From the NCBI GenBank assembly GCA_001770015.1, contig MEQB01000030.1, forward strand, positions 1 to 44,243: a DNA stretch of 44,243 nucleotides, given 5' to 3'. This DNA comes from Bdellovibrionales bacterium RIFOXYC1_FULL_37_79. GTDB lineage: Bacteria > Bdellovibrionota > Bacteriovoracia > Bacteriovoracales > Bacteriovoracaceae. The translations under genes were made by a program, and so were the position numbers. Of this stretch, positions 1-44,243 are shown one piece after another (position 1 is the first letter of the stretch; each line of letters begins with the position of its first letter). Under the pieces are notes generated by a model, which was given only the letters and a program-made list of their open reading frames with translations, had not been told where the DNA came from and searched no databases.

Positions 1-2112
1 TTTCCCTATCCAAACGACCCAAATGAACGGGTATTTTTTATTTATGATAAAGAAAATCGTTTAAAGGGTTATGTGTCAGCCACGGTGGTGGAAGATGCCA
101 AAAAAAATAAAAGGCTATACGTTATTACGATTGCGGGGAATCGAGTTAATGCTCAAGACACTGAGTTGATATTACAAGGATTGGATGCCAAAAAAGAGTC
201 GTTGGGAGTCAGTAAAATCATTTTGCCAGAAAAGAAAAATCTAGATAATCTTTTGAATTTTGCGCCTATAAAGGATGTTTTTCATCAGGCTGTCGGAAGT
301 AGGCCTCCTGAAGATATCTATTATCAAGATAAAAAGATAAGACTACAAATTCAAGCTTATGAATCTGTCAACAATGCAGGCGAATATGATCATATTGCTA
401 ATAATACTAAAGGAGTTGAATATGTCCCACTGAATAAAATCAATATAAGAACCCAGATGACGCAAGTTCCACCTCAGATGCGATCGTTGGTGATAAAAAA
501 TAGTTTTGAACCCACAGCCGTTATAGAATTTTGTCTGGCACTTGATGGTTCCCACCGAGAAGATTTTATTGATGATACTTTAGATATAGCTATGAGTAAT
601 CCTCAAAAAAAGAAAGCTGCTAAAAGATTGATGAAGATCGTTACAAAAAAACCTGTGATGACAACAGACAGGTTGATTAATGAAATTGAACAATTGGTCG
701 CAATTTTGGAAATATCACCTGACCGCTTCAGTGAAAAAAAGGAACAATGGTTAATAAATAATTTGCTTAATGCCAGTGATGGGTTAAAAGAAAAAAATCT
801 TTCTAAAAATTTGGATCTTATTGCATGGGATTTTAAAAATAATAATCCCCCTCTGATAGAGGGGGAAATATTTAAAAAATATGAAAAAGTCTTTGTGAAT
901 CATAAATCATATCTTAAGTTGCAAAATACATTTTTAAAAAAATTAAAGGATGATCCATTTTTTGTAGAAGAGCTTGAAAGGAATGATCCGCGCATGAGAT
1001 TAGCATTTTCGACTGATGTTGCAGATGACCAGCTCCCTTCAGGGAAGACAATTGTGCTACTGCAAGAATACATTGCAACACTTAGTGATTATGGACAAAA
1101 GTTGGTTGTTGAAAATATTTACTATGCCGGTACACGATCTGCAGTGGACTCACTCGTCAAAAAATTGAATATCAAAAATCAGGAAAATCTTTATAAAAAT
1201 TTTATTGAGAAAGGTATTGAACTAAAACAGTCGGAACCATATTTATCCTATATTGTAGACGCATTATCACAACCTCATACAAAAGATATGATAGATGTCT
1301 ATAAGAGTTTAATCGAGGCAATGGTTAAATTGAAGGATTGGGATGTAATTAAAAGTTTTGTAGAAGAAGTATTATCACAACCTCATACTAAGGATATGCT
1401 TGATGTTTATAAACTTTTTTTTAAGAAGATGCCGAAAGATTGGCTAACTGATATACTCATGGTTTTTTTAAAGAAAGTATTGACACAAGATCATGCTAAA
1501 AATATGGTTGGTATTAAAGAATTAATTTTTAGTAAAATAGTTGAATCAAAAAATGAGGATTTACTTAATGTTTTCGTAAAGGAGGCATTGTCAAAACCCG
1601 AATGGATTAATGTGGAACATATGCATAAACAATTTTTGAATAAAGTTGTTGAGATGAAGAGTAAGGATTTGTTAAGAAGCTATGCCGCTAATGTGTTATC
1701 CAAACCCCACACCAAGGACATGATTGAAGTTTATAAATTATATATCGAAAAAGCCGCTGAAATGAAAGACCCATATTCATTTAGTCATTTAATAATTTAT
1801 TCATTGTCAAAAGAGCATACACGAGATATGACCGAGGTGTATCAGCTATTAGTTGAGAAGGCAATAGATCTTGAAGATTATCGAATGTTTAAAATATTAT
1901 CAGAGAATGTTTTAACAGCACCTCATACTCAAAAAGATCCATTTTTTGATTCGCTTAGGAAATTTTGTAAAAAAGTTAATAATAAATTTAGTACTGCTGG
2001 AAGGAGTGCTGTGAAAAAAATGATCGAGAATGAGTTTGAGCATTTACAGAAAGTTAATTCGGGAAAAAAAGCTAGTGTTATTCAGCAATGCTTGTCGGAG
2101 GGGTTAAAATAA
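1..2112 (+). CDS. 3' part of a large protein ending in a 36-residue-repeat helical solenoid (5'-truncated)
   Basis: The frame is open from base 1 and runs through the GTG at 73 without a stop, so the gene begins outside the window and 73 is probably not its start. About 703 residues are visible. The first ~60 form a strand-rich stretch (GYVSATVVEDAKKNKRLYVI) that might be the end of a separate domain; I do not recognise it. The middle is Lys/Asn/Asp-rich and mostly helical. The last third is a tandem array of 36-residue helix-turn-helix units marked by LSxPHTKDM, which suggests a TPR/HEAT-like protein-interaction solenoid. No signal peptide can be judged because the N-terminus is missing. The stop lies only 3 bases from the stop of the convergent HflX gene and I see no terminator between them. 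Function unknown. Confidence 0.8.
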   Translation, partial: FPYPNDPNERVFFIYDKENRLKGYVSATVVEDAKKNKRLYVITIAGNRVNAQDTELILQGLDAKKESLGVSKIILPEKKNLDNLLNFAPIKDVFHQAVGSRPPEDIYYQDKKIRLQIQAYESVNNAGEYDHIANNTKGVEYVPLNKINIRTQMTQVPPQMRSLVIKNSFEPTAVIEFCLALDGSHREDFIDDTLDIAMSNPQKKKAAKRLMKIVTKKPVMTTDRLINEIEQLVAILEISPDRFSEKKEQWLINNLLNASDGLKEKNLSKNLDLIAWDFKNNNPPLIEGEIFKKYEKVFVNHKSYLKLQNTFLKKLKDDPFFVEELERNDPRMRLAFSTDVADDQLPSGKTIVLLQEYIATLSDYGQKLVVENIYYAGTRSAVDSLVKKLNIKNQENLYKNFIEKGIELKQSEPYLSYIVDALSQPHTKDMIDVYKSLIEAMVKLKDWDVIKSFVEEVLSQPHTKDMLDVYKLFFKKMPKDWLTDILMVFLKKVLTQDHAKNMVGIKELIFSKIVESKNEDLLNVFVKEALSKPEWINVEHMHKQFLNKVVEMKSKDLLRSYAANVLSKPHTKDMIEVYKLYIEKAAEMKDPYSFSHLIIYSLSKEHTRDMTEVYQLLVEKAIDLEDYRMFKILSENVLTAPHTQKDPFFDSLRKFCKKVNNKFSTAGRSAVKKMIENEFEHLQKVNSGKKASVIQQCLSEGLK
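1156..1965 (+). repeat. In-frame tandem repeat, exact 108-bp (36-codon) period
   Basis: Units begin at 1264, 1372, 1480, 1588, 1696, 1804 and 1912, each exactly 108 bases apart with no insertion or deletion. A more degenerate unit starts at 1156 and the last unit is partial. At protein level each unit starts LSQPHTKDM-like (variants LTQDHAKNM, LSKPEWINV, LSKEHTRDM, LTAPHTQKD), then V-Y-K, then an acidic/basic amphipathic helix. DNA identity between the units at 1264 and 1372 is high (the ttatcacaacctcata segment is shared), whereas others have drifted, which suggests duplication at different times. Confidence 0.85.
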
Positions 2113-2115
2113 AAA

Positions 2116-3423
2116 TCATCCCTTTGAATCTTTTGGCGCCAACTCATAGTTTTGCAATGAAAGCATTTGATACATAAATTCCGGTACTCTTATTTGGTAA
2201 AAGATTCCATTCTCGTGCGGCCTGGAATTGATAATGTTGGTCTTGCTGTTTACGATCGAGTGGGCGGGGCCATCATGGTAGGGGATAAATAGGTCGTAGC
2301 ACATTTGTTTGGCCAAAAAATAATCAATAATATGTTTTCTTAGATTATCAATATCGCTTACATCAAAGGAGTTGATGACAAAGCTTCCGGGATGTGAACG
2401 CTGAATGACTTTTGACATAAGAGGATCGTTTAATAAATCTTTTTTGTTAAAAACAATGAGCTGATTTTTATCATCCGCTTTTAGATCTTTAAGAATGTGC
2501 TGAGTGACTTCCAGGTGTTTTTTGTAGTGGGGGTCGGAGATATCACACACGATAATTAAAAGATCCGCTTCTAGCATGGATTCCAGCGTGGTTTTAAAAC
2601 CGTTTATAAGTTGTGCAGGTAAATTTTGAATGAGTCCCACCGTATCGATAAGGATCATCGGCGGTCTGGTATCCGGATTTAGGGTGCGAAAGGTGGAATC
2701 AAGCGTGGCAAATAATTTATCTTCCTCCAAGACGTTAACTTTACACAGTCGGTTCATAACCGACGATTTTCCAGCATTGGTATAACCCACTAACGCAGCC
2801 GTGATTGCCATATTCTGTCTTTTTTTCTTTTGTTCCTGCCTGGTTTTTAAAACAGTTTTTAAATCACGTTTTAAAAATTCGATGCGTTCTCTTACGATTC
2901 TTCTATCGAGCTCTATTTGTTGTTCACCCTCACCGCCCCTAACTCCAATTCCACCCTTTTGCCTGGAAAAGTGAGTCCAAAATCCGGAGAGTCTGGGGAG
3001 GATATATTCCAGTCTGGCAATTTCAATTTGAATTTTGGCCTCTTTGGTCCTGGCATGGCCGGCAAAGATTTCTAAAATGACGTGGCATCGATCTATGACA
3101 GAAAGGCCTGTTACTTCCTTGATATTTCGGACCTGACTGGCGGTTAATTCAAAGTCAAAGACTAACAGATCGCTATTATTATCTTTGGCTTCTTGTGTAA
3201 TTTCGAGAAGTTTTCCCTTGCCTATGACCGTTGCCGGACTGATCTCTTTTTTGGTTTGGATATGGGTGTTTTTGTACTTAATATTGAGAGTGCGAAGGAG
3301 CTCTTTAAGTTCTTGCAAGGAGTGTTCACTTTCTTGCTGGCTGGAGTGTCCCTTAAATACTGGGGATATAATGGAAATCAGTGTAGCGTTGGCGGTCGAT
3401 TTGATGTGAAATTCATTGTCTAA
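2116..3423 (-). CDS. hflX: GTPase HflX
   Basis: HflX is a ribosome-associated GTPase that in other bacteria splits stalled 70S ribosomes after heat or antibiotic stress. Counting from the Met at 3423 (435 residues), the N-terminal HflX domain carries the GKGKLLEI and QIEIARLEY...LSGFWTHFSRQKGGIG signatures, followed by a coiled linker. The G domain has the P-loop GYTNAGKS (214-221), the HflX-typical LFATLDSTFR switch I, DTVG (261-264) and NKKD (327-330). The length fits the family (E. coli about 426). The frame extends upstream to an ATG at 3498, but that extension encodes a hydrophobic stretch untypical of HflX and has no Shine-Dalgarno sequence, so I prefer 3423; neither start has a strong site. 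Convergent with the repeat protein. Confidence 0.93.
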   Translation of the reverse strand, partial: LDNEFHIKSTANATLISIISPVFKGHSSQQESEHSLQELKELLRTLNIKYKNTHIQTKKEISPATVIGKGKLLEITQEAKDNNSDLLVFDFELTASQVRNIKEVTGLSVIDRCHVILEIFAGHARTKEAKIQIEIARLEYILPRLSGFWTHFSRQKGGIGVRGGEGEQQIELDRRIVRERIEFLKRDLKTVLKTRQEQKKKRQNMAITAALVGYTNAGKSSVMNRLCKVNVLEEDKLFATLDSTFRTLNPDTRPPMILIDTVGLIQNLPAQLINGFKTTLESMLEADLLIIVCDISDPHYKKHLEVTQHILKDLKADDKNQLIVFNKKDLLNDPLMSKVIQRSHPGSFVINSFDVSDIDNLRKHIIDYFLAKQMCYDLFIPYHDGPAHSIVNSKTNIINSRPHENGIFYQIRVPEFMYQMLSLQNYELAPKDSKG

Positions 3424-3625
3424 CATAAGGTAAGAATTACCCCCAAACCTTATAAGTGTCCAGAGTAAAACCATTAGAGATTTGTAGTAGATACTCATTA
3501 CATGAAGGGGGAAAAAAGTTATCCATTTTCTTTAAATATCGAGGTGTTGCGATGACAAGTCATGAATGATTTTATGCTGTGGAAAGCGGCGTGAGGTGTA
3601 CTTCGTTGTCTTTCTAACTAGGAAT

Positions 3626-4438
3626 TTAAATCCTGAAAAAATCCACCGTAAAACAAAAAATATCTTCAGGTTCAGTCTCTTTGACTGTATCAGAAATTTT
3701 TTTTATCAATTTCACTATTTCTTCTCGCAAAAAATCAAAATCCTTATTAGACAGAGAAAGGGGAGCAGTAAAAGATAAATCTGTGGGAAGTGTGCAATCC
3801 ATTTTTTGGATCGATTTTATTCTCCAATTGGTATGGTGTTGCTTTAAATAAGGCGAGGTTTTTTCGAGATGTGTGCGGCCAATGCTTTGAAAATATCTTC
3901 CTTTTTCAGCTTTGCATAGGCCTGCGTTGACTAAAAACTCTAGAATTTCTGTTACTTGCTTTTTGTCGATACCAAGTCTTTCACTTATTTCATCTCGCAT
4001 TTTACCACCTTTTAAAGAGGATAACATGCGGATGGCCGAGTATTGCCAGGAAGTGTAGTAAATAGATTTTTCTTCATTGGTCAATTCTTTATCTTTTTCA
4101 ACTCTCTCTGATAGATTGAGTGAGCGATTTTTAATTTTCTCACTTTTTCTTAGAAGGTTTTCTTTAAATTTTTTGTTTTGAGTTATACTGATTTGATGGA
4201 GGAGCGCTACATAATCACCTTCAAGCTCCGAAAGGCCTAAATAATCGCATAAAAGAAAAACTTGTTCAGGTGTAAATTCTCTATTCTTACTAAATATTTG
4301 GCTGAGTAGGGTTGGGTGAATATTTAGGTACTTTGCAATGCTTTTTTTTTCACCACGTTTTAGATGTGTATTTTTTTCAATCTCTTTTTGCAAAAAATCA
4401 TGAAATTCATGGTATCCAAGAACTGAGTTTTTTCTCAT
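3626..4438 (-). CDS. TIGR02147/DUF4423-family putative transcriptional regulator
   Basis: The 270-residue protein has an N-terminal helix-turn-helix-like region (residues ~20-75: KSIAKYLNIHPTLLSQIFSK) and a second winged-helix-like segment (~150-185: ISERLGIDKKQVTEILEFLV, then GLCKAEKGRYF). It keeps the YYTSWQYSAIRML segment characteristic of the TIGR02147 family, which is expanded in Bdellovibrio and Fibrobacter. Members are usually annotated as regulators of unknown target. It is transcribed divergently from an exported-protein pair beginning at 4580, so that pair is a plausible target (inference). A Lys/Glu-rich helical linker separates the two halves. The C-terminus is an amphipathic helix plus a short strand. 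Confidence 0.85.
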   Translation of the reverse strand: MRKNSVLGYHEFHDFLQKEIEKNTHLKRGEKKSIAKYLNIHPTLLSQIFSKNREFTPEQVFLLCDYLGLSELEGDYVALLHQISITQNKKFKENLLRKSEKIKNRSLNLSERVEKDKELTNEEKSIYYTSWQYSAIRMLSSLKGGKMRDEISERLGIDKKQVTEILEFLVNAGLCKAEKGRYFQSIGRTHLEKTSPYLKQHHTNWRIKSIQKMDCTLPTDLSFTAPLSLSNKDFDFLREEIVKLIKKISDTVKETEPEDIFCFTVDFFRI

Positions 4439-4463
4439 AATTTAAACACCTTATGTTTGTATG

Positions 4464-4502
4464 TTTATAAATATGTAAATTATATCATGACAAATTTATA
4501 AA
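4464..4502. promoter_or_regulatory. Pair of TTTATAAA palindromes in the divergent promoter region
   Basis: Two identical 8-bp palindromes, TTTATAAA at 4464-4471 and 4495-4502, are 31 bp apart (about three helical turns) between the TIGR02147-type regulator and the exported-protein operon. The spacing would suit two operator half-sites on one DNA face. The region is very AT-rich, so chance is a real alternative. A possible -10 (TATATT, 4532-4537) lies downstream for the rightward operon. Confidence 0.25.
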
Positions 4503-4579
4503 ATAAATAATGAACTAATTTTTGCCTGTGCTATATTGCATCAACTGAAATACATTCTTTTAATAACGAGGAGAATATT

Positions 4580-5287
4580 ATGCTATCTATTAAATTAAGC
4601 TTATTAAAAACAGTCTGTCTGATTATTTTCACCCAATTGTTCATTTCGTCATATTCCTTTGCGATACCTGGTTCAATGGACGGTGGTGGAGGAAATGCAG
4701 AGTCTTTGAAATTTACCATGATTGCCAATCGTGCATTGATGATTGTTCAAGAGAATCAAGCTAAATTTCCGGAAGTTTCATATAGTGATTTCCAAAATGC
4801 GATAAAGAAGACGAAAGTTAAAATTACTAACGAGGAATTAATATTAGATGGTGAAAAGAAGGAGGCGATTAATTATCCCAAAGAGTCATTAATCAAAGTA
4901 AACCGATTTGCTTTTAGAGCATTGACTTCAAATGTGTTGGCCCAAATTGCGCTGGTGGTGCATGAGTATCTGGGAATTTTAGCAATTGATGATCCAAATT
5001 ATCATATCAGTTCAAGAATTGGCGGAATTCTTGAGTCACAAGAGGGATCAATGTTTAAGTGGTCATGTGCGGCAATGGTGGTATGTCGTGGTAGGTATTT
5101 AGGTAGCTGGATTAAGGGCGAGGGTAATACCGCAGGAGAAGCATGGGGTGAAGCCACTGAAATGGGAAAGGATTTTTGTCAATCTCTGAAGGAGTCAGTA
5201 TGGGGTATTGTTACATCAATTACTAGTGGACAAATGCTTACCCATGCAACCCCGGCTACAATGGTTAATGCGTGTCTTAAAAATTAA
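4580..5287 (+). CDS. Exported protein of unknown function with HEYLGI motif
   Basis: A 235-residue protein with a clear Sec signal peptide (cleavage likely after SYSFA, residue 28), then a Gly-rich MDGGGGN stretch. The ATG at 4580 follows a good GAGGAG at 4568-4573 with a 6-base spacer. A helix around residues 120-134 contains VVHEYLGI, followed by a conserved-looking NYHISSRIGG. I associate this arrangement with exported proteins of Bdellovibrio relatives, but no function is established. His128-Glu129 could suggest metal binding, although no complete HExxH is present. The C-terminal half has four cysteines (near 163, 168, 202 and 232) that could form periplasmic disulfides. First gene of a two-gene operon divergent from the regulator. 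Confidence 0.8.
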   Translation: MLSIKLSLLKTVCLIIFTQLFISSYSFAIPGSMDGGGGNAESLKFTMIANRALMIVQENQAKFPEVSYSDFQNAIKKTKVKITNEELILDGEKKEAINYPKESLIKVNRFAFRALTSNVLAQIALVVHEYLGILAIDDPNYHISSRIGGILESQEGSMFKWSCAAMVVCRGRYLGSWIKGEGNTAGEAWGEATEMGKDFCQSLKESVWGIVTSITSGQMLTHATPATMVNACLKN

Positions 5288-5315
5288 TTTAACTAAAAAT
5301 TTGGGAAATAAACTT

Positions 5316-5849
5316 ATGAAAACTTTATGCTTGCTGGCCTTACTGGTATCAATTCATTCTTTTGCGGTAGTACCTTCTGATGATTCGGTGGGATTAGCGA
5401 TCGAATTATCATCGAACCGTGCAGGTTTATCCGGACGATTGATGCTTTCATCGAAAGATTTGGCAATGATTAAATCTGGAGAGTCTAATCTGGTTTGTAA
5501 AACAGCAATTGATGCAGCAACCAAGCGTTCGGTAGGAATTGCTTTCACTGCAGAATTGGGAAATTTTGATGACCAAGGCAATATTATCTATGAGCAATTC
5601 CTGGTAAGAAAAGAGATAATCGATTCTGATGGTTACGAGGTTTTAACTGCTGTAGATAGGAAGGCTGAATTGAATGGACTGTATGTTGATTTTAGAAATG
5701 GTTATCATGAAAAAATTTTGGTGCGTGATCTTACTCATCCAGAACTTAGAATGGAGAGAGAATATATTGAAGAAATGCCGTGGATTAAACTTACTGTTGA
5801 GACCTTGAACGATAATGAAAGCGGTTGTTCTTTGGCATCAAAATTCTAA
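5316..5849 (+). CDS. Small exported protein of unknown function
   Basis: The likely start is the ATG at 5316, not the earlier in-frame ATG at 5208 inside the preceding gene, because it creates a clean signal peptide (MKTLCLLALLVSIHSFA, cleavage after SFA). The mature protein of ~160 residues is predicted to be mostly beta: alternating hydrophobic stretches such as VGLAIELSS and SGRLMLSSK. Two cysteines (near the middle and near the C-terminus) may pair. It starts 28 bases after the upstream exported protein and ends just before a strong terminator, so both genes probably share one transcript. I recognise no family. Confidence 0.75.
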   Translation: MKTLCLLALLVSIHSFAVVPSDDSVGLAIELSSNRAGLSGRLMLSSKDLAMIKSGESNLVCKTAIDAATKRSVGIAFTAELGNFDDQGNIIYEQFLVRKEIIDSDGYEVLTAVDRKAELNGLYVDFRNGYHEKILVRDLTHPELRMEREYIEEMPWIKLTVETLNDNESGCSLASKF

Positions 5850-5860
5850 ATTAGCACGAA

Positions 5861-5895
5861 AACGAGGGACTTAAAAAAGTTCCTCGTTTTTTTTT
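5861..5895 (+). terminator. Rho-independent terminator of the exported-protein operon
   Basis: The arms AACGAGGGACTT and AAGTTCCTCGTT pair over 12 positions (one G-U) around a short A-rich loop and are followed by a run of T. It lies 11 bases past the stop at 5849. Confidence 0.92.
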
Positions 5896-6119
5896 CCAGA
5901 TCTATGCAAAGTGGAACCATCGAACAATTTCTTGTGCAAATACGAACAATGTAGTCACTGGTCAAATAAATCTTTTTTCATAAATTCTTCGCATTATCTT
6001 TAAGATGCCAATAGTACCAATAGTAAGATAGGTAAAATCCAAAGAGTCAGTTAATTATAGATCACAAAACATTTTTTTTTTGGTAAAAAGATGCTGCAAG
6101 TCTGTTTAGAGGGGAAGCG

Positions 6120-6962
6120 ATGAGTTCAAATATGATGAAGATGAGAGATGGTGTGGAGCTTTATTATGAAATCACCCAAGGCAATTCAGCTGATTGGATA
6201 ATATGGGTACATGGGATTTGTGAACATTTGGGGAGATATTCACATTTGGATGAGCTCTTTGCCAAAAATTTCAATATTTTAAGATTTGATCTGAGAGGTC
6301 ACGGCAAAAGTCAGGGAAAAAGAGCCTATGTTGAAAATTTTGAGCAATTTGTTGACGATTTACACGAAGTAATTACGTTTTTGAAAACCAATTACAAGTC
6401 TCCTAAATACGCCTTGATGGGGCACTCCATGGGAGGGCTGATTGTGGCCGGTTATATGCAGACTAAAGTGCATAAGCAATATTATCCACAGGTGGTTTTT
6501 TTTAATTCACCTCCTGCGGGATTACCAGGTGCTGGAGGAGTGCTGGCCCGTCTGTTGCCGCCAAAGATCACCGGGATGTTGTCAGGTATTAGAGGCGGAA
6601 TTGAATTGAAAGGAATGGTGGATTTAAAGGGCCTTTCTCATGATCCTGAAGTTGGCAAGAATTATGCCTTGGATAAATTAAATAGTATGGTTATTCATTC
6701 CGCTTTATTATTTAACCTGGTCAATTTTGGTAAATTGGTTTTTTCCAAACCACTCAATGCAAAATGTCCGGTTTATACTGCCGTTGGCAGCGAAGACAAG
6801 GTGGTTTGTCCTCAGACAATTATTGATTATTGTAAAAATATTGATCCTACCGTGAAAATTAAAGTGTTTGAAGGTTCTTATCACGAATTACATAATGAAA
6901 TAGACAAATACCGATTACCGTTCTTTGAATATATGAAAGAATGCATTGGCACTCGGTTTTAA
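6120..6962 (+). CDS. Alpha/beta hydrolase, monoglyceride-lipase/lysophospholipase type
   Basis: A 280-residue cytoplasmic serine hydrolase of the Hydrolase_4 type. The oxyanion-hole segment VHGICEHLGRY (~residue 30) and the typical FDLRGHGKSQGKR are followed by the nucleophile elbow GHSMGG (~100-105), the acid in SEDKVV (~226) and the His in SYHELHNE (~256), giving a complete triad. The HGxxEHxGRY plus RGHGxSxGxR combination is characteristic of monoacylglycerol lipases and lysophospholipase PldB relatives, so the substrate is probably a monoacyl lipid (family inference). No signal peptide. The ATG at 6120 follows GAGGGGAAGC. The gene stands alone; the next gene converges on it. Confidence 0.88.
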   Translation: MSSNMMKMRDGVELYYEITQGNSADWIIWVHGICEHLGRYSHLDELFAKNFNILRFDLRGHGKSQGKRAYVENFEQFVDDLHEVITFLKTNYKSPKYALMGHSMGGLIVAGYMQTKVHKQYYPQVVFFNSPPAGLPGAGGVLARLLPPKITGMLSGIRGGIELKGMVDLKGLSHDPEVGKNYALDKLNSMVIHSALLFNLVNFGKLVFSKPLNAKCPVYTAVGSEDKVVCPQTIIDYCKNIDPTVKIKVFEGSYHELHNEIDKYRLPFFEYMKECIGTRF

Positions 6963-6990
6963 TTGTATTCTCACCAGTCGGTTTGGTTAA

Positions 6991-7731
6991 TTATTTATTG
7001 GAGTCAATAATCTGGGGTGGTTCAATTTCTTTGGGTGAGGGGTTGATTTCTTTGCGTGTTATTTTGCTAATGGTATACTGGTTATCAATTGCAATGATTG
7101 ATTTTATTAACTCATCGGCTTTTTGGTGTTTTAATGTGTCTAGTTCTTCACAAAAACAACCACACATCAAAGGGCGCAAAAAATCTCCGATTCCATTTGT
7201 TTCTAAATCCATATTGGATAAATCATGCTTAGGATTTTCTTCTATTAGGTTGTCTTCATTTATATCTATGTTAGAAATTCCAATCTGTGGGGCATCTTGC
7301 CGAATTCTACTCGATATCTTTTGAGGCGGAAGCAGTACTTTTTCAAATAATTGCATTTGTATGGGAGCAGATTGGATTTCTGTATTTCTCGCCTTACTGT
7401 CTTTGTAGAAATGGCTGAACATCTCTTTAACCAGTGGGCAGGTATCCAGAGGGTCTTTTGAAATATAATGAGTAGTAGTTTCATTGAACTTAATCGCCAG
7501 AGTTTGGTTTTTATTTTCTTCTAATCGCTTGCTCATTAGAGCAGATCCACTCTTTTTCAACCACATAAAATCTATAAATTTTTTATGATCTTCTGGCGTG
7601 GGTTTGGGTGCGGTTAAACAAACAAGGGTATCCTGGTCTTTAGGGGGATTTTTTGCAGGGTTGGGGGAAACTTCAGCGGCAAGGAGGTCAATAGTCGTTA
7701 AAATTAAGATTATTAGAATAATTTTCTTCAT
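6991..7731 (-). CDS. Exported protein of unknown function with CGCFC motif
   Basis: 246 residues with a signal peptide (MKKIILIILILTTIDLLAA, cleavage after LAA), a Pro-rich start, and a helical Lys/Glu-rich body. The only striking motif is CGCFC near residue 192, with two further cysteines earlier (near 38 and 97). The C-terminus is Pro/Glu-rich (NPSPKEIEPP). No known family recognised. The upstream region lacks a strong Shine-Dalgarno, but the N-terminal signal makes the 7731 start convincing. It lies next to another gene for a Cys-rich exported peptide on the same strand (7885-8016), which might be co-transcribed; the gap is about 150 bases. Confidence 0.7.
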   Translation of the reverse strand: MKKIILIILILTTIDLLAAEVSPNPAKNPPKDQDTLVCLTAPKPTPEDHKKFIDFMWLKKSGSALMSKRLEENKNQTLAIKFNETTTHYISKDPLDTCPLVKEMFSHFYKDSKARNTEIQSAPIQMQLFEKVLLPPQKISSRIRQDAPQIGISNIDINEDNLIEENPKHDLSNMDLETNGIGDFLRPLMCGCFCEELDTLKHQKADELIKSIIAIDNQYTISKITRKEINPSPKEIEPPQIIDSNK

Positions 7732-7884
7732 AGGATTATTATAAGGGACAACTTTTTTAAATTAAAAGGGGGAAAATATTAGTTTAATTCGAAGCATTTA
7801 CTGACACACTTATTTAGTAAACCATCAAAAAGCAGGTTAAATGGAATATTTTGAGTTTGTTTGATAAGAATCGGGTTCTAGGTC

Positions 7885-8016
7885 TTACGGGGTAGAATCA
7901 TTGCCACAAGAATTAGTACATTCACAACCAAAGCAAGCGTTAACATTTTCGGTAGTATTAAAGCTAACAAAACTAAAACAGACAAGCATTGCTATAAGAA
8001 TTAAGATCGCTTTCAT
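7885..8016 (-). CDS. Tiny exported Cys-rich peptide (43 residues)
   Basis: Read on the minus strand, an ATG at 8016 preceded by GGAG with a 6-base spacer opens a 43-codon frame. Residues 1-27 form a signal peptide (MKAILILIAMLVCFSFVSF...NVNA) with an acceptable V-N-A cleavage site. The predicted mature peptide is only 16 residues, starting CFGCECTNSCG, and contains four cysteines. The strong ribosome binding site and complete signal peptide argue that it is real. It could be a secreted peptide or metal-binding factor; I do not recognise it. A longer plus-strand frame over the same bases has no comparable support. Confidence 0.6.
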   Translation of the reverse strand: MKAILILIAMLVCFSFVSFNTTENVNACFGCECTNSCGNDSTP

Positions 8017-8189
8017 TCATTTCTCCAATCATCACCATAATTTTTTGTTACAGATAAATAGAACATTTTTTTGCCTTTCGCAAGGTAAAAACCAACTATT
8101 TTGCTCAGGTTTGGGAAGTAACTATCTATTGAAAAACATTTTTGATGCACTAAACTAAATGTAAATAATTAACATGGAGAAACTCACCA

Positions 8190-9392
8190 ATGAATTGGTC
8201 ATTTTTAAACATTTTCCCTGCGGGATGGAAATTTTATCTACAGTTTTTGCTTTTTCCGGTTGCCTGGTTTTTCTGGTCAATTGATGGCGGTGGATATGAA
8301 TTAATTGCCAAGGTATTGTTTTTGTCCTTACCTCTACTATTGCTCTCAGTGGCAGTGGTGGCGACGGTTACCGGGCTTGCTTCAGCGATTTTCAGGCCAT
8401 CTCGGGCCTTCTTTACCGCAACCCTTTTGATCGCTTGGTGGGACGGGGGGAAAGCCGTTTTATTATACTGGTCCGGGATCGTAAAATTTGTCTTTTTTTT
8501 GTTTGGCTGGATATATGGGGCCGTTCGCATAGTTATACTGGGTATTATTCAAACGATCAAAGATGTTATCTTTCTTCCGGCCACCATTATATTTAGGCTT
8601 TTAAAGGGATATGCAGCTCCTGGAATTCCTTGGATAGCGGTGTTTATTACCCTGTTTTGGATCCTTCTTGAATCTGCGGCATTTGCTTTCATTTTAAAAG
8701 GCACCATCATTAATGTTATCTCGGCTTTGGCCAATACGGAAATTTCTGATGCGGTGGCATTGATGGGTGGATTTTTATTTTTATTTATGTTTATAGGTGG
8801 GAGTTTTGCGTGTATGCACGGACTGGTTTTGGCCTTTGAAAATAAAAAATATGGCAACATCATAAAAATGTTGTTTATTGAATTTTTTGTTATGTTTATT
8901 GAGGTCATGTTTTTCTATAGGGAGTTCGTCTCATCACTTGCGCCATTTTTATCGCAAATGACCAATGAGCAGTTTCAAATGAATGTTTATCATATACTTA
9001 TTATTGCGACCATGTCTTGGGTGGGAGTACGTGCTGGAGTCTGGTTCTTTTTTGCCAAGTTTGGCACCCCCACCTTGCTGATGATTATTTCCAGGGAAGG
9101 GTTGCTGGAAAAGGCCGAAAATGGAAAGATCAAGGTGGTCGGAGGTCCGCTTTTATGGATCAAGGAAATTGTTGATGAACTCCAAGGGGAAATTAATTGG
9201 TTTTCTGACAAGGGACGTGAAATTACTGAAGCCTTTGTGTTACCACCTGTGCAAATTTTTGCCTGTATGACCAACTTTGTAATGATTGTTTTGACAGGCA
9301 GAATTCTTTTTTCTTTACCTCTCCACACCCTAAAAGAGATAAAGGATACCAAACAATTACTGGATCAAATCGCCAAAGAGGAGAAAAAGTGA
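8190..9392 (+). CDS. Multi-pass inner-membrane protein of unknown function
   Basis: 400 residues with roughly seven to nine hydrophobic segments. They lie in the first ~130 residues (FYLQFLLFPVAWFFW, VLFLSLPLLLLSVAVV, IVKFVFFLFGWIYGAV), around 147-170, 190-215, 225-240, 265-290 and near 365-380, and are separated by short loops. A cytoplasmic-looking segment (GLLEKAENGKIKVVGGPLLW to GREITEAF, ~300-355) precedes the last membrane segment, and the tail is Lys/Glu-rich. No transporter signature recognised. Its stop overlaps the start of the VWA lipoprotein gene by four bases (GTGA), so the two are translationally coupled and probably act together at the envelope. Confidence 0.75.
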   Translation: MNWSFLNIFPAGWKFYLQFLLFPVAWFFWSIDGGGYELIAKVLFLSLPLLLLSVAVVATVTGLASAIFRPSRAFFTATLLIAWWDGGKAVLLYWSGIVKFVFFLFGWIYGAVRIVILGIIQTIKDVIFLPATIIFRLLKGYAAPGIPWIAVFITLFWILLESAAFAFILKGTIINVISALANTEISDAVALMGGFLFLFMFIGGSFACMHGLVLAFENKKYGNIIKMLFIEFFVMFIEVMFFYREFVSSLAPFLSQMTNEQFQMNVYHILIIATMSWVGVRAGVWFFFAKFGTPTLLMIISREGLLEKAENGKIKVVGGPLLWIKEIVDELQGEINWFSDKGREITEAFVLPPVQIFACMTNFVMIVLTGRILFSLPLHTLKEIKDTKQLLDQIAKEEKK

Positions 9393-10147
9393 ATAGATTA
9401 ATATATATTGTGCTGATATTTTTAACCACTTTTGGTTGTAATGATATTAAGCTAGAGAGCAAGAAAAAAACGGTTAAAAATACGATGTTTATTGGAATCG
9501 ATGTTAGTGGTTCCTATACTGGAACCACTTCATTTAGAGATGGTATTTCTTTTTTATCACACTATATCCATTATCATTTGCTGCAAACCGGGGGACTTAC
9601 CAGACCTACAGATTTATATGTGGGAGGGATTGGTGGTAATGATAAGGAAGATCCCCAGGCTTTTTATCCCATTCATGATTTTGATGGTAGAAGTATTGAG
9701 CAAATCAAAGATAAATTAATGAAAGAATTTGGTAAGCAAAAAGATAATTTGACCGATTTTAATGAATTTTTTGCCAGAGTCAAAACTATCACCAAGCAAA
9801 AAAACTTGGTGCTATCTCCTATTTCTATTGTTTTACTTACGGATGGAGTCGCTGAAATTGCAGCAGGAGTAAAGGATAAAAAAATTATTAAGCAGGCATA
9901 TTCTAAAATTGATGTGTCGCCGCTTGAGTATCTTTCCAACGATGTTTCCATCAGATTGTTATATGTCAGTCCCAGTGTGGGCTCGCACTGGAGGAGTTAT
10001 GTTCCAACTACCCGGATAAAAATCTGGACCGTGGAGAGTGAAGTGATGAAGGGATGGGCCGATCAATTAAGATTGAAAGGAAAAGAGGGATTGTGCCGGT
10101 GGATACGGGATAATGTGGATCTTCGAATTATGAGTAGAGGACACTGA
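9389..10147 (+). CDS. VWA-domain lipoprotein with intact MIDAS core
   Basis: 252 residues from a GTG start that overlaps the upstream stop. The signal peptide ends in a lipobox-like TTFGC (Cys17). The rest is a von Willebrand factor A-like fold: first strand TMFIGIDVSGS with the metal-site residues D38-x-S40-x-S42, and the later strand SIVLLTDG with T151-D152-G153. VWA domains bind partner proteins through a divalent metal. The C-terminal half has the RLLYVSPS strand and a Trp-rich segment. Coupled to the multi-pass membrane protein upstream, it could be its periplasmic sensory or ligand-binding partner (inference). A bidirectional terminator follows. Confidence 0.8.
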   Translation: MNRLIYIVLIFLTTFGCNDIKLESKKKTVKNTMFIGIDVSGSYTGTTSFRDGISFLSHYIHYHLLQTGGLTRPTDLYVGGIGGNDKEDPQAFYPIHDFDGRSIEQIKDKLMKEFGKQKDNLTDFNEFFARVKTITKQKNLVLSPISIVLLTDGVAEIAAGVKDKKIIKQAYSKIDVSPLEYLSNDVSIRLLYVSPSVGSHWRSYVPTTRIKIWTVESEVMKGWADQLRLKGKEGLCRWIRDNVDLRIMSRGH

Positions 10148-10176
10148 TTATGTTGCAAAAATTATCAACGAAATAA

Positions 10177-10204
10177 AAAAGACCCTCTGTTTAGAGGGTC
10201 TTTT
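10177..10204. terminator. Bidirectional terminator between convergent genes
   Basis: A perfect 12-bp stem (AAAAGACCCTCT / AGAGGGTCTTTT) with a GTTT loop, A-rich before and T-rich after, lies between the VWA lipoprotein (+) and the V8-like protease (-). It can serve both directions. Confidence 0.9.
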
Positions 10205-10227
10205 CATTATTTTGGTTTTTTAAAAAA

Positions 10228-11103
10228 CTAGTTTAACATTTCCATCAGTTTTTTAATATTGGTGATACGGGTTACATCTTCGCCTCGGCAACCGTTTTCA
10301 GAACAATAATTGGGAGTGTAGCACTTTCTTGCGCTAAGGTATTGATAGTCAGTTTCTCCTCTGACGAGTATTCCTTCCACAACACCAGTTTCTGCGTTAA
10401 AAACCGCAGAGCCTGAATTTCCCCCGAAGGTATCAAGATTGGATACAAAATATTTAGGGTTCTTAATTGATCTGACCTTTGCTCCATCTGCAATCTTCAC
10501 CGGTAATCCGGTGGGGTGGCCGATCACCACAAGCGGATCTTTGACGGCAATGGCACCTTCGGTTCTGACGGTAAGAGGCAAGCGATCGGTAACTGTTCGG
10601 TCCAGTTCTATGAAAGCGTAATCATCCATGTTTGAATTGTCTAAAACTTGCGCTACTACGGCCTTGCATCCATAGACACTTGAGGCGGGAACGATGTGTG
10701 TGGTGGTGTTTTGGTCTTCAATATTAAAGTCAAATACCCACTTATAACGGTTACAATCGGACAGATTTTTTACGCAATGTCCGGCTGTAACAATATGATT
10801 AGGAGTGACCAAAAAGGCTGAGCAATTGGCTGCCGTAATCTGTTTTTCAAATTTTTCCCCGGGACAAAGTTTCATCTGGGGTCCAAGGAGTGCTCCGGAA
10901 ATTTTGTATTGATTATTTTCAAGCTTAATGTTGTTTGGTCCGATCATTGCCAAAGTGCTTCTGGTAAGCTCAGCATAAAGAGGATTGGTTACTTCAAAAA
11001 GATCCAAACGGTTATCTTTGCCATAAACAACTTTGTCGTTTGAGTAGGTGATCATTGATAGCAAGGTACAAGAAAGTAAGAGGAACATCCGAACTTGTTT
11101 CAT
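10228..11103 (-). CDS. Exported V8/trypsin-like serine endopeptidase
   Basis: A 291-residue S1-fold protease with a signal peptide (MKQVRMFLLLSCTLLSMITYS). The triad is visible: TAGHC with His109, DYAF with Asp161 and GGNSGSAV with Ser230. The GNSGS form and the short IGHPTGLP loop resemble the glutamyl-endopeptidase (V8/S1B) branch more than animal-type trypsin. A ~90-residue pro-region precedes the catalytic domain. Several cysteines (80, 94, 110, 117, 146 and near the C-terminus) suggest disulfides, so it likely acts outside the cytoplasm. The start is supported by AAGGAG just upstream. Monocistronic. Confidence 0.88.
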   Translation of the reverse strand: MKQVRMFLLLSCTLLSMITYSNDKVVYGKDNRLDLFEVTNPLYAELTRSTLAMIGPNNIKLENNQYKISGALLGPQMKLCPGEKFEKQITAANCSAFLVTPNHIVTAGHCVKNLSDCNRYKWVFDFNIEDQNTTTHIVPASSVYGCKAVVAQVLDNSNMDDYAFIELDRTVTDRLPLTVRTEGAIAVKDPLVVIGHPTGLPVKIADGAKVRSIKNPKYFVSNLDTFGGNSGSAVFNAETGVVEGILVRGETDYQYLSARKCYTPNYCSENGCRGEDVTRITNIKKLMEMLN

Positions 11104-11208
11104 AGTATAACTCCTTTTATATTCAGACGAAAGCTTGGTATCCTCAATTCTACGAAGAGCTTTTAAGATTTGTAAATGTGCGAGATTTGAATGTTAGAAA
11201 ATGTATGT

Positions 11209-11718
11209 TTATTTTCTATTCTTCTTGCTATTTTTGGAAGGAGCGGATAGTTGGTACCAATCTTCGCTGGTAATCGGATGAAAATAGTCAGCTTCTTCAA
11301 TCAGGAGTTGGGAGGTGTTTTCAGGAATGGCAGCAACTTCTATGCGAACCCCTTCTGATTTTAAGTGCCGGACTAATTCAATATAGTCGGAATCCCCAGA
11401 CATGATGATAATGGTGTCAACTTTGCTGGATAGCTGGGTGGCCTTGATGGAAAGGGGGATATCTGCGCTTTTATGGCAAGGGACCACTGAGCCGTGATAG
11501 TCGTGATGCAAGCGTTCGGAGAGTTTGGTGGAGATACTTTTTCCTTCTCTAAAATAGATCAGCCGATTTAGTCCTCGATTGTCCAAAAGTTTGGGGATAA
11601 CGGTATCAAAGTTTAACATAGTGGAGGTATTGTTGGTTTTAGTATGAATGCTTCTTTCAATATTATTACCATCAATTAAAATGGCGACTGATTGACTAAT
11701 GCTGACTTCTTTTTTCAT
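11209..11718 (-). CDS. NYN-domain (LabA/DUF88-type) PIN-like protein
   Basis: 169 residues. The start at 11718 is chosen because AGGAAGGA lies 7 bases upstream, whereas an earlier in-frame ATG at 11775 lacks such a site. The NYN fold shows its conserved acidic positions: first-strand ILIDGNN, then VDTIIIMSGDSDYIELVRHLK, and the late GVRIEVAAIP strand followed by LIEEADYFHPI. NYN domains belong to the PIN-like nuclease superfamily, so RNA processing or binding is likely; the exact substrate is unknown. The protein ends with a basic tail (SKNSKKNRK). Cytoplasmic. It is followed about 100 bases later by the end of the protease gene region. Confidence 0.85.
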   Translation of the reverse strand: MKKEVSISQSVAILIDGNNIERSIHTKTNNTSTMLNFDTVIPKLLDNRGLNRLIYFREGKSISTKLSERLHHDYHGSVVPCHKSADIPLSIKATQLSSKVDTIIIMSGDSDYIELVRHLKSEGVRIEVAAIPENTSQLLIEEADYFHPITSEDWYQLSAPSKNSKKNRK

Positions 11719-11793
11719 GAAATAATCCTTCCTCGTTTCCAAGTGCTTTTTTGTTTTAAGTTTACTTGAGATCATGTGTAACGGCCAGAATGA

Positions 11794-14700
11794 TTAAAAG
11801 AATATCTTATGAAATCGCCTGAAGAATAACGGTAATAATAGCAAAATTAATAATTCAAAGCAGGCACTTAGTGAATTAAATGGACGATTTCCCTTATAGA
11901 TGGTGCAGCCTCCACCATTGGAAGCTGCGCTTGATGATCTCTGGTTGGTAATCACTGGATTGGATGCCTTGGAGATCGCCACTTTTAACATGGGGTCACC
12001 CAGCAGGGTCCATGAGTTTACAACTTCTTGATGCTCTCCATTTTGTCCACCGGAATATTTGGCAGTTTTGATGGCATCTCCCAGACGTTGGTCTTTGGCA
12101 GAGACCAATTCCTCGTAAAAGGCGTCTTGGAATGGTCTTTGAGCGTTTGGGGTGGTCAAATTAGTTGATCCCCAGAAGGCGATGGCACCGCCTTTGGCCT
12201 TGAATAATAATTCCTCTCCGAGACCTCGATCACTTTCTTCTTCGTAGGTGAAGAAGGCGTTGAGACAGTTCATCGACACCACCAAAGGCGTGATCGAATT
12301 ATTTAAGGTCTGAATGTCACCAAGTGGTAACACATCCCCGTCGGACCACATATCTTCTGCCCCGTGACCTATGTAGTGAATGATTGCCGATCCATTATTA
12401 AAGGAGTCCATGATTTGGGTATTTACCTGGATATCCGAAAGTTCTGACCTATTAATAAGTGTCACTACTATGGTGGGATGAACCGCTAAGATTTTATTTT
12501 TTAAAGCAAGGGCCTTTTGATTGAATTTTTCACCGGCCTGATCATCATCCACCACGATGAAAATCTTTTTCTTTTGGGTTTCATCCGGCGTTGTAATACC
12601 GGTTTCGTAATCAATAATTTTGGTCATGACATCCGCTATTTGTTTGCTGGTGTTGCCCGGAATTCTTCCTATCGCCATATAGGGAAGTTCATTGGCTCCA
12701 AATGAGACAAACCAGTTGTCACTGGGATAATCAGACCATTTGCCATTTAAGTATTTAACGGGAATGGTGTTTCTTGGTACAGTACTTAAAATTCCTTTGG
12801 GATCATAAGTCGAGTCCCCCAAAAGTAGCACATATTTGGGAGCAGGTCTGGCCCAGTTTTCGTAAGCATATTGCAAGAAAAGTTTGATGTTTTCCGGATC
12901 TTTGCTGCCAAAACCAAACTCATTATAAATATCCTCAACGTCGATCGATTTAATATTATAACCCTCAAAGGTTCGATGGGTGACCAGGGAAGCCGCTCCA
13001 TTTAATAATTCCTTGGTGCCTATATAAATGGCGTCAGCTTGCTCTAAAGTATTTTGGAGTGAACTGCCATTTATAAGATTAAGGGATTGGACGCTCTTGA
13101 TGTTGGAGGCGGTAGTGATAAAAAATTTTCTAGAATTCTTTTGATTAAAGGTTGTAGAGAAGATTCCGCCACCTTCATCTGAAATAGTGTGATTAATGAA
13201 TTTTGAGATATTATCAAGGTTGGTAATATCAAAACCCAGGATTTGGTTGCTGGTGAATCCATCAAGGAAGATATTGGAGTTATAATCATAAAATTCAAAT
13301 TCGATCTGGTCATTTTGAACTATCCAATTCTTGGTGTAGGTGACTCTAAAATAATCAATATCCACAATGTCGTAGTTACCTGCTCCGGTGATATAAGTGC
13401 CTTTGACCTGGAACTGGATTTTATTTTTTCCCGGGACAAAACTGGTTGCCGGAAGTGAGAAGGTCGCCAGATATGGTTCTTCAGTGTAGAAAACGATATT
13501 TTGATTGGTTTCGATACCGTTTAGCCACAAGCTGACATGATGAAGACCATTGGTGACATTACCATTGGGACGCCCCTTTACAAAAGCCTGAATGGAAATA
13601 TTTCCAACTTGTTTTAAGTCGTCGAGGATAATATCTTGAGTAAAGAAGTCAGCTCCGATTACCCCATCTATGGGAGTGTAAAATCGCTGCCAGGAAATTC
13701 TATCGTAATTTTCTCCGTAGGGTGCATCAAAAATGGCAAAATTGTTTTCTTCATAATGTTTGAATACGGTGGGACCCTGTAGAGAGGTCAGATTGCCAGC
13801 ACTCGGATCAACATCCAAACTATTAAAACGTTTTCCATTGCTTGAATCGTAATCAATGGGGATTAAAACCAGATACTGGTAATTATTATAAACGCTCTTT
13901 CTATAGGGGGCAAAAAAGCGGATTTTATCCCCAGATTCGAAGGTAGCACCGGCACTTATTACTTCTATGGGAAGTTCGGTTGATGCGTAGAAGAGTTTAA
14001 ACTTGGCGTGATCTGCTTCATCAAACGGACCCACCAAACCTTGGGTGTTCAATTGATCATAAGTGATTTCATAAAGACCGGTTTCATCAAATCCAATTTT
14101 GAGTCCTCCTGGTGCTGACCATGGACTGTGATTAGAGGGGATGATCTTCCAACTGGTTTGACCATCAAGGAAAATATCAATGATCACTTCGCTTAAAAAG
14201 TAAATATTATTATTTACCGGATTGTATCTGATGGGATAAATAGTTAAAGGAAGAATTTTTCCTGACCCGACTTGGGCATTATAAATATCATCCAGACTTA
14301 AGTGACTGGCCGGCATGAAAGAGTTGGTCGCATAGTAATCACTATCAATGGTATTTTGCTCCACTAAGGTGTTTCCGGATTGAATGAAATCAGGCGCAGG
14401 CCTTATGTCGTAGGGACCAAGAGTTACAATACTTTGAGAGACAATTTCGTAGGATGCGCTAGTAGCGTCGCTGAGTTGGATTAAAATGGTCTTAAATGGC
14501 AGTTCAGCCTGACCAACTTCGGTGGTTAGAGCGTAATCATCGATTAAAAGGTTTTTATAAGGAGCTTCGATGCTATCGGTGGCGGTGAAGGCGGGAATCG
14601 TAATTTTTATTCTGAGAGCATGATTGGTTTCACTCAGCAGGGTTATATTGGGCGCAATCTCTCTTTGATCGGGATAAGGATTGGTGATTGTTGTATCATT

Positions 14701-17700
14701 ATTCGAGGCAGCGGGATCTCCTTGGGTTTCGCTAATGATTTCTCCGTCAAGCGAATCAGGAGCAGACCCATTTAAAAGCAGTGGTATGACAGATACTGGC
14801 CCGTGCCAGGTTCTGGTTCCATTTTGGGCAATATCTTCCAGCATATAGTAGTAGGTTTCGTTGTTAACCACCGCCGTATCGACAAAGTGGTAATCGCCAT
14901 GAAGGGTGGAATCGAGAATATTATTTCTAATGAGGGAGTTGTTAATTTGAATGTAGCCGCTTTCTGGAGCCGATGAACGGTAAACATTAAATCCTTTGTG
15001 CTGAAATTCAAGACCGGTTTTCCATTTTAAAACTACCGCTGCATTATAGCCAGTCGCCGTAAATTCGGTCAGGGTTACCGGAGTATCAGCCGCATCAATA
15101 ATAATATTACAAGCGCTTTGCGTGACTTTGGTTTGCGGATCAAGGCTTGAGCCTCCTGGGAAAAAATTGCCAAACCATTCGGTAAAACGAATGGTCCTAT
15201 TGGAGCATCCGCTAGAATAGGCGAGAGTGTAGTTATCCGAGTCAGAGGGGGCACTATCCCATTGCCAGCCAAAATTCGAAATGGTGGAAGGAAGAGTTCC
15301 TGAAGTATTTAGTTGCAAACCTTTCATGGAAGCGTAGCTTGTAGAAAGTGAGCGTAGTTGTCCACCATCAATGGCGGTAACGTTAGTCGTTCCACCAATA
15401 TTTAATCCACTCGTTCCCAAATGATCAAAGAAAAATCCGACGATATTAAGTGTGCCGCTGGTGGCAGTAAAGTTCCAAGTTCCTGTTCCGCCGCTTACAT
15501 CAATGATGGCCTTGTTGGTGGTGTTTTGAGGAAGTGATTCATTAGGGGCATCTGCTTTAAATGTTCCACCGTTTAGAAGAATACTTTGCCCATTTCCAAT
15601 GTTGAGTTTGCTATTTTGTTTCATGGTAAAAGTAGCACCATTAACTTGAAGACCCGTAGGGAGAGTTAAGACTCCTCCTTCATCGATTCTAAATTCAAAG
15701 TTGTTGGTAGCTCCCAGGGTTAATTGGCTGGTAAGATTGATACTGGTGTTGGAGATATAAACGGTACCTCCGGCGGTTTTATTAAAATTCAGTGAAGTAA
15801 AGGTTGAAGTGTTTCTGATACTTTGATTGGTGGCAACAGTGCCGTTGTCTCTCAACGTAATGGTGCGTGCATTTTGAGTAAGCGTTCCGGTATTTTCAAG
15901 CGAGCCATAAATTTCCAAGGCCCCTCCGGTCATCGTTAAAATTCCGTTTCCAATAACGAGAGATTTACAGGTGGCAGTCCCGGTGCTGATAATGGGATCT
16001 CTAGTTTGGTCATTGATAATACAGTTCAGACTGGCATTTGGAAGTCCTCCATTCCAGTTTCCGGAGGTATTCCAGGCGGTGGTGCTTGCTCCGGTCCATA
16101 TGGTGGTGGTTCCTATGATGGTAGCTGGATCACCTAAGTTTACAAAAGGCGCATAGGATCCATTTATGGCGTAATTCTCGGTGTTGGCGGTGTCGGTGGA
16201 GGCATTGATTCCCACTCCAATTGTTCGGCTATCATCGGCCAGTGAATCCATATCCATTTCAATATAAATGCAAACTTTGGGTGGGGTTATGGCGTGAGCA
16301 GGAATCGTGGCACCGGTAGTGATGGTTAAATCGGCGTAAGCCGGGTAACCAAAAAATGACGGGCTTCCCAGCAGAGTTCCTCCAGTGCTGTTGCAGTCAT
16401 TATCATAGTAAACTCTCATTTGAGCAACGTCATTGGCCTGCGCAGTCCCATCAAGCGTAAATCGGATATAAGTCAGGCGGGTATCGTTGAAGCTTCCTGC
16501 CTGGGTTTGCTGAAAACCAAATCGGCCCATGTTGTACGTCTCACCTTGATTAACGCTAGCTGGTCCAGTTGCCTCTTGGGATAATTGGATAGTGTTGGTC
16601 TGACTCCCCCAACTGACCAGGTAGGTGGGATCATCAGTGAAGCTGTCACCTGACCGGTCTCCATTATATTCGGACATGGAAAGGGTTCCGGCAGCCGCAT
16701 TGGTCTTGATAGCAATGGTGCCCGTGGATGCTGATCCATCTGAATCAAAAATCATGCGATCCAAATTATTGCCGGGAATCTGTTTGTTGAGAATGAGCAG
16801 ATAGGTGTTGTTTCCAACCGGATAAGTGAAAGTTCCGTTTTGCAGATGATAGGTGGCATCGATAGTTGCACCTGAATTGATGGTAAGTCCGCTGCTGCCG
16901 AGGTTGCTAATTGAATAATACTGGGCCTTGATTGTACCGTTGATCGTTATGGTGTAACTATTTACGGTACTGACGGAGGTTATTTCGGCTGTTTGTGAAG
17001 TAGTACCGATAAGTTCCAAGGTTCCTGCAGCTCCCACCGTTAAAGTTCTCCCATTTGAAAGCGTTAAGCTGCCACCTGGTTGAATTTTCAAAGTACCGCC
17101 GTTTACGGTAACATTTCCACCGACGGTCAATTTCACTCCAGAACTGATCGTAAATGTTCCTGCGGTTAAAGTGAAAGAGCCATCGATTTGCCAATGGTTA
17201 TTGAGCGAAACGATGCCCCCGGTTTTGTTTACCACTAAATTACCAGGAAAATTGGTGCTGGCGTTAATACTTTGATTGGAACCACCTCTAAACGAGATTG
17301 AGCCGTTCGTTGCCTGGGTGAAGATATAACTAAGTCCGATATTTAAAGCGCCATAGATGCTAAAAACCGTGGTTCTGTTTTGCCAACTCATTTTACCAGA
17401 ATTGGGCAAAGTGGCATTTTGACAAGGTCTCTCCGTGATGTCAGGGAAGTATGGAAAGGAGTACGCCGGACCTATTTGGCAATCGGTGGTGGCAGTGGGA
17501 AGAGTATTGTTTTGCCAATCATGGGTACTGGCGTAGCTGGCGCCACTAACCGGATCCCCATTTCCTCCGTGCCAGATGCGAACTATACTACCTGTTATTT
17601 CTGCTGACTGGGCAGTTACGGGAGGAGATCCTGAAACAGACCATGAATAATTTTCTGAATTGGAAACATCGTTGGTTCCCGCAATACTGATGGCCAGTGT

Positions 17701-19245
17701 GTTACCCGCTTGGGCAATACTTGAGAGTGAAAGTAAAATGTGGATGCAGGTGGGAGTGGTATTACTGAGGGTTAAATTACCAGCTTCTAAATTCAAGGTG
17801 GCGTGAGCGGGATCACCAGAAGGGTAAAGGGTTGATCCGAGTTGCTGGGTATCAGTACCGACTTCGAAGGTACAATTGCCATTTGTGTCCTTGTAGACTT
17901 TTAGATTATCAACGTCAGAGGAGTTATTGGTTCCGGCCAGGGTGAGAATAATACTCTCTATATCTGTTGATGGAGAGGCATTTGCCGTCATTGAAAAGCC
18001 AAATGTGGCAAAGTGAAGATTGGCGGTTCCAGCGGCGACGGTAGTGGTTGGTACACCGCTTGGTGAACTGTTGATGACTTGCAATGCTGCAAGGGCTTCA
18101 TCTCCCCAATTTATTTTATTATTGGGGTCGGTTTCGTAAGTTGATCCACCGTTGCCGGCGTAGTCTTCCAAAGTGGTGGTAGCCCCATTGTAGGAGGTGG
18201 CAATGATATTTTTTTGAGTGCCAGTGGCACCTTCATCATAGAAACCAATACCGCTGATAGTGGAGGGGATGGTGGCCGCAGCTCCTAGCGTGATTCCTGT
18301 GCCGTTAGTTGGGATGTAATGGAAATCACCGTATTGGAGCTGAGAGATAGTTCCGGTAATGTTCATACCGGCAGTATTCATTCTGGAAATATTAAAAAAC
18401 CTCGCAATCAAGGTTCCGGCCATGTTAAATGTAAAAGTTCCACCGTTATAAGTGGTGAGTACTGAAATACTTCCGGGAGATCCGTCCAGATTGATAAGTC
18501 CTGTGGTGCCGATACTCAAGGTGGTGGCGTTACCCATTTCCAGTTTGGCATTAGCCTCAATTTTTAAAACACCGTTTACGGTAAAATTTTTAAGACATCT
18601 GAATGTGGCACCTGATTTGATCGTCATGGTGGTGCCGTTGGGCAGGGTCAGATCACTGGCTGAAGTGGCCAGGATAACTTCTCCATTAATTTCAACTTCA
18701 CCTGATCCTGCATTGATTTGAAAGCGATTGGTAATAGTGAAAGATTCTTTAAGGGTCACCGTGGTGGGGTTATTAATTTGCAGTCTCGGAATGGGATCAA
18801 CGTTTTCAAAGGTTTGATTGATGCTTCCCCCCATAATTACTTCCCAGTTGTTAGAAGCATCCAGGCCACCTGAGTGAAGATTTCGAAAATAATCTCCTTG
18901 AAGAGTTAAAATTCTGGTTCGGTTAGCCGTAAGAATTCCGGAAGCAATTTCGAGGCACCCTAGTGTAAAGTTATTATTTGGCCAATCAGGGTTTTTCCAG
19001 TCGGATCTGATATAGGCGTTTTCGGTGTTAGTGTTTGGATAGTTTTCGGGATTCCAGTTGTTATCAGTGTTCCAATTGGAAGTGTTAGCATCTGCTTGCC
19101 ACATTCGAGTATTAGTTGCGCAAGCGGCATGCAATTTTTGCGATGGAAAGGCTATCCACCCCGCCGCTGATACCAATATTGCTATTAACGGTATAAATAT
19201 AATTTTGTAAATATTTGGCATATTACCTTTTCTTCTTATCTGCAT
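11794..19245 (-). CDS. Giant exported gingipain-type (C25) cysteine protease with three N-terminal modules and C-terminal sorting-like tail
   Basis: 2483 residues. An N-terminal signal peptide ends near HAACA; a second ATG at 19221 with AAGG upstream may be the true start. Three related modules begin near residues 47, 555 and 1045 with a Trp-rich motif (MWQADANTSNWNTDNNW; IWHGGNGDP; IWTGASTTAWNTSGNW). Each then has Gly/Thr/Asn-rich strands typical of a beta-helix (TLTVGAAGTLELIG). A fibronectin-III-like domain spans ~1390-1490. A gingipain-propeptide-like segment (GLYEITYDQL) starts near 1715. The C25 catalytic domain lies at ~2070-2430 with His2294 (HYIGHG) and Cys2327 (SMNCLN). The tail is NGGGCTIYKG, a hydrophobic helix, then RRFHK, resembling sorting signals such as JDVT/MYXO-CTERM. 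It is probably a cell-surface protease or adhesin-protease. Confidence 0.88.
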   Translation of the reverse strand: MQIRRKGNMPNIYKIIFIPLIAILVSAAGWIAFPSQKLHAACATNTRMWQADANTSNWNTDNNWNPENYPNTNTENAYIRSDWKNPDWPNNNFTLGCLEIASGILTANRTRILTLQGDYFRNLHSGGLDASNNWEVIMGGSINQTFENVDPIPRLQINNPTTVTLKESFTITNRFQINAGSGEVEINGEVILATSASDLTLPNGTTMTIKSGATFRCLKNFTVNGVLKIEANAKLEMGNATTLSIGTTGLINLDGSPGSISVLTTYNGGTFTFNMAGTLIARFFNISRMNTAGMNITGTISQLQYGDFHYIPTNGTGITLGAAATIPSTISGIGFYDEGATGTQKNIIATSYNGATTTLEDYAGNGGSTYETDPNNKINWGDEALAALQVINSSPSGVPTTTVAAGTANLHFATFGFSMTANASPSTDIESIILTLAGTNNSSDVDNLKVYKDTNGNCTFEVGTDTQQLGSTLYPSGDPAHATLNLEAGNLTLSNTTPTCIHILLSLSSIAQAGNTLAISIAGTNDVSNSENYSWSVSGSPPVTAQSAEITGSIVRIWHGGNGDPVSGASYASTHDWQNNTLPTATTDCQIGPAYSFPYFPDITERPCQNATLPNSGKMSWQNRTTVFSIYGALNIGLSYIFTQATNGSISFRGGSNQSINASTNFPGNLVVNKTGGIVSLNNHWQIDGSFTLTAGTFTISSGVKLTVGGNVTVNGGTLKIQPGGSLTLSNGRTLTVGAAGTLELIGTTSQTAEITSVSTVNSYTITINGTIKAQYYSISNLGSSGLTINSGATIDATYHLQNGTFTYPVGNNTYLLILNKQIPGNNLDRMIFDSDGSASTGTIAIKTNAAAGTLSMSEYNGDRSGDSFTDDPTYLVSWGSQTNTIQLSQEATGPASVNQGETYNMGRFGFQQTQAGSFNDTRLTYIRFTLDGTAQANDVAQMRVYYDNDCNSTGGTLLGSPSFFGYPAYADLTITTGATIPAHAITPPKVCIYIEMDMDSLADDSRTIGVGINASTDTANTENYAINGSYAPFVNLGDPATIIGTTTIWTGASTTAWNTSGNWNGGLPNASLNCIINDQTRDPIISTGTATCKSLVIGNGILTMTGGALEIYGSLENTGTLTQNARTITLRDNGTVATNQSIRNTSTFTSLNFNKTAGGTVYISNTSINLTSQLTLGATNNFEFRIDEGGVLTLPTGLQVNGATFTMKQNSKLNIGNGQSILLNGGTFKADAPNESLPQNTTNKAIIDVSGGTGTWNFTATSGTLNIVGFFFDHLGTSGLNIGGTTNVTAIDGGQLRSLSTSYASMKGLQLNTSGTLPSTISNFGWQWDSAPSDSDNYTLAYSSGCSNRTIRFTEWFGNFFPGGSSLDPQTKVTQSACNIIIDAADTPVTLTEFTATGYNAAVVLKWKTGLEFQHKGFNVYRSSAPESGYIQINNSLIRNNILDSTLHGDYHFVDTAVVNNETYYYMLEDIAQNGTRTWHGPVSVIPLLLNGSAPDSLDGEIISETQGDPAASNNDTTITNPYPDQREIAPNITLLSETNHALRIKITIPAFTATDSIEAPYKNLLIDDYALTTEVGQAELPFKTILIQLSDATSASYEIVSQSIVTLGPYDIRPAPDFIQSGNTLVEQNTIDSDYYATNSFMPASHLSLDDIYNAQVGSGKILPLTIYPIRYNPVNNNIYFLSEVIIDIFLDGQTSWKIIPSNHSPWSAPGGLKIGFDETGLYEITYDQLNTQGLVGPFDEADHAKFKLFYASTELPIEVISAGATFESGDKIRFFAPYRKSVYNNYQYLVLIPIDYDSSNGKRFNSLDVDPSAGNLTSLQGPTVFKHYEENNFAIFDAPYGENYDRISWQRFYTPIDGVIGADFFTQDIILDDLKQVGNISIQAFVKGRPNGNVTNGLHHVSLWLNGIETNQNIVFYTEEPYLATFSLPATSFVPGKNKIQFQVKGTYITGAGNYDIVDIDYFRVTYTKNWIVQNDQIEFEFYDYNSNIFLDGFTSNQILGFDITNLDNISKFINHTISDEGGGIFSTTFNQKNSRKFFITTASNIKSVQSLNLINGSSLQNTLEQADAIYIGTKELLNGAASLVTHRTFEGYNIKSIDVEDIYNEFGFGSKDPENIKLFLQYAYENWARPAPKYVLLLGDSTYDPKGILSTVPRNTIPVKYLNGKWSDYPSDNWFVSFGANELPYMAIGRIPGNTSKQIADVMTKIIDYETGITTPDETQKKKIFIVVDDDQAGEKFNQKALALKNKILAVHPTIVVTLINRSELSDIQVNTQIMDSFNNGSAIIHYIGHGAEDMWSDGDVLPLGDIQTLNNSITPLVVSMNCLNAFFTYEEESDRGLGEELLFKAKGGAIAFWGSTNLTTPNAQRPFQDAFYEELVSAKDQRLGDAIKTAKYSGGQNGEHQEVVNSWTLLGDPMLKVAISKASNPVITNQRSSSAASNGGGCTIYKGNRPFNSLSACFELLILLLLPLFFRRFHKIFF

Positions 19246-19605
19246 TTTTCTTGTAAAATTAAGTTATTTCGCCACTAACGTACTACCAATAGGCATAAGC
19301 CCATTATCTGTTGGAAATGGAAATAACTCAATGCGATAAATGTTTTTCGTCATTTTTCTATTAAATCGGAAAAAGATGATGTAATTTTAACCAGTTGAAA
19401 ACTAAATAAATAATATTTTTATAATTGTTACGATAGCAATATGACTTGATGAAAATAAAGTTGGCCAAAATTAGTGGGTAGTGATTTTTAACTAGTTGTA
19501 TTTTTATAAATAATCTTTAATAATCAAGAAGTTAAGTGTTTTTGAAATATGGTACAATGACTTTTTATGAGTTTAATAAAACATTCGTAGGAAGGAATAT
19601 TCAAG
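19246..19605. other. 360-bp AT-rich intergenic region between divergent genes
   Basis: This gap separates the C25 protease (leftward) from the RiPP precursor (rightward). It is very AT-rich. I see no convincing open frame, no RNA gene and no strong palindrome. The rightward promoter candidate at 19550-19558 and the precursor's ribosome binding site at its right end are the only signals I can support. Confidence 0.5.
19550..19558 (+). promoter_or_regulatory. Extended -10 promoter candidate for the RiPP operon
   Basis: TGGTACAAT matches the extended -10 form (TG-N-TACAAT). No good -35 hexamer stands at 16-18 bp, which extended -10 promoters tolerate. Transcription would start near 19565, giving a leader of ~40 bases that contains AGGAAGG ahead of the precursor ATG. 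Confidence 0.4.
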
Positions 19606-19788
19606 ATGGAAAAGAAAACAGCTACACAAAATAAAAAGGCGAATAACAAAAAAAAATATGTTCGGCCTTCAGTTATTTCAGAACCACTGATGACTTTTGG
19701 GGCAGTTTGCAATGGTACGACTGCCGGGCAAAGAAAAACATCTACGGGTGCTCCTGGTTTTTGTAAAGCCGCTCGCTTGTTATCCTAA
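19606..19788 (+). CDS. RiPP precursor peptide (60 residues), YxxP leader motif, two core Cys, C-terminal Ser
   Basis: AGGAAGG stands 10 bases upstream of the ATG. Residues 1-17 are Lys/Asn/Thr-rich, like a soluble leader. Y18-V-R-P21-S-V matches the YxxP-x-(L/V) motif through which PqqD/B1-type RREs bind leaders in lasso and related RiPPs. The remainder looks like a core: Gly/Thr/Ser-rich, with Cys35 in GAVCNGTTAG and Cys53 in GAPGFCKAARLLS. The peptide ends in Ser60, the position phosphorylated in paeninodin-type precursors by HPr-kinase homologues. The next gene encodes exactly such a kinase and starts 7 bases after this stop. No GG cleavage site is obvious; the leader/core boundary may lie near S25-G32. 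Role as precursor is inferred from size, motif and context. Confidence 0.8.
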   Translation: MEKKTATQNKKANNKKKYVRPSVISEPLMTFGAVCNGTTAGQRKTSTGAPGFCKAARLLS

Positions 19789-19795
19789 AGACTAA

Positions 19796-20701
19796 ATGGA
19801 TTTAATAAGCTTTTCCAATCCTATTCTTGGTCAAAAAAAACTGGATCTGCTGGAAAAAATGCAAACCGATTTATTTTTTAATTATCGCTTGACACTTGAA
19901 TACCACGGAGTACTTGTCAATATTAATGCCTCGAGAGAATCAATTTTAAAATTGGTTTTACACTTGGTGCCCCCCAGTTGGATCATGGATAAATCAAACG
20001 ATATGAATCTAAATTTAAATTTATGTTCGATAAAAGATTTTAATATATCAGGTTTTGATTGGGAAAATGAGGAAAGTCCAGAATGTCGAACTACTCAGGT
20101 AGATAATCAAGAAATGGCCATCCAAAGGGATTTTGCCGGCAAGATGGTTGGAAATACCATTTACGCAATTATAAATGAAGATATGTCCGATGGGTTTTTT
20201 AATGTTTTAAGATGGTTTATGCCCAGGAAGTTGCTGGCCATAAAAAAAACAGTGTTGCATAGCTCGTGCGTGGTAATAAACGAGAAAGCATTTTTTTTTC
20301 TAGGACATTCTGGCCATGGCAAGTCAACTTTGACCACTCTGGCAGATGATAGGTTGGTACTGGGTGATGATATGAATATACTTTATGAGCACCATAACGG
20401 ATATTATGCCCAGGGCGCAGCACTTGGAGGACTTTACAATAATAAATCCCTTCTGAATTTAAATTACCCGGTGGGTGCATTTTATTGGCTATGTAAATCT
20501 GATGAAAATAAAGTTGAAAAGCTAGCATCAGCGGAGGCCTATCGGAAGTTTATTTCTTCTTGTGCTAACGTTTTTTGGAATCAGAAAGATAATCAAGTTG
20601 AAGAGGCCATGATGAAATTATCTCTGGATGTGGTAAGTCGATATCCATTTTATAATTTATATTTTTCACTTAATAAAGGATTTTGGAAGTATGTTAAGTA
20701 G
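19796..20701 (+). CDS. HPr-kinase-like ATPase, candidate peptide C-terminal Ser kinase
   Basis: 301 residues, cytoplasmic. The C-terminal half resembles the P-loop kinase core of HprK: VLHSSCVVI (His155), Walker A GHSGHGKST (170-178) and a Walker-B-like LVLGDDMNIL (D191-D192). The N-terminal ~140 residues have no recognised domain but match the length of HprK-related kinases of RiPP loci. In paeninodin-type lasso clusters such kinases phosphorylate the C-terminal Ser of the precursor; here the precursor also ends in Ser. No HPr or phosphotransferase genes are nearby, which argues against carbon regulation. It follows the precursor by 7 bases and overlaps the PqqD gene by 11, so it is translated as part of the operon. 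The substrate is inferred. Confidence 0.82.
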   Translation: MDLISFSNPILGQKKLDLLEKMQTDLFFNYRLTLEYHGVLVNINASRESILKLVLHLVPPSWIMDKSNDMNLNLNLCSIKDFNISGFDWENEESPECRTTQVDNQEMAIQRDFAGKMVGNTIYAIINEDMSDGFFNVLRWFMPRKLLAIKKTVLHSSCVVINEKAFFFLGHSGHGKSTLTTLADDRLVLGDDMNILYEHHNGYYAQGAALGGLYNNKSLLNLNYPVGAFYWLCKSDENKVEKLASAEAYRKFISSCANVFWNQKDNQVEEAMMKLSLDVVSRYPFYNLYFSLNKGFWKYVK

Positions 20702-20966
20702 TAAGACAAAAATTATTAGAAAAAAAGTACCGTGGCAGGAACTGGATGAAAAAATTGTTATTTTATCTCCAGTGACCAGAATGTCCCATGAATTAAATGA
20801 AACTTCCAGTTGGATCTGGAAGGAAATCCAACAGGAGATTTCTTTTGAAAAGTTGCTTGGTCAATTAATAGAAAATTTTGAGGTGGATGATGTGGTTGCT
20901 CACCAGGATTTGCAGGAGGTGTTAATGATTTTCCAGGAAAAAGGACTGATTGAAATAAATGACTGA
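20691..20966 (+). CDS. PqqD-like RiPP recognition element (leader-binding protein)
   Basis: 91 residues matching the PqqD/coenzyme-PQQ-D family layout. Basic N-terminal strands (KTKIIRKKVPWQEL) precede a beta hairpin DEKIVILSPVTRMSHELNE. The helix TSSWIWKEIQ, in the usual position of the family's N-x-(T/S)-x-x-x-W/I-W motif, and a three-helix winged bundle (ISFEKLLGQLIENFEVDD, then VVAHQDLQEVLMIFQEKGLIEI) follow. Such proteins clamp the precursor leader as an added beta strand and present the core to the radical SAM enzyme. It overlaps the kinase gene at its start (11 bases) and the radical SAM gene at its end (8 bases), so all three are translationally coupled. Start at 20691 fits the normal domain length. 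Confidence 0.85.
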   Translation: MLSSKTKIIRKKVPWQELDEKIVILSPVTRMSHELNETSSWIWKEIQQEISFEKLLGQLIENFEVDDVVAHQDLQEVLMIFQEKGLIEIND

Positions 20967-22434
20967 GCCAAAAATATTGGAAAGTTTTAAAAAAAAAGCC
21001 TACGAAAAAAATATTCCCTTGCAGGCTTCTTTAGAGCTTACTACTAGATGTAATCATGCTTGTAATCATTGTTATGTTGATAAGAATCAGGGCATTGATC
21101 TTTCGTTTGCACAATGGAAAATAATTTTAGAGAAATTGAGGGAGGCGGGAACCCTGTATATTGTTTTTCTTGGTGGAGAGGCCTTGCTCCATCCTGATTT
21201 TTTCAACATACTGGAATACGCTCATCAATTGAGTTTCCATACGTCGGTTATTTCCAACGGATATTTAATCGGTTCACTGGATTATGCTAAAAAATTGGAA
21301 TCTGCCGGATTGGATAATATCACCTTGTCTCTTTATTCCACCAAGGAAAAAACCCATGATGAACTGACCGGGGTGCTGGGGTCTTATCAAAAACTCATGC
21401 GAGCTGTGGAGTATTTAAAGCAGACTAAAATCAGGGTGGGGATCAATACGCTTTTAATGACTAAAAATATCGAGGATTTTTTTTCAATTTATGAGTTTGC
21501 CACTAAGTATAAATTTGATTTTAACAGTGATCCGGTGGTGACTTGTGATTGGTTGGGTAAAAAAAATAACCTTGCTCTAAGGCCCAATGATGAGCAGCTA
21601 AAAAAGCATTTTATGGATAAAGTAAATAAATGGCCAGAAAGCCTGTCGGGGCCAATTCCTTTGCCATTGAATTCTTCAATTTGTAATATGGCCAGATGTA
21701 AATGTGCCGTTAATCATCAAGGGGATTTACATCCCTGTGTGGAAATCCGGGAGGTCTTGGGCAATTTATCAAGAGAGGATTTTCAAGCTATCTGGACGAG
21801 TGATCTGGCCAATAAGTGGAGATTGCTTGAAAACCGAAAGATTAAAAATCTGTTTAATGATGCTACCGATGAATTTTTGGATATTTGTCCGGGTATGGGT
21901 TTAAATGAAATGAATGATCCTTTGATCATTCCAGAATATATGAAAATGTTGGCACAAGTGCAAAAAAATGTTTGGGAGGAGTTTAGGAAAACTTATCGGC
22001 TGCCTTTTTCTGGGAAAAGTATGTTACCGCTTTTTAGAGATAAAGATGAGTTGATTATAAATTTTTCTTATAAAAGTGTGCAAGTTGGAGACATCGTTCT
22101 CGTTCGATCAGGTGGAGAGTTGATTGCGCATAGATTGGTGGAAACAGGGGACAAGACCATTTTAAAAGGGGATCGGTCCGTAAGTGCTGAGGAGATCCAG
22201 CTGGAGGATATTCTAGGCATAGTGGAAGGGTTTATAAGAAATAAAAAAGAATATAAATGGGGAAGCACGGGAATGCTTTTTAAAAAAAATCTATCAGATT
22301 GTTCAAGAAAAACCTTGCGTCACCACGCCCGGATTTACCGGCGATTTTATTTTTTAATTATTTTTGTAATGGTCTGGTTTTCTGTTTTAATTGTTGGTTT
22401 AAATAATCAATTAACCAGTAAAAATCATACTTGA
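20959..22434 (+). CDS. Radical SAM peptide-modifying enzyme fused to an S26/SEC11-type signal peptidase domain and TM anchor
   Basis: 491 residues with three parts. (1) Radical SAM core, residues ~20-230: TTRCNHACNHCYVD gives C31, C35 and C38 for the [4Fe-4S] cluster; LGGEAL has the GGE motif (72-74). (2) An auxiliary-cluster (SPASM/twitch-like) Cys set at C242, C247, C249, C260 and C310; the count is low for full SPASM. (3) A peptidase domain, ~345-425: SGKSMLPLF (Ser354 nucleophile), GDIVLVRSGG, AHRLVE (His391) and ILKGDRS (Asp405), matching the Ser-His-Asp layout of SEC11/SipW signal peptidases rather than the Ser-Lys bacterial one. A hydrophobic helix (FYFLIIFVMVWFSVLIVG, ~463-480) anchors the C-terminus. 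One protein may modify the core and cut the leader. It overlaps the PqqD gene and, convergently, the nucleotidyltransferase. Confidence 0.85.
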   Translation: MTEPKILESFKKKAYEKNIPLQASLELTTRCNHACNHCYVDKNQGIDLSFAQWKIILEKLREAGTLYIVFLGGEALLHPDFFNILEYAHQLSFHTSVISNGYLIGSLDYAKKLESAGLDNITLSLYSTKEKTHDELTGVLGSYQKLMRAVEYLKQTKIRVGINTLLMTKNIEDFFSIYEFATKYKFDFNSDPVVTCDWLGKKNNLALRPNDEQLKKHFMDKVNKWPESLSGPIPLPLNSSICNMARCKCAVNHQGDLHPCVEIREVLGNLSREDFQAIWTSDLANKWRLLENRKIKNLFNDATDEFLDICPGMGLNEMNDPLIIPEYMKMLAQVQKNVWEEFRKTYRLPFSGKSMLPLFRDKDELIINFSYKSVQVGDIVLVRSGGELIAHRLVETGDKTILKGDRSVSAEEIQLEDILGIVEGFIRNKKEYKWGSTGMLFKKNLSDCSRKTLRHHARIYRRFYFLIIFVMVWFSVLIVGLNNQLTSKNHT

Positions 22435-23338
22435 TGGCCGTCCAGAGATGATCTTTGGTGAGGTGTTTAATCAGGATATAACGTATTTTGAGGTTTTGGT
22501 TTTCCATTAGAAATGAAAAAGTCAGCAAATGTTGGTAGATAGTTTTTTTAAACCAGGTTAAGGAAGTTTTCTCATGGGCAATCTGGTATTTAAAAAAATG
22601 TTTTAAAATAAAAAAAACCATGGCATATGAATTTTTAAGGCGATATTTTTCAATTAACTTGAAAAAATAATTCCAATTGATGTTTTGTTCGTTAAGGGAA
22701 ATAAACCGGTAAATATCAATCAGCCAAAAAAATTTTATAAAGGTGTGAGAAAAGGCCACATGTCCGATCATATGAAGCAAATTCATTTCAATATTAAGAA
22801 TTTTATAGGGGGAATAAATCCAAGGTAGCAGATCCGTGGTTACCAGATCAACGTGGAAAAACAGTCTGGAATGCACTTCAATAATTAAAATAGCATCGGG
22901 GGATTGTTTTTCGTAAGTCATTTTGTGACGGTTAGCTTTCCACTTTGAATCTTTAACTGGATGATATCCATGATTGATTAGAATTCTCTCCAAATCAGGT
23001 AAGGAGTTTGGGCCAATAAGTAGATCAAGATCAGACATGTATCTGGAACCTAGATCTGGATAAAGGGTGTGTACCAATGCCATCCCCTTGAGCAGCACAA
23101 CCTGGAGATCTTGAGCTTTGATTTCAGCTTGCCAGGACAATAATTCATTTTCCAACAATCTAATTTTATTCCATCTGGCAACCCATAGACGGTAATAATT
23201 TTTTCTTCTTTCCATTGGAATTATGGCCGGGAAATATTTAAACAGTAGCCCTTCCAGAAAGTGTTCTTCCAGAGTTTGGAAATCTACTTTTTGGATTTCA
23301 TGAACCAGGTTAGTGGGGAGAAAATGATGCATAGTCAT
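22358..23338 (-). CDS. NTP_transf_5-type nucleotidyltransferase (RiPP tailoring candidate)
   Basis: 326 residues of the uncharacterised nucleotidyltransferase family (PF14907) found beside HprK-like kinases in lasso and related RiPP loci. The polymerase-beta-like site is visible: LKGMALVHTLYPDLGSR (97-99), then MSDLDLLIG with Asp103 and Asp105, and a third acidic strand IIEVHSRLF. The C-terminal half is helical and basic. In paeninodin-type loci the partner nucleotidyltransferase is thought to add a group to the phosphorylated C-terminal Ser; here that would follow the upstream kinase step (inference). The ATGA start overlaps the permease stop, and its 3' end overlaps the radical SAM gene by 77 bases in opposite orientation. 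Confidence 0.82.
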   Translation of the reverse strand: MTMHHFLPTNLVHEIQKVDFQTLEEHFLEGLLFKYFPAIIPMERRKNYYRLWVARWNKIRLLENELLSWQAEIKAQDLQVVLLKGMALVHTLYPDLGSRYMSDLDLLIGPNSLPDLERILINHGYHPVKDSKWKANRHKMTYEKQSPDAILIIEVHSRLFFHVDLVTTDLLPWIYSPYKILNIEMNLLHMIGHVAFSHTFIKFFWLIDIYRFISLNEQNINWNYFFKLIEKYRLKNSYAMVFFILKHFFKYQIAHEKTSLTWFKKTIYQHLLTFSFLMENQNLKIRYILIKHLTKDHLWTAIKYDFYWLIDYLNQQLKQKTRPLQK

Positions 23339-24147
23339 GATATATATAAAAAGGGTTGATTGCTTTTTTTATGAAAATGTAGTGCCTGGGAAAAAAGGAA
23401 ATATCCGAGCGTAAAAAGCATGATTGCCCAACCAAGCAGGGCAAGGTTTGCGGCAAGATAATCCTGATAACTCATTTCTTGATGTATTATTTTTCGGGTG
23501 GACTCCAAAAGAAGGTTAAAAGGTGAGACGTAATAAAGGTAATTATTTAAATGGTAAGGTAAGACGGTGGTTGGGAAATATGCCCCAGCTAAAATGGTGG
23601 CGATGGATACAATTTTCATAATCCAAGCTTCTCCTCTTTTTAAAATTAACAAAACTGAGACTGAAATAAGACTTAGCCCTGTGAAAATAAATATGGAAAT
23701 GATTTGCATGAGAGCTGCCAGTATCAGAGAAATAAAAGTGACATCAATCACAAAAATAGTTGCGGCAAGCGAAAGAACTAAAATGACTTTTAAAATTTCA
23801 AATAGACTGGCACTAATTCCCCCGATCATGAAAGAGTATTGGGCAGAACAGGAAAGGAGCAAATGATGGTCAAAGGTCCCCTCTAAAGCGGCATTTTTCA
23901 TATTTCGACCAATGACAGTTATAAAAAAAGCCGGGATGCGCAGAGCTGTTTCCCCAATGACAATAAAGGTGAAGTAGTCGATCGCTTTTCCGGAAAAAAT
24001 TTCCAGGTTGGGTACAAACGCTTTGGCGGTAAACCAGAAAACCCCAAGGATGATCAGTTCATTTATTAAAATGGAAACCATTATGAGCGGGCTTTGGTAA
24101 TAATAATAAAACTCCTTGAGTAGATTCATTTTTATTTGATTAAACAA
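23335..24147 (-). CDS. ABC-2-type permease, probable peptide exporter membrane subunit
   Basis: 270 residues with six hydrophobic segments: PLIMVSILINELIILGVFWF, FTFIVIGETALRIPAFF, ILKVILVLSLAATIFVI, LILAALMQIISIFIFTG, SIATILAGAYFPTTVLPYH and the C-terminal ALLGWAIMLFTLGYFLF. The layout (short cytoplasmic N-terminus, loop ahead of helix 5 with FPTTVLP) fits ABC-2 exporters. It follows the ATPase by an 8-base overlap and precedes the nucleotidyltransferase by a 4-base overlap. No peptidase domain is fused, so leader cleavage must come from elsewhere, consistent with the signal-peptidase domain on the radical SAM protein. Confidence 0.82.
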   Translation of the reverse strand: MFNQIKMNLLKEFYYYYQSPLIMVSILINELIILGVFWFTAKAFVPNLEIFSGKAIDYFTFIVIGETALRIPAFFITVIGRNMKNAALEGTFDHHLLLSCSAQYSFMIGGISASLFEILKVILVLSLAATIFVIDVTFISLILAALMQIISIFIFTGLSLISVSVLLILKRGEAWIMKIVSIATILAGAYFPTTVLPYHLNNYLYYVSPFNLLLESTRKIIHQEMSYQDYLAANLALLGWAIMLFTLGYFLFSQALHFHKKSNQPFLYIS

Positions 24148-24790
24148 GTTGTCCCCCCTTTAAAATGAGTGATCGGGTGGCCAGCGTCTTAACGTCATGT
24201 TCTTGATGGGAGGTAAAAATAATGATTTTTTGCTTGTGGTGACGATTAAGCATCTTGATGGCAAACGTTGCAGTTTCGTGGTCAAAACTGGCCAGTGGTT
24301 CGTCTAAAAGCACCATCTTTGGTTGATGCATGAGTGCCCTAAATAAAAGTAAAATGTTTTTCATTCCAGTGGAGCAAAGATAAAACTTCTTATGGAGGGC
24401 ATTTTTAAATAATTCATTACTTTTCCAGATTTCTATTTCTTCATTTAATAATTGAGTGTTTAAATTATAAAAAGCAGCAAAAAAATAAATATTTTCAAGC
24501 CCAGATAGTTTCGCATAAAATCCAGTGCTTCCAGATGGCATCCAGCCAATCATGTTTCGATATTTTTGGGTGATGATTTCAAGTGGTAGGTTATTCAGTT
24601 TTATACATCCGGAACTGGGAAAGATCAAAGTCGCAAGAATTTTTAGTAGAGTGGTTTTGCCAGAGCCGTTATCACCTTGAATCGAAATAATTTCCTCTTC
24701 CTTAATAGACAGGTTGAGATTATTTAAAATTATCCTCTCTTTGGCATAACTTTTATTTAAATGGTTGATGGTTAAAAAAGAGTCACTCAT
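24140..24790 (-). CDS. ABC transporter ATPase with degenerate signature motif
   Basis: 216 residues. Walker A is GDNGSGKTT (~residue 39-47), Walker B is MVLLDEPL (~156-163) and the switch His is in FTSHQEH. The Q-loop region IGWMPSGS and the LSGLENIYF helix are normal. The signature, usually LSGGQ, reads LCSTGMKNI, so its hydrophobic and Gly core is only partly kept. It pairs with the downstream permease as an export pump for the modified peptide (inference from operon context). It starts 8 bases before the permease gene and 4 bases after the CPBP gene's stop begins (overlap of 4). Confidence 0.85.
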   Translation of the reverse strand: MSDSFLTINHLNKSYAKERIILNNLNLSIKEEEIISIQGDNGSGKTTLLKILATLIFPSSGCIKLNNLPLEIITQKYRNMIGWMPSGSTGFYAKLSGLENIYFFAAFYNLNTQLLNEEIEIWKSNELFKNALHKKFYLCSTGMKNILLLFRALMHQPKMVLLDEPLASFDHETATFAIKMLNRHHKQKIIIFTSHQEHDVKTLATRSLILKGGQLV

Positions 24791-25227
24791 ATATAGTCGT
24801 TGTTAATAAATATAAAATAAATAAAATTATACCAGATATGTAAAATGATCGGTGGTAAAAGGTTATGGAAGCGCTCTCTTAAATAACCCAAAATGATAGA
24901 TGGAAAAAAAACTAGGGTGGCCCACCACGGGGTGTGATAAAAAAAATGCATAACAACAAATAAAATGCTGGTCAATAAATTGGAAAGGGTGATGGATATG
25001 TAATGTTTTTGCATGAAAGGTATTTTAAGCAGTAACCCCTGTAAGATTCCTCGAAATAGACATTCCTCTAAAACGGGGAAAAAAATAATGAGCAAAAAAA
25101 GTGTATGTAAAGAGGGTGGGATGGCACTTTCTTTATGGGAAGAATTAATAAGCGGGCCTAAAAATCCAAAGAATCCGATGAAAAAAAAACCTATGAATAT
25201 TTTGTCTTTAATTAGCCTGGTAATCAT
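24787..25227 (-). CDS. CPBP-family glutamic intramembrane protease
   Basis: 146 residues with four to five membrane segments. The CPBP (Rce1-like) signature is complete: EECLFRG with Glu54-Glu55-x3-Arg59, a conserved His94 in VVMHFF, and HIWYNF (His130, Asn134). These residues activate water for proteolysis inside the membrane. At 146 residues it is small for a typical CPBP and close to the small CPBP sortases (MrtX/MrtJ type) that act on C-terminal sorting signals; the FFPSIILGYLRERF stretch has that look. It is the first gene of the ABC/nucleotidyltransferase operon, so leader processing, self-immunity or sorting of the nearby C25 protease are all possible. Which one cannot be decided from sequence. 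Confidence 0.8.
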   Translation of the reverse strand: MITRLIKDKIFIGFFFIGFFGFLGPLINSSHKESAIPPSLHTLFLLIIFFPVLEECLFRGILQGLLLKIPFMQKHYISITLSNLLTSILFVVMHFFYHTPWWATLVFFPSIILGYLRERFHNLLPPIILHIWYNFIYFIFINNDYI

Positions 25228-25272
25228 AATTATTATGATTAGTATAAGGGATAGTTTTTAAAGAGTCATGCC

Positions 25273-25695
25273 TTAGTTACAAGAGCTAAAGTACCAATAA
25301 TCTTCTGGTAATAAATCCGCCCCCCCGAAATAGCGATAAAGTTTAACACCGTCTTTAAACGGAGTAACTTCGACACTATCTTGTCCCATTATGGAGACTT
25401 CAGAATTATATTTTTCATGACCATTTGACATGATTAACAGTTTTTTTGACCGGTGGTCATATTGAAATCGTGATTTGCCGGTTGCCCTGTCAAGGTATCT
25501 CTCCTCTAGAGACAAATGATCAGAAAACAGACGATCAATGACCGTGCCTTCCAGAATAATCAAAGAATCAAATCCTAAATTGGGATGGACATAGTTAGCC
25601 ACCACTTCCAGAGAACTTCCTTTTTGATCAGAGCAAATCCAGGCGTTTGCTAAATTGGACATAACCATAAGAATTACCAGCATATTTTTTTTCAT
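25273..25695 (-). CDS. Small exported protein of unknown function
   Basis: 140 residues with a signal peptide (MKKNMLVILMVMSNLANA, cleavage after ANA). The mature protein begins WICSDQKG and is beta-rich (LEVVANYV, SLIILEGTV, SRFQYDHRSKKLLIMS), with two cysteines, near the N-terminus and at residue 139, that could form one disulfide. The 25695 start follows AAGGTG. It lies 45 bases after the CPBP operon's upstream end, in the same direction, so it might be co-transcribed or an unrelated single gene. No family recognised. Confidence 0.72.
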   Translation of the reverse strand: MKKNMLVILMVMSNLANAWICSDQKGSSLEVVANYVHPNLGFDSLIILEGTVIDRLFSDHLSLEERYLDRATGKSRFQYDHRSKKLLIMSNGHEKYNSEVSIMGQDSVEVTPFKDGVKLYRYFGGADLLPEDYWYFSSCN

Positions 25696-25903
25696 AATGA
25701 CACCTTGGTTGAGGTGAATTTACCTTAAATTTGAATTTGGTCATATGACTATTTTTTGATTTGGTAATATCTTCAATGTAAACCGGTAAGGAACATTCTG
25801 AAACTTGCGATTTATTGCTAGACTTAATTCAGCACATTAAATAAAATCAAATAGATACATTGGTGGGCGTATTTTTATTGGTTTATCCCAAAAAAGTAGT
25901 TCA

Positions 25904-26830
25904 ATGAATAAAAAATTTCGCAGTTTCATGAATAATCGAAAGTTATGTAAATCTTCTTATGTGGATGATGGCAGACATACCTTATGGGAACTTTATAAGC
26001 GATTTTTAAAGCTGGAAGATGGTTGGAGCCGGGAAGTTATTTATTGGCAAAAATCAGAAATCGGAGATTTTCCAGTACTACTATTTAAAACCAAGAAAAA
26101 AGGGCCAGCCTTATGGGTGCTATCGGGCATTCACGGGGAAGAGCCGGCAGGCCCGAATGCTCTTTATGAAAACGTGCATCTTTTACAATCTTTGAAAAAT
26201 GAAAATATTCCCATGGTGTTCATACCCATGTGCAATCCACTTGGCTATTTTAGAAACTGGCGATATCCCAACGAGTATCGTGATTACCAGAAGGGAACCA
26301 GCGTGGGGGATTCGGAACACTTGCTATTTAATGAGGATTATCATCCAAGAAGAATCATGCCGGCCTGTGATGAAGCTGATCAATTAACCAAGGCCGTGTT
26401 AAAAAATATTAATCCCAGACCGCCAATTTTATCAATGGATTTTCATGAAGATGAAGACTCTAGAGGGAGTAATACCTTTTCGTACATTTATTCTCAGGGA
26501 AAAATGGGGGTTGCTGATCCGATTGCCAAGATGGTGGTGGAAATATTATCGGGTCACGATGTTCTTTTACAAACCAACGGTGTGACTCGTTTTGGAGATA
26601 CCATTGTCGATGGGATTGTGAATGCTTCCAAGGATGGTTCAATTGATGAGCTGCTGGCATCCAATGTAATTTATAAAAATAATAGTATGATTCTTAAACA
26701 TCCTGCTAAAACTGTCATTGTTGTTGAAACACCTTCGGTGGGAGTCCCCCTTGAAAAAAGAGTGATGGCTCATTCAGAAATCATTCATCATCTGGAGATG
26801 TTCTTCCATATGGCCCATGAAGGTTACTAG
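25904..26830 (+). CDS. M14-like / succinylglutamate-desuccinylase-type zinc hydrolase
   Basis: 308 residues. The zinc motif HxxE is in SGIHGEEPAGP (His77, Glu80), a third zinc ligand is in MDFHEDED (His181), and the catalytic Glu is probably Glu275 in VVETPS. The IPMCNPLGYFRNWRYP stretch is typical of the M14 carboxypeptidase/AstE-AspA superfamily, where it helps bind the C-terminal carboxylate. Members cleave peptides or deacylate amino acids; the specificity cannot be told by eye. No signal peptide, so cytoplasmic. The ATG at 25904 has only a weak upstream site; Met9 is an alternative start. Monocistronic. Confidence 0.82.
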   Translation: MNKKFRSFMNNRKLCKSSYVDDGRHTLWELYKRFLKLEDGWSREVIYWQKSEIGDFPVLLFKTKKKGPALWVLSGIHGEEPAGPNALYENVHLLQSLKNENIPMVFIPMCNPLGYFRNWRYPNEYRDYQKGTSVGDSEHLLFNEDYHPRRIMPACDEADQLTKAVLKNINPRPPILSMDFHEDEDSRGSNTFSYIYSQGKMGVADPIAKMVVEILSGHDVLLQTNGVTRFGDTIVDGIVNASKDGSIDELLASNVIYKNNSMILKHPAKTVIVVETPSVGVPLEKRVMAHSEIIHHLEMFFHMAHEGY

Positions 26831-27067
26831 AGTTAATCCGGCGTAACATATTGAAATGACAGGACAGGGAAGGAGTGATTGATGTATATGTTACAAAATA
26901 ATTGCTTTGTCAAATTGAATATAGATTGAAAACCAAAACAAATAAAAAAAAGTATCTATTTACAACATTGATATTAAACGATAAAAATAATTAATTTTTA
27001 AAATTGAAATAATCTTTATATTTAATAATAAAGAATATGAATGAATAAGTTTTCAAGGAGACTGATT

Positions 27068-27277
27068 ATGAAAATTTCTGTTTATCTTTTAGCACTTTTA
27101 ATGTTAGTTTTTGTTTCTTGTAAAGATTCTTCACAAAATGCTGAGCAAGCAGCTCCTGCTGAACAAGCAGTTGAAGCAGCTCCAGTTGATGCAGCTCCTG
27201 CTGATGCAGCCCCTGCTGATGCAGCTCCTGCCGATCAAGCAGCTCCAGCTGAAGAAGAAAAAGCTTCTGGAAACTAA
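27068..27277 (+). CDS. Small Ala/Pro/Asp-rich lipoprotein
   Basis: 69 residues. The ATG at 27068 is chosen because AAGGAG stands 7 bases upstream; an earlier in-frame ATG at 27041 would bury the signal peptide. The sequence MKISVYLLALLMLVFVSC ends in a lipobox-like Cys (position 18). After it come three AAPAD units and a Gln/Glu-rich linker, ending EEEKASGN. The Pro/Ala spacing predicts an extended, disordered tether, as in lipoproteins that reach through the periplasm. A terminator follows, so it is its own transcription unit. Confidence 0.82.
   Translation: MKISVYLLALLMLVFVSCKDSSQNAEQAAPAEQAVEAAPVDAAPADAAPADAAPADQAAPAEEEKASGN
27188..27232 (+). repeat. Three 15-bp tandem repeats encoding AAPAD
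   Basis: GATGCAGCTCCTGCT at 27188-27202 is followed by near-identical copies at 27203-27217 and 27218-27232. They encode the DAAPA units of the Ala/Pro lipoprotein and are prone to copy-number change by slippage. Confidence 0.8.
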
Positions 27278-27302
27278 TAATTAATTTTAATTAGTAAACA
27301 AG

Positions 27303-27335
27303 AAAAGGGCGTTCGATTTGAATGCCCTTTTTTTT
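27303..27335 (+). terminator. Rho-independent terminator of the Ala/Pro lipoprotein gene
   Basis: GGGCGTTC and GAATGCCC pair (one G-U) around GATTT, with AAAA before and a run of T after, 26 bases past the stop. The convergent ABC permease gene ends within this T-run region (27334), so the site may also act on it in reverse. Confidence 0.88.
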
Positions 27336-28425
27336 ATGCCAGGGTATTTCGGAAACGCCTTACGCTTATGAATAAAATGATCGTTGCTAAAAGAAGCAAT
27401 ATCCCCGTGTATTCCATGACAAATAGCCATGGCCCATCTTTGAGTAATATATTTCTGGCCAGTCGAACAAAAAAAGTTAACGGATTTAAATAGGCAAATA
27501 CTTTTAAAAATAAAGGCATGTTTTCTATAGGGAACATGATACCCGCAAGCATTTGAGCTGGAAAAAGAAAAATAAAACTGCCCAGCATGGCCTGCTGTTG
27601 ACTGTTGGCGAAGGTTGAAATGAGCATCCCGATGCAGACTGTGCAAAAAACAAAAGAAGCTGCGGCCAGACCGAGGGCAAGTAGTGAGCCTCTGATCGGT
27701 AAATCAAAAATAATAATCCCAGCGGCTAGAATTATTGGGATATTGGAAAGTCCAAGGAGAAAAAAAGGAATGGTTTTTCCGACAATGATTTCCCATCTCT
27801 TGACGGGGGAGGAAATGAGCATTTCAAAAGTTCCCATTTCTTTTTCTTTGGCAATACTCATGCTGGTTAAAATGATGGAGAGGATGCATACAATCATACA
27901 CATGACTCCCGGAACCATGAACAGTGCACTTCGCATGGCTGGGTTATAGAGAATACGAATATCAAATTTGATAAGTGGCTTTTGTTTTTCCTGCACCAGC
28001 GAATAAGTGATGGCCTCGATATAGCGTTCAATACTTCTTGCCTTGACGACGTTGCTGGCATCGATTAATAGTTGTGCCACACTTTCGGATCGATTGACTG
28101 CACGGGAAAAACCTTTGGGAGGGGCAAGTAAAATAGCATCGGCTCGGCCTGCTTGGATGATATCAAATGCATTAAGTTCATTAACAGTTTCTTTTATTGG
28201 AATAAAATTTCCACTGCTCAAGGCATGGTCATAGATGTTTCTTATTTCGTAGTCACGATTGCTTGCCACTACTCCCAGTCGAATATTTTTAACCTCAGTT
28301 GATATGGCCACACCGAACACCACCAGTTGAATGATGGGCATGGCAAATATTAGCATGCGCATTCGTGGATCACGCAAGGCCTGCAAGAATTCTTTTTTTA
28401 TAAAACTTTTGATGGTTATATTCAC
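27334..28425 (-). CDS. ABC-2 permease, YbhR-like
   Basis: 363 residues: one N-terminal membrane helix (MRMLIFAMPIIQLVVFGVAIS), a large periplasmic domain (~45-165), then five helices from VPGVMCMIVCILSIILTSMS to the C-terminal GILLLLATIILFISVRR. The MIVCILSIILTSMSIAKEKEMGTFEMLISSPV segment and GIMFPIENMP loop are typical of the YhhJ/YbhS/YbhR branch of drug and lipid exporters. It is the last gene of the TetR-TolC-HlyD-ABC operon and overlaps the preceding permease by 4 bases. Both permeases should form a heterodimeric channel. Confidence 0.88.
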   Translation of the reverse strand: MNITIKSFIKKEFLQALRDPRMRMLIFAMPIIQLVVFGVAISTEVKNIRLGVVASNRDYEIRNIYDHALSSGNFIPIKETVNELNAFDIIQAGRADAILLAPPKGFSRAVNRSESVAQLLIDASNVVKARSIERYIEAITYSLVQEKQKPLIKFDIRILYNPAMRSALFMVPGVMCMIVCILSIILTSMSIAKEKEMGTFEMLISSPVKRWEIIVGKTIPFFLLGLSNIPIILAAGIIIFDLPIRGSLLALGLAAASFVFCTVCIGMLISTFANSQQQAMLGSFIFLFPAQMLAGIMFPIENMPLFLKVFAYLNPLTFFVRLARNILLKDGPWLFVMEYTGILLLLATIILFISVRRFRNTLA

Positions 28426-29537
28426 GGTTCAAGATCCTTTTTAAAAATCAAGGAGGCAAGGCCTATGAATGCAATGTTTATAATAATAAGTCCGATAAAA
28501 GAAGGGATCAGATCAAGAATAGATGTACCTTTAAGAAAGAGTGATCGGTTGATTACCATAAACCAGCGTGCCGGAAAAATCATGGTTAAATAATGAAAAA
28601 AAGTGGGCATATTTTCGATTGGAAAAATAAAGCCGGAAAGGAGGAAGGAGGGAAGTAAGCCGGAAGTCATCGCAAATTGCATGGCCATAAGTTGTTTGCG
28701 ACAAACGATGGAGATTAAAAGTCCCTGGCCAAGATAGGCCGTAATGAAAAGAAGGCACCCGAGAAGAAAGGTAAAATGGCTTCCATGAAAAGGAAGATTA
28801 TAAATCAGGCGTGCATTAAGATAAATGAAGATAACCGTGGTTATCCCAATAAGGATATAGGGAGCGAGTTTGCCGATGATAATTTCAAAAGGAGAGGCGG
28901 GTGTGGTTAGTAGTAATTCCATTGAACCATTTTCCCATTCTCTGGCGACCGTTAAGGCCGTTAGAAGAATTGAAACAATTGATAATACCACCACGGTTAG
29001 TCCTGGCACCGTGAATTTGGAGCTTTCGAGCTGGTGATTAAATAGAAAACGGGTCTCTAATTTAATAGGCGTCAGGGTTTGATTGGCCAGACGGCGATTA
29101 ACCAGTGATTCAAGTCCAGACATATAACTTAAAAGGGAACTGACAATGGTATTATCTGCCCCATCAAATAAAAACTGAACTGAAGTCGAAACCCCGATGG
29201 AGGAATTTTTTTGTAATCCTGACTTTATGATCATGATGGCACGGGCATTTTCGCTGGAAATAATTTCACTGAGGTCATTTTTTTTATAGTCATAAAAAGG
29301 TTTGAATGTTCCAGAATATTCAAGAGTGGATTTTAGACTTCTTGATAAACTGGTGTGATCTTCATCGCGAATGGCAAGGGGCATGTCTCTCACATCAAAA
29401 TCCACCGCCAGGCCAAAAACTGTGACAAGTATGAAAGGGATTCCCAGGGCAAAAATAAGCGTAAAAGGGTCACGCAAAATGTGGGCAACTTCTTTTTTTC
29501 CGATAGCGTAAACTCTTTGAAGATCAAAATTATTCAT
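28422..29537 (-). CDS. ABC-2 permease, YbhS-like
   Basis: 371 residues with the same plan as the downstream permease: helix 1 (FTLIFALGIPFILVTVFGLAV), periplasmic domain with beta-rich sequence, then VPGLTVVVLSIVSILLTALTVAREWENGSMELLLTTPA and the GFIFPIENMPTFFHY loop. The two permeases are diverged paralogues, as in YbhS/YbhR. Gene ends overlap the neighbours by 4 bases on both sides (28422-28425 and 29534-29537), so the group is translationally coupled. Confidence 0.88.
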   Translation of the reverse strand: MNNFDLQRVYAIGKKEVAHILRDPFTLIFALGIPFILVTVFGLAVDFDVRDMPLAIRDEDHTSLSRSLKSTLEYSGTFKPFYDYKKNDLSEIISSENARAIMIIKSGLQKNSSIGVSTSVQFLFDGADNTIVSSLLSYMSGLESLVNRRLANQTLTPIKLETRFLFNHQLESSKFTVPGLTVVVLSIVSILLTALTVAREWENGSMELLLTTPASPFEIIIGKLAPYILIGITTVIFIYLNARLIYNLPFHGSHFTFLLGCLLFITAYLGQGLLISIVCRKQLMAMQFAMTSGLLPSFLLSGFIFPIENMPTFFHYLTMIFPARWFMVINRSLFLKGTSILDLIPSFIGLIIINIAFIGLASLIFKKDLEP

Positions 29538-30463
29538 CGGTTTTGTCCCTCGACGAGTTCAATAAATACGTCTTCAAAAGATGGGTTGATATTTTCAACT
29601 TCAAAATCTTTTTTTAGTTCATGATCTAGTAATTTAAATCGTTCCCAGTTATGAATAAATGCGTGAAAACGTAGTCCATAAGCTTTTAAGTCAAAGATGT
29701 CACTCAAGGTTGACCATTTATCAGCTAGAACTTGAGTAAGGTTGGCATCTTTTGGTTTTAATTCAAAAATTCCATACGGAAAAATTTTTTGTTTGAGATT
29801 TTTGGGGGTGTCTAGCGCAATAATTTCTCCGGCCCTCATGAGTGCAATTCTTTCGCATTTTTCCGCCTCATCCATGTAATGAGTGGTTACCAGAATGGTC
29901 TTACCCTCTTTGGCAAAATGATGAATGAGTTGCCAGAATTTTTCTCTGGCCAGGGGGGATACCCCAGCGGTTGGCTCATCAAGAAAGATGATGGCGGGGT
30001 CATGCATGGCGGAGGCTGCCAGAGAGACTTGTTGTTTTACTCCGCTTGGTAGTTCCTTGACCAGGGTTTTTTGGGATTGGTTAAAAGAAATCATATTGAG
30101 AATTTTTTCGGATCTTTCTTTAAATTGTTTATGATTGAGCTTGCGCAGACCTGCGATTAATTGCAAGTTTTCAGCCACGGTCAGATCGTCGTAGATCGTG
30201 AGCTTTTGAGACATATAACCGACTTGTCTTTTAATAGCTTCGCTAGTTTGCTTTGATGATTCAACACCGGCTATGTTTAGTCTTCCCGAGGTGGGAATAA
30301 TAATTCCAAGCAAGGCTCTGATAGTGGTTGTCTTTCCGGCACCATTGGCCCCCAGAAGACCGAAGATTTCTCCTTTTCTTACATCAAAGCTAATGTTGTT
30401 GACTGCAAAAAAATCTCCGAATTGAATGACCAGGTTGTTAACCATGATGCTTAGATCAGGCAT
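29534..30463 (-). CDS. ABC ATPase, second half of a split YbhF-type pair
   Basis: 309 residues: Walker A GANGAGKTT, Q-loop VGYMSQK, signature LPSGVKQQVSLA (an altered LSGGQ), Walker B IIFLDEPTAGV, H-loop VTTHYMDEAEKCERIALM. A ~90-residue C-terminal extension (PYGIFELKPKDANL onward) is typical of drug-exporter ATPases (DrrA-like). It overlaps the next ATPase gene by 8 bases. In E. coli the equivalent YbhF carries both nucleotide-binding domains in one chain; here they are two genes. Confidence 0.88.
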   Translation of the reverse strand: MPDLSIMVNNLVIQFGDFFAVNNISFDVRKGEIFGLLGANGAGKTTTIRALLGIIIPTSGRLNIAGVESSKQTSEAIKRQVGYMSQKLTIYDDLTVAENLQLIAGLRKLNHKQFKERSEKILNMISFNQSQKTLVKELPSGVKQQVSLAASAMHDPAIIFLDEPTAGVSPLAREKFWQLIHHFAKEGKTILVTTHYMDEAEKCERIALMRAGEIIALDTPKNLKQKIFPYGIFELKPKDANLTQVLADKWSTLSDIFDLKAYGLRFHAFIHNWERFKLLDHELKKDFEVENINPSFEDVFIELVEGQNR

Positions 30464-31199
30464 GTAGTGCTCCTGGTCTGGTTAGTTTTATGAACAGATC
30501 ACTAACTGTTGCAACATGGTGAGCTTTAAGCAGATCTTTGGGAGATCCCGATACAATGAGTTTGCCGTCTTGGATGAGGTGGGCCTTCATACAGCGTTCG
30601 GCTTCATCCATATAGGCTGTCGATATCAATATGGTGATATTTTTATCTAGGATGCCGTAGAGCAATTCCCAAAATTCACGTCGGCTGATGGGATCAACTC
30701 CGTTAGTCGGCTCATCAAGGATAAGTATTTTGGGCATGCCGAGCAAAGCACACATAAGGCCTAATTTTTTATACATACCCCCAGAAAGTTTTTTGGCCGG
30801 ACGACTTTGAAATGGTTTCAAACGGGTCATCACCAGCAGTTGTTCAGTTTTGGTAACGTATTCGTCTTCACTTAATTTGTAGAGAGCACTAAAAAAGCGT
30901 AAATGCTCTTCAATGGAAAGATCCGGGTAAAGACTTTGTCTCTCCGGCATGTAAGCAATATGTTTTTTTATATTTTTGCGTTCAATGATTTCATTACCAT
31001 TAATAAAGTTGATACTTCCACTTTCAGGGGATAATAATCCTGTGATCATGCGAAACAGGGTTGTTTTACCTGCACCTTCAGGTCCTATAATTCCATGCAT
31101 ATGACCCGGTTCAAAGGTAATATTGATACTATCAAGTGCAATTTTTTCCTTGAATGTTTTTTTTAAATTGGAAATATCGATCTTGTAGGATTCATTCAT
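30456..31199 (-). CDS. ABC ATPase, first half of a split YbhF-type pair
   Basis: 247 residues: Walker A GPEGAGKTT, Q-loop IAYMPERQ, canonical signature LSGGMYKKLGLMCAL, Walker B ILILDEPTNGVDP and H-loop STAYMDEAERC, where the usual His is replaced by Ala-Tyr (STAY versus TTHY in its partner). The H-loop loss suggests an asymmetric ATPase pair with one degenerate site, a common feature of heterodimeric exporters. It begins one base downstream of the HlyD stop region and overlaps the second ATPase by 8 bases. Confidence 0.87.
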   Translation of the reverse strand: MNESYKIDISNLKKTFKEKIALDSINITFEPGHMHGIIGPEGAGKTTLFRMITGLLSPESGSINFINGNEIIERKNIKKHIAYMPERQSLYPDLSIEEHLRFFSALYKLSEDEYVTKTEQLLVMTRLKPFQSRPAKKLSGGMYKKLGLMCALLGMPKILILDEPTNGVDPISRREFWELLYGILDKNITILISTAYMDEAERCMKAHLIQDGKLIVSGSPKDLLKAHHVATVSDLFIKLTRPGALHA

Positions 31200-31200
31200 A

Positions 31201-31923
31201 TTAATTTAAGTTGACTTCAATGCTCATACCGGGTTTAAGCAACAAGGATTCATTTTTCAAATTGATTTTTATCATATGTACCAGTCTGGTTCTTTCGTCC
31301 TTGGTTTGAACGTTTTTGGGTGTAAATTCCGCTTCTTGGTTTATAAATGCAATATTGCCAGTGATTTTTTTGGTGGGGGTATGATCAACTATGATTTCAA
31401 CCTCCATACCTGGTTTGAGAGATAAAAGCTTGGAACCTTCTACATAAATATTGGCATAAACATTTTTCAGATCGGCGACAGTTATAAGTTTTGTTCCTGG
31501 AGTGACATATTCTCCTATTTCTTTGTTAATATGTAAGACAAAACCATCAATGGGAGAGACAATGATACACCAATCCCATTTCATTTTGGCCTCGTTAAAT
31601 TTATGGGTGAGATGTTCATAGTCCTCTTTGGCCAAAACTCCTTGCCTAAAAAGACCATCTCCGCGTTTGTAATCTCTTTCAATTTGGTCAAAAGCGAGCT
31701 TGGTGTCTTCGCAAGAAAGCCGGATAAGTTCGTCATTTGCTTTTACTTCCATGCCTTCCTGGATTTGAATGCTGCTGATGGTGGAAACTAAACGTGCCGA
31801 TAGATCAATTTTAGTTGCTTCGACGGTGGCCACATAGTGGAAGTTTGTAGTAACCCAGTATTTATAGGTGATAATTCCAGCGAGGATAACAACCACAGGA
31901 ATAATAATGAGTCTTAGTTTCAT
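31201..31923 (-). CDS. HlyD-type membrane-fusion (periplasmic adaptor) protein
   Basis: 240 residues. The start at 31923 is taken because it shares ATGA with the TolC stop and has AAGGA upstream; a longer frame reaches 32007. The N-terminal membrane anchor (MKLRLIIIPVVVILAGIITYKYW) is followed by a lipoyl-like half (VEATKIDLSARLVSTISSIQIQEGMEVKANDELIRL), a short helical hairpin, the second lipoyl half (VSPIDGFVLHINKEIGEYVTPGTKLITVADL) and a beta-barrel domain. The hairpin is much shorter than in YbhG. It links the ABC pump to the TolC channel. Confidence 0.88.
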   Translation of the reverse strand: MKLRLIIIPVVVILAGIITYKYWVTTNFHYVATVEATKIDLSARLVSTISSIQIQEGMEVKANDELIRLSCEDTKLAFDQIERDYKRGDGLFRQGVLAKEDYEHLTHKFNEAKMKWDWCIIVSPIDGFVLHINKEIGEYVTPGTKLITVADLKNVYANIYVEGSKLLSLKPGMEVEIIVDHTPTKKITGNIAFINQEAEFTPKNVQTKDERTRLVHMIKINLKNESLLLKPGMSIEVNLN

Positions 31924-33302
31924 AATATGGTCCTTGAGCTTAAGTATTCTAGAATGGCAATTTGCATAAGTATTTGAGTTTGGATATTTGCCAGACGAAC
32001 TTTCCAATCGAGAGTTTTGAGATTAGTTGCCAGTACGTCCGTGATCGTTGATTTTCCTCCTCGGTAGGATTGATAAACGAGCTTGGACATTTGATCGACG
32101 TCATTCACGCCGATTCCAATCACCGAATGTTCTCTTTGTAAATCTTTCAGGTTATTAAGAGTGTTGTTTAGATCGAAGTGGAGATCTTTTTTAAGATTCA
32201 TTTCTTCCGAGGATACTTCCAAAATAGCAGCTTCTTTTTCACCCCGGTTGCTCATAATCAATCCTCCATCCCAAAGTGGCATGGTTAAGTTAACCCCCAC
32301 AATATTTTGACGATGAAATTCGGACTTGGAACCATTGGGGTATTCATATCCGCTTTTGGCATAAATCGAAATTTTAGGCAGAAACGCCCTGGTAACACTT
32401 CGTTTAGCTAGGGTATGTCCTTCTCGCAAAGAATTTAAACGCTGGAGAGCGGGGTTATCAATTGACCAGGCATCGGCTAAAATAGTATCAACATTAATTT
32501 TTTTAAATGAATGTTCATCAATACTGATAATGGTCTGCGGGCGCTCAAGGTCATCTGGTAAAAGTGAAATCATTTTTTTTTCAATGGGCAAGATAATTGG
32601 ATCATGGGTGGTGTCTTTTCCGCTGAGTCGCATAAGGTGGCCTAAATCGCTGGAGAGGTTATTTTGTGCTTCAATAAAACGTGATTTGTAATCCAAGGCT
32701 TCTTTGCGTGATTGAAGATAGTCAAATTGACTGGCCTTTCCGGCTTTAAAATGTTTTGAAATTTCCGTGTGTTGAGCCTGGCTTAATCGCCAGGAATCAA
32801 GAACCAGACGCATTTTTTCAATATTAAGCATCACCTTAAAGAAGGTCGTTTTAACTTCCAGTCGAAGTGATTGCCCCAAGGTTTGTTTTTCACGATCTTT
32901 AGCCATTTTAATTTTTGCCATGGAATCTTGCTGGAGGGAGTTTGCGCCGAAATCGGTTACAAGATAATTGGCACTGACCCCCATGAAATAGGCATTATGC
33001 TTTCCGGTTTGTATTTCTCTCTCGGTAAGTCCAAGTGGAATTGTCATGGTCGGAAGATCCGTGGTGTATTTGTAATTTCCTTCAATATTAAATTGAGGTA
33101 AGGCGTAGCTTCTTATGGCTTTTCTTTTAAAATCTATACCGTCCGCCTGTTGGTTAACGGACTTTAATTTATCTGAGTTTAAAAGTGCGGCTTGAGTTAA
33201 ATCGGCAAGCCCCAGATGGATCTCGCTTGCACCGTAAGAAATCTGCACGATAAGAAAGCAGGTAAATGACCAAATGACTCTCATAGTTCTTGCTTGTTTC
33301 AT
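31920..33302 (-). CDS. TolC-family outer-membrane efflux protein
   Basis: 460 residues from the ATG at 33302, which forms ATGA with the TetR stop; a frame extending to 33326 is less likely. The signal peptide is MKQARTMRVIWSFTCFLIVQISYGA. Two repeats of the OEP domain are visible as long amphipathic helices (LTQAALLNSDKLKSV..., SQAQHTEISKHFKAGKASQFDYLQSRKEAL; then DAWSIDNPALQRLNSLREGH... and GGKSTITDVLATNL). The mid strands GVSANYLVTDFGANSL and VGVNLTMPLWDGGLI insert in the outer membrane. It should trimerise as the exit duct of the adjacent HlyD/ABC system. Length fits the family. Confidence 0.9.
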   Translation of the reverse strand: MKQARTMRVIWSFTCFLIVQISYGASEIHLGLADLTQAALLNSDKLKSVNQQADGIDFKRKAIRSYALPQFNIEGNYKYTTDLPTMTIPLGLTEREIQTGKHNAYFMGVSANYLVTDFGANSLQQDSMAKIKMAKDREKQTLGQSLRLEVKTTFFKVMLNIEKMRLVLDSWRLSQAQHTEISKHFKAGKASQFDYLQSRKEALDYKSRFIEAQNNLSSDLGHLMRLSGKDTTHDPIILPIEKKMISLLPDDLERPQTIISIDEHSFKKINVDTILADAWSIDNPALQRLNSLREGHTLAKRSVTRAFLPKISIYAKSGYEYPNGSKSEFHRQNIVGVNLTMPLWDGGLIMSNRGEKEAAILEVSSEEMNLKKDLHFDLNNTLNNLKDLQREHSVIGIGVNDVDQMSKLVYQSYRGGKSTITDVLATNLKTLDWKVRLANIQTQILMQIAILEYLSSRTIL

Positions 33303-33925
33303 TGATGAAACCCTTTTATTAAACAATTAATACGTTCTTTAATTGCCTGATCACAGAGGATATCTTCCACCAGTTTCCCCGGTATAGGTAAAATTGAAAA
33401 ACCTAATTGACGTTTGAAAACTTCCGCCAACATGGGAATGATGGCGGTGGATGCCATCAGGGGAGGGATAATATTGTAGTTGTGGGTGTTTTTTATCTCG
33501 TGACATTTTTTGGCGTCGTTTATCAGATCGTTAATCATAAACAGGTGCCGGTGGAAGTTTTTTTGGACATAACGGATAACCGTTTTATCACCATTTAAGA
33601 CATCTTTCATAAGGGAAAAGACGAGCTCCCGGTTGTCACGAATCCACTGGCCTAACACAAATAAAACGTCAGTTAAATTGGTTAAAGGGGATTTTTCTTT
33701 GGCAATATCCATCTTCAGTTTGAGAAAAAAATCTTCATATATTTCTTGAAGAAGTTGTGCCATGAAGTCATTTTTATTTTTGAAATAATAATTAAACATT
33801 CCTAGGTTGACCTTGGCCTTGGTTGCCACCATTCGGAGAGTCAGTCCGGATACGCCATATTTGGGTAAAAGTTTTCTTCCGGCATTTAGGAGTGCTTGAT
33901 TGGTATTGTTTGAAGGCCTGGACAT
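33299..33925 (-). CDS. TetR/AcrR-family repressor, CecR-like
   Basis: 208 residues with the N-terminal TetR helix-turn-helix (ALLNAGRKLLPKYGVSGLTLRMVATKAKVNLGMFNYYFKNKNDF, ~10-53), followed by a helical ligand domain. The gene leads an operon of TolC, HlyD, two ATPases and two permeases, matching the E. coli cecR(ybiH)-ybhGFSR layout, so autoregulation plus control of the pump is likely. A 20-bp palindrome sits just upstream (33947-33966). Its stop overlaps the TolC start. AAGGAG lies about 12 bases upstream of the ATG, a long spacing. Confidence 0.88.
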   Translation of the reverse strand: MSRPSNNTNQALLNAGRKLLPKYGVSGLTLRMVATKAKVNLGMFNYYFKNKNDFMAQLLQEIYEDFFLKLKMDIAKEKSPLTNLTDVLFVLGQWIRDNRELVFSLMKDVLNGDKTVIRYVQKNFHRHLFMINDLINDAKKCHEIKNTHNYNIIPPLMASTAIIPMLAEVFKRQLGFSILPIPGKLVEDILCDQAIKERINCLIKGFHQ

Positions 33926-33946
33926 AAAATTATATTTCTCCTTTTT

Positions 33947-33966
33947 AATTATACTATCGTATAATT
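33947..33966. promoter_or_regulatory. 20-bp palindrome, probable TetR-family operator
   Basis: AATTATAC-TATC-GTATAATT is a perfect 8+8 inverted repeat around a 4-base spacer, 22 bases upstream of the repressor ATG. A partly matching TATAGTTATAA lies at 33976-33986. Position and symmetry fit a TetR dimer site that represses the efflux operon. Confidence 0.6.
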
Positions 33967-34108
33967 ATATGGCTGTATAGTTATAACATAATTTCTAGCA
34001 TGTAAAATATTTTATTTTCTAAAAGTAATTGTAATCACATGAAAAGTTGAGATATGTGATAAGGTATTTATAAAAAGATCACTATTAAAATCCCAAACAG
34101 CCAAATTG

Positions 34109-34152
34109 AAAAGGCCTTAATATTATGCATAGATGGTAATACTAAGGCCTTT
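34109..34152. terminator. Stem-loop AAAGGCCTTA/TAAGGCCTTT, weak terminator
   Basis: Ten-base arms at 34110-34119 and 34143-34152 pair perfectly, with ATATT/AATAC extending the stem toward a loop. Only short T runs follow on either strand, so termination would be weak. On the minus strand it lies just after the stop of the gene remnant at 34180-34335 and was probably that gene's terminator. Confidence 0.55.
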
Positions 34153-34179
34153 AATTCAACCTAAGCGCTTTTGATTAAC

Positions 34180-34335
34180 TTACGGACGCATTACCGGAAG
34201 AAAATCCAGCGTCTTTAAGTAATGTTCAACTTTGGTGGAAAGGCTTTGGGTCAGGTAATCATGAATGATGATTCTATCCAATCCATAGAGTTTAATGGTA
34301 TCTTGATTGGCATCGTCTGGTATGGCGGAAATTGT
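34180..34335 (-). pseudogene. C-terminal remnant of a lost gene
   Basis: On the minus strand the 51 codons between the in-frame stops at 34336-34338 and 34180-34182 read like the end of a real protein (IPDDANQDTIKLYGLDRIII, then HDYLTQSLSTKVEHYLKTLD and FLPVMRP) with normal residue balance and helix patterning. There is no start codon except Met49 and no upstream extension, and a terminator-like hairpin follows. I do not recognise the family. The simplest reading is the tail of a gene whose 5' part was deleted when the trypsin gene's 3' end was joined here. It lies in the 565-bp gene-poor stretch 33926-34490. Confidence 0.4.
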
Positions 34336-34435
34336 TTAATGGAATGACTATGCCAATTGTTGTGCAATCTAAAGACCAAATATTTAAATTGATATTTGCA
34401 AAGAAAAGTTCGTGGCCAAGAATTGATTTAGACCA

Positions 34436-34477
34436 AAAAGCTTTGCTGATCGATCTTGTGATAGATGATCAGCAAAG
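34436..34477 (-). terminator. Rho-independent terminator of the trypsin gene
   Basis: The arms CTTTGCTGATC (34441-34451) and GATCAGCAAAG (34467-34477) form a perfect 11-bp stem with a 15-base loop. Reading leftward it is followed by CTTTTT. It begins 14 bases after the trypsin stop. Confidence 0.85.
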
Positions 34478-34490
34478 GTAGTTTAGAAAA

Positions 34491-35294
34491 TTATTCGTTT
34501 GAGATATTATTATTAACCCAATCAACAAAATTACTGACTCGGGTGTAAACACCGTAAAAATTAGGTCTGGCACATCCCTGGCCCCAGCTTACAACGCCGG
34601 TGAGATGGGGAACTTGGTCAGAATTATAAACCACCAGAGGACCGCCACTATCACCTTGACAGGAATCTTTACCACCTTGAGGATAGCCAGCACAGACCAT
34701 GGAATCAATAATGCTGTCTTCACCATAAGATGCTTGGCATTCACTGTTGGTAACAACTGGAACATTTACATTATAAAGTTTCCCCGGGCCAACCCAGGCG
34801 GTTTCTTTCAATAGGCCATAGCCGATTACGGTGGCAAGTAAGCCAGGATTAGAAAGTTCTTCGGTTTCAGCATCAAGCATTTTTACGGTTGCTTGGATAC
34901 TTGGTTTTTCGAGCTGAATGAGTGCAATATCGTTGGTCTGTTTGGTTGGATCATAAAGGTTATGTACAATAATTTTTTTGGCAGCAATTCTCTCGCCGAC
35001 GGTATCATCGGAAAGATTATGTCTTCCCAGAACCAGATCAACGTTGGAAGCACTTGCATCGACCACACAATGTGCAGCCGTAAGTACCCAGTCTGGCCGG
35101 ATCAGACTACCACCACAAAATTGTCCATAATGGGCGTTTGAACTCTGGGAGCTAACAAGGGCCACCATCCACGGATAGGCTCCCACATTGGCTTCTTGTC
35201 CACCAACAATTTTATCGTTGTGAGAATAAGATGAAAAAACAGGGGTAATGATCAAGAGTGAAAAAGCAGTGAGAATCAGGAACAAAGGTTTCAT
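34491..35294 (-). CDS. Exported trypsin (S1A, chymotrypsin fold)
   Basis: 267 residues resembling animal-type trypsin. A signal peptide (MKPLFLILTAFSLLIITPVFS) and a very short propeptide lead to the activation site K28-IVGG (29-32). The triad is LTAAHC (His75), NDIAL (Asp122) and GDSGGP (Ser216). Asp210, six residues before Ser216 (Asp189 in chymotrypsin numbering), predicts cleavage after Lys/Arg. Cysteines 60/76, 186/201 and 212/236-like positions fit the standard disulfides. AAGGAAG precedes the ATG. Activation needs only one tryptic cut, so auto-activation is possible. Monocistronic with its own terminator. Confidence 0.93.
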   Translation of the reverse strand: MKPLFLILTAFSLLIITPVFSSYSHNDKIVGGQEANVGAYPWMVALVSSQSSNAHYGQFCGGSLIRPDWVLTAAHCVVDASASNVDLVLGRHNLSDDTVGERIAAKKIIVHNLYDPTKQTNDIALIQLEKPSIQATVKMLDAETEELSNPGLLATVIGYGLLKETAWVGPGKLYNVNVPVVTNSECQASYGEDSIIDSMVCAGYPQGGKDSCQGDSGGPLVVYNSDQVPHLTGVVSWGQGCARPNFYGVYTRVSNFVDWVNNNISNE

Positions 35295-35468
35295 GTAACT
35301 TCCTTGTTGAGTTAATTTTGAAAAATCATAGCTTCAGTTATTTATTTTTACACATAACATTTTCTTACATTTAGGTGAAATGATCAAAAAATTAAAATTT
35401 TGGTTCGAAAAAATAAATGGCAAAAAAACAACTGATTTCACAAAAAAGAAAATTTACAATGAAGATAA

Positions 35469-36095
35469 CTACTCGATTATTTCAGCTTTTATAATATAAT
35501 CCAGCTTGGGAAAATTGTTATTTAAAAATTTATTACCTTCACTTTCAATTTGCATTTGTTGGTAGGAGGGGGCTTCACCATATTCGCTGTAGAGTTTTGA
35601 AATGATCTCCATTCCCTCACTGACCGTGCAAAGTGGACTAAACCCCATGGAATCCAGTCTTTGATTATCAACTAAATTGATAAACAGCTGGGTGGTCCTG
35701 GTATGAGGTCCGGCTGTTGCAAAAGACAAGGTTCCTTTGAGGTTGGAATTTTTGACGGGGTCATCACTGATTTTAGCATCTTTCCACAAAAGGTTGGTTT
35801 GCGGATCACCGGAAATTCCAAATTGAACAACGAAATTTGGTACATATCTAAAAAATCTAACGTCATTAAAAAAACCAATATTAACCAAATGGTAAAGCCG
35901 GTTGGCACCCAGCGGTGCCCAATCCTTATGGCATGTTAGAAAAAAAACACCTTTGGAGGTGGATACTTTTATTTTAAATGAATTGGGTGCTTCCTTTGAT
36001 GGTGAGATTTGGCTCAAATCATTTTTATTATTTATTTTTTGATTATTCATACAAGAAATAAAAACTGCTAGACATGAAAGTATAATCCATTTCAT
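35469..36095 (-). CDS. Cyclophilin-type peptidyl-prolyl isomerase, lipoprotein
   Basis: 208 residues from the ATG at 36095, preceded by AAGGAG with a 7-base spacer; a longer frame to 36161 would run into the upstream PilZ gene and lacks a signal peptide. MKWIILSCLAVFISC ends in a lipobox-like Cys15. The cyclophilin domain carries FFNDVRFFRYVPNFVVQFG (the FxRxxxxFxxQxG core), GTLSFATAGPHTRTTQLFIN (catalytic/substrate loop) and LDSMGFSPLCTVSEGMEII (FGxV-like region). It probably folds exported proteins at the envelope. It starts 23 bases after the PilZ gene, likely in one operon. Confidence 0.9.
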   Translation of the reverse strand: MKWIILSCLAVFISCMNNQKINNKNDLSQISPSKEAPNSFKIKVSTSKGVFFLTCHKDWAPLGANRLYHLVNIGFFNDVRFFRYVPNFVVQFGISGDPQTNLLWKDAKISDDPVKNSNLKGTLSFATAGPHTRTTQLFINLVDNQRLDSMGFSPLCTVSEGMEIISKLYSEYGEAPSYQQMQIESEGNKFLNNNFPKLDYIIKAEIIE

Positions 36096-36117
36096 GAGGA
36101 TACTCCTTTGGGCCAGC

Positions 36118-37449
36118 TTAGATCGGCTTGGCGTCAGTGTCGATAAATTTATTGGCAACATATTTTTCTATGAATTTTCGATCATCTTCGGACAAACCGA
36201 TGAAAGTGATTCCTGATTTTATCCGCTTGCGATTGCTGATGGTTTTAAAACTGGTATCCCGGCACCAAATCACTTTACCGCTGCAAGAAATATCATTTCC
36301 ATCAATGTGAAATGAGAGTGCTTTAACTAATGTTCCTGGAGTGAAGTTTTGGAGATCCTTATTGGCAAGTCCCACCATGATTCCGCCATCGCTTATCCCT
36401 AAGGCTTCTCTGACAAAGCACTTTACTTTTCCTCTTAAAAAAAGATGAAGAGTGACTTTAAATTTTTCTACCGGGAGAAATTGTAGCCTTTTGCTTTTTC
36501 TTCTTTCAATTTTCCAGATAATATCGGGAGGTTTGGTTTGCAGGCTCTGACCGACCAATTGCTGTTTAAGGTTTTCAATATAAAAATAGATACCGCCATC
36601 TTGATGATTGCCTCTGAAAAAGAGTACTTTTTCATTATCATTGATTATTTTTTCCAGGCTAGTGTTGAGTGAAATTGAAAATTTGTTTTGACATATTCCA
36701 ATCACTGTTTTGTCTACAAATTCCTCCGATTTTGTCCAATAGTTGATAACTGGAGATAATTCACAAATATCCTTCATAATCGCCTCTCTTTCCAGGATAT
36801 TGGTGATTTTTTGTGCCGAGGCATCCATCTCTTCATCTTGTTTGGTTTCAAACCAATTTTTAAATTTGCGCTCTGGTGTGCCAGGGCCAATAGCCTTTAG
36901 TTCATCAGCTTCGCTAAATGATTTCCGTCGATTATAAAGTTGTTCTTCAAAAAAACTATTGGGCTTAAGTTCAGGCAAAGCAGTGGAAGCTTTTTGAATT
37001 TCCTTGGGTGCAAGTTTTTTGCGGTCATAGATATCATATTTAATATCTGTGGCCAGTTCGATGGCACCAAAGTAGCTATCGGCCATTTTTCTAAAGGCTT
37101 CTTGCGCTTGGGTGATCCTTATAAATTTAATTCTTTTGGAAAGTCCCATGATAATGTCGGGGGCAATGATGGCGATGGGAGTGAAACTATCCTCAAAGCG
37201 TTTAACAAATTTTCTAAGTTTTATGATTTTTGATTCCAATTGATCGGTGTAGGCAAAAAACCAGACAATAATGGTATTTTTTATTCCAGCAGGTAATAAT
37301 GTATCAGTAGGCATTTCGGGGATTTCGATAATTTCATATTTGTCTGGAGTGACATTTAATCCATCCACCAACGTGAGTGATGCTGCTTCTTCAATAATTT
37401 TTCTGGGCTGTGGGTTGTTATAGGGATTTATTAATAAAATTTGTCTCAT
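36118..37449 (-). CDS. PilZ-domain protein with divergent N-terminal region
   Basis: 443 residues, cytoplasmic. The last ~120 residues form a PilZ c-di-GMP-binding domain: IERRKSKRLQFLP (the RRxxxR-type motif), a short beta barrel, and GISDGGIMVG in place of the usual D/N-x-S-x-x-G motif. The N-terminal ~140 residues (MRQILLINPYNNPQPRKIIEEAASL..., then FAYTDQLESKIIKLRKFVKRFEDSFTPIAIIAP) suggest a receiver-like alpha/beta fold without clear phospho-acceptor. A Glu/Lys-rich helical linker lies between. The target of c-di-GMP control is unknown. It lies directly upstream of the cyclophilin gene. Confidence 0.8.
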   Translation of the reverse strand: MRQILLINPYNNPQPRKIIEEAASLTLVDGLNVTPDKYEIIEIPEMPTDTLLPAGIKNTIIVWFFAYTDQLESKIIKLRKFVKRFEDSFTPIAIIAPDIIMGLSKRIKFIRITQAQEAFRKMADSYFGAIELATDIKYDIYDRKKLAPKEIQKASTALPELKPNSFFEEQLYNRRKSFSEADELKAIGPGTPERKFKNWFETKQDEEMDASAQKITNILEREAIMKDICELSPVINYWTKSEEFVDKTVIGICQNKFSISLNTSLEKIINDNEKVLFFRGNHQDGGIYFYIENLKQQLVGQSLQTKPPDIIWKIERRKSKRLQFLPVEKFKVTLHLFLRGKVKCFVREALGISDGGIMVGLANKDLQNFTPGTLVKALSFHIDGNDISCSGKVIWCRDTSFKTISNRKRIKSGITFIGLSEDDRKFIEKYVANKFIDTDAKPI

Positions 37450-37586
37450 ATACTAATAATCTTTACCGGAATCTTAACTTGGTAATCCTGATAATAGTAT
37501 ATAGCAATTTATTATTTATGGAAGGTTTATGCTTCATGGAAAACAAAAAGAAATGGGCATTACAAGACAAAAACGGTCTAACAATG

Positions 37587-38189
37587 TCAAGCTAGTTTTC
37601 TGGCAATAATTGAAACCACTGCGCTTTTTCCAAAGTGACCAATGCCTTCACGTATCTCTTTAATGTGTTCTTTTTGCACTTCAAAATGTAAATGAGAAAG
37701 CTCTTTTTTCAGTTCGCTCAGGCTCATAAACAAATCCAGTTCCTTGGGACCCCCTGTATCAAATTGCAGCTGATCCACCGTGTAAGCTTCGAGGATATAT
37801 ACTCCACCTACTTTTAATGCTTTTTCAATTCTGTGATGCATTTTTATTCTTTCATCCGGATACATATGGGCAAATATATTAATGATAGCGTCCCATTGAT
37901 TTTCTTCCTGGGGATAAAACTTTAAATCATCACAGATGGTATCCAGGTGCAAGCCAAGTTCTAATGCCCATCGAGTGGCCTTGTTTAGACCAACTATGGA
38001 TTGATCAATTGCCGTGACTTTAAAACCATTTTTTAAAAGAAAAATAGCATTTCTTCCTTCACCTTCACCCAGACTGAGAATACGGTTTCCGGAAGTTATG
38101 GTATGCAAATTTTCTTTTAGAAAACTATTTGGTTCTCTACCATAAACAAATTCACTGCTTCCATATTTTTTGTTCCATTTATCATCCAT
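37587..38189 (-). CDS. Class I SAM-dependent methyltransferase, TehB-like
   Basis: 200 residues. Motif I LSLGEGEGRNAIFLLKNGF is the SAM-binding Gly loop, preceded by the TehB/thiopurine-type N-terminus WNKKYGSSEFVYGREPNSFL. VTAIDQSIVGLNKA is motif II, and ALKVGGVYILEAYT is the later strand. The late FDTGGPKEL and EIREGIGHFGKSAVV segments recall members that act on small substrates (tellurite or sulfur/nitrogen compounds). Substrate unknown. No Shine-Dalgarno is evident before the ATG at 38189. It is divergent from the peptide synthetase by 157 bases. Confidence 0.85.
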   Translation of the reverse strand: MDDKWNKKYGSSEFVYGREPNSFLKENLHTITSGNRILSLGEGEGRNAIFLLKNGFKVTAIDQSIVGLNKATRWALELGLHLDTICDDLKFYPQEENQWDAIINIFAHMYPDERIKMHHRIEKALKVGGVYILEAYTVDQLQFDTGGPKELDLFMSLSELKKELSHLHFEVQKEHIKEIREGIGHFGKSAVVSIIARKLA

Positions 38190-38283
38190 TGCACTAGATT
38201 AACTTTTTTAATTTGATATGGAAACATGTTGCCGTTCAAGATCAGGCTCGGAGAAAGTTTATTTTCTTGTTTCATGACATGAT

Positions 38284-38304
38284 TTTGAGTGTCAAACACT
38301 AAAA
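38284..38304. promoter_or_regulatory. 21-bp imperfect palindrome upstream of the peptide synthetase
   Basis: TTTG-AGTGT-CAA-ACACT-AAAA pairs as TTT/AAA plus AGTGT/ACACT with one mismatched position on each side. It is 43-63 bases before the synthetase ATG and in the shared region with the divergent methyltransferase, so it could be an operator. No -35/-10 pair is certain nearby. Confidence 0.3.
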
Positions 38305-38346
38305 GTTGTTTTATAAAAATGCACGCCCATCTTTTTAGGAACATAT

Positions 38347-41300
38347 ATGACTTTAAATAGAATTTTTCAGGAAGCTGTCTTAAATTTTCCAGGCCATGTT
38401 GCAATTGATGTACCCTCTTTGGATAAAAATAAAAACAGATTAAAATTTACTTATAATGAGATTGATAATTTAAGCAATTTTTTATGTCAAAAAATCCATT
38501 CATTTATAAAAAAAGATTCAGTGGTTGCCATCAGTCTTCCCCGAGATTCCCATTATATTTATGTCGCCGAGCTGGCAGTTTTAAAATGTGGGGGAGCTTA
38601 TACTGTAATCGATGCAAGTTTTCCAAAAGCACGAGGTGAATTTATCCTTAATGATTCAAAAGCAGTGCTTTTAATAACCAATAATAATTTATTAAATTTT
38701 AGCCCTGCTAAAACTATCAATATTAATATAATCGATAAACAGAATAATTGCGCAGTGGCTTATAAATCCCCCGAGTGGTTAGACGCTAATTGCCTTGCCT
38801 ATCTTATTTATACCTCAGGCACTACCGGTCATCCTAAAGGAGTTATGATAGAACATAGAAGCGTTACCAATTTGGTTCTATCCGATCGAGATTATTTCAA
38901 ACTTGCACCTAAGGTACGCATCGCTCAAACTTCATCTAATTCTTACGATTCGTCGGTGGAAGAGATATGGCTGGCGTTTGGGTGTGGAGGTACTCTGGTG
39001 GTGGCTAGCGACGATGTCGTCCGTTTAGGACCAGATCTTGGTAAGTGGCTTCAAGATGAGAAAATAAATGTTTTATGTCCTCCACCCACTCTTTTAAGAA
39101 TGGGAGTATCTGGTAATCCCCAAAAAGATTTTCCCGATTTACAATTACTGTATGTGGGAGGTGAGGCACTTCCTTTGGAAATTGTAGAAAAATGGGCACC
39201 TGGAAGATGGTTAGAAAATGGCTACGGACCGACGGAGTGCTCAATTACCATTACTAGAGCAAGAGTTTTTGAAAATTACCCGGTTACTATTGGTAGTCCA
39301 GTAGTGAATAATTTGGCCCATGTCCTTGACAGTAATTTATGTGAAGTGGCGGAAGGATCGGAAGGTGAGTTGTGTATATCTGGAGTGGCACTCGCACGAG
39401 GCTATTTGAATAAACCGGAACTAACTTCTGATAAATTTATTCAACATCCTAAATTGGGAAGAATCTATCGAACGGGAGATTTAGTTTCACGAAATAGTGA
39501 CAATCTTTTGATTTATCATGGCAGGATCGATTCGCAGGTAAAACTGCGTGGATATCGCATTGAACTTGGTGCTATTGAAACAGCTATTAAAGAAAATTCG
39601 CAAGTACAAGATGCCGCTTGTAAGGTTCAAGAAACGCCTAGGGGACAAATTCTGGTGGGTTATATAATTCCCCATGAAGAGGTTGATTTTACCCAGATAA
39701 AAGAAAACCTTTTGAAAAAGCTTCCCAGCTACATGATTCCTAATTATTTTTTGCTTATTAATGAAATGCCGATATCTTTAAGTAGCGGAAAATTAAATCG
39801 AAGTGCTTTACCTGATTATGAAGTAAAGATTACTTCAGCCAACAGAAAAATGGTGCTACCTGAAAGCCAACTTGAGATAGTCATTGCTAATGAAATAAAA
39901 AAAGTTCTTCATATATCCGAAGATATTTCTGTCCATGATAATTTTTTTGAAATTGGTGGAGATTCGTTAAGTGCTGCTATGGTGATTTCGGGACTAAGGT
40001 GTAATGAATTGACTTCGGTGCTTACGGTAAGAGACCTGTATGATGGGCAAACCGTCTTTGAATTATGTAAAAAAGCAATTAAAAGGCAACCACAACAAGT
40101 TAGTGAAGACGTTCTCATTGAAGGAAAACCAATCACGGTGACTATCGTACAGTTGATCTGGATTTTATTCAGAGTTCTTTCAGCTGGAGTCTGTGGTTAT
40201 TTTCTTATGTATCATGTAATGCCATTTTTCTTTTTATCATTTGGGATTTATTTATCGGTAATTATTATTCCAATGCTGCTTTTATTTTTAACGTTTTTAT
40301 ATATTCCTTTTTCGATGTTAACTACGGCCATTTTAAAGCAGGCTTTGATTGGGACCTACAAGGAGGAATCCTATCCAATCTGGGGTAGTATGTATTTAAA
40401 AAATTGGATTGTGACTCAGTCTGTGCGACTGGTTCCTTTAAATTTAGTCGATGGAACTATTTTTAAAAATTTCTTTTTGAAAACCATGGGGGTTAATATT
40501 GGCAAAAATGTGTATTTTCAAAAAGGTGCTAATGTCATTATGGGAGGATGGGATTTACTCACAATTGGGGATAATGTGACTATCGGTCGGGAAGCTTCAG
40601 TCCGTACCATGGATTTTCAATATGGTAAAATAGTTTTTGGTAAGATTGAAATTGGAAATAACTGCACGATAGAAACCAGGGCTTCAATGTCCATTCATTC
40701 TAAAATGCAAGATAATTCAAAACTAACAGGCCTATCAATGCTAGAATCTTTTGGGGTTATTCCCGAAAATGAAGTTTGGGAAGGTGTCCCGGCTACCTAT
40801 AAGGACAAAAATGGTGACCCTCCTCATGATATGGTTAAATGTCAAAAACTATCTTCAATCAAGCATGGATTAATTTTGATTTCACTTCGGATACTTATGT
40901 ATTTGTTCACCTATATACATGTCCCTTTGATTGCAGGACTAGCTATTTGGTATTGGCGCATTGATGCAGCTAAAGTGCTTAGTTGGATATTCGCCAATAG
41001 TTTTTCACTGGAATCTGTCTATGCTTTCTCGGTAATTGCCGTGATATTTTGCTTCATACGTTTAATTTTGCAAGCAATGTTTTGCAGAATACTCGGTCCG
41101 ATAAAACCTGGTTACTACTGTCGCTATGGGACAAAATATATTCACATGTGGTTAAAAGATATGATGGTTGAACTGGCCGGGAATACGCTGAGTGGAACAT
41201 TATTTTGGCCTTATTGGCTTAGACTGGCAGGGATGAAAATTGGAAAAAATTGTGAGATTAGCACTATCATGAATGTAGTTCCAGAATTAGTGAAAATTGA

Positions 41301-42255
41301 TGATGAAGTTTTTTTTGCAGATGGAATTTATTTGGGCGGACCAACCGTTGATCGCCAAATTGTGTATGTGGGCGAAGTTCATCTTTCTAAAAATACATTT
41401 ATAGGCAATCACTCTATCATTCCTTCAGAGAGTAAATTGCCGGAAGATATTTTAATGGGTATTTGTACGGTTGCTGATCACCATAAAATGGAAAAAGGTA
41501 GTTCCTGGTTTGGCCATCCTTCCTTTCGTTTGCCCAATAGAGAGGTTTTAGAGTTGCCCCGAGAATTAACTCATAATCCAGCATGGTATAGATATTTAAC
41601 CAGACTTTTCTGGGAAACTTTGCGTTTTTTTACTCCCGTGGTACCCGCAATAGTGGCCATCATGTGGGTGAGTGTTACATCTTATTATTCGCAAAACCAA
41701 TCTAATTTACAGTTTTTTGGATTAACGATGCACTTAATTACCATTAGTTTTATGTTGTTTATGGTTATGTTGATTTTTGTTATGAAGTGGTGCTTACTGG
41801 GAAAAGTAAAACCAGGAATTCATCCCTTGTGGTCTTGTTGGTGTAGTCGATGGGATTTTCTATATGTTGTTTGGGCCCAATATGCCAGAAAAGTTTTAGC
41901 ATACTTTGAGGGAACCTTGATGCTTGGTTGGTGGCTTAGACTAATGGGAGCAAAAGTTGGCAAAAGAGTATTGCTTGGTAATGGTTTTGCTCAAGTAGTT
42001 GATCCTGATATGCTTCGCTTTGATGATTATGCAACTGTATTATGTATGTTTCAGGCCCATAGTTTTGAAGACCGGATCTTAAAAATAGCTCCTGTGCACA
42101 TTAAAAAAGGAGCAACGGTTGGAAATGCCGCTGTGTTGTTATACGGAGCTGATATTGGAGAAAAAACCAGGGTATATGATAATAGCGTGGTCATGAAAAA
42201 TGAAAGACTTATGCCCGCACACCAATACGTAGGATGCCCCACCAGTTGTATCTAA
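38347..42255 (+). CDS. Pls/PosA-type single-module nonribosomal peptide synthetase, putative homopoly(amino acid) synthase
   Basis: 1302 residues, the usual size of the Pls/PosA family (TIGR02353-type terminal domain). Adenylation domain: YTSGTTGHPKG (155-165), NGYGPTE (291-297), YRTGDL (374-379), GRIDSQVKLRGYRIELG (392-408) and GKLNR with Lys482. Carrier domain: DNFFEIGGDSLSA with Ser540 for phosphopantetheine. From ~590 the chain has six or more membrane helices in pairs, separated by three soluble segments, each with hexapeptide-like turns (TIGDNVTIGREA, KIGKNCEIST, KVGKRVLLGNG). Pls uses these to link residues into epsilon-poly-lysine. No condensation or thioesterase domain is present. 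By eye the pocket line starts D201-S202 and has Glu205, which suggests a basic side chain. AGGA precedes the ATG. Confidence 0.88.
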   Translation: MTLNRIFQEAVLNFPGHVAIDVPSLDKNKNRLKFTYNEIDNLSNFLCQKIHSFIKKDSVVAISLPRDSHYIYVAELAVLKCGGAYTVIDASFPKARGEFILNDSKAVLLITNNNLLNFSPAKTININIIDKQNNCAVAYKSPEWLDANCLAYLIYTSGTTGHPKGVMIEHRSVTNLVLSDRDYFKLAPKVRIAQTSSNSYDSSVEEIWLAFGCGGTLVVASDDVVRLGPDLGKWLQDEKINVLCPPPTLLRMGVSGNPQKDFPDLQLLYVGGEALPLEIVEKWAPGRWLENGYGPTECSITITRARVFENYPVTIGSPVVNNLAHVLDSNLCEVAEGSEGELCISGVALARGYLNKPELTSDKFIQHPKLGRIYRTGDLVSRNSDNLLIYHGRIDSQVKLRGYRIELGAIETAIKENSQVQDAACKVQETPRGQILVGYIIPHEEVDFTQIKENLLKKLPSYMIPNYFLLINEMPISLSSGKLNRSALPDYEVKITSANRKMVLPESQLEIVIANEIKKVLHISEDISVHDNFFEIGGDSLSAAMVISGLRCNELTSVLTVRDLYDGQTVFELCKKAIKRQPQQVSEDVLIEGKPITVTIVQLIWILFRVLSAGVCGYFLMYHVMPFFFLSFGIYLSVIIIPMLLLFLTFLYIPFSMLTTAILKQALIGTYKEESYPIWGSMYLKNWIVTQSVRLVPLNLVDGTIFKNFFLKTMGVNIGKNVYFQKGANVIMGGWDLLTIGDNVTIGREASVRTMDFQYGKIVFGKIEIGNNCTIETRASMSIHSKMQDNSKLTGLSMLESFGVIPENEVWEGVPATYKDKNGDPPHDMVKCQKLSSIKHGLILISLRILMYLFTYIHVPLIAGLAIWYWRIDAAKVLSWIFANSFSLESVYAFSVIAVIFCFIRLILQAMFCRILGPIKPGYYCRYGTKYIHMWLKDMMVELAGNTLSGTLFWPYWLRLAGMKIGKNCEISTIMNVVPELVKIDDEVFFADGIYLGGPTVDRQIVYVGEVHLSKNTFIGNHSIIPSESKLPEDILMGICTVADHHKMEKGSSWFGHPSFRLPNREVLELPRELTHNPAWYRYLTRLFWETLRFFTPVVPAIVAIMWVSVTSYYSQNQSNLQFFGLTMHLITISFMLFMVMLIFVMKWCLLGKVKPGIHPLWSCWCSRWDFLYVVWAQYARKVLAYFEGTLMLGWWLRLMGAKVGKRVLLGNGFAQVVDPDMLRFDDYATVLCMFQAHSFEDRILKIAPVHIKKGATVGNAAVLLYGADIGEKTRVYDNSVVMKNERLMPAHQYVGCPTSCI

Positions 42256-42270
42256 TTTTGTTTTGTAATA

Positions 42271-43254
42271 TCAAAAAGCGCAATAAGTTAGACTGAGCAC
42301 ATATTCTAAAATGTCTTTGGATAATTTGGATTTTATTTTATAATAATCATAAGAAATACTAAGATTGACAGATAAGCTCTCGAAAATGATGGGAGAGGCA
42401 GTGGCATACAGATTTATTCCGAAGTTTTGATAAGCGTAGGTAATGTCTTGATTTGATCGTTTGGTGTAGTCTAGAGCCAAGTATCCGTTAAAATGATCGA
42501 GGGGGTAGAAATAGTTATTAAGGGATAAAAAATACTCTTTGGAATCGAAGATTCCTTCATCTGTTTCATTTATATAATTATATCCCCCGCTTAGACTGGG
42601 ATAAATGTAATTATTGAATTGATAAGTCATAAAACCAATTTTGGCGCCATAATCGTTAAGCGGTTCTTGATCGACGTATTGAATGTCTTTTAAAAATGTT
42701 TCTAAAGAAAGTTTGTTACCGTTTGAGAAAGTGTAAAAATAAGTTGGGGTGAATTTGTGCTGATTACTGTAGGTAAAAAACTTTCCCCTGTTTATTCTTC
42801 GTTCTTGTTCATGAGTGTAAAGGTATAAAAAGGAGAGGGTGTGAACTTCATTTAAACCGTATTTGAATTCAATCCCGGGAGCAAAATATCTTTCATCCAA
42901 AATATTGGTCTTGTGTTTGAAATGAAGTTTTTGATAAAAATCAAAATAAAAAGTACTTAAGAAATCATTTGGGAAATAAAACGAGTAATAGGAATCTAAA
43001 TGAGTATTGTGAAAATGAGAAGATTTGGAATAATAATATTCTTCAGGGTCGTAATCATAATCCTCATCGGTAATTTCATGAATGTTAGAATTGTATCCAT
43101 AACCTTGAGTGAGATTAAGGGCAAAGGAGTCATCATCTAATGAATTAAAAAAAATATCGGCGAAGTCTTTGAGTTTTGGTCTTTTGGCTTGTTCAGATGG
43201 GTAAATTGCGTTATTTATAATTAGGAAAAGAAAAATAAGAATGATCTTAAACAT
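42271..43254 (-). CDS. Putative outer-membrane beta-barrel protein
   Basis: 327 residues with a signal peptide (MFKIILIFLFLIINNAIYPS) and a body dominated by alternating polar/aromatic strands with many Tyr and Phe (SYYSFYFPNDFLSTFYFDFYQKL, TLSFLYLYTHEQERRINRGK, GNKLSLETFLKDIQYV, LSVNLSISYDYYKI). The end LSLTYCAF has a near-terminal Phe, as in outer-membrane barrels that use a C-terminal aromatic for assembly. An acidic Asp/Tyr-rich loop lies at residues ~60-75. No named family recognised; roughly twelve or more strands are suggested. It converges on the synthetase gene with 15 bases between and is divergent from the DOMON-like gene by 29. Confidence 0.7.
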   Translation of the reverse strand: MFKIILIFLFLIINNAIYPSEQAKRPKLKDFADIFFNSLDDDSFALNLTQGYGYNSNIHEITDEDYDYDPEEYYYSKSSHFHNTHLDSYYSFYFPNDFLSTFYFDFYQKLHFKHKTNILDERYFAPGIEFKYGLNEVHTLSFLYLYTHEQERRINRGKFFTYSNQHKFTPTYFYTFSNGNKLSLETFLKDIQYVDQEPLNDYGAKIGFMTYQFNNYIYPSLSGGYNYINETDEGIFDSKEYFLSLNNYFYPLDHFNGYLALDYTKRSNQDITYAYQNFGINLYATASPIIFESLSVNLSISYDYYKIKSKLSKDILEYVLSLTYCAF

Positions 43255-43283
43255 AGAGTAGATTATATTGTTGAGGAAATAGA

Positions 43284-43829
43284 ATGAATAGATGCTTTTT
43301 GCTGAAACCCTTTCGAATTTTGCCGTTTAGTGCAAATATCAAGCTAAATGCGCAAGTTACCGTGGATAAGGATACATTACAGGTCGAGTTTGCACTTACG
43401 GGGGATTTAAACCAAATTGTTATCCCCCCTCTTTCAAGCTCGCCAGTCAGAATTTATGATTTGTGGGAGCATACTTGTTTTGAAATGTTTTTGAAAAGGA
43501 AGGATGTACCTTCATATATTGAATTCAATTTTGCACCAAGTGGGGATTGGAACTGTTTTTATATAAGTTCTTACCGGGTAAATGATGGTGAGTATACCCC
43601 CATAAAAAAACAAACTATCGATGTCTCACTGACGGTGGATCGATTGGTTCTAAAAAGTGACATCACTTTGAGGCTTTTACCCAATTTTTCTTTGAAAGAT
43701 TTTGAGTCCAAAAAAATTGAGATCGGACTATCCAGTGTGATTGAAGATAAAAATAACGAGCTCAATTACTATGCACTTATACATAAAGGAACTAAACCGG
43801 ATTTTCATGATGGGTTTATATCCTTTTAA
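43284..43829 (+). CDS. DOMON-like domain protein
   Basis: 181 residues, no signal peptide. The beta-sandwich has the DOMON-like signature spread along the chain: LQVEFALTGDLNQIVIP, YDLWEHTCFEMFLKRKD, YIEFNFAPSGDWNCFYISSYR, and C-terminal LNYYALIHKGTKPDFHD. Such domains bind heme or sugars in other proteins, but this single-domain form has no known role. The start is supported by GAGGA 7 bases upstream. The GNAT gene follows after 10 bases and is probably co-transcribed. Confidence 0.8.
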   Translation: MNRCFLLKPFRILPFSANIKLNAQVTVDKDTLQVEFALTGDLNQIVIPPLSSSPVRIYDLWEHTCFEMFLKRKDVPSYIEFNFAPSGDWNCFYISSYRVNDGEYTPIKKQTIDVSLTVDRLVLKSDITLRLLPNFSLKDFESKKIEIGLSSVIEDKNNELNYYALIHKGTKPDFHDGFISF

Positions 43830-43839
43830 GAGAAACTTT

Positions 43840-44243
43840 ATGAGTATGAATAAATATGTTGTGAGACCGGCAGTTGATCAAGATTTTCAATTTTGTCTGA
43901 ATCTTCATCATAAAGCGTATAAAGTGTATGTGTCGGTAATATGGGGTTGGGACGAGGAATTACAAAATAAAATGTTTCAAGACACATTTGTTACCACAGG
44001 AACTTGGATTGTCAGTTTAGGTGAACAAGATATTGGATATTATCAATTAAATGAAAAGGTTGATAATCTTCATATTCGTAATTTTATCATTGATCAAAAT
44101 TATCAAGGAATTGGCATTGGAACATCTATTTTAAAAGACCTAATAGAAACCTGCAAAACAAAAAATCAAGTGATTAAGCTTGGCGTATTTAAAATGAATC
44201 AAAGAGCTATGAAGCTTTATCGCCGGCTTGGATTCAAGGTAGT
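43840..44243 (+). CDS. GNAT-family N-acetyltransferase, 3'-truncated by window end
   Basis: Open from the ATG at 43840 to the last base, 134 complete codons. The N-terminal strand-helix (YVVRPAVDQDFQFCLNLHHKAYK) and strands around LGEQDIGYYQLNE lead to the acetyl-CoA pyrophosphate loop QGIGIGTSILKDLI (Q/R-x-x-G-x-G/A form), then VIKLGVFKMNQRAMKLYRRLGFK, the classic late GNAT segment. Acceptor unknown. The few residues missing are the C-terminal strand. Confidence 0.88.
   Translation, partial: MSMNKYVVRPAVDQDFQFCLNLHHKAYKVYVSVIWGWDEELQNKMFQDTFVTTGTWIVSLGEQDIGYYQLNEKVDNLHIRNFIIDQNYQGIGIGTSILKDLIETCKTKNQVIKLGVFKMNQRAMKLYRRLGFKV

Follow-up and report, generated by a model that had tools for sequence, protein, structure and literature searches.

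The nearest described system to the cassette analysed here is that of the linear polyphosphorylated peptides (LPP). According to Popov et al. 2026 (PMC13381572), LPP clusters encode a RiPP recognition element (RRE), an HprK-like kinase, a SipW-type S26 leader peptidase, an NTP transferase and an MsbA-like exporter. In the crystal structure of LppB, N33 and D70 hold the Pro and Tyr of a YxxP leader motif, and the equivalent positions of PbaB1, G42 and Q79, were exchanged by the same authors (PMC13381572). The leader carries Y-16, F-3 and T-1, i.e. Phe at Y+13 and a cut after Y+15, and the peptidase LppS requires S29, H68 and D93, its mutated catalytic set (PMC13381572). The kinase LppK phosphorylates residue 3 of the core instead of the terminal one and does not accept Thr, and LppN was inactive in its test host (PMC13381572). 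LPP were described as restricted to Bacillota, and the role of kinase-modified RiPPs was left open (PMC13381572).

A related phosphorylation is present in lasso peptides, in which PadeK and PsmK phosphorylate the C-terminal Ser and its decoration with a hexose requires PsmN; the lasso kinases share a His-Lys-Asp-Asp set (PMC9266682). The search of the open-access literature revealed no paper on the combination of radical SAM, PqqD and HprK, and no SynChlorMet paper.

The window, which is the whole analysed stretch of 44,243 nucleotides, harbours a short ORF with three genes downstream on the same strand, which encode an HprK-like kinase, a radical-SAM/SPASM protein and, between them, a PqqD-family RRE. 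Genes for a PF14907 nucleotidyltransferase and for an ABC transporter (a probable permease and an ATPase) are convergent to these (Table 1). We read this locus, with a probability of roughly 0.7, as encoding a small exported RiPP whose phosphopeptide pathway is of the same kind as those of LPP and paeninodin, with an added radical-SAM maturase.

Table 1. Features of the precursor ORF and its neighbouring genes (window positions)
Feature	Position	Strand	Remarks
Giant C25 (gingipain/PorU-like) surface protein, 2,483 aa	11794..19245	-	Divergent from precursor
RiPP precursor (very probable), 60 aa	19606..19788	+	Leader 1-33 (predicted), core 34-60; 35-sequence alignment
Leader recognition motif Y18-V-R-P21	19657..19668	+	Invariant in 35; PqqD N36/D73 match LppB N33/D70
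F31-G-A33, predicted leader end, cleavage after A33	19696..19704	+	From LPP-like spacing
C35-C53 with NGxxxGxRK between, candidate radical-SAM or disulfide site	19708..19764	+	Cys pair 35/35
C-terminal Ser60, predicted phosphoacceptor	19783..19785	+	Ser 33/35, Thr 2/35
HprK/PEPCK-fold kinase	19796..20701	+	H155, K176, D192 invariant; AF2 model
PqqD-family RiPP recognition element	20691..20966	+	PF05402 E 3e-12; nearest solved chain 9x90, PbaB1
Radical-SAM/SPASM maturase (~1-330) fused to SipW-type S26 peptidase (~336-430)	20959..22434	+	PF04055 E 1e-23, SPASM, Peptidase_S24
PF14907 nucleotidyltransferase-like enzyme	22358..23338	-	Convergent; PF14907 E 7e-31; R99, D103, D105 invariant in 29
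Probable ABC-2-type permease	23335..24147	-	Hydrophobic; beside ATPase gene in many loci
ABC transporter ATPase	24140..24790	-	PF00005 E 5e-23

The precursor ORF starts with ATG, with AGGAAGGA located some 10 nt before it, and its end and the kinase gene are separated by 7 bp; at most loci the precursor stop and the kinase start are no more than about 30 bp apart. A profile built from five loci detected one copy each in 22 of the 129 genomes of the class; E-values were 8e-21 to 8e-29 in 21 genomes and 2e-6 in one, and a 23rd match (E 0.008) was left out of the count. A wider profile of 22 rows extended the precursor to 35 of the 369 genomes of the phylum. Precursor and cassette are spread over at least seven families, usually with a single precursor copy per genome, and the precursors of relatives are flanked by the same cassette genes in shuffled order. 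The surveyed genomes are partly metagenome-assembled, so that absences in fragmented ones are weak. Scanning contigs with the core pattern returned records of Halobacteriovorax, Bacteriovoracaceae, Bdellovibrionales and Oligoflexia, and nothing beyond such Bdellovibrionota-type records with this strict pattern. Among viral contigs no precursor relative was found, and a contig scan with the radical-SAM fusion protein, a query too poor in conserved words, gave no matches.

The alignment comprised 35 usable sequences from 34 genomes of the phylum, including the copy in the window. Besides the YxxP residues and both cysteines, G41 and K44 are invariant, and G37, R43, L58 and S60 are nearly so. The typical core reads CNGxxxGGRKAxxxxPxFCxxxxLxS. 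The two cysteines are 18 positions apart in the window and in 24 precursors altogether, and 14-19 apart in the remainder; the distance from the last Cys to the C-terminus is seven residues in 31 of the 35. A terminal Ser or Thr in every sequence has p ~1.6e-32 (S+T = 12.3% of residues) if the rows are assumed to be independent, which they are not. The homologues were checked, as had been set beforehand, for loss of the Cys pair or of the terminal Ser, and the idea of the initial annotation survived. Between close precursors, synonymous differences far exceed non-synonymous ones (e.g. pS 0.76 and pN 0.07 in the core), with pN well under pS in leader and core alike, so that purifying selection acts on the reading frame.

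The leader motif Y18xxP21 had been proposed as the site read by PqqD, in agreement with the alignment: the adjacent PqqD protein retains N36 in 35/35 and D73 in 34/35 sequences, together with a conserved L35. On chain 9x90, N36 falls on PbaB1 G42 and D73 on Q79 by position. In 28/35 precursors the leader has Phe or Tyr at Y+13, and 31/35 have Ala at Y+15; since this matches the spacing of LPP leaders, the cut is predicted after A33. The peptidase domain keeps a Ser354/His391/Asp405 triad in 27/27 sequences, with K403 likewise conserved, and a C-terminal hydrophobic helix is predicted at 450-489 of the fusion protein. The model of this protein has pLDDT below 50 for most of 353-463, where the aligned relatives are without the peptidase domain. 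Radical-SAM enzyme and S26 peptidase are encoded by separate genes in most relatives, and two PqqD genes are common where the radical-SAM gene is separate. A fusion of kinase and peptidase is present instead at one locus (L074). Both fusions tie the peptidase to the modifying enzymes. From these residues, reading of the leader by PqqD followed by S26 cleavage appears, as a joint claim, highly likely.

Cysteines C35 and C53 had been put forward as candidates for radical-SAM crosslinks or a disulfide, and both are retained throughout the alignment, with a radical-SAM/SPASM gene in the cassette. The CxxxCxxC motif of the enzyme (C31/C35/C38) is conserved, as are C242 and C260 of the SPASM region; the later SPASM cysteines differ by type and are reduced in the window. 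We consider it fairly probable that this enzyme changes the core. Two SPASM patterns were distinguished. Type I is present in the window and in L060, L066, L075, L108, L110-L112, L114, L116 and L117, and type II in most of the class. Mapped on the kinase tree, the distribution of the types requires four changes, at least two of which are enforced by well-supported branches; the radical-SAM gene has therefore been swapped, or lost and acquired again, and the precursor is stable while its maturase gets replaced. That near-identical precursors are served by two unlike radical-SAM types counts against a pinned-down change of the core. Two non-homologous-looking SPASM variants acting on almost one peptide, as well as natural fusions of a leader peptidase to a radical-SAM enzyme or a kinase, would be useful for enzymology. 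The radical-SAM domain was also considered in the frame of a defence system, which was rejected, as generic viperin-type matches alone were obtained and were judged superfamily similarity.

Several variant loci were observed. Genome G239 carries two precursors (L119:231-404 and L110:3798-3971), a typical one with a type I radical-SAM gene and a divergent one that has its own cassette with a type II gene. In G303 (L121:5600-10196) a distant variant cassette has three consecutive radical-SAM genes together with genes for a PqqD-like protein and a kinase, and its precursor ends in Ser and has three Cys. A small ORF of G022 (L015:3182-3376), located near a radical-SAM gene, possesses a YVKP leader and several Cys and is unmatched by the precursor profile.

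The terminal Ser60 had been likened by the initial annotation to the site phosphorylated by HprK-like kinases, and the neighbouring gene proved to encode a kinase with the His-Lys-Asp-Asp set of the lasso kinases: H155, K176 and D192 are invariant, and D191 is present in the window. Its AF2 model (pLDDT 92.8) has PEP carboxykinases and HPr kinase/phosphatase as best PDB matches, and of the Foldseek comparison the fold class alone was used because the rmsd was large (8-14 Å). Ser60 is the best candidate acceptor because PadeK and PsmK phosphorylate a terminal Ser and PsmN is needed for the hexose there. Phosphorylation of this residue by the kinase is likely; counting against it, LppK acts on core residue 3 and does not accept Thr, in which two of the precursors end. 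The inactivity of LppN in its test host likewise counts against the model. We infer from the shared family name that the PF14907 enzyme is equivalent to the PsmN/LppN-type 'NTP transferase'. A Pfam search of the probable permease gave no match.

Next to the transporter genes, positions 24787-25227 (-) encode a CPBP glutamic intramembrane protease that matches MrtJ of the JDVT-CTERM system (95 bits, curated cut-off 75 bits). MrtJ was rejected as a conserved part of the cassette, as it was above the cut-off in its own genome only, of 129 in the class. Further along the window, an ORF of 1,302 aa at 38347-42255 (+) looks by eye like an adenylation domain joined to a carrier domain, with membrane and hexapeptide-repeat parts behind them.

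The giant protein, a candidate partner that the initial annotation had missed, matches Peptidase_C25 (E 7e-75) and Propeptide_C25 (E 4e-15) and carries the His (HYIGHG) and Cys (MNC) motifs, with a putative signal peptide in the window copy. The PorU models NF033707 and NF052324 match over about 560-710 residues, below both curated cut-offs (212.6 against 420 bits and 174 against 450 bits, respectively), and with the former score the protein failed the test for a PorU T9SS sortase. Across the phylum the giants have 2,000-3,500 aa, with an N-terminal part of 1,500-2,500 residues. The tail of the window giant, NGGGCTIYKGNRP, aligns with positions 1-13 of the JDVT-CTERM model, though below the cut-off (11 against 27 bits). 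In G007, contig C9 (L137:7186-19900) encodes two tandem giant C25 proteins and contig C1 a third, full-length giant, and a single precursor was found.

Giant homologues were counted when longer than 2,000 aa with E <1e-140 over a 1,133-aa query, the fragment of G070 being excepted. In the phylum, 27 genomes have both precursor and giant, 8 the precursor only, 4 the giant only and 330 neither; the precursor is thus present in 27/31 giant-positive genomes (Fisher p 1e-29, uncorrected for kinship). Better evidence for co-occurrence than this p-value is given by contrasts within genera. G103 alone of the 14 genomes of genus g15 has either of the two, and it has both; in genus g3 two genomes (G079, G086) have both and three (G002, G049, G068) neither. 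Among the precursor-only genomes, a cut-off giant adjoins the precursor in G085, the precursor lies near a contig end in G091, G236 and G240, and G034, G092, G217 and G303 have divergent precursors. Among the giant-only genomes, the kinase of G073 is at a contig edge, G070 has a fragment, and in G230 and G256 the precursor seems truly absent. The giant gene immediately precedes the precursor on the same strand, with a gap mostly below 20 bp, at nine loci that look operon-like (L062, L065, L067, L069, L072, L076, L077, L078 and L111). It is divergent from the precursor in the window and in L063, L064, L071 and L074, and, judged by N-terminal parts, in L059 and L061.

Two readings of the ORF itself were weighed against that of an LPP/paeninodin-kind product. 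A chance ORF, or a small regulatory protein that has no leader and no relation to the enzymes, would fit a short frame in AT-rich DNA with no database family; it is refuted by conserved homologues in 35 genomes, at the same place and under purifying selection, and its probability is negligible. That the ORF encodes a RiPP precursor is very probable. The initial annotation had further likened the C-terminus to paeninodin-type precursors, and a lasso precursor with its cyclase encoded elsewhere would share with paeninodin and pseudomycoidin the YxxP leader, terminal Ser, HprK-like kinase, RRE and PF14907 enzyme. Yet neither an Asn-synthetase-like cyclase nor a peptidase of the B2 transglutaminase type is encoded in the window. 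The one PF00733 protein of its own genome (G000) lies on another contig and has full AsnB length (636 aa frame), and G200, a 100% complete genome with precursor and giant, is without any PF00733. The predicted core also has no invariant Asp or Glu acceptor at position 7-9. With no cyclase, the lasso peptide is rejected as very improbable, and the paeninodin-type label does not hold.

The function of an exported, phosphorylated RiPP can be read in different ways. The co-occurrence suggests that peptide and giant work together, and we give about even odds that the peptide acts directly with the giant. How the giant relates to the peptide is the least secure part of the model. Against a joint action, the giant of the window is divergent and outside the operon, eight precursor-positive genomes have no detected giant, and G230 and G256 have a giant alone. 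PorU is a sortase-like enzyme in type IX secretion, and on this ground a transpeptidase reading of the giant is put forward, as the boldest case only. Only tentatively do we propose the modified and phosphorylated or phosphoglycosylated peptide as a dedicated partner of the giant, i.e. its anchor, cofactor or transpeptidase substrate. If this is true, the C25 enzyme would join the peptide, with or without a glycan, to itself or to other surface proteins, and the RiPP would serve a protein rather than be a free natural product. Less probable is a glycan anchor or primer, in which a phosphorylated terminal Ser bears a sugar connecting to surface polysaccharide, with the giant as one among several proteins of the surface. 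It would agree with the hexose placed by the PF14907 homologue PsmN, with glycosyltransferase genes adjoining the cassette in L060, L065, L068, L108 and L110, and with LPP and paeninodin clusters located in capsule loci; however, no clear glycosyltransferase accompanies the cassette in the window, and the giant tracks the precursor better than any tested glycosyltransferase family. Rather more doubtful is a secreted antimicrobial or predation RiPP, with the giant protease merely a co-secreted or co-regulated weapon. Its hosts are related to predatory Bacteriovorax and Halobacteriovorax, and small exported peptides with two Cys are typical of bacteriocins, but the core is conserved across families, usually with one copy per genome, whereas most bacteriocins diversify. 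An immunity gene was not recognised, and many predatory relatives (107/129 genomes in the class) lack the precursor.

Returning to the phosphopeptide pathway with a radical-SAM maturase, we infer the following chemistry and function. PqqD would grip the leader at Y18/P21 and present the peptide, and the radical-SAM/SPASM enzyme would modify the Cys35...NGxxxGGRK...Cys53 core. The HprK-like kinase would phosphorylate the terminal hydroxyl of Ser60, and the PF14907 enzyme might put a sugar or nucleotide on this phosphate. Cleavage after Ala33 by the S26 Ser-His-Asp peptidase would release a 27-residue peptide, which the ABC exporter would carry out of the cell. Outside, the peptide may work with or on the giant C25 protein, for example as an anchor, a ligand or a regulator of its activity.

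Similar to paeninodin and pseudomycoidin systems, the window encodes an HprK-like kinase, a C-terminal Ser, an RRE and a PF14907-type nucleotidyltransferase. The precursor has YxxP where Bacillota paeninodins have WxxP, and the window system differs in possessing a Cys pair and a radical-SAM enzyme and in lacking a macrolactam cyclase and a B2 peptidase. With sactipeptides and ranthipeptides it has in common a radical-SAM/SPASM maturase with CxxxCxxC and auxiliary-cluster Cys. SynChlorMet/GeoRSP systems (NCBIfam) likewise combine ScmC kinase-like, PqqD-like and radical-SAM/SPASM proteins; the window proteins scored far under the curated cut-offs (ScmC 18/125, GeoRSP rSAM 109/400 and ScmD 16/100 bits), the cassettes being compared by profile scores. 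The giant shares the C25 catalytic domain and propeptide with PorU and gingipains, and in the window as in its homologues its C-terminus is formed by GGGC followed by a hydrophobic segment and basic residues, where these have the T9SS signal.

The likeness to LPP is the closest, since the whole LPP core set is present in the window, although the exporter is another ABC type, a two-gene transporter instead of an MsbA-like one. The PqqD residues N36/D73 and the LppB residues N33/D70 are 37 positions apart in both proteins, the S26 domain has Ser, His and Asp in the same order as LppS, and YxxP and Phe at Y+13 are common to both leaders. Polysaccharide genes are frequent neighbours of both types of cassette. 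Nonetheless, the LPP leader consensus YxxPxVLxHQxIxFETxxS is not matched: HQ, ET and the Ser at core position 3 are absent, and Ala replaces Thr at -1. Where LPP are polyphosphorylated at Ser3 of the core, the window precursor has Asn36, and its conserved hydroxyl is that of the last residue. A radical-SAM/SPASM maturase is added. The locus thus represents an LPP-related cassette in another phylum, linked to a giant C25 protein, and its repeated co-gain with this protease offers a first testable hypothesis for the job of the product. LPP cores are highly variable, whereas the core found here is strongly conserved with its Cys pair; therefore selection probably holds its product to a single definite task.
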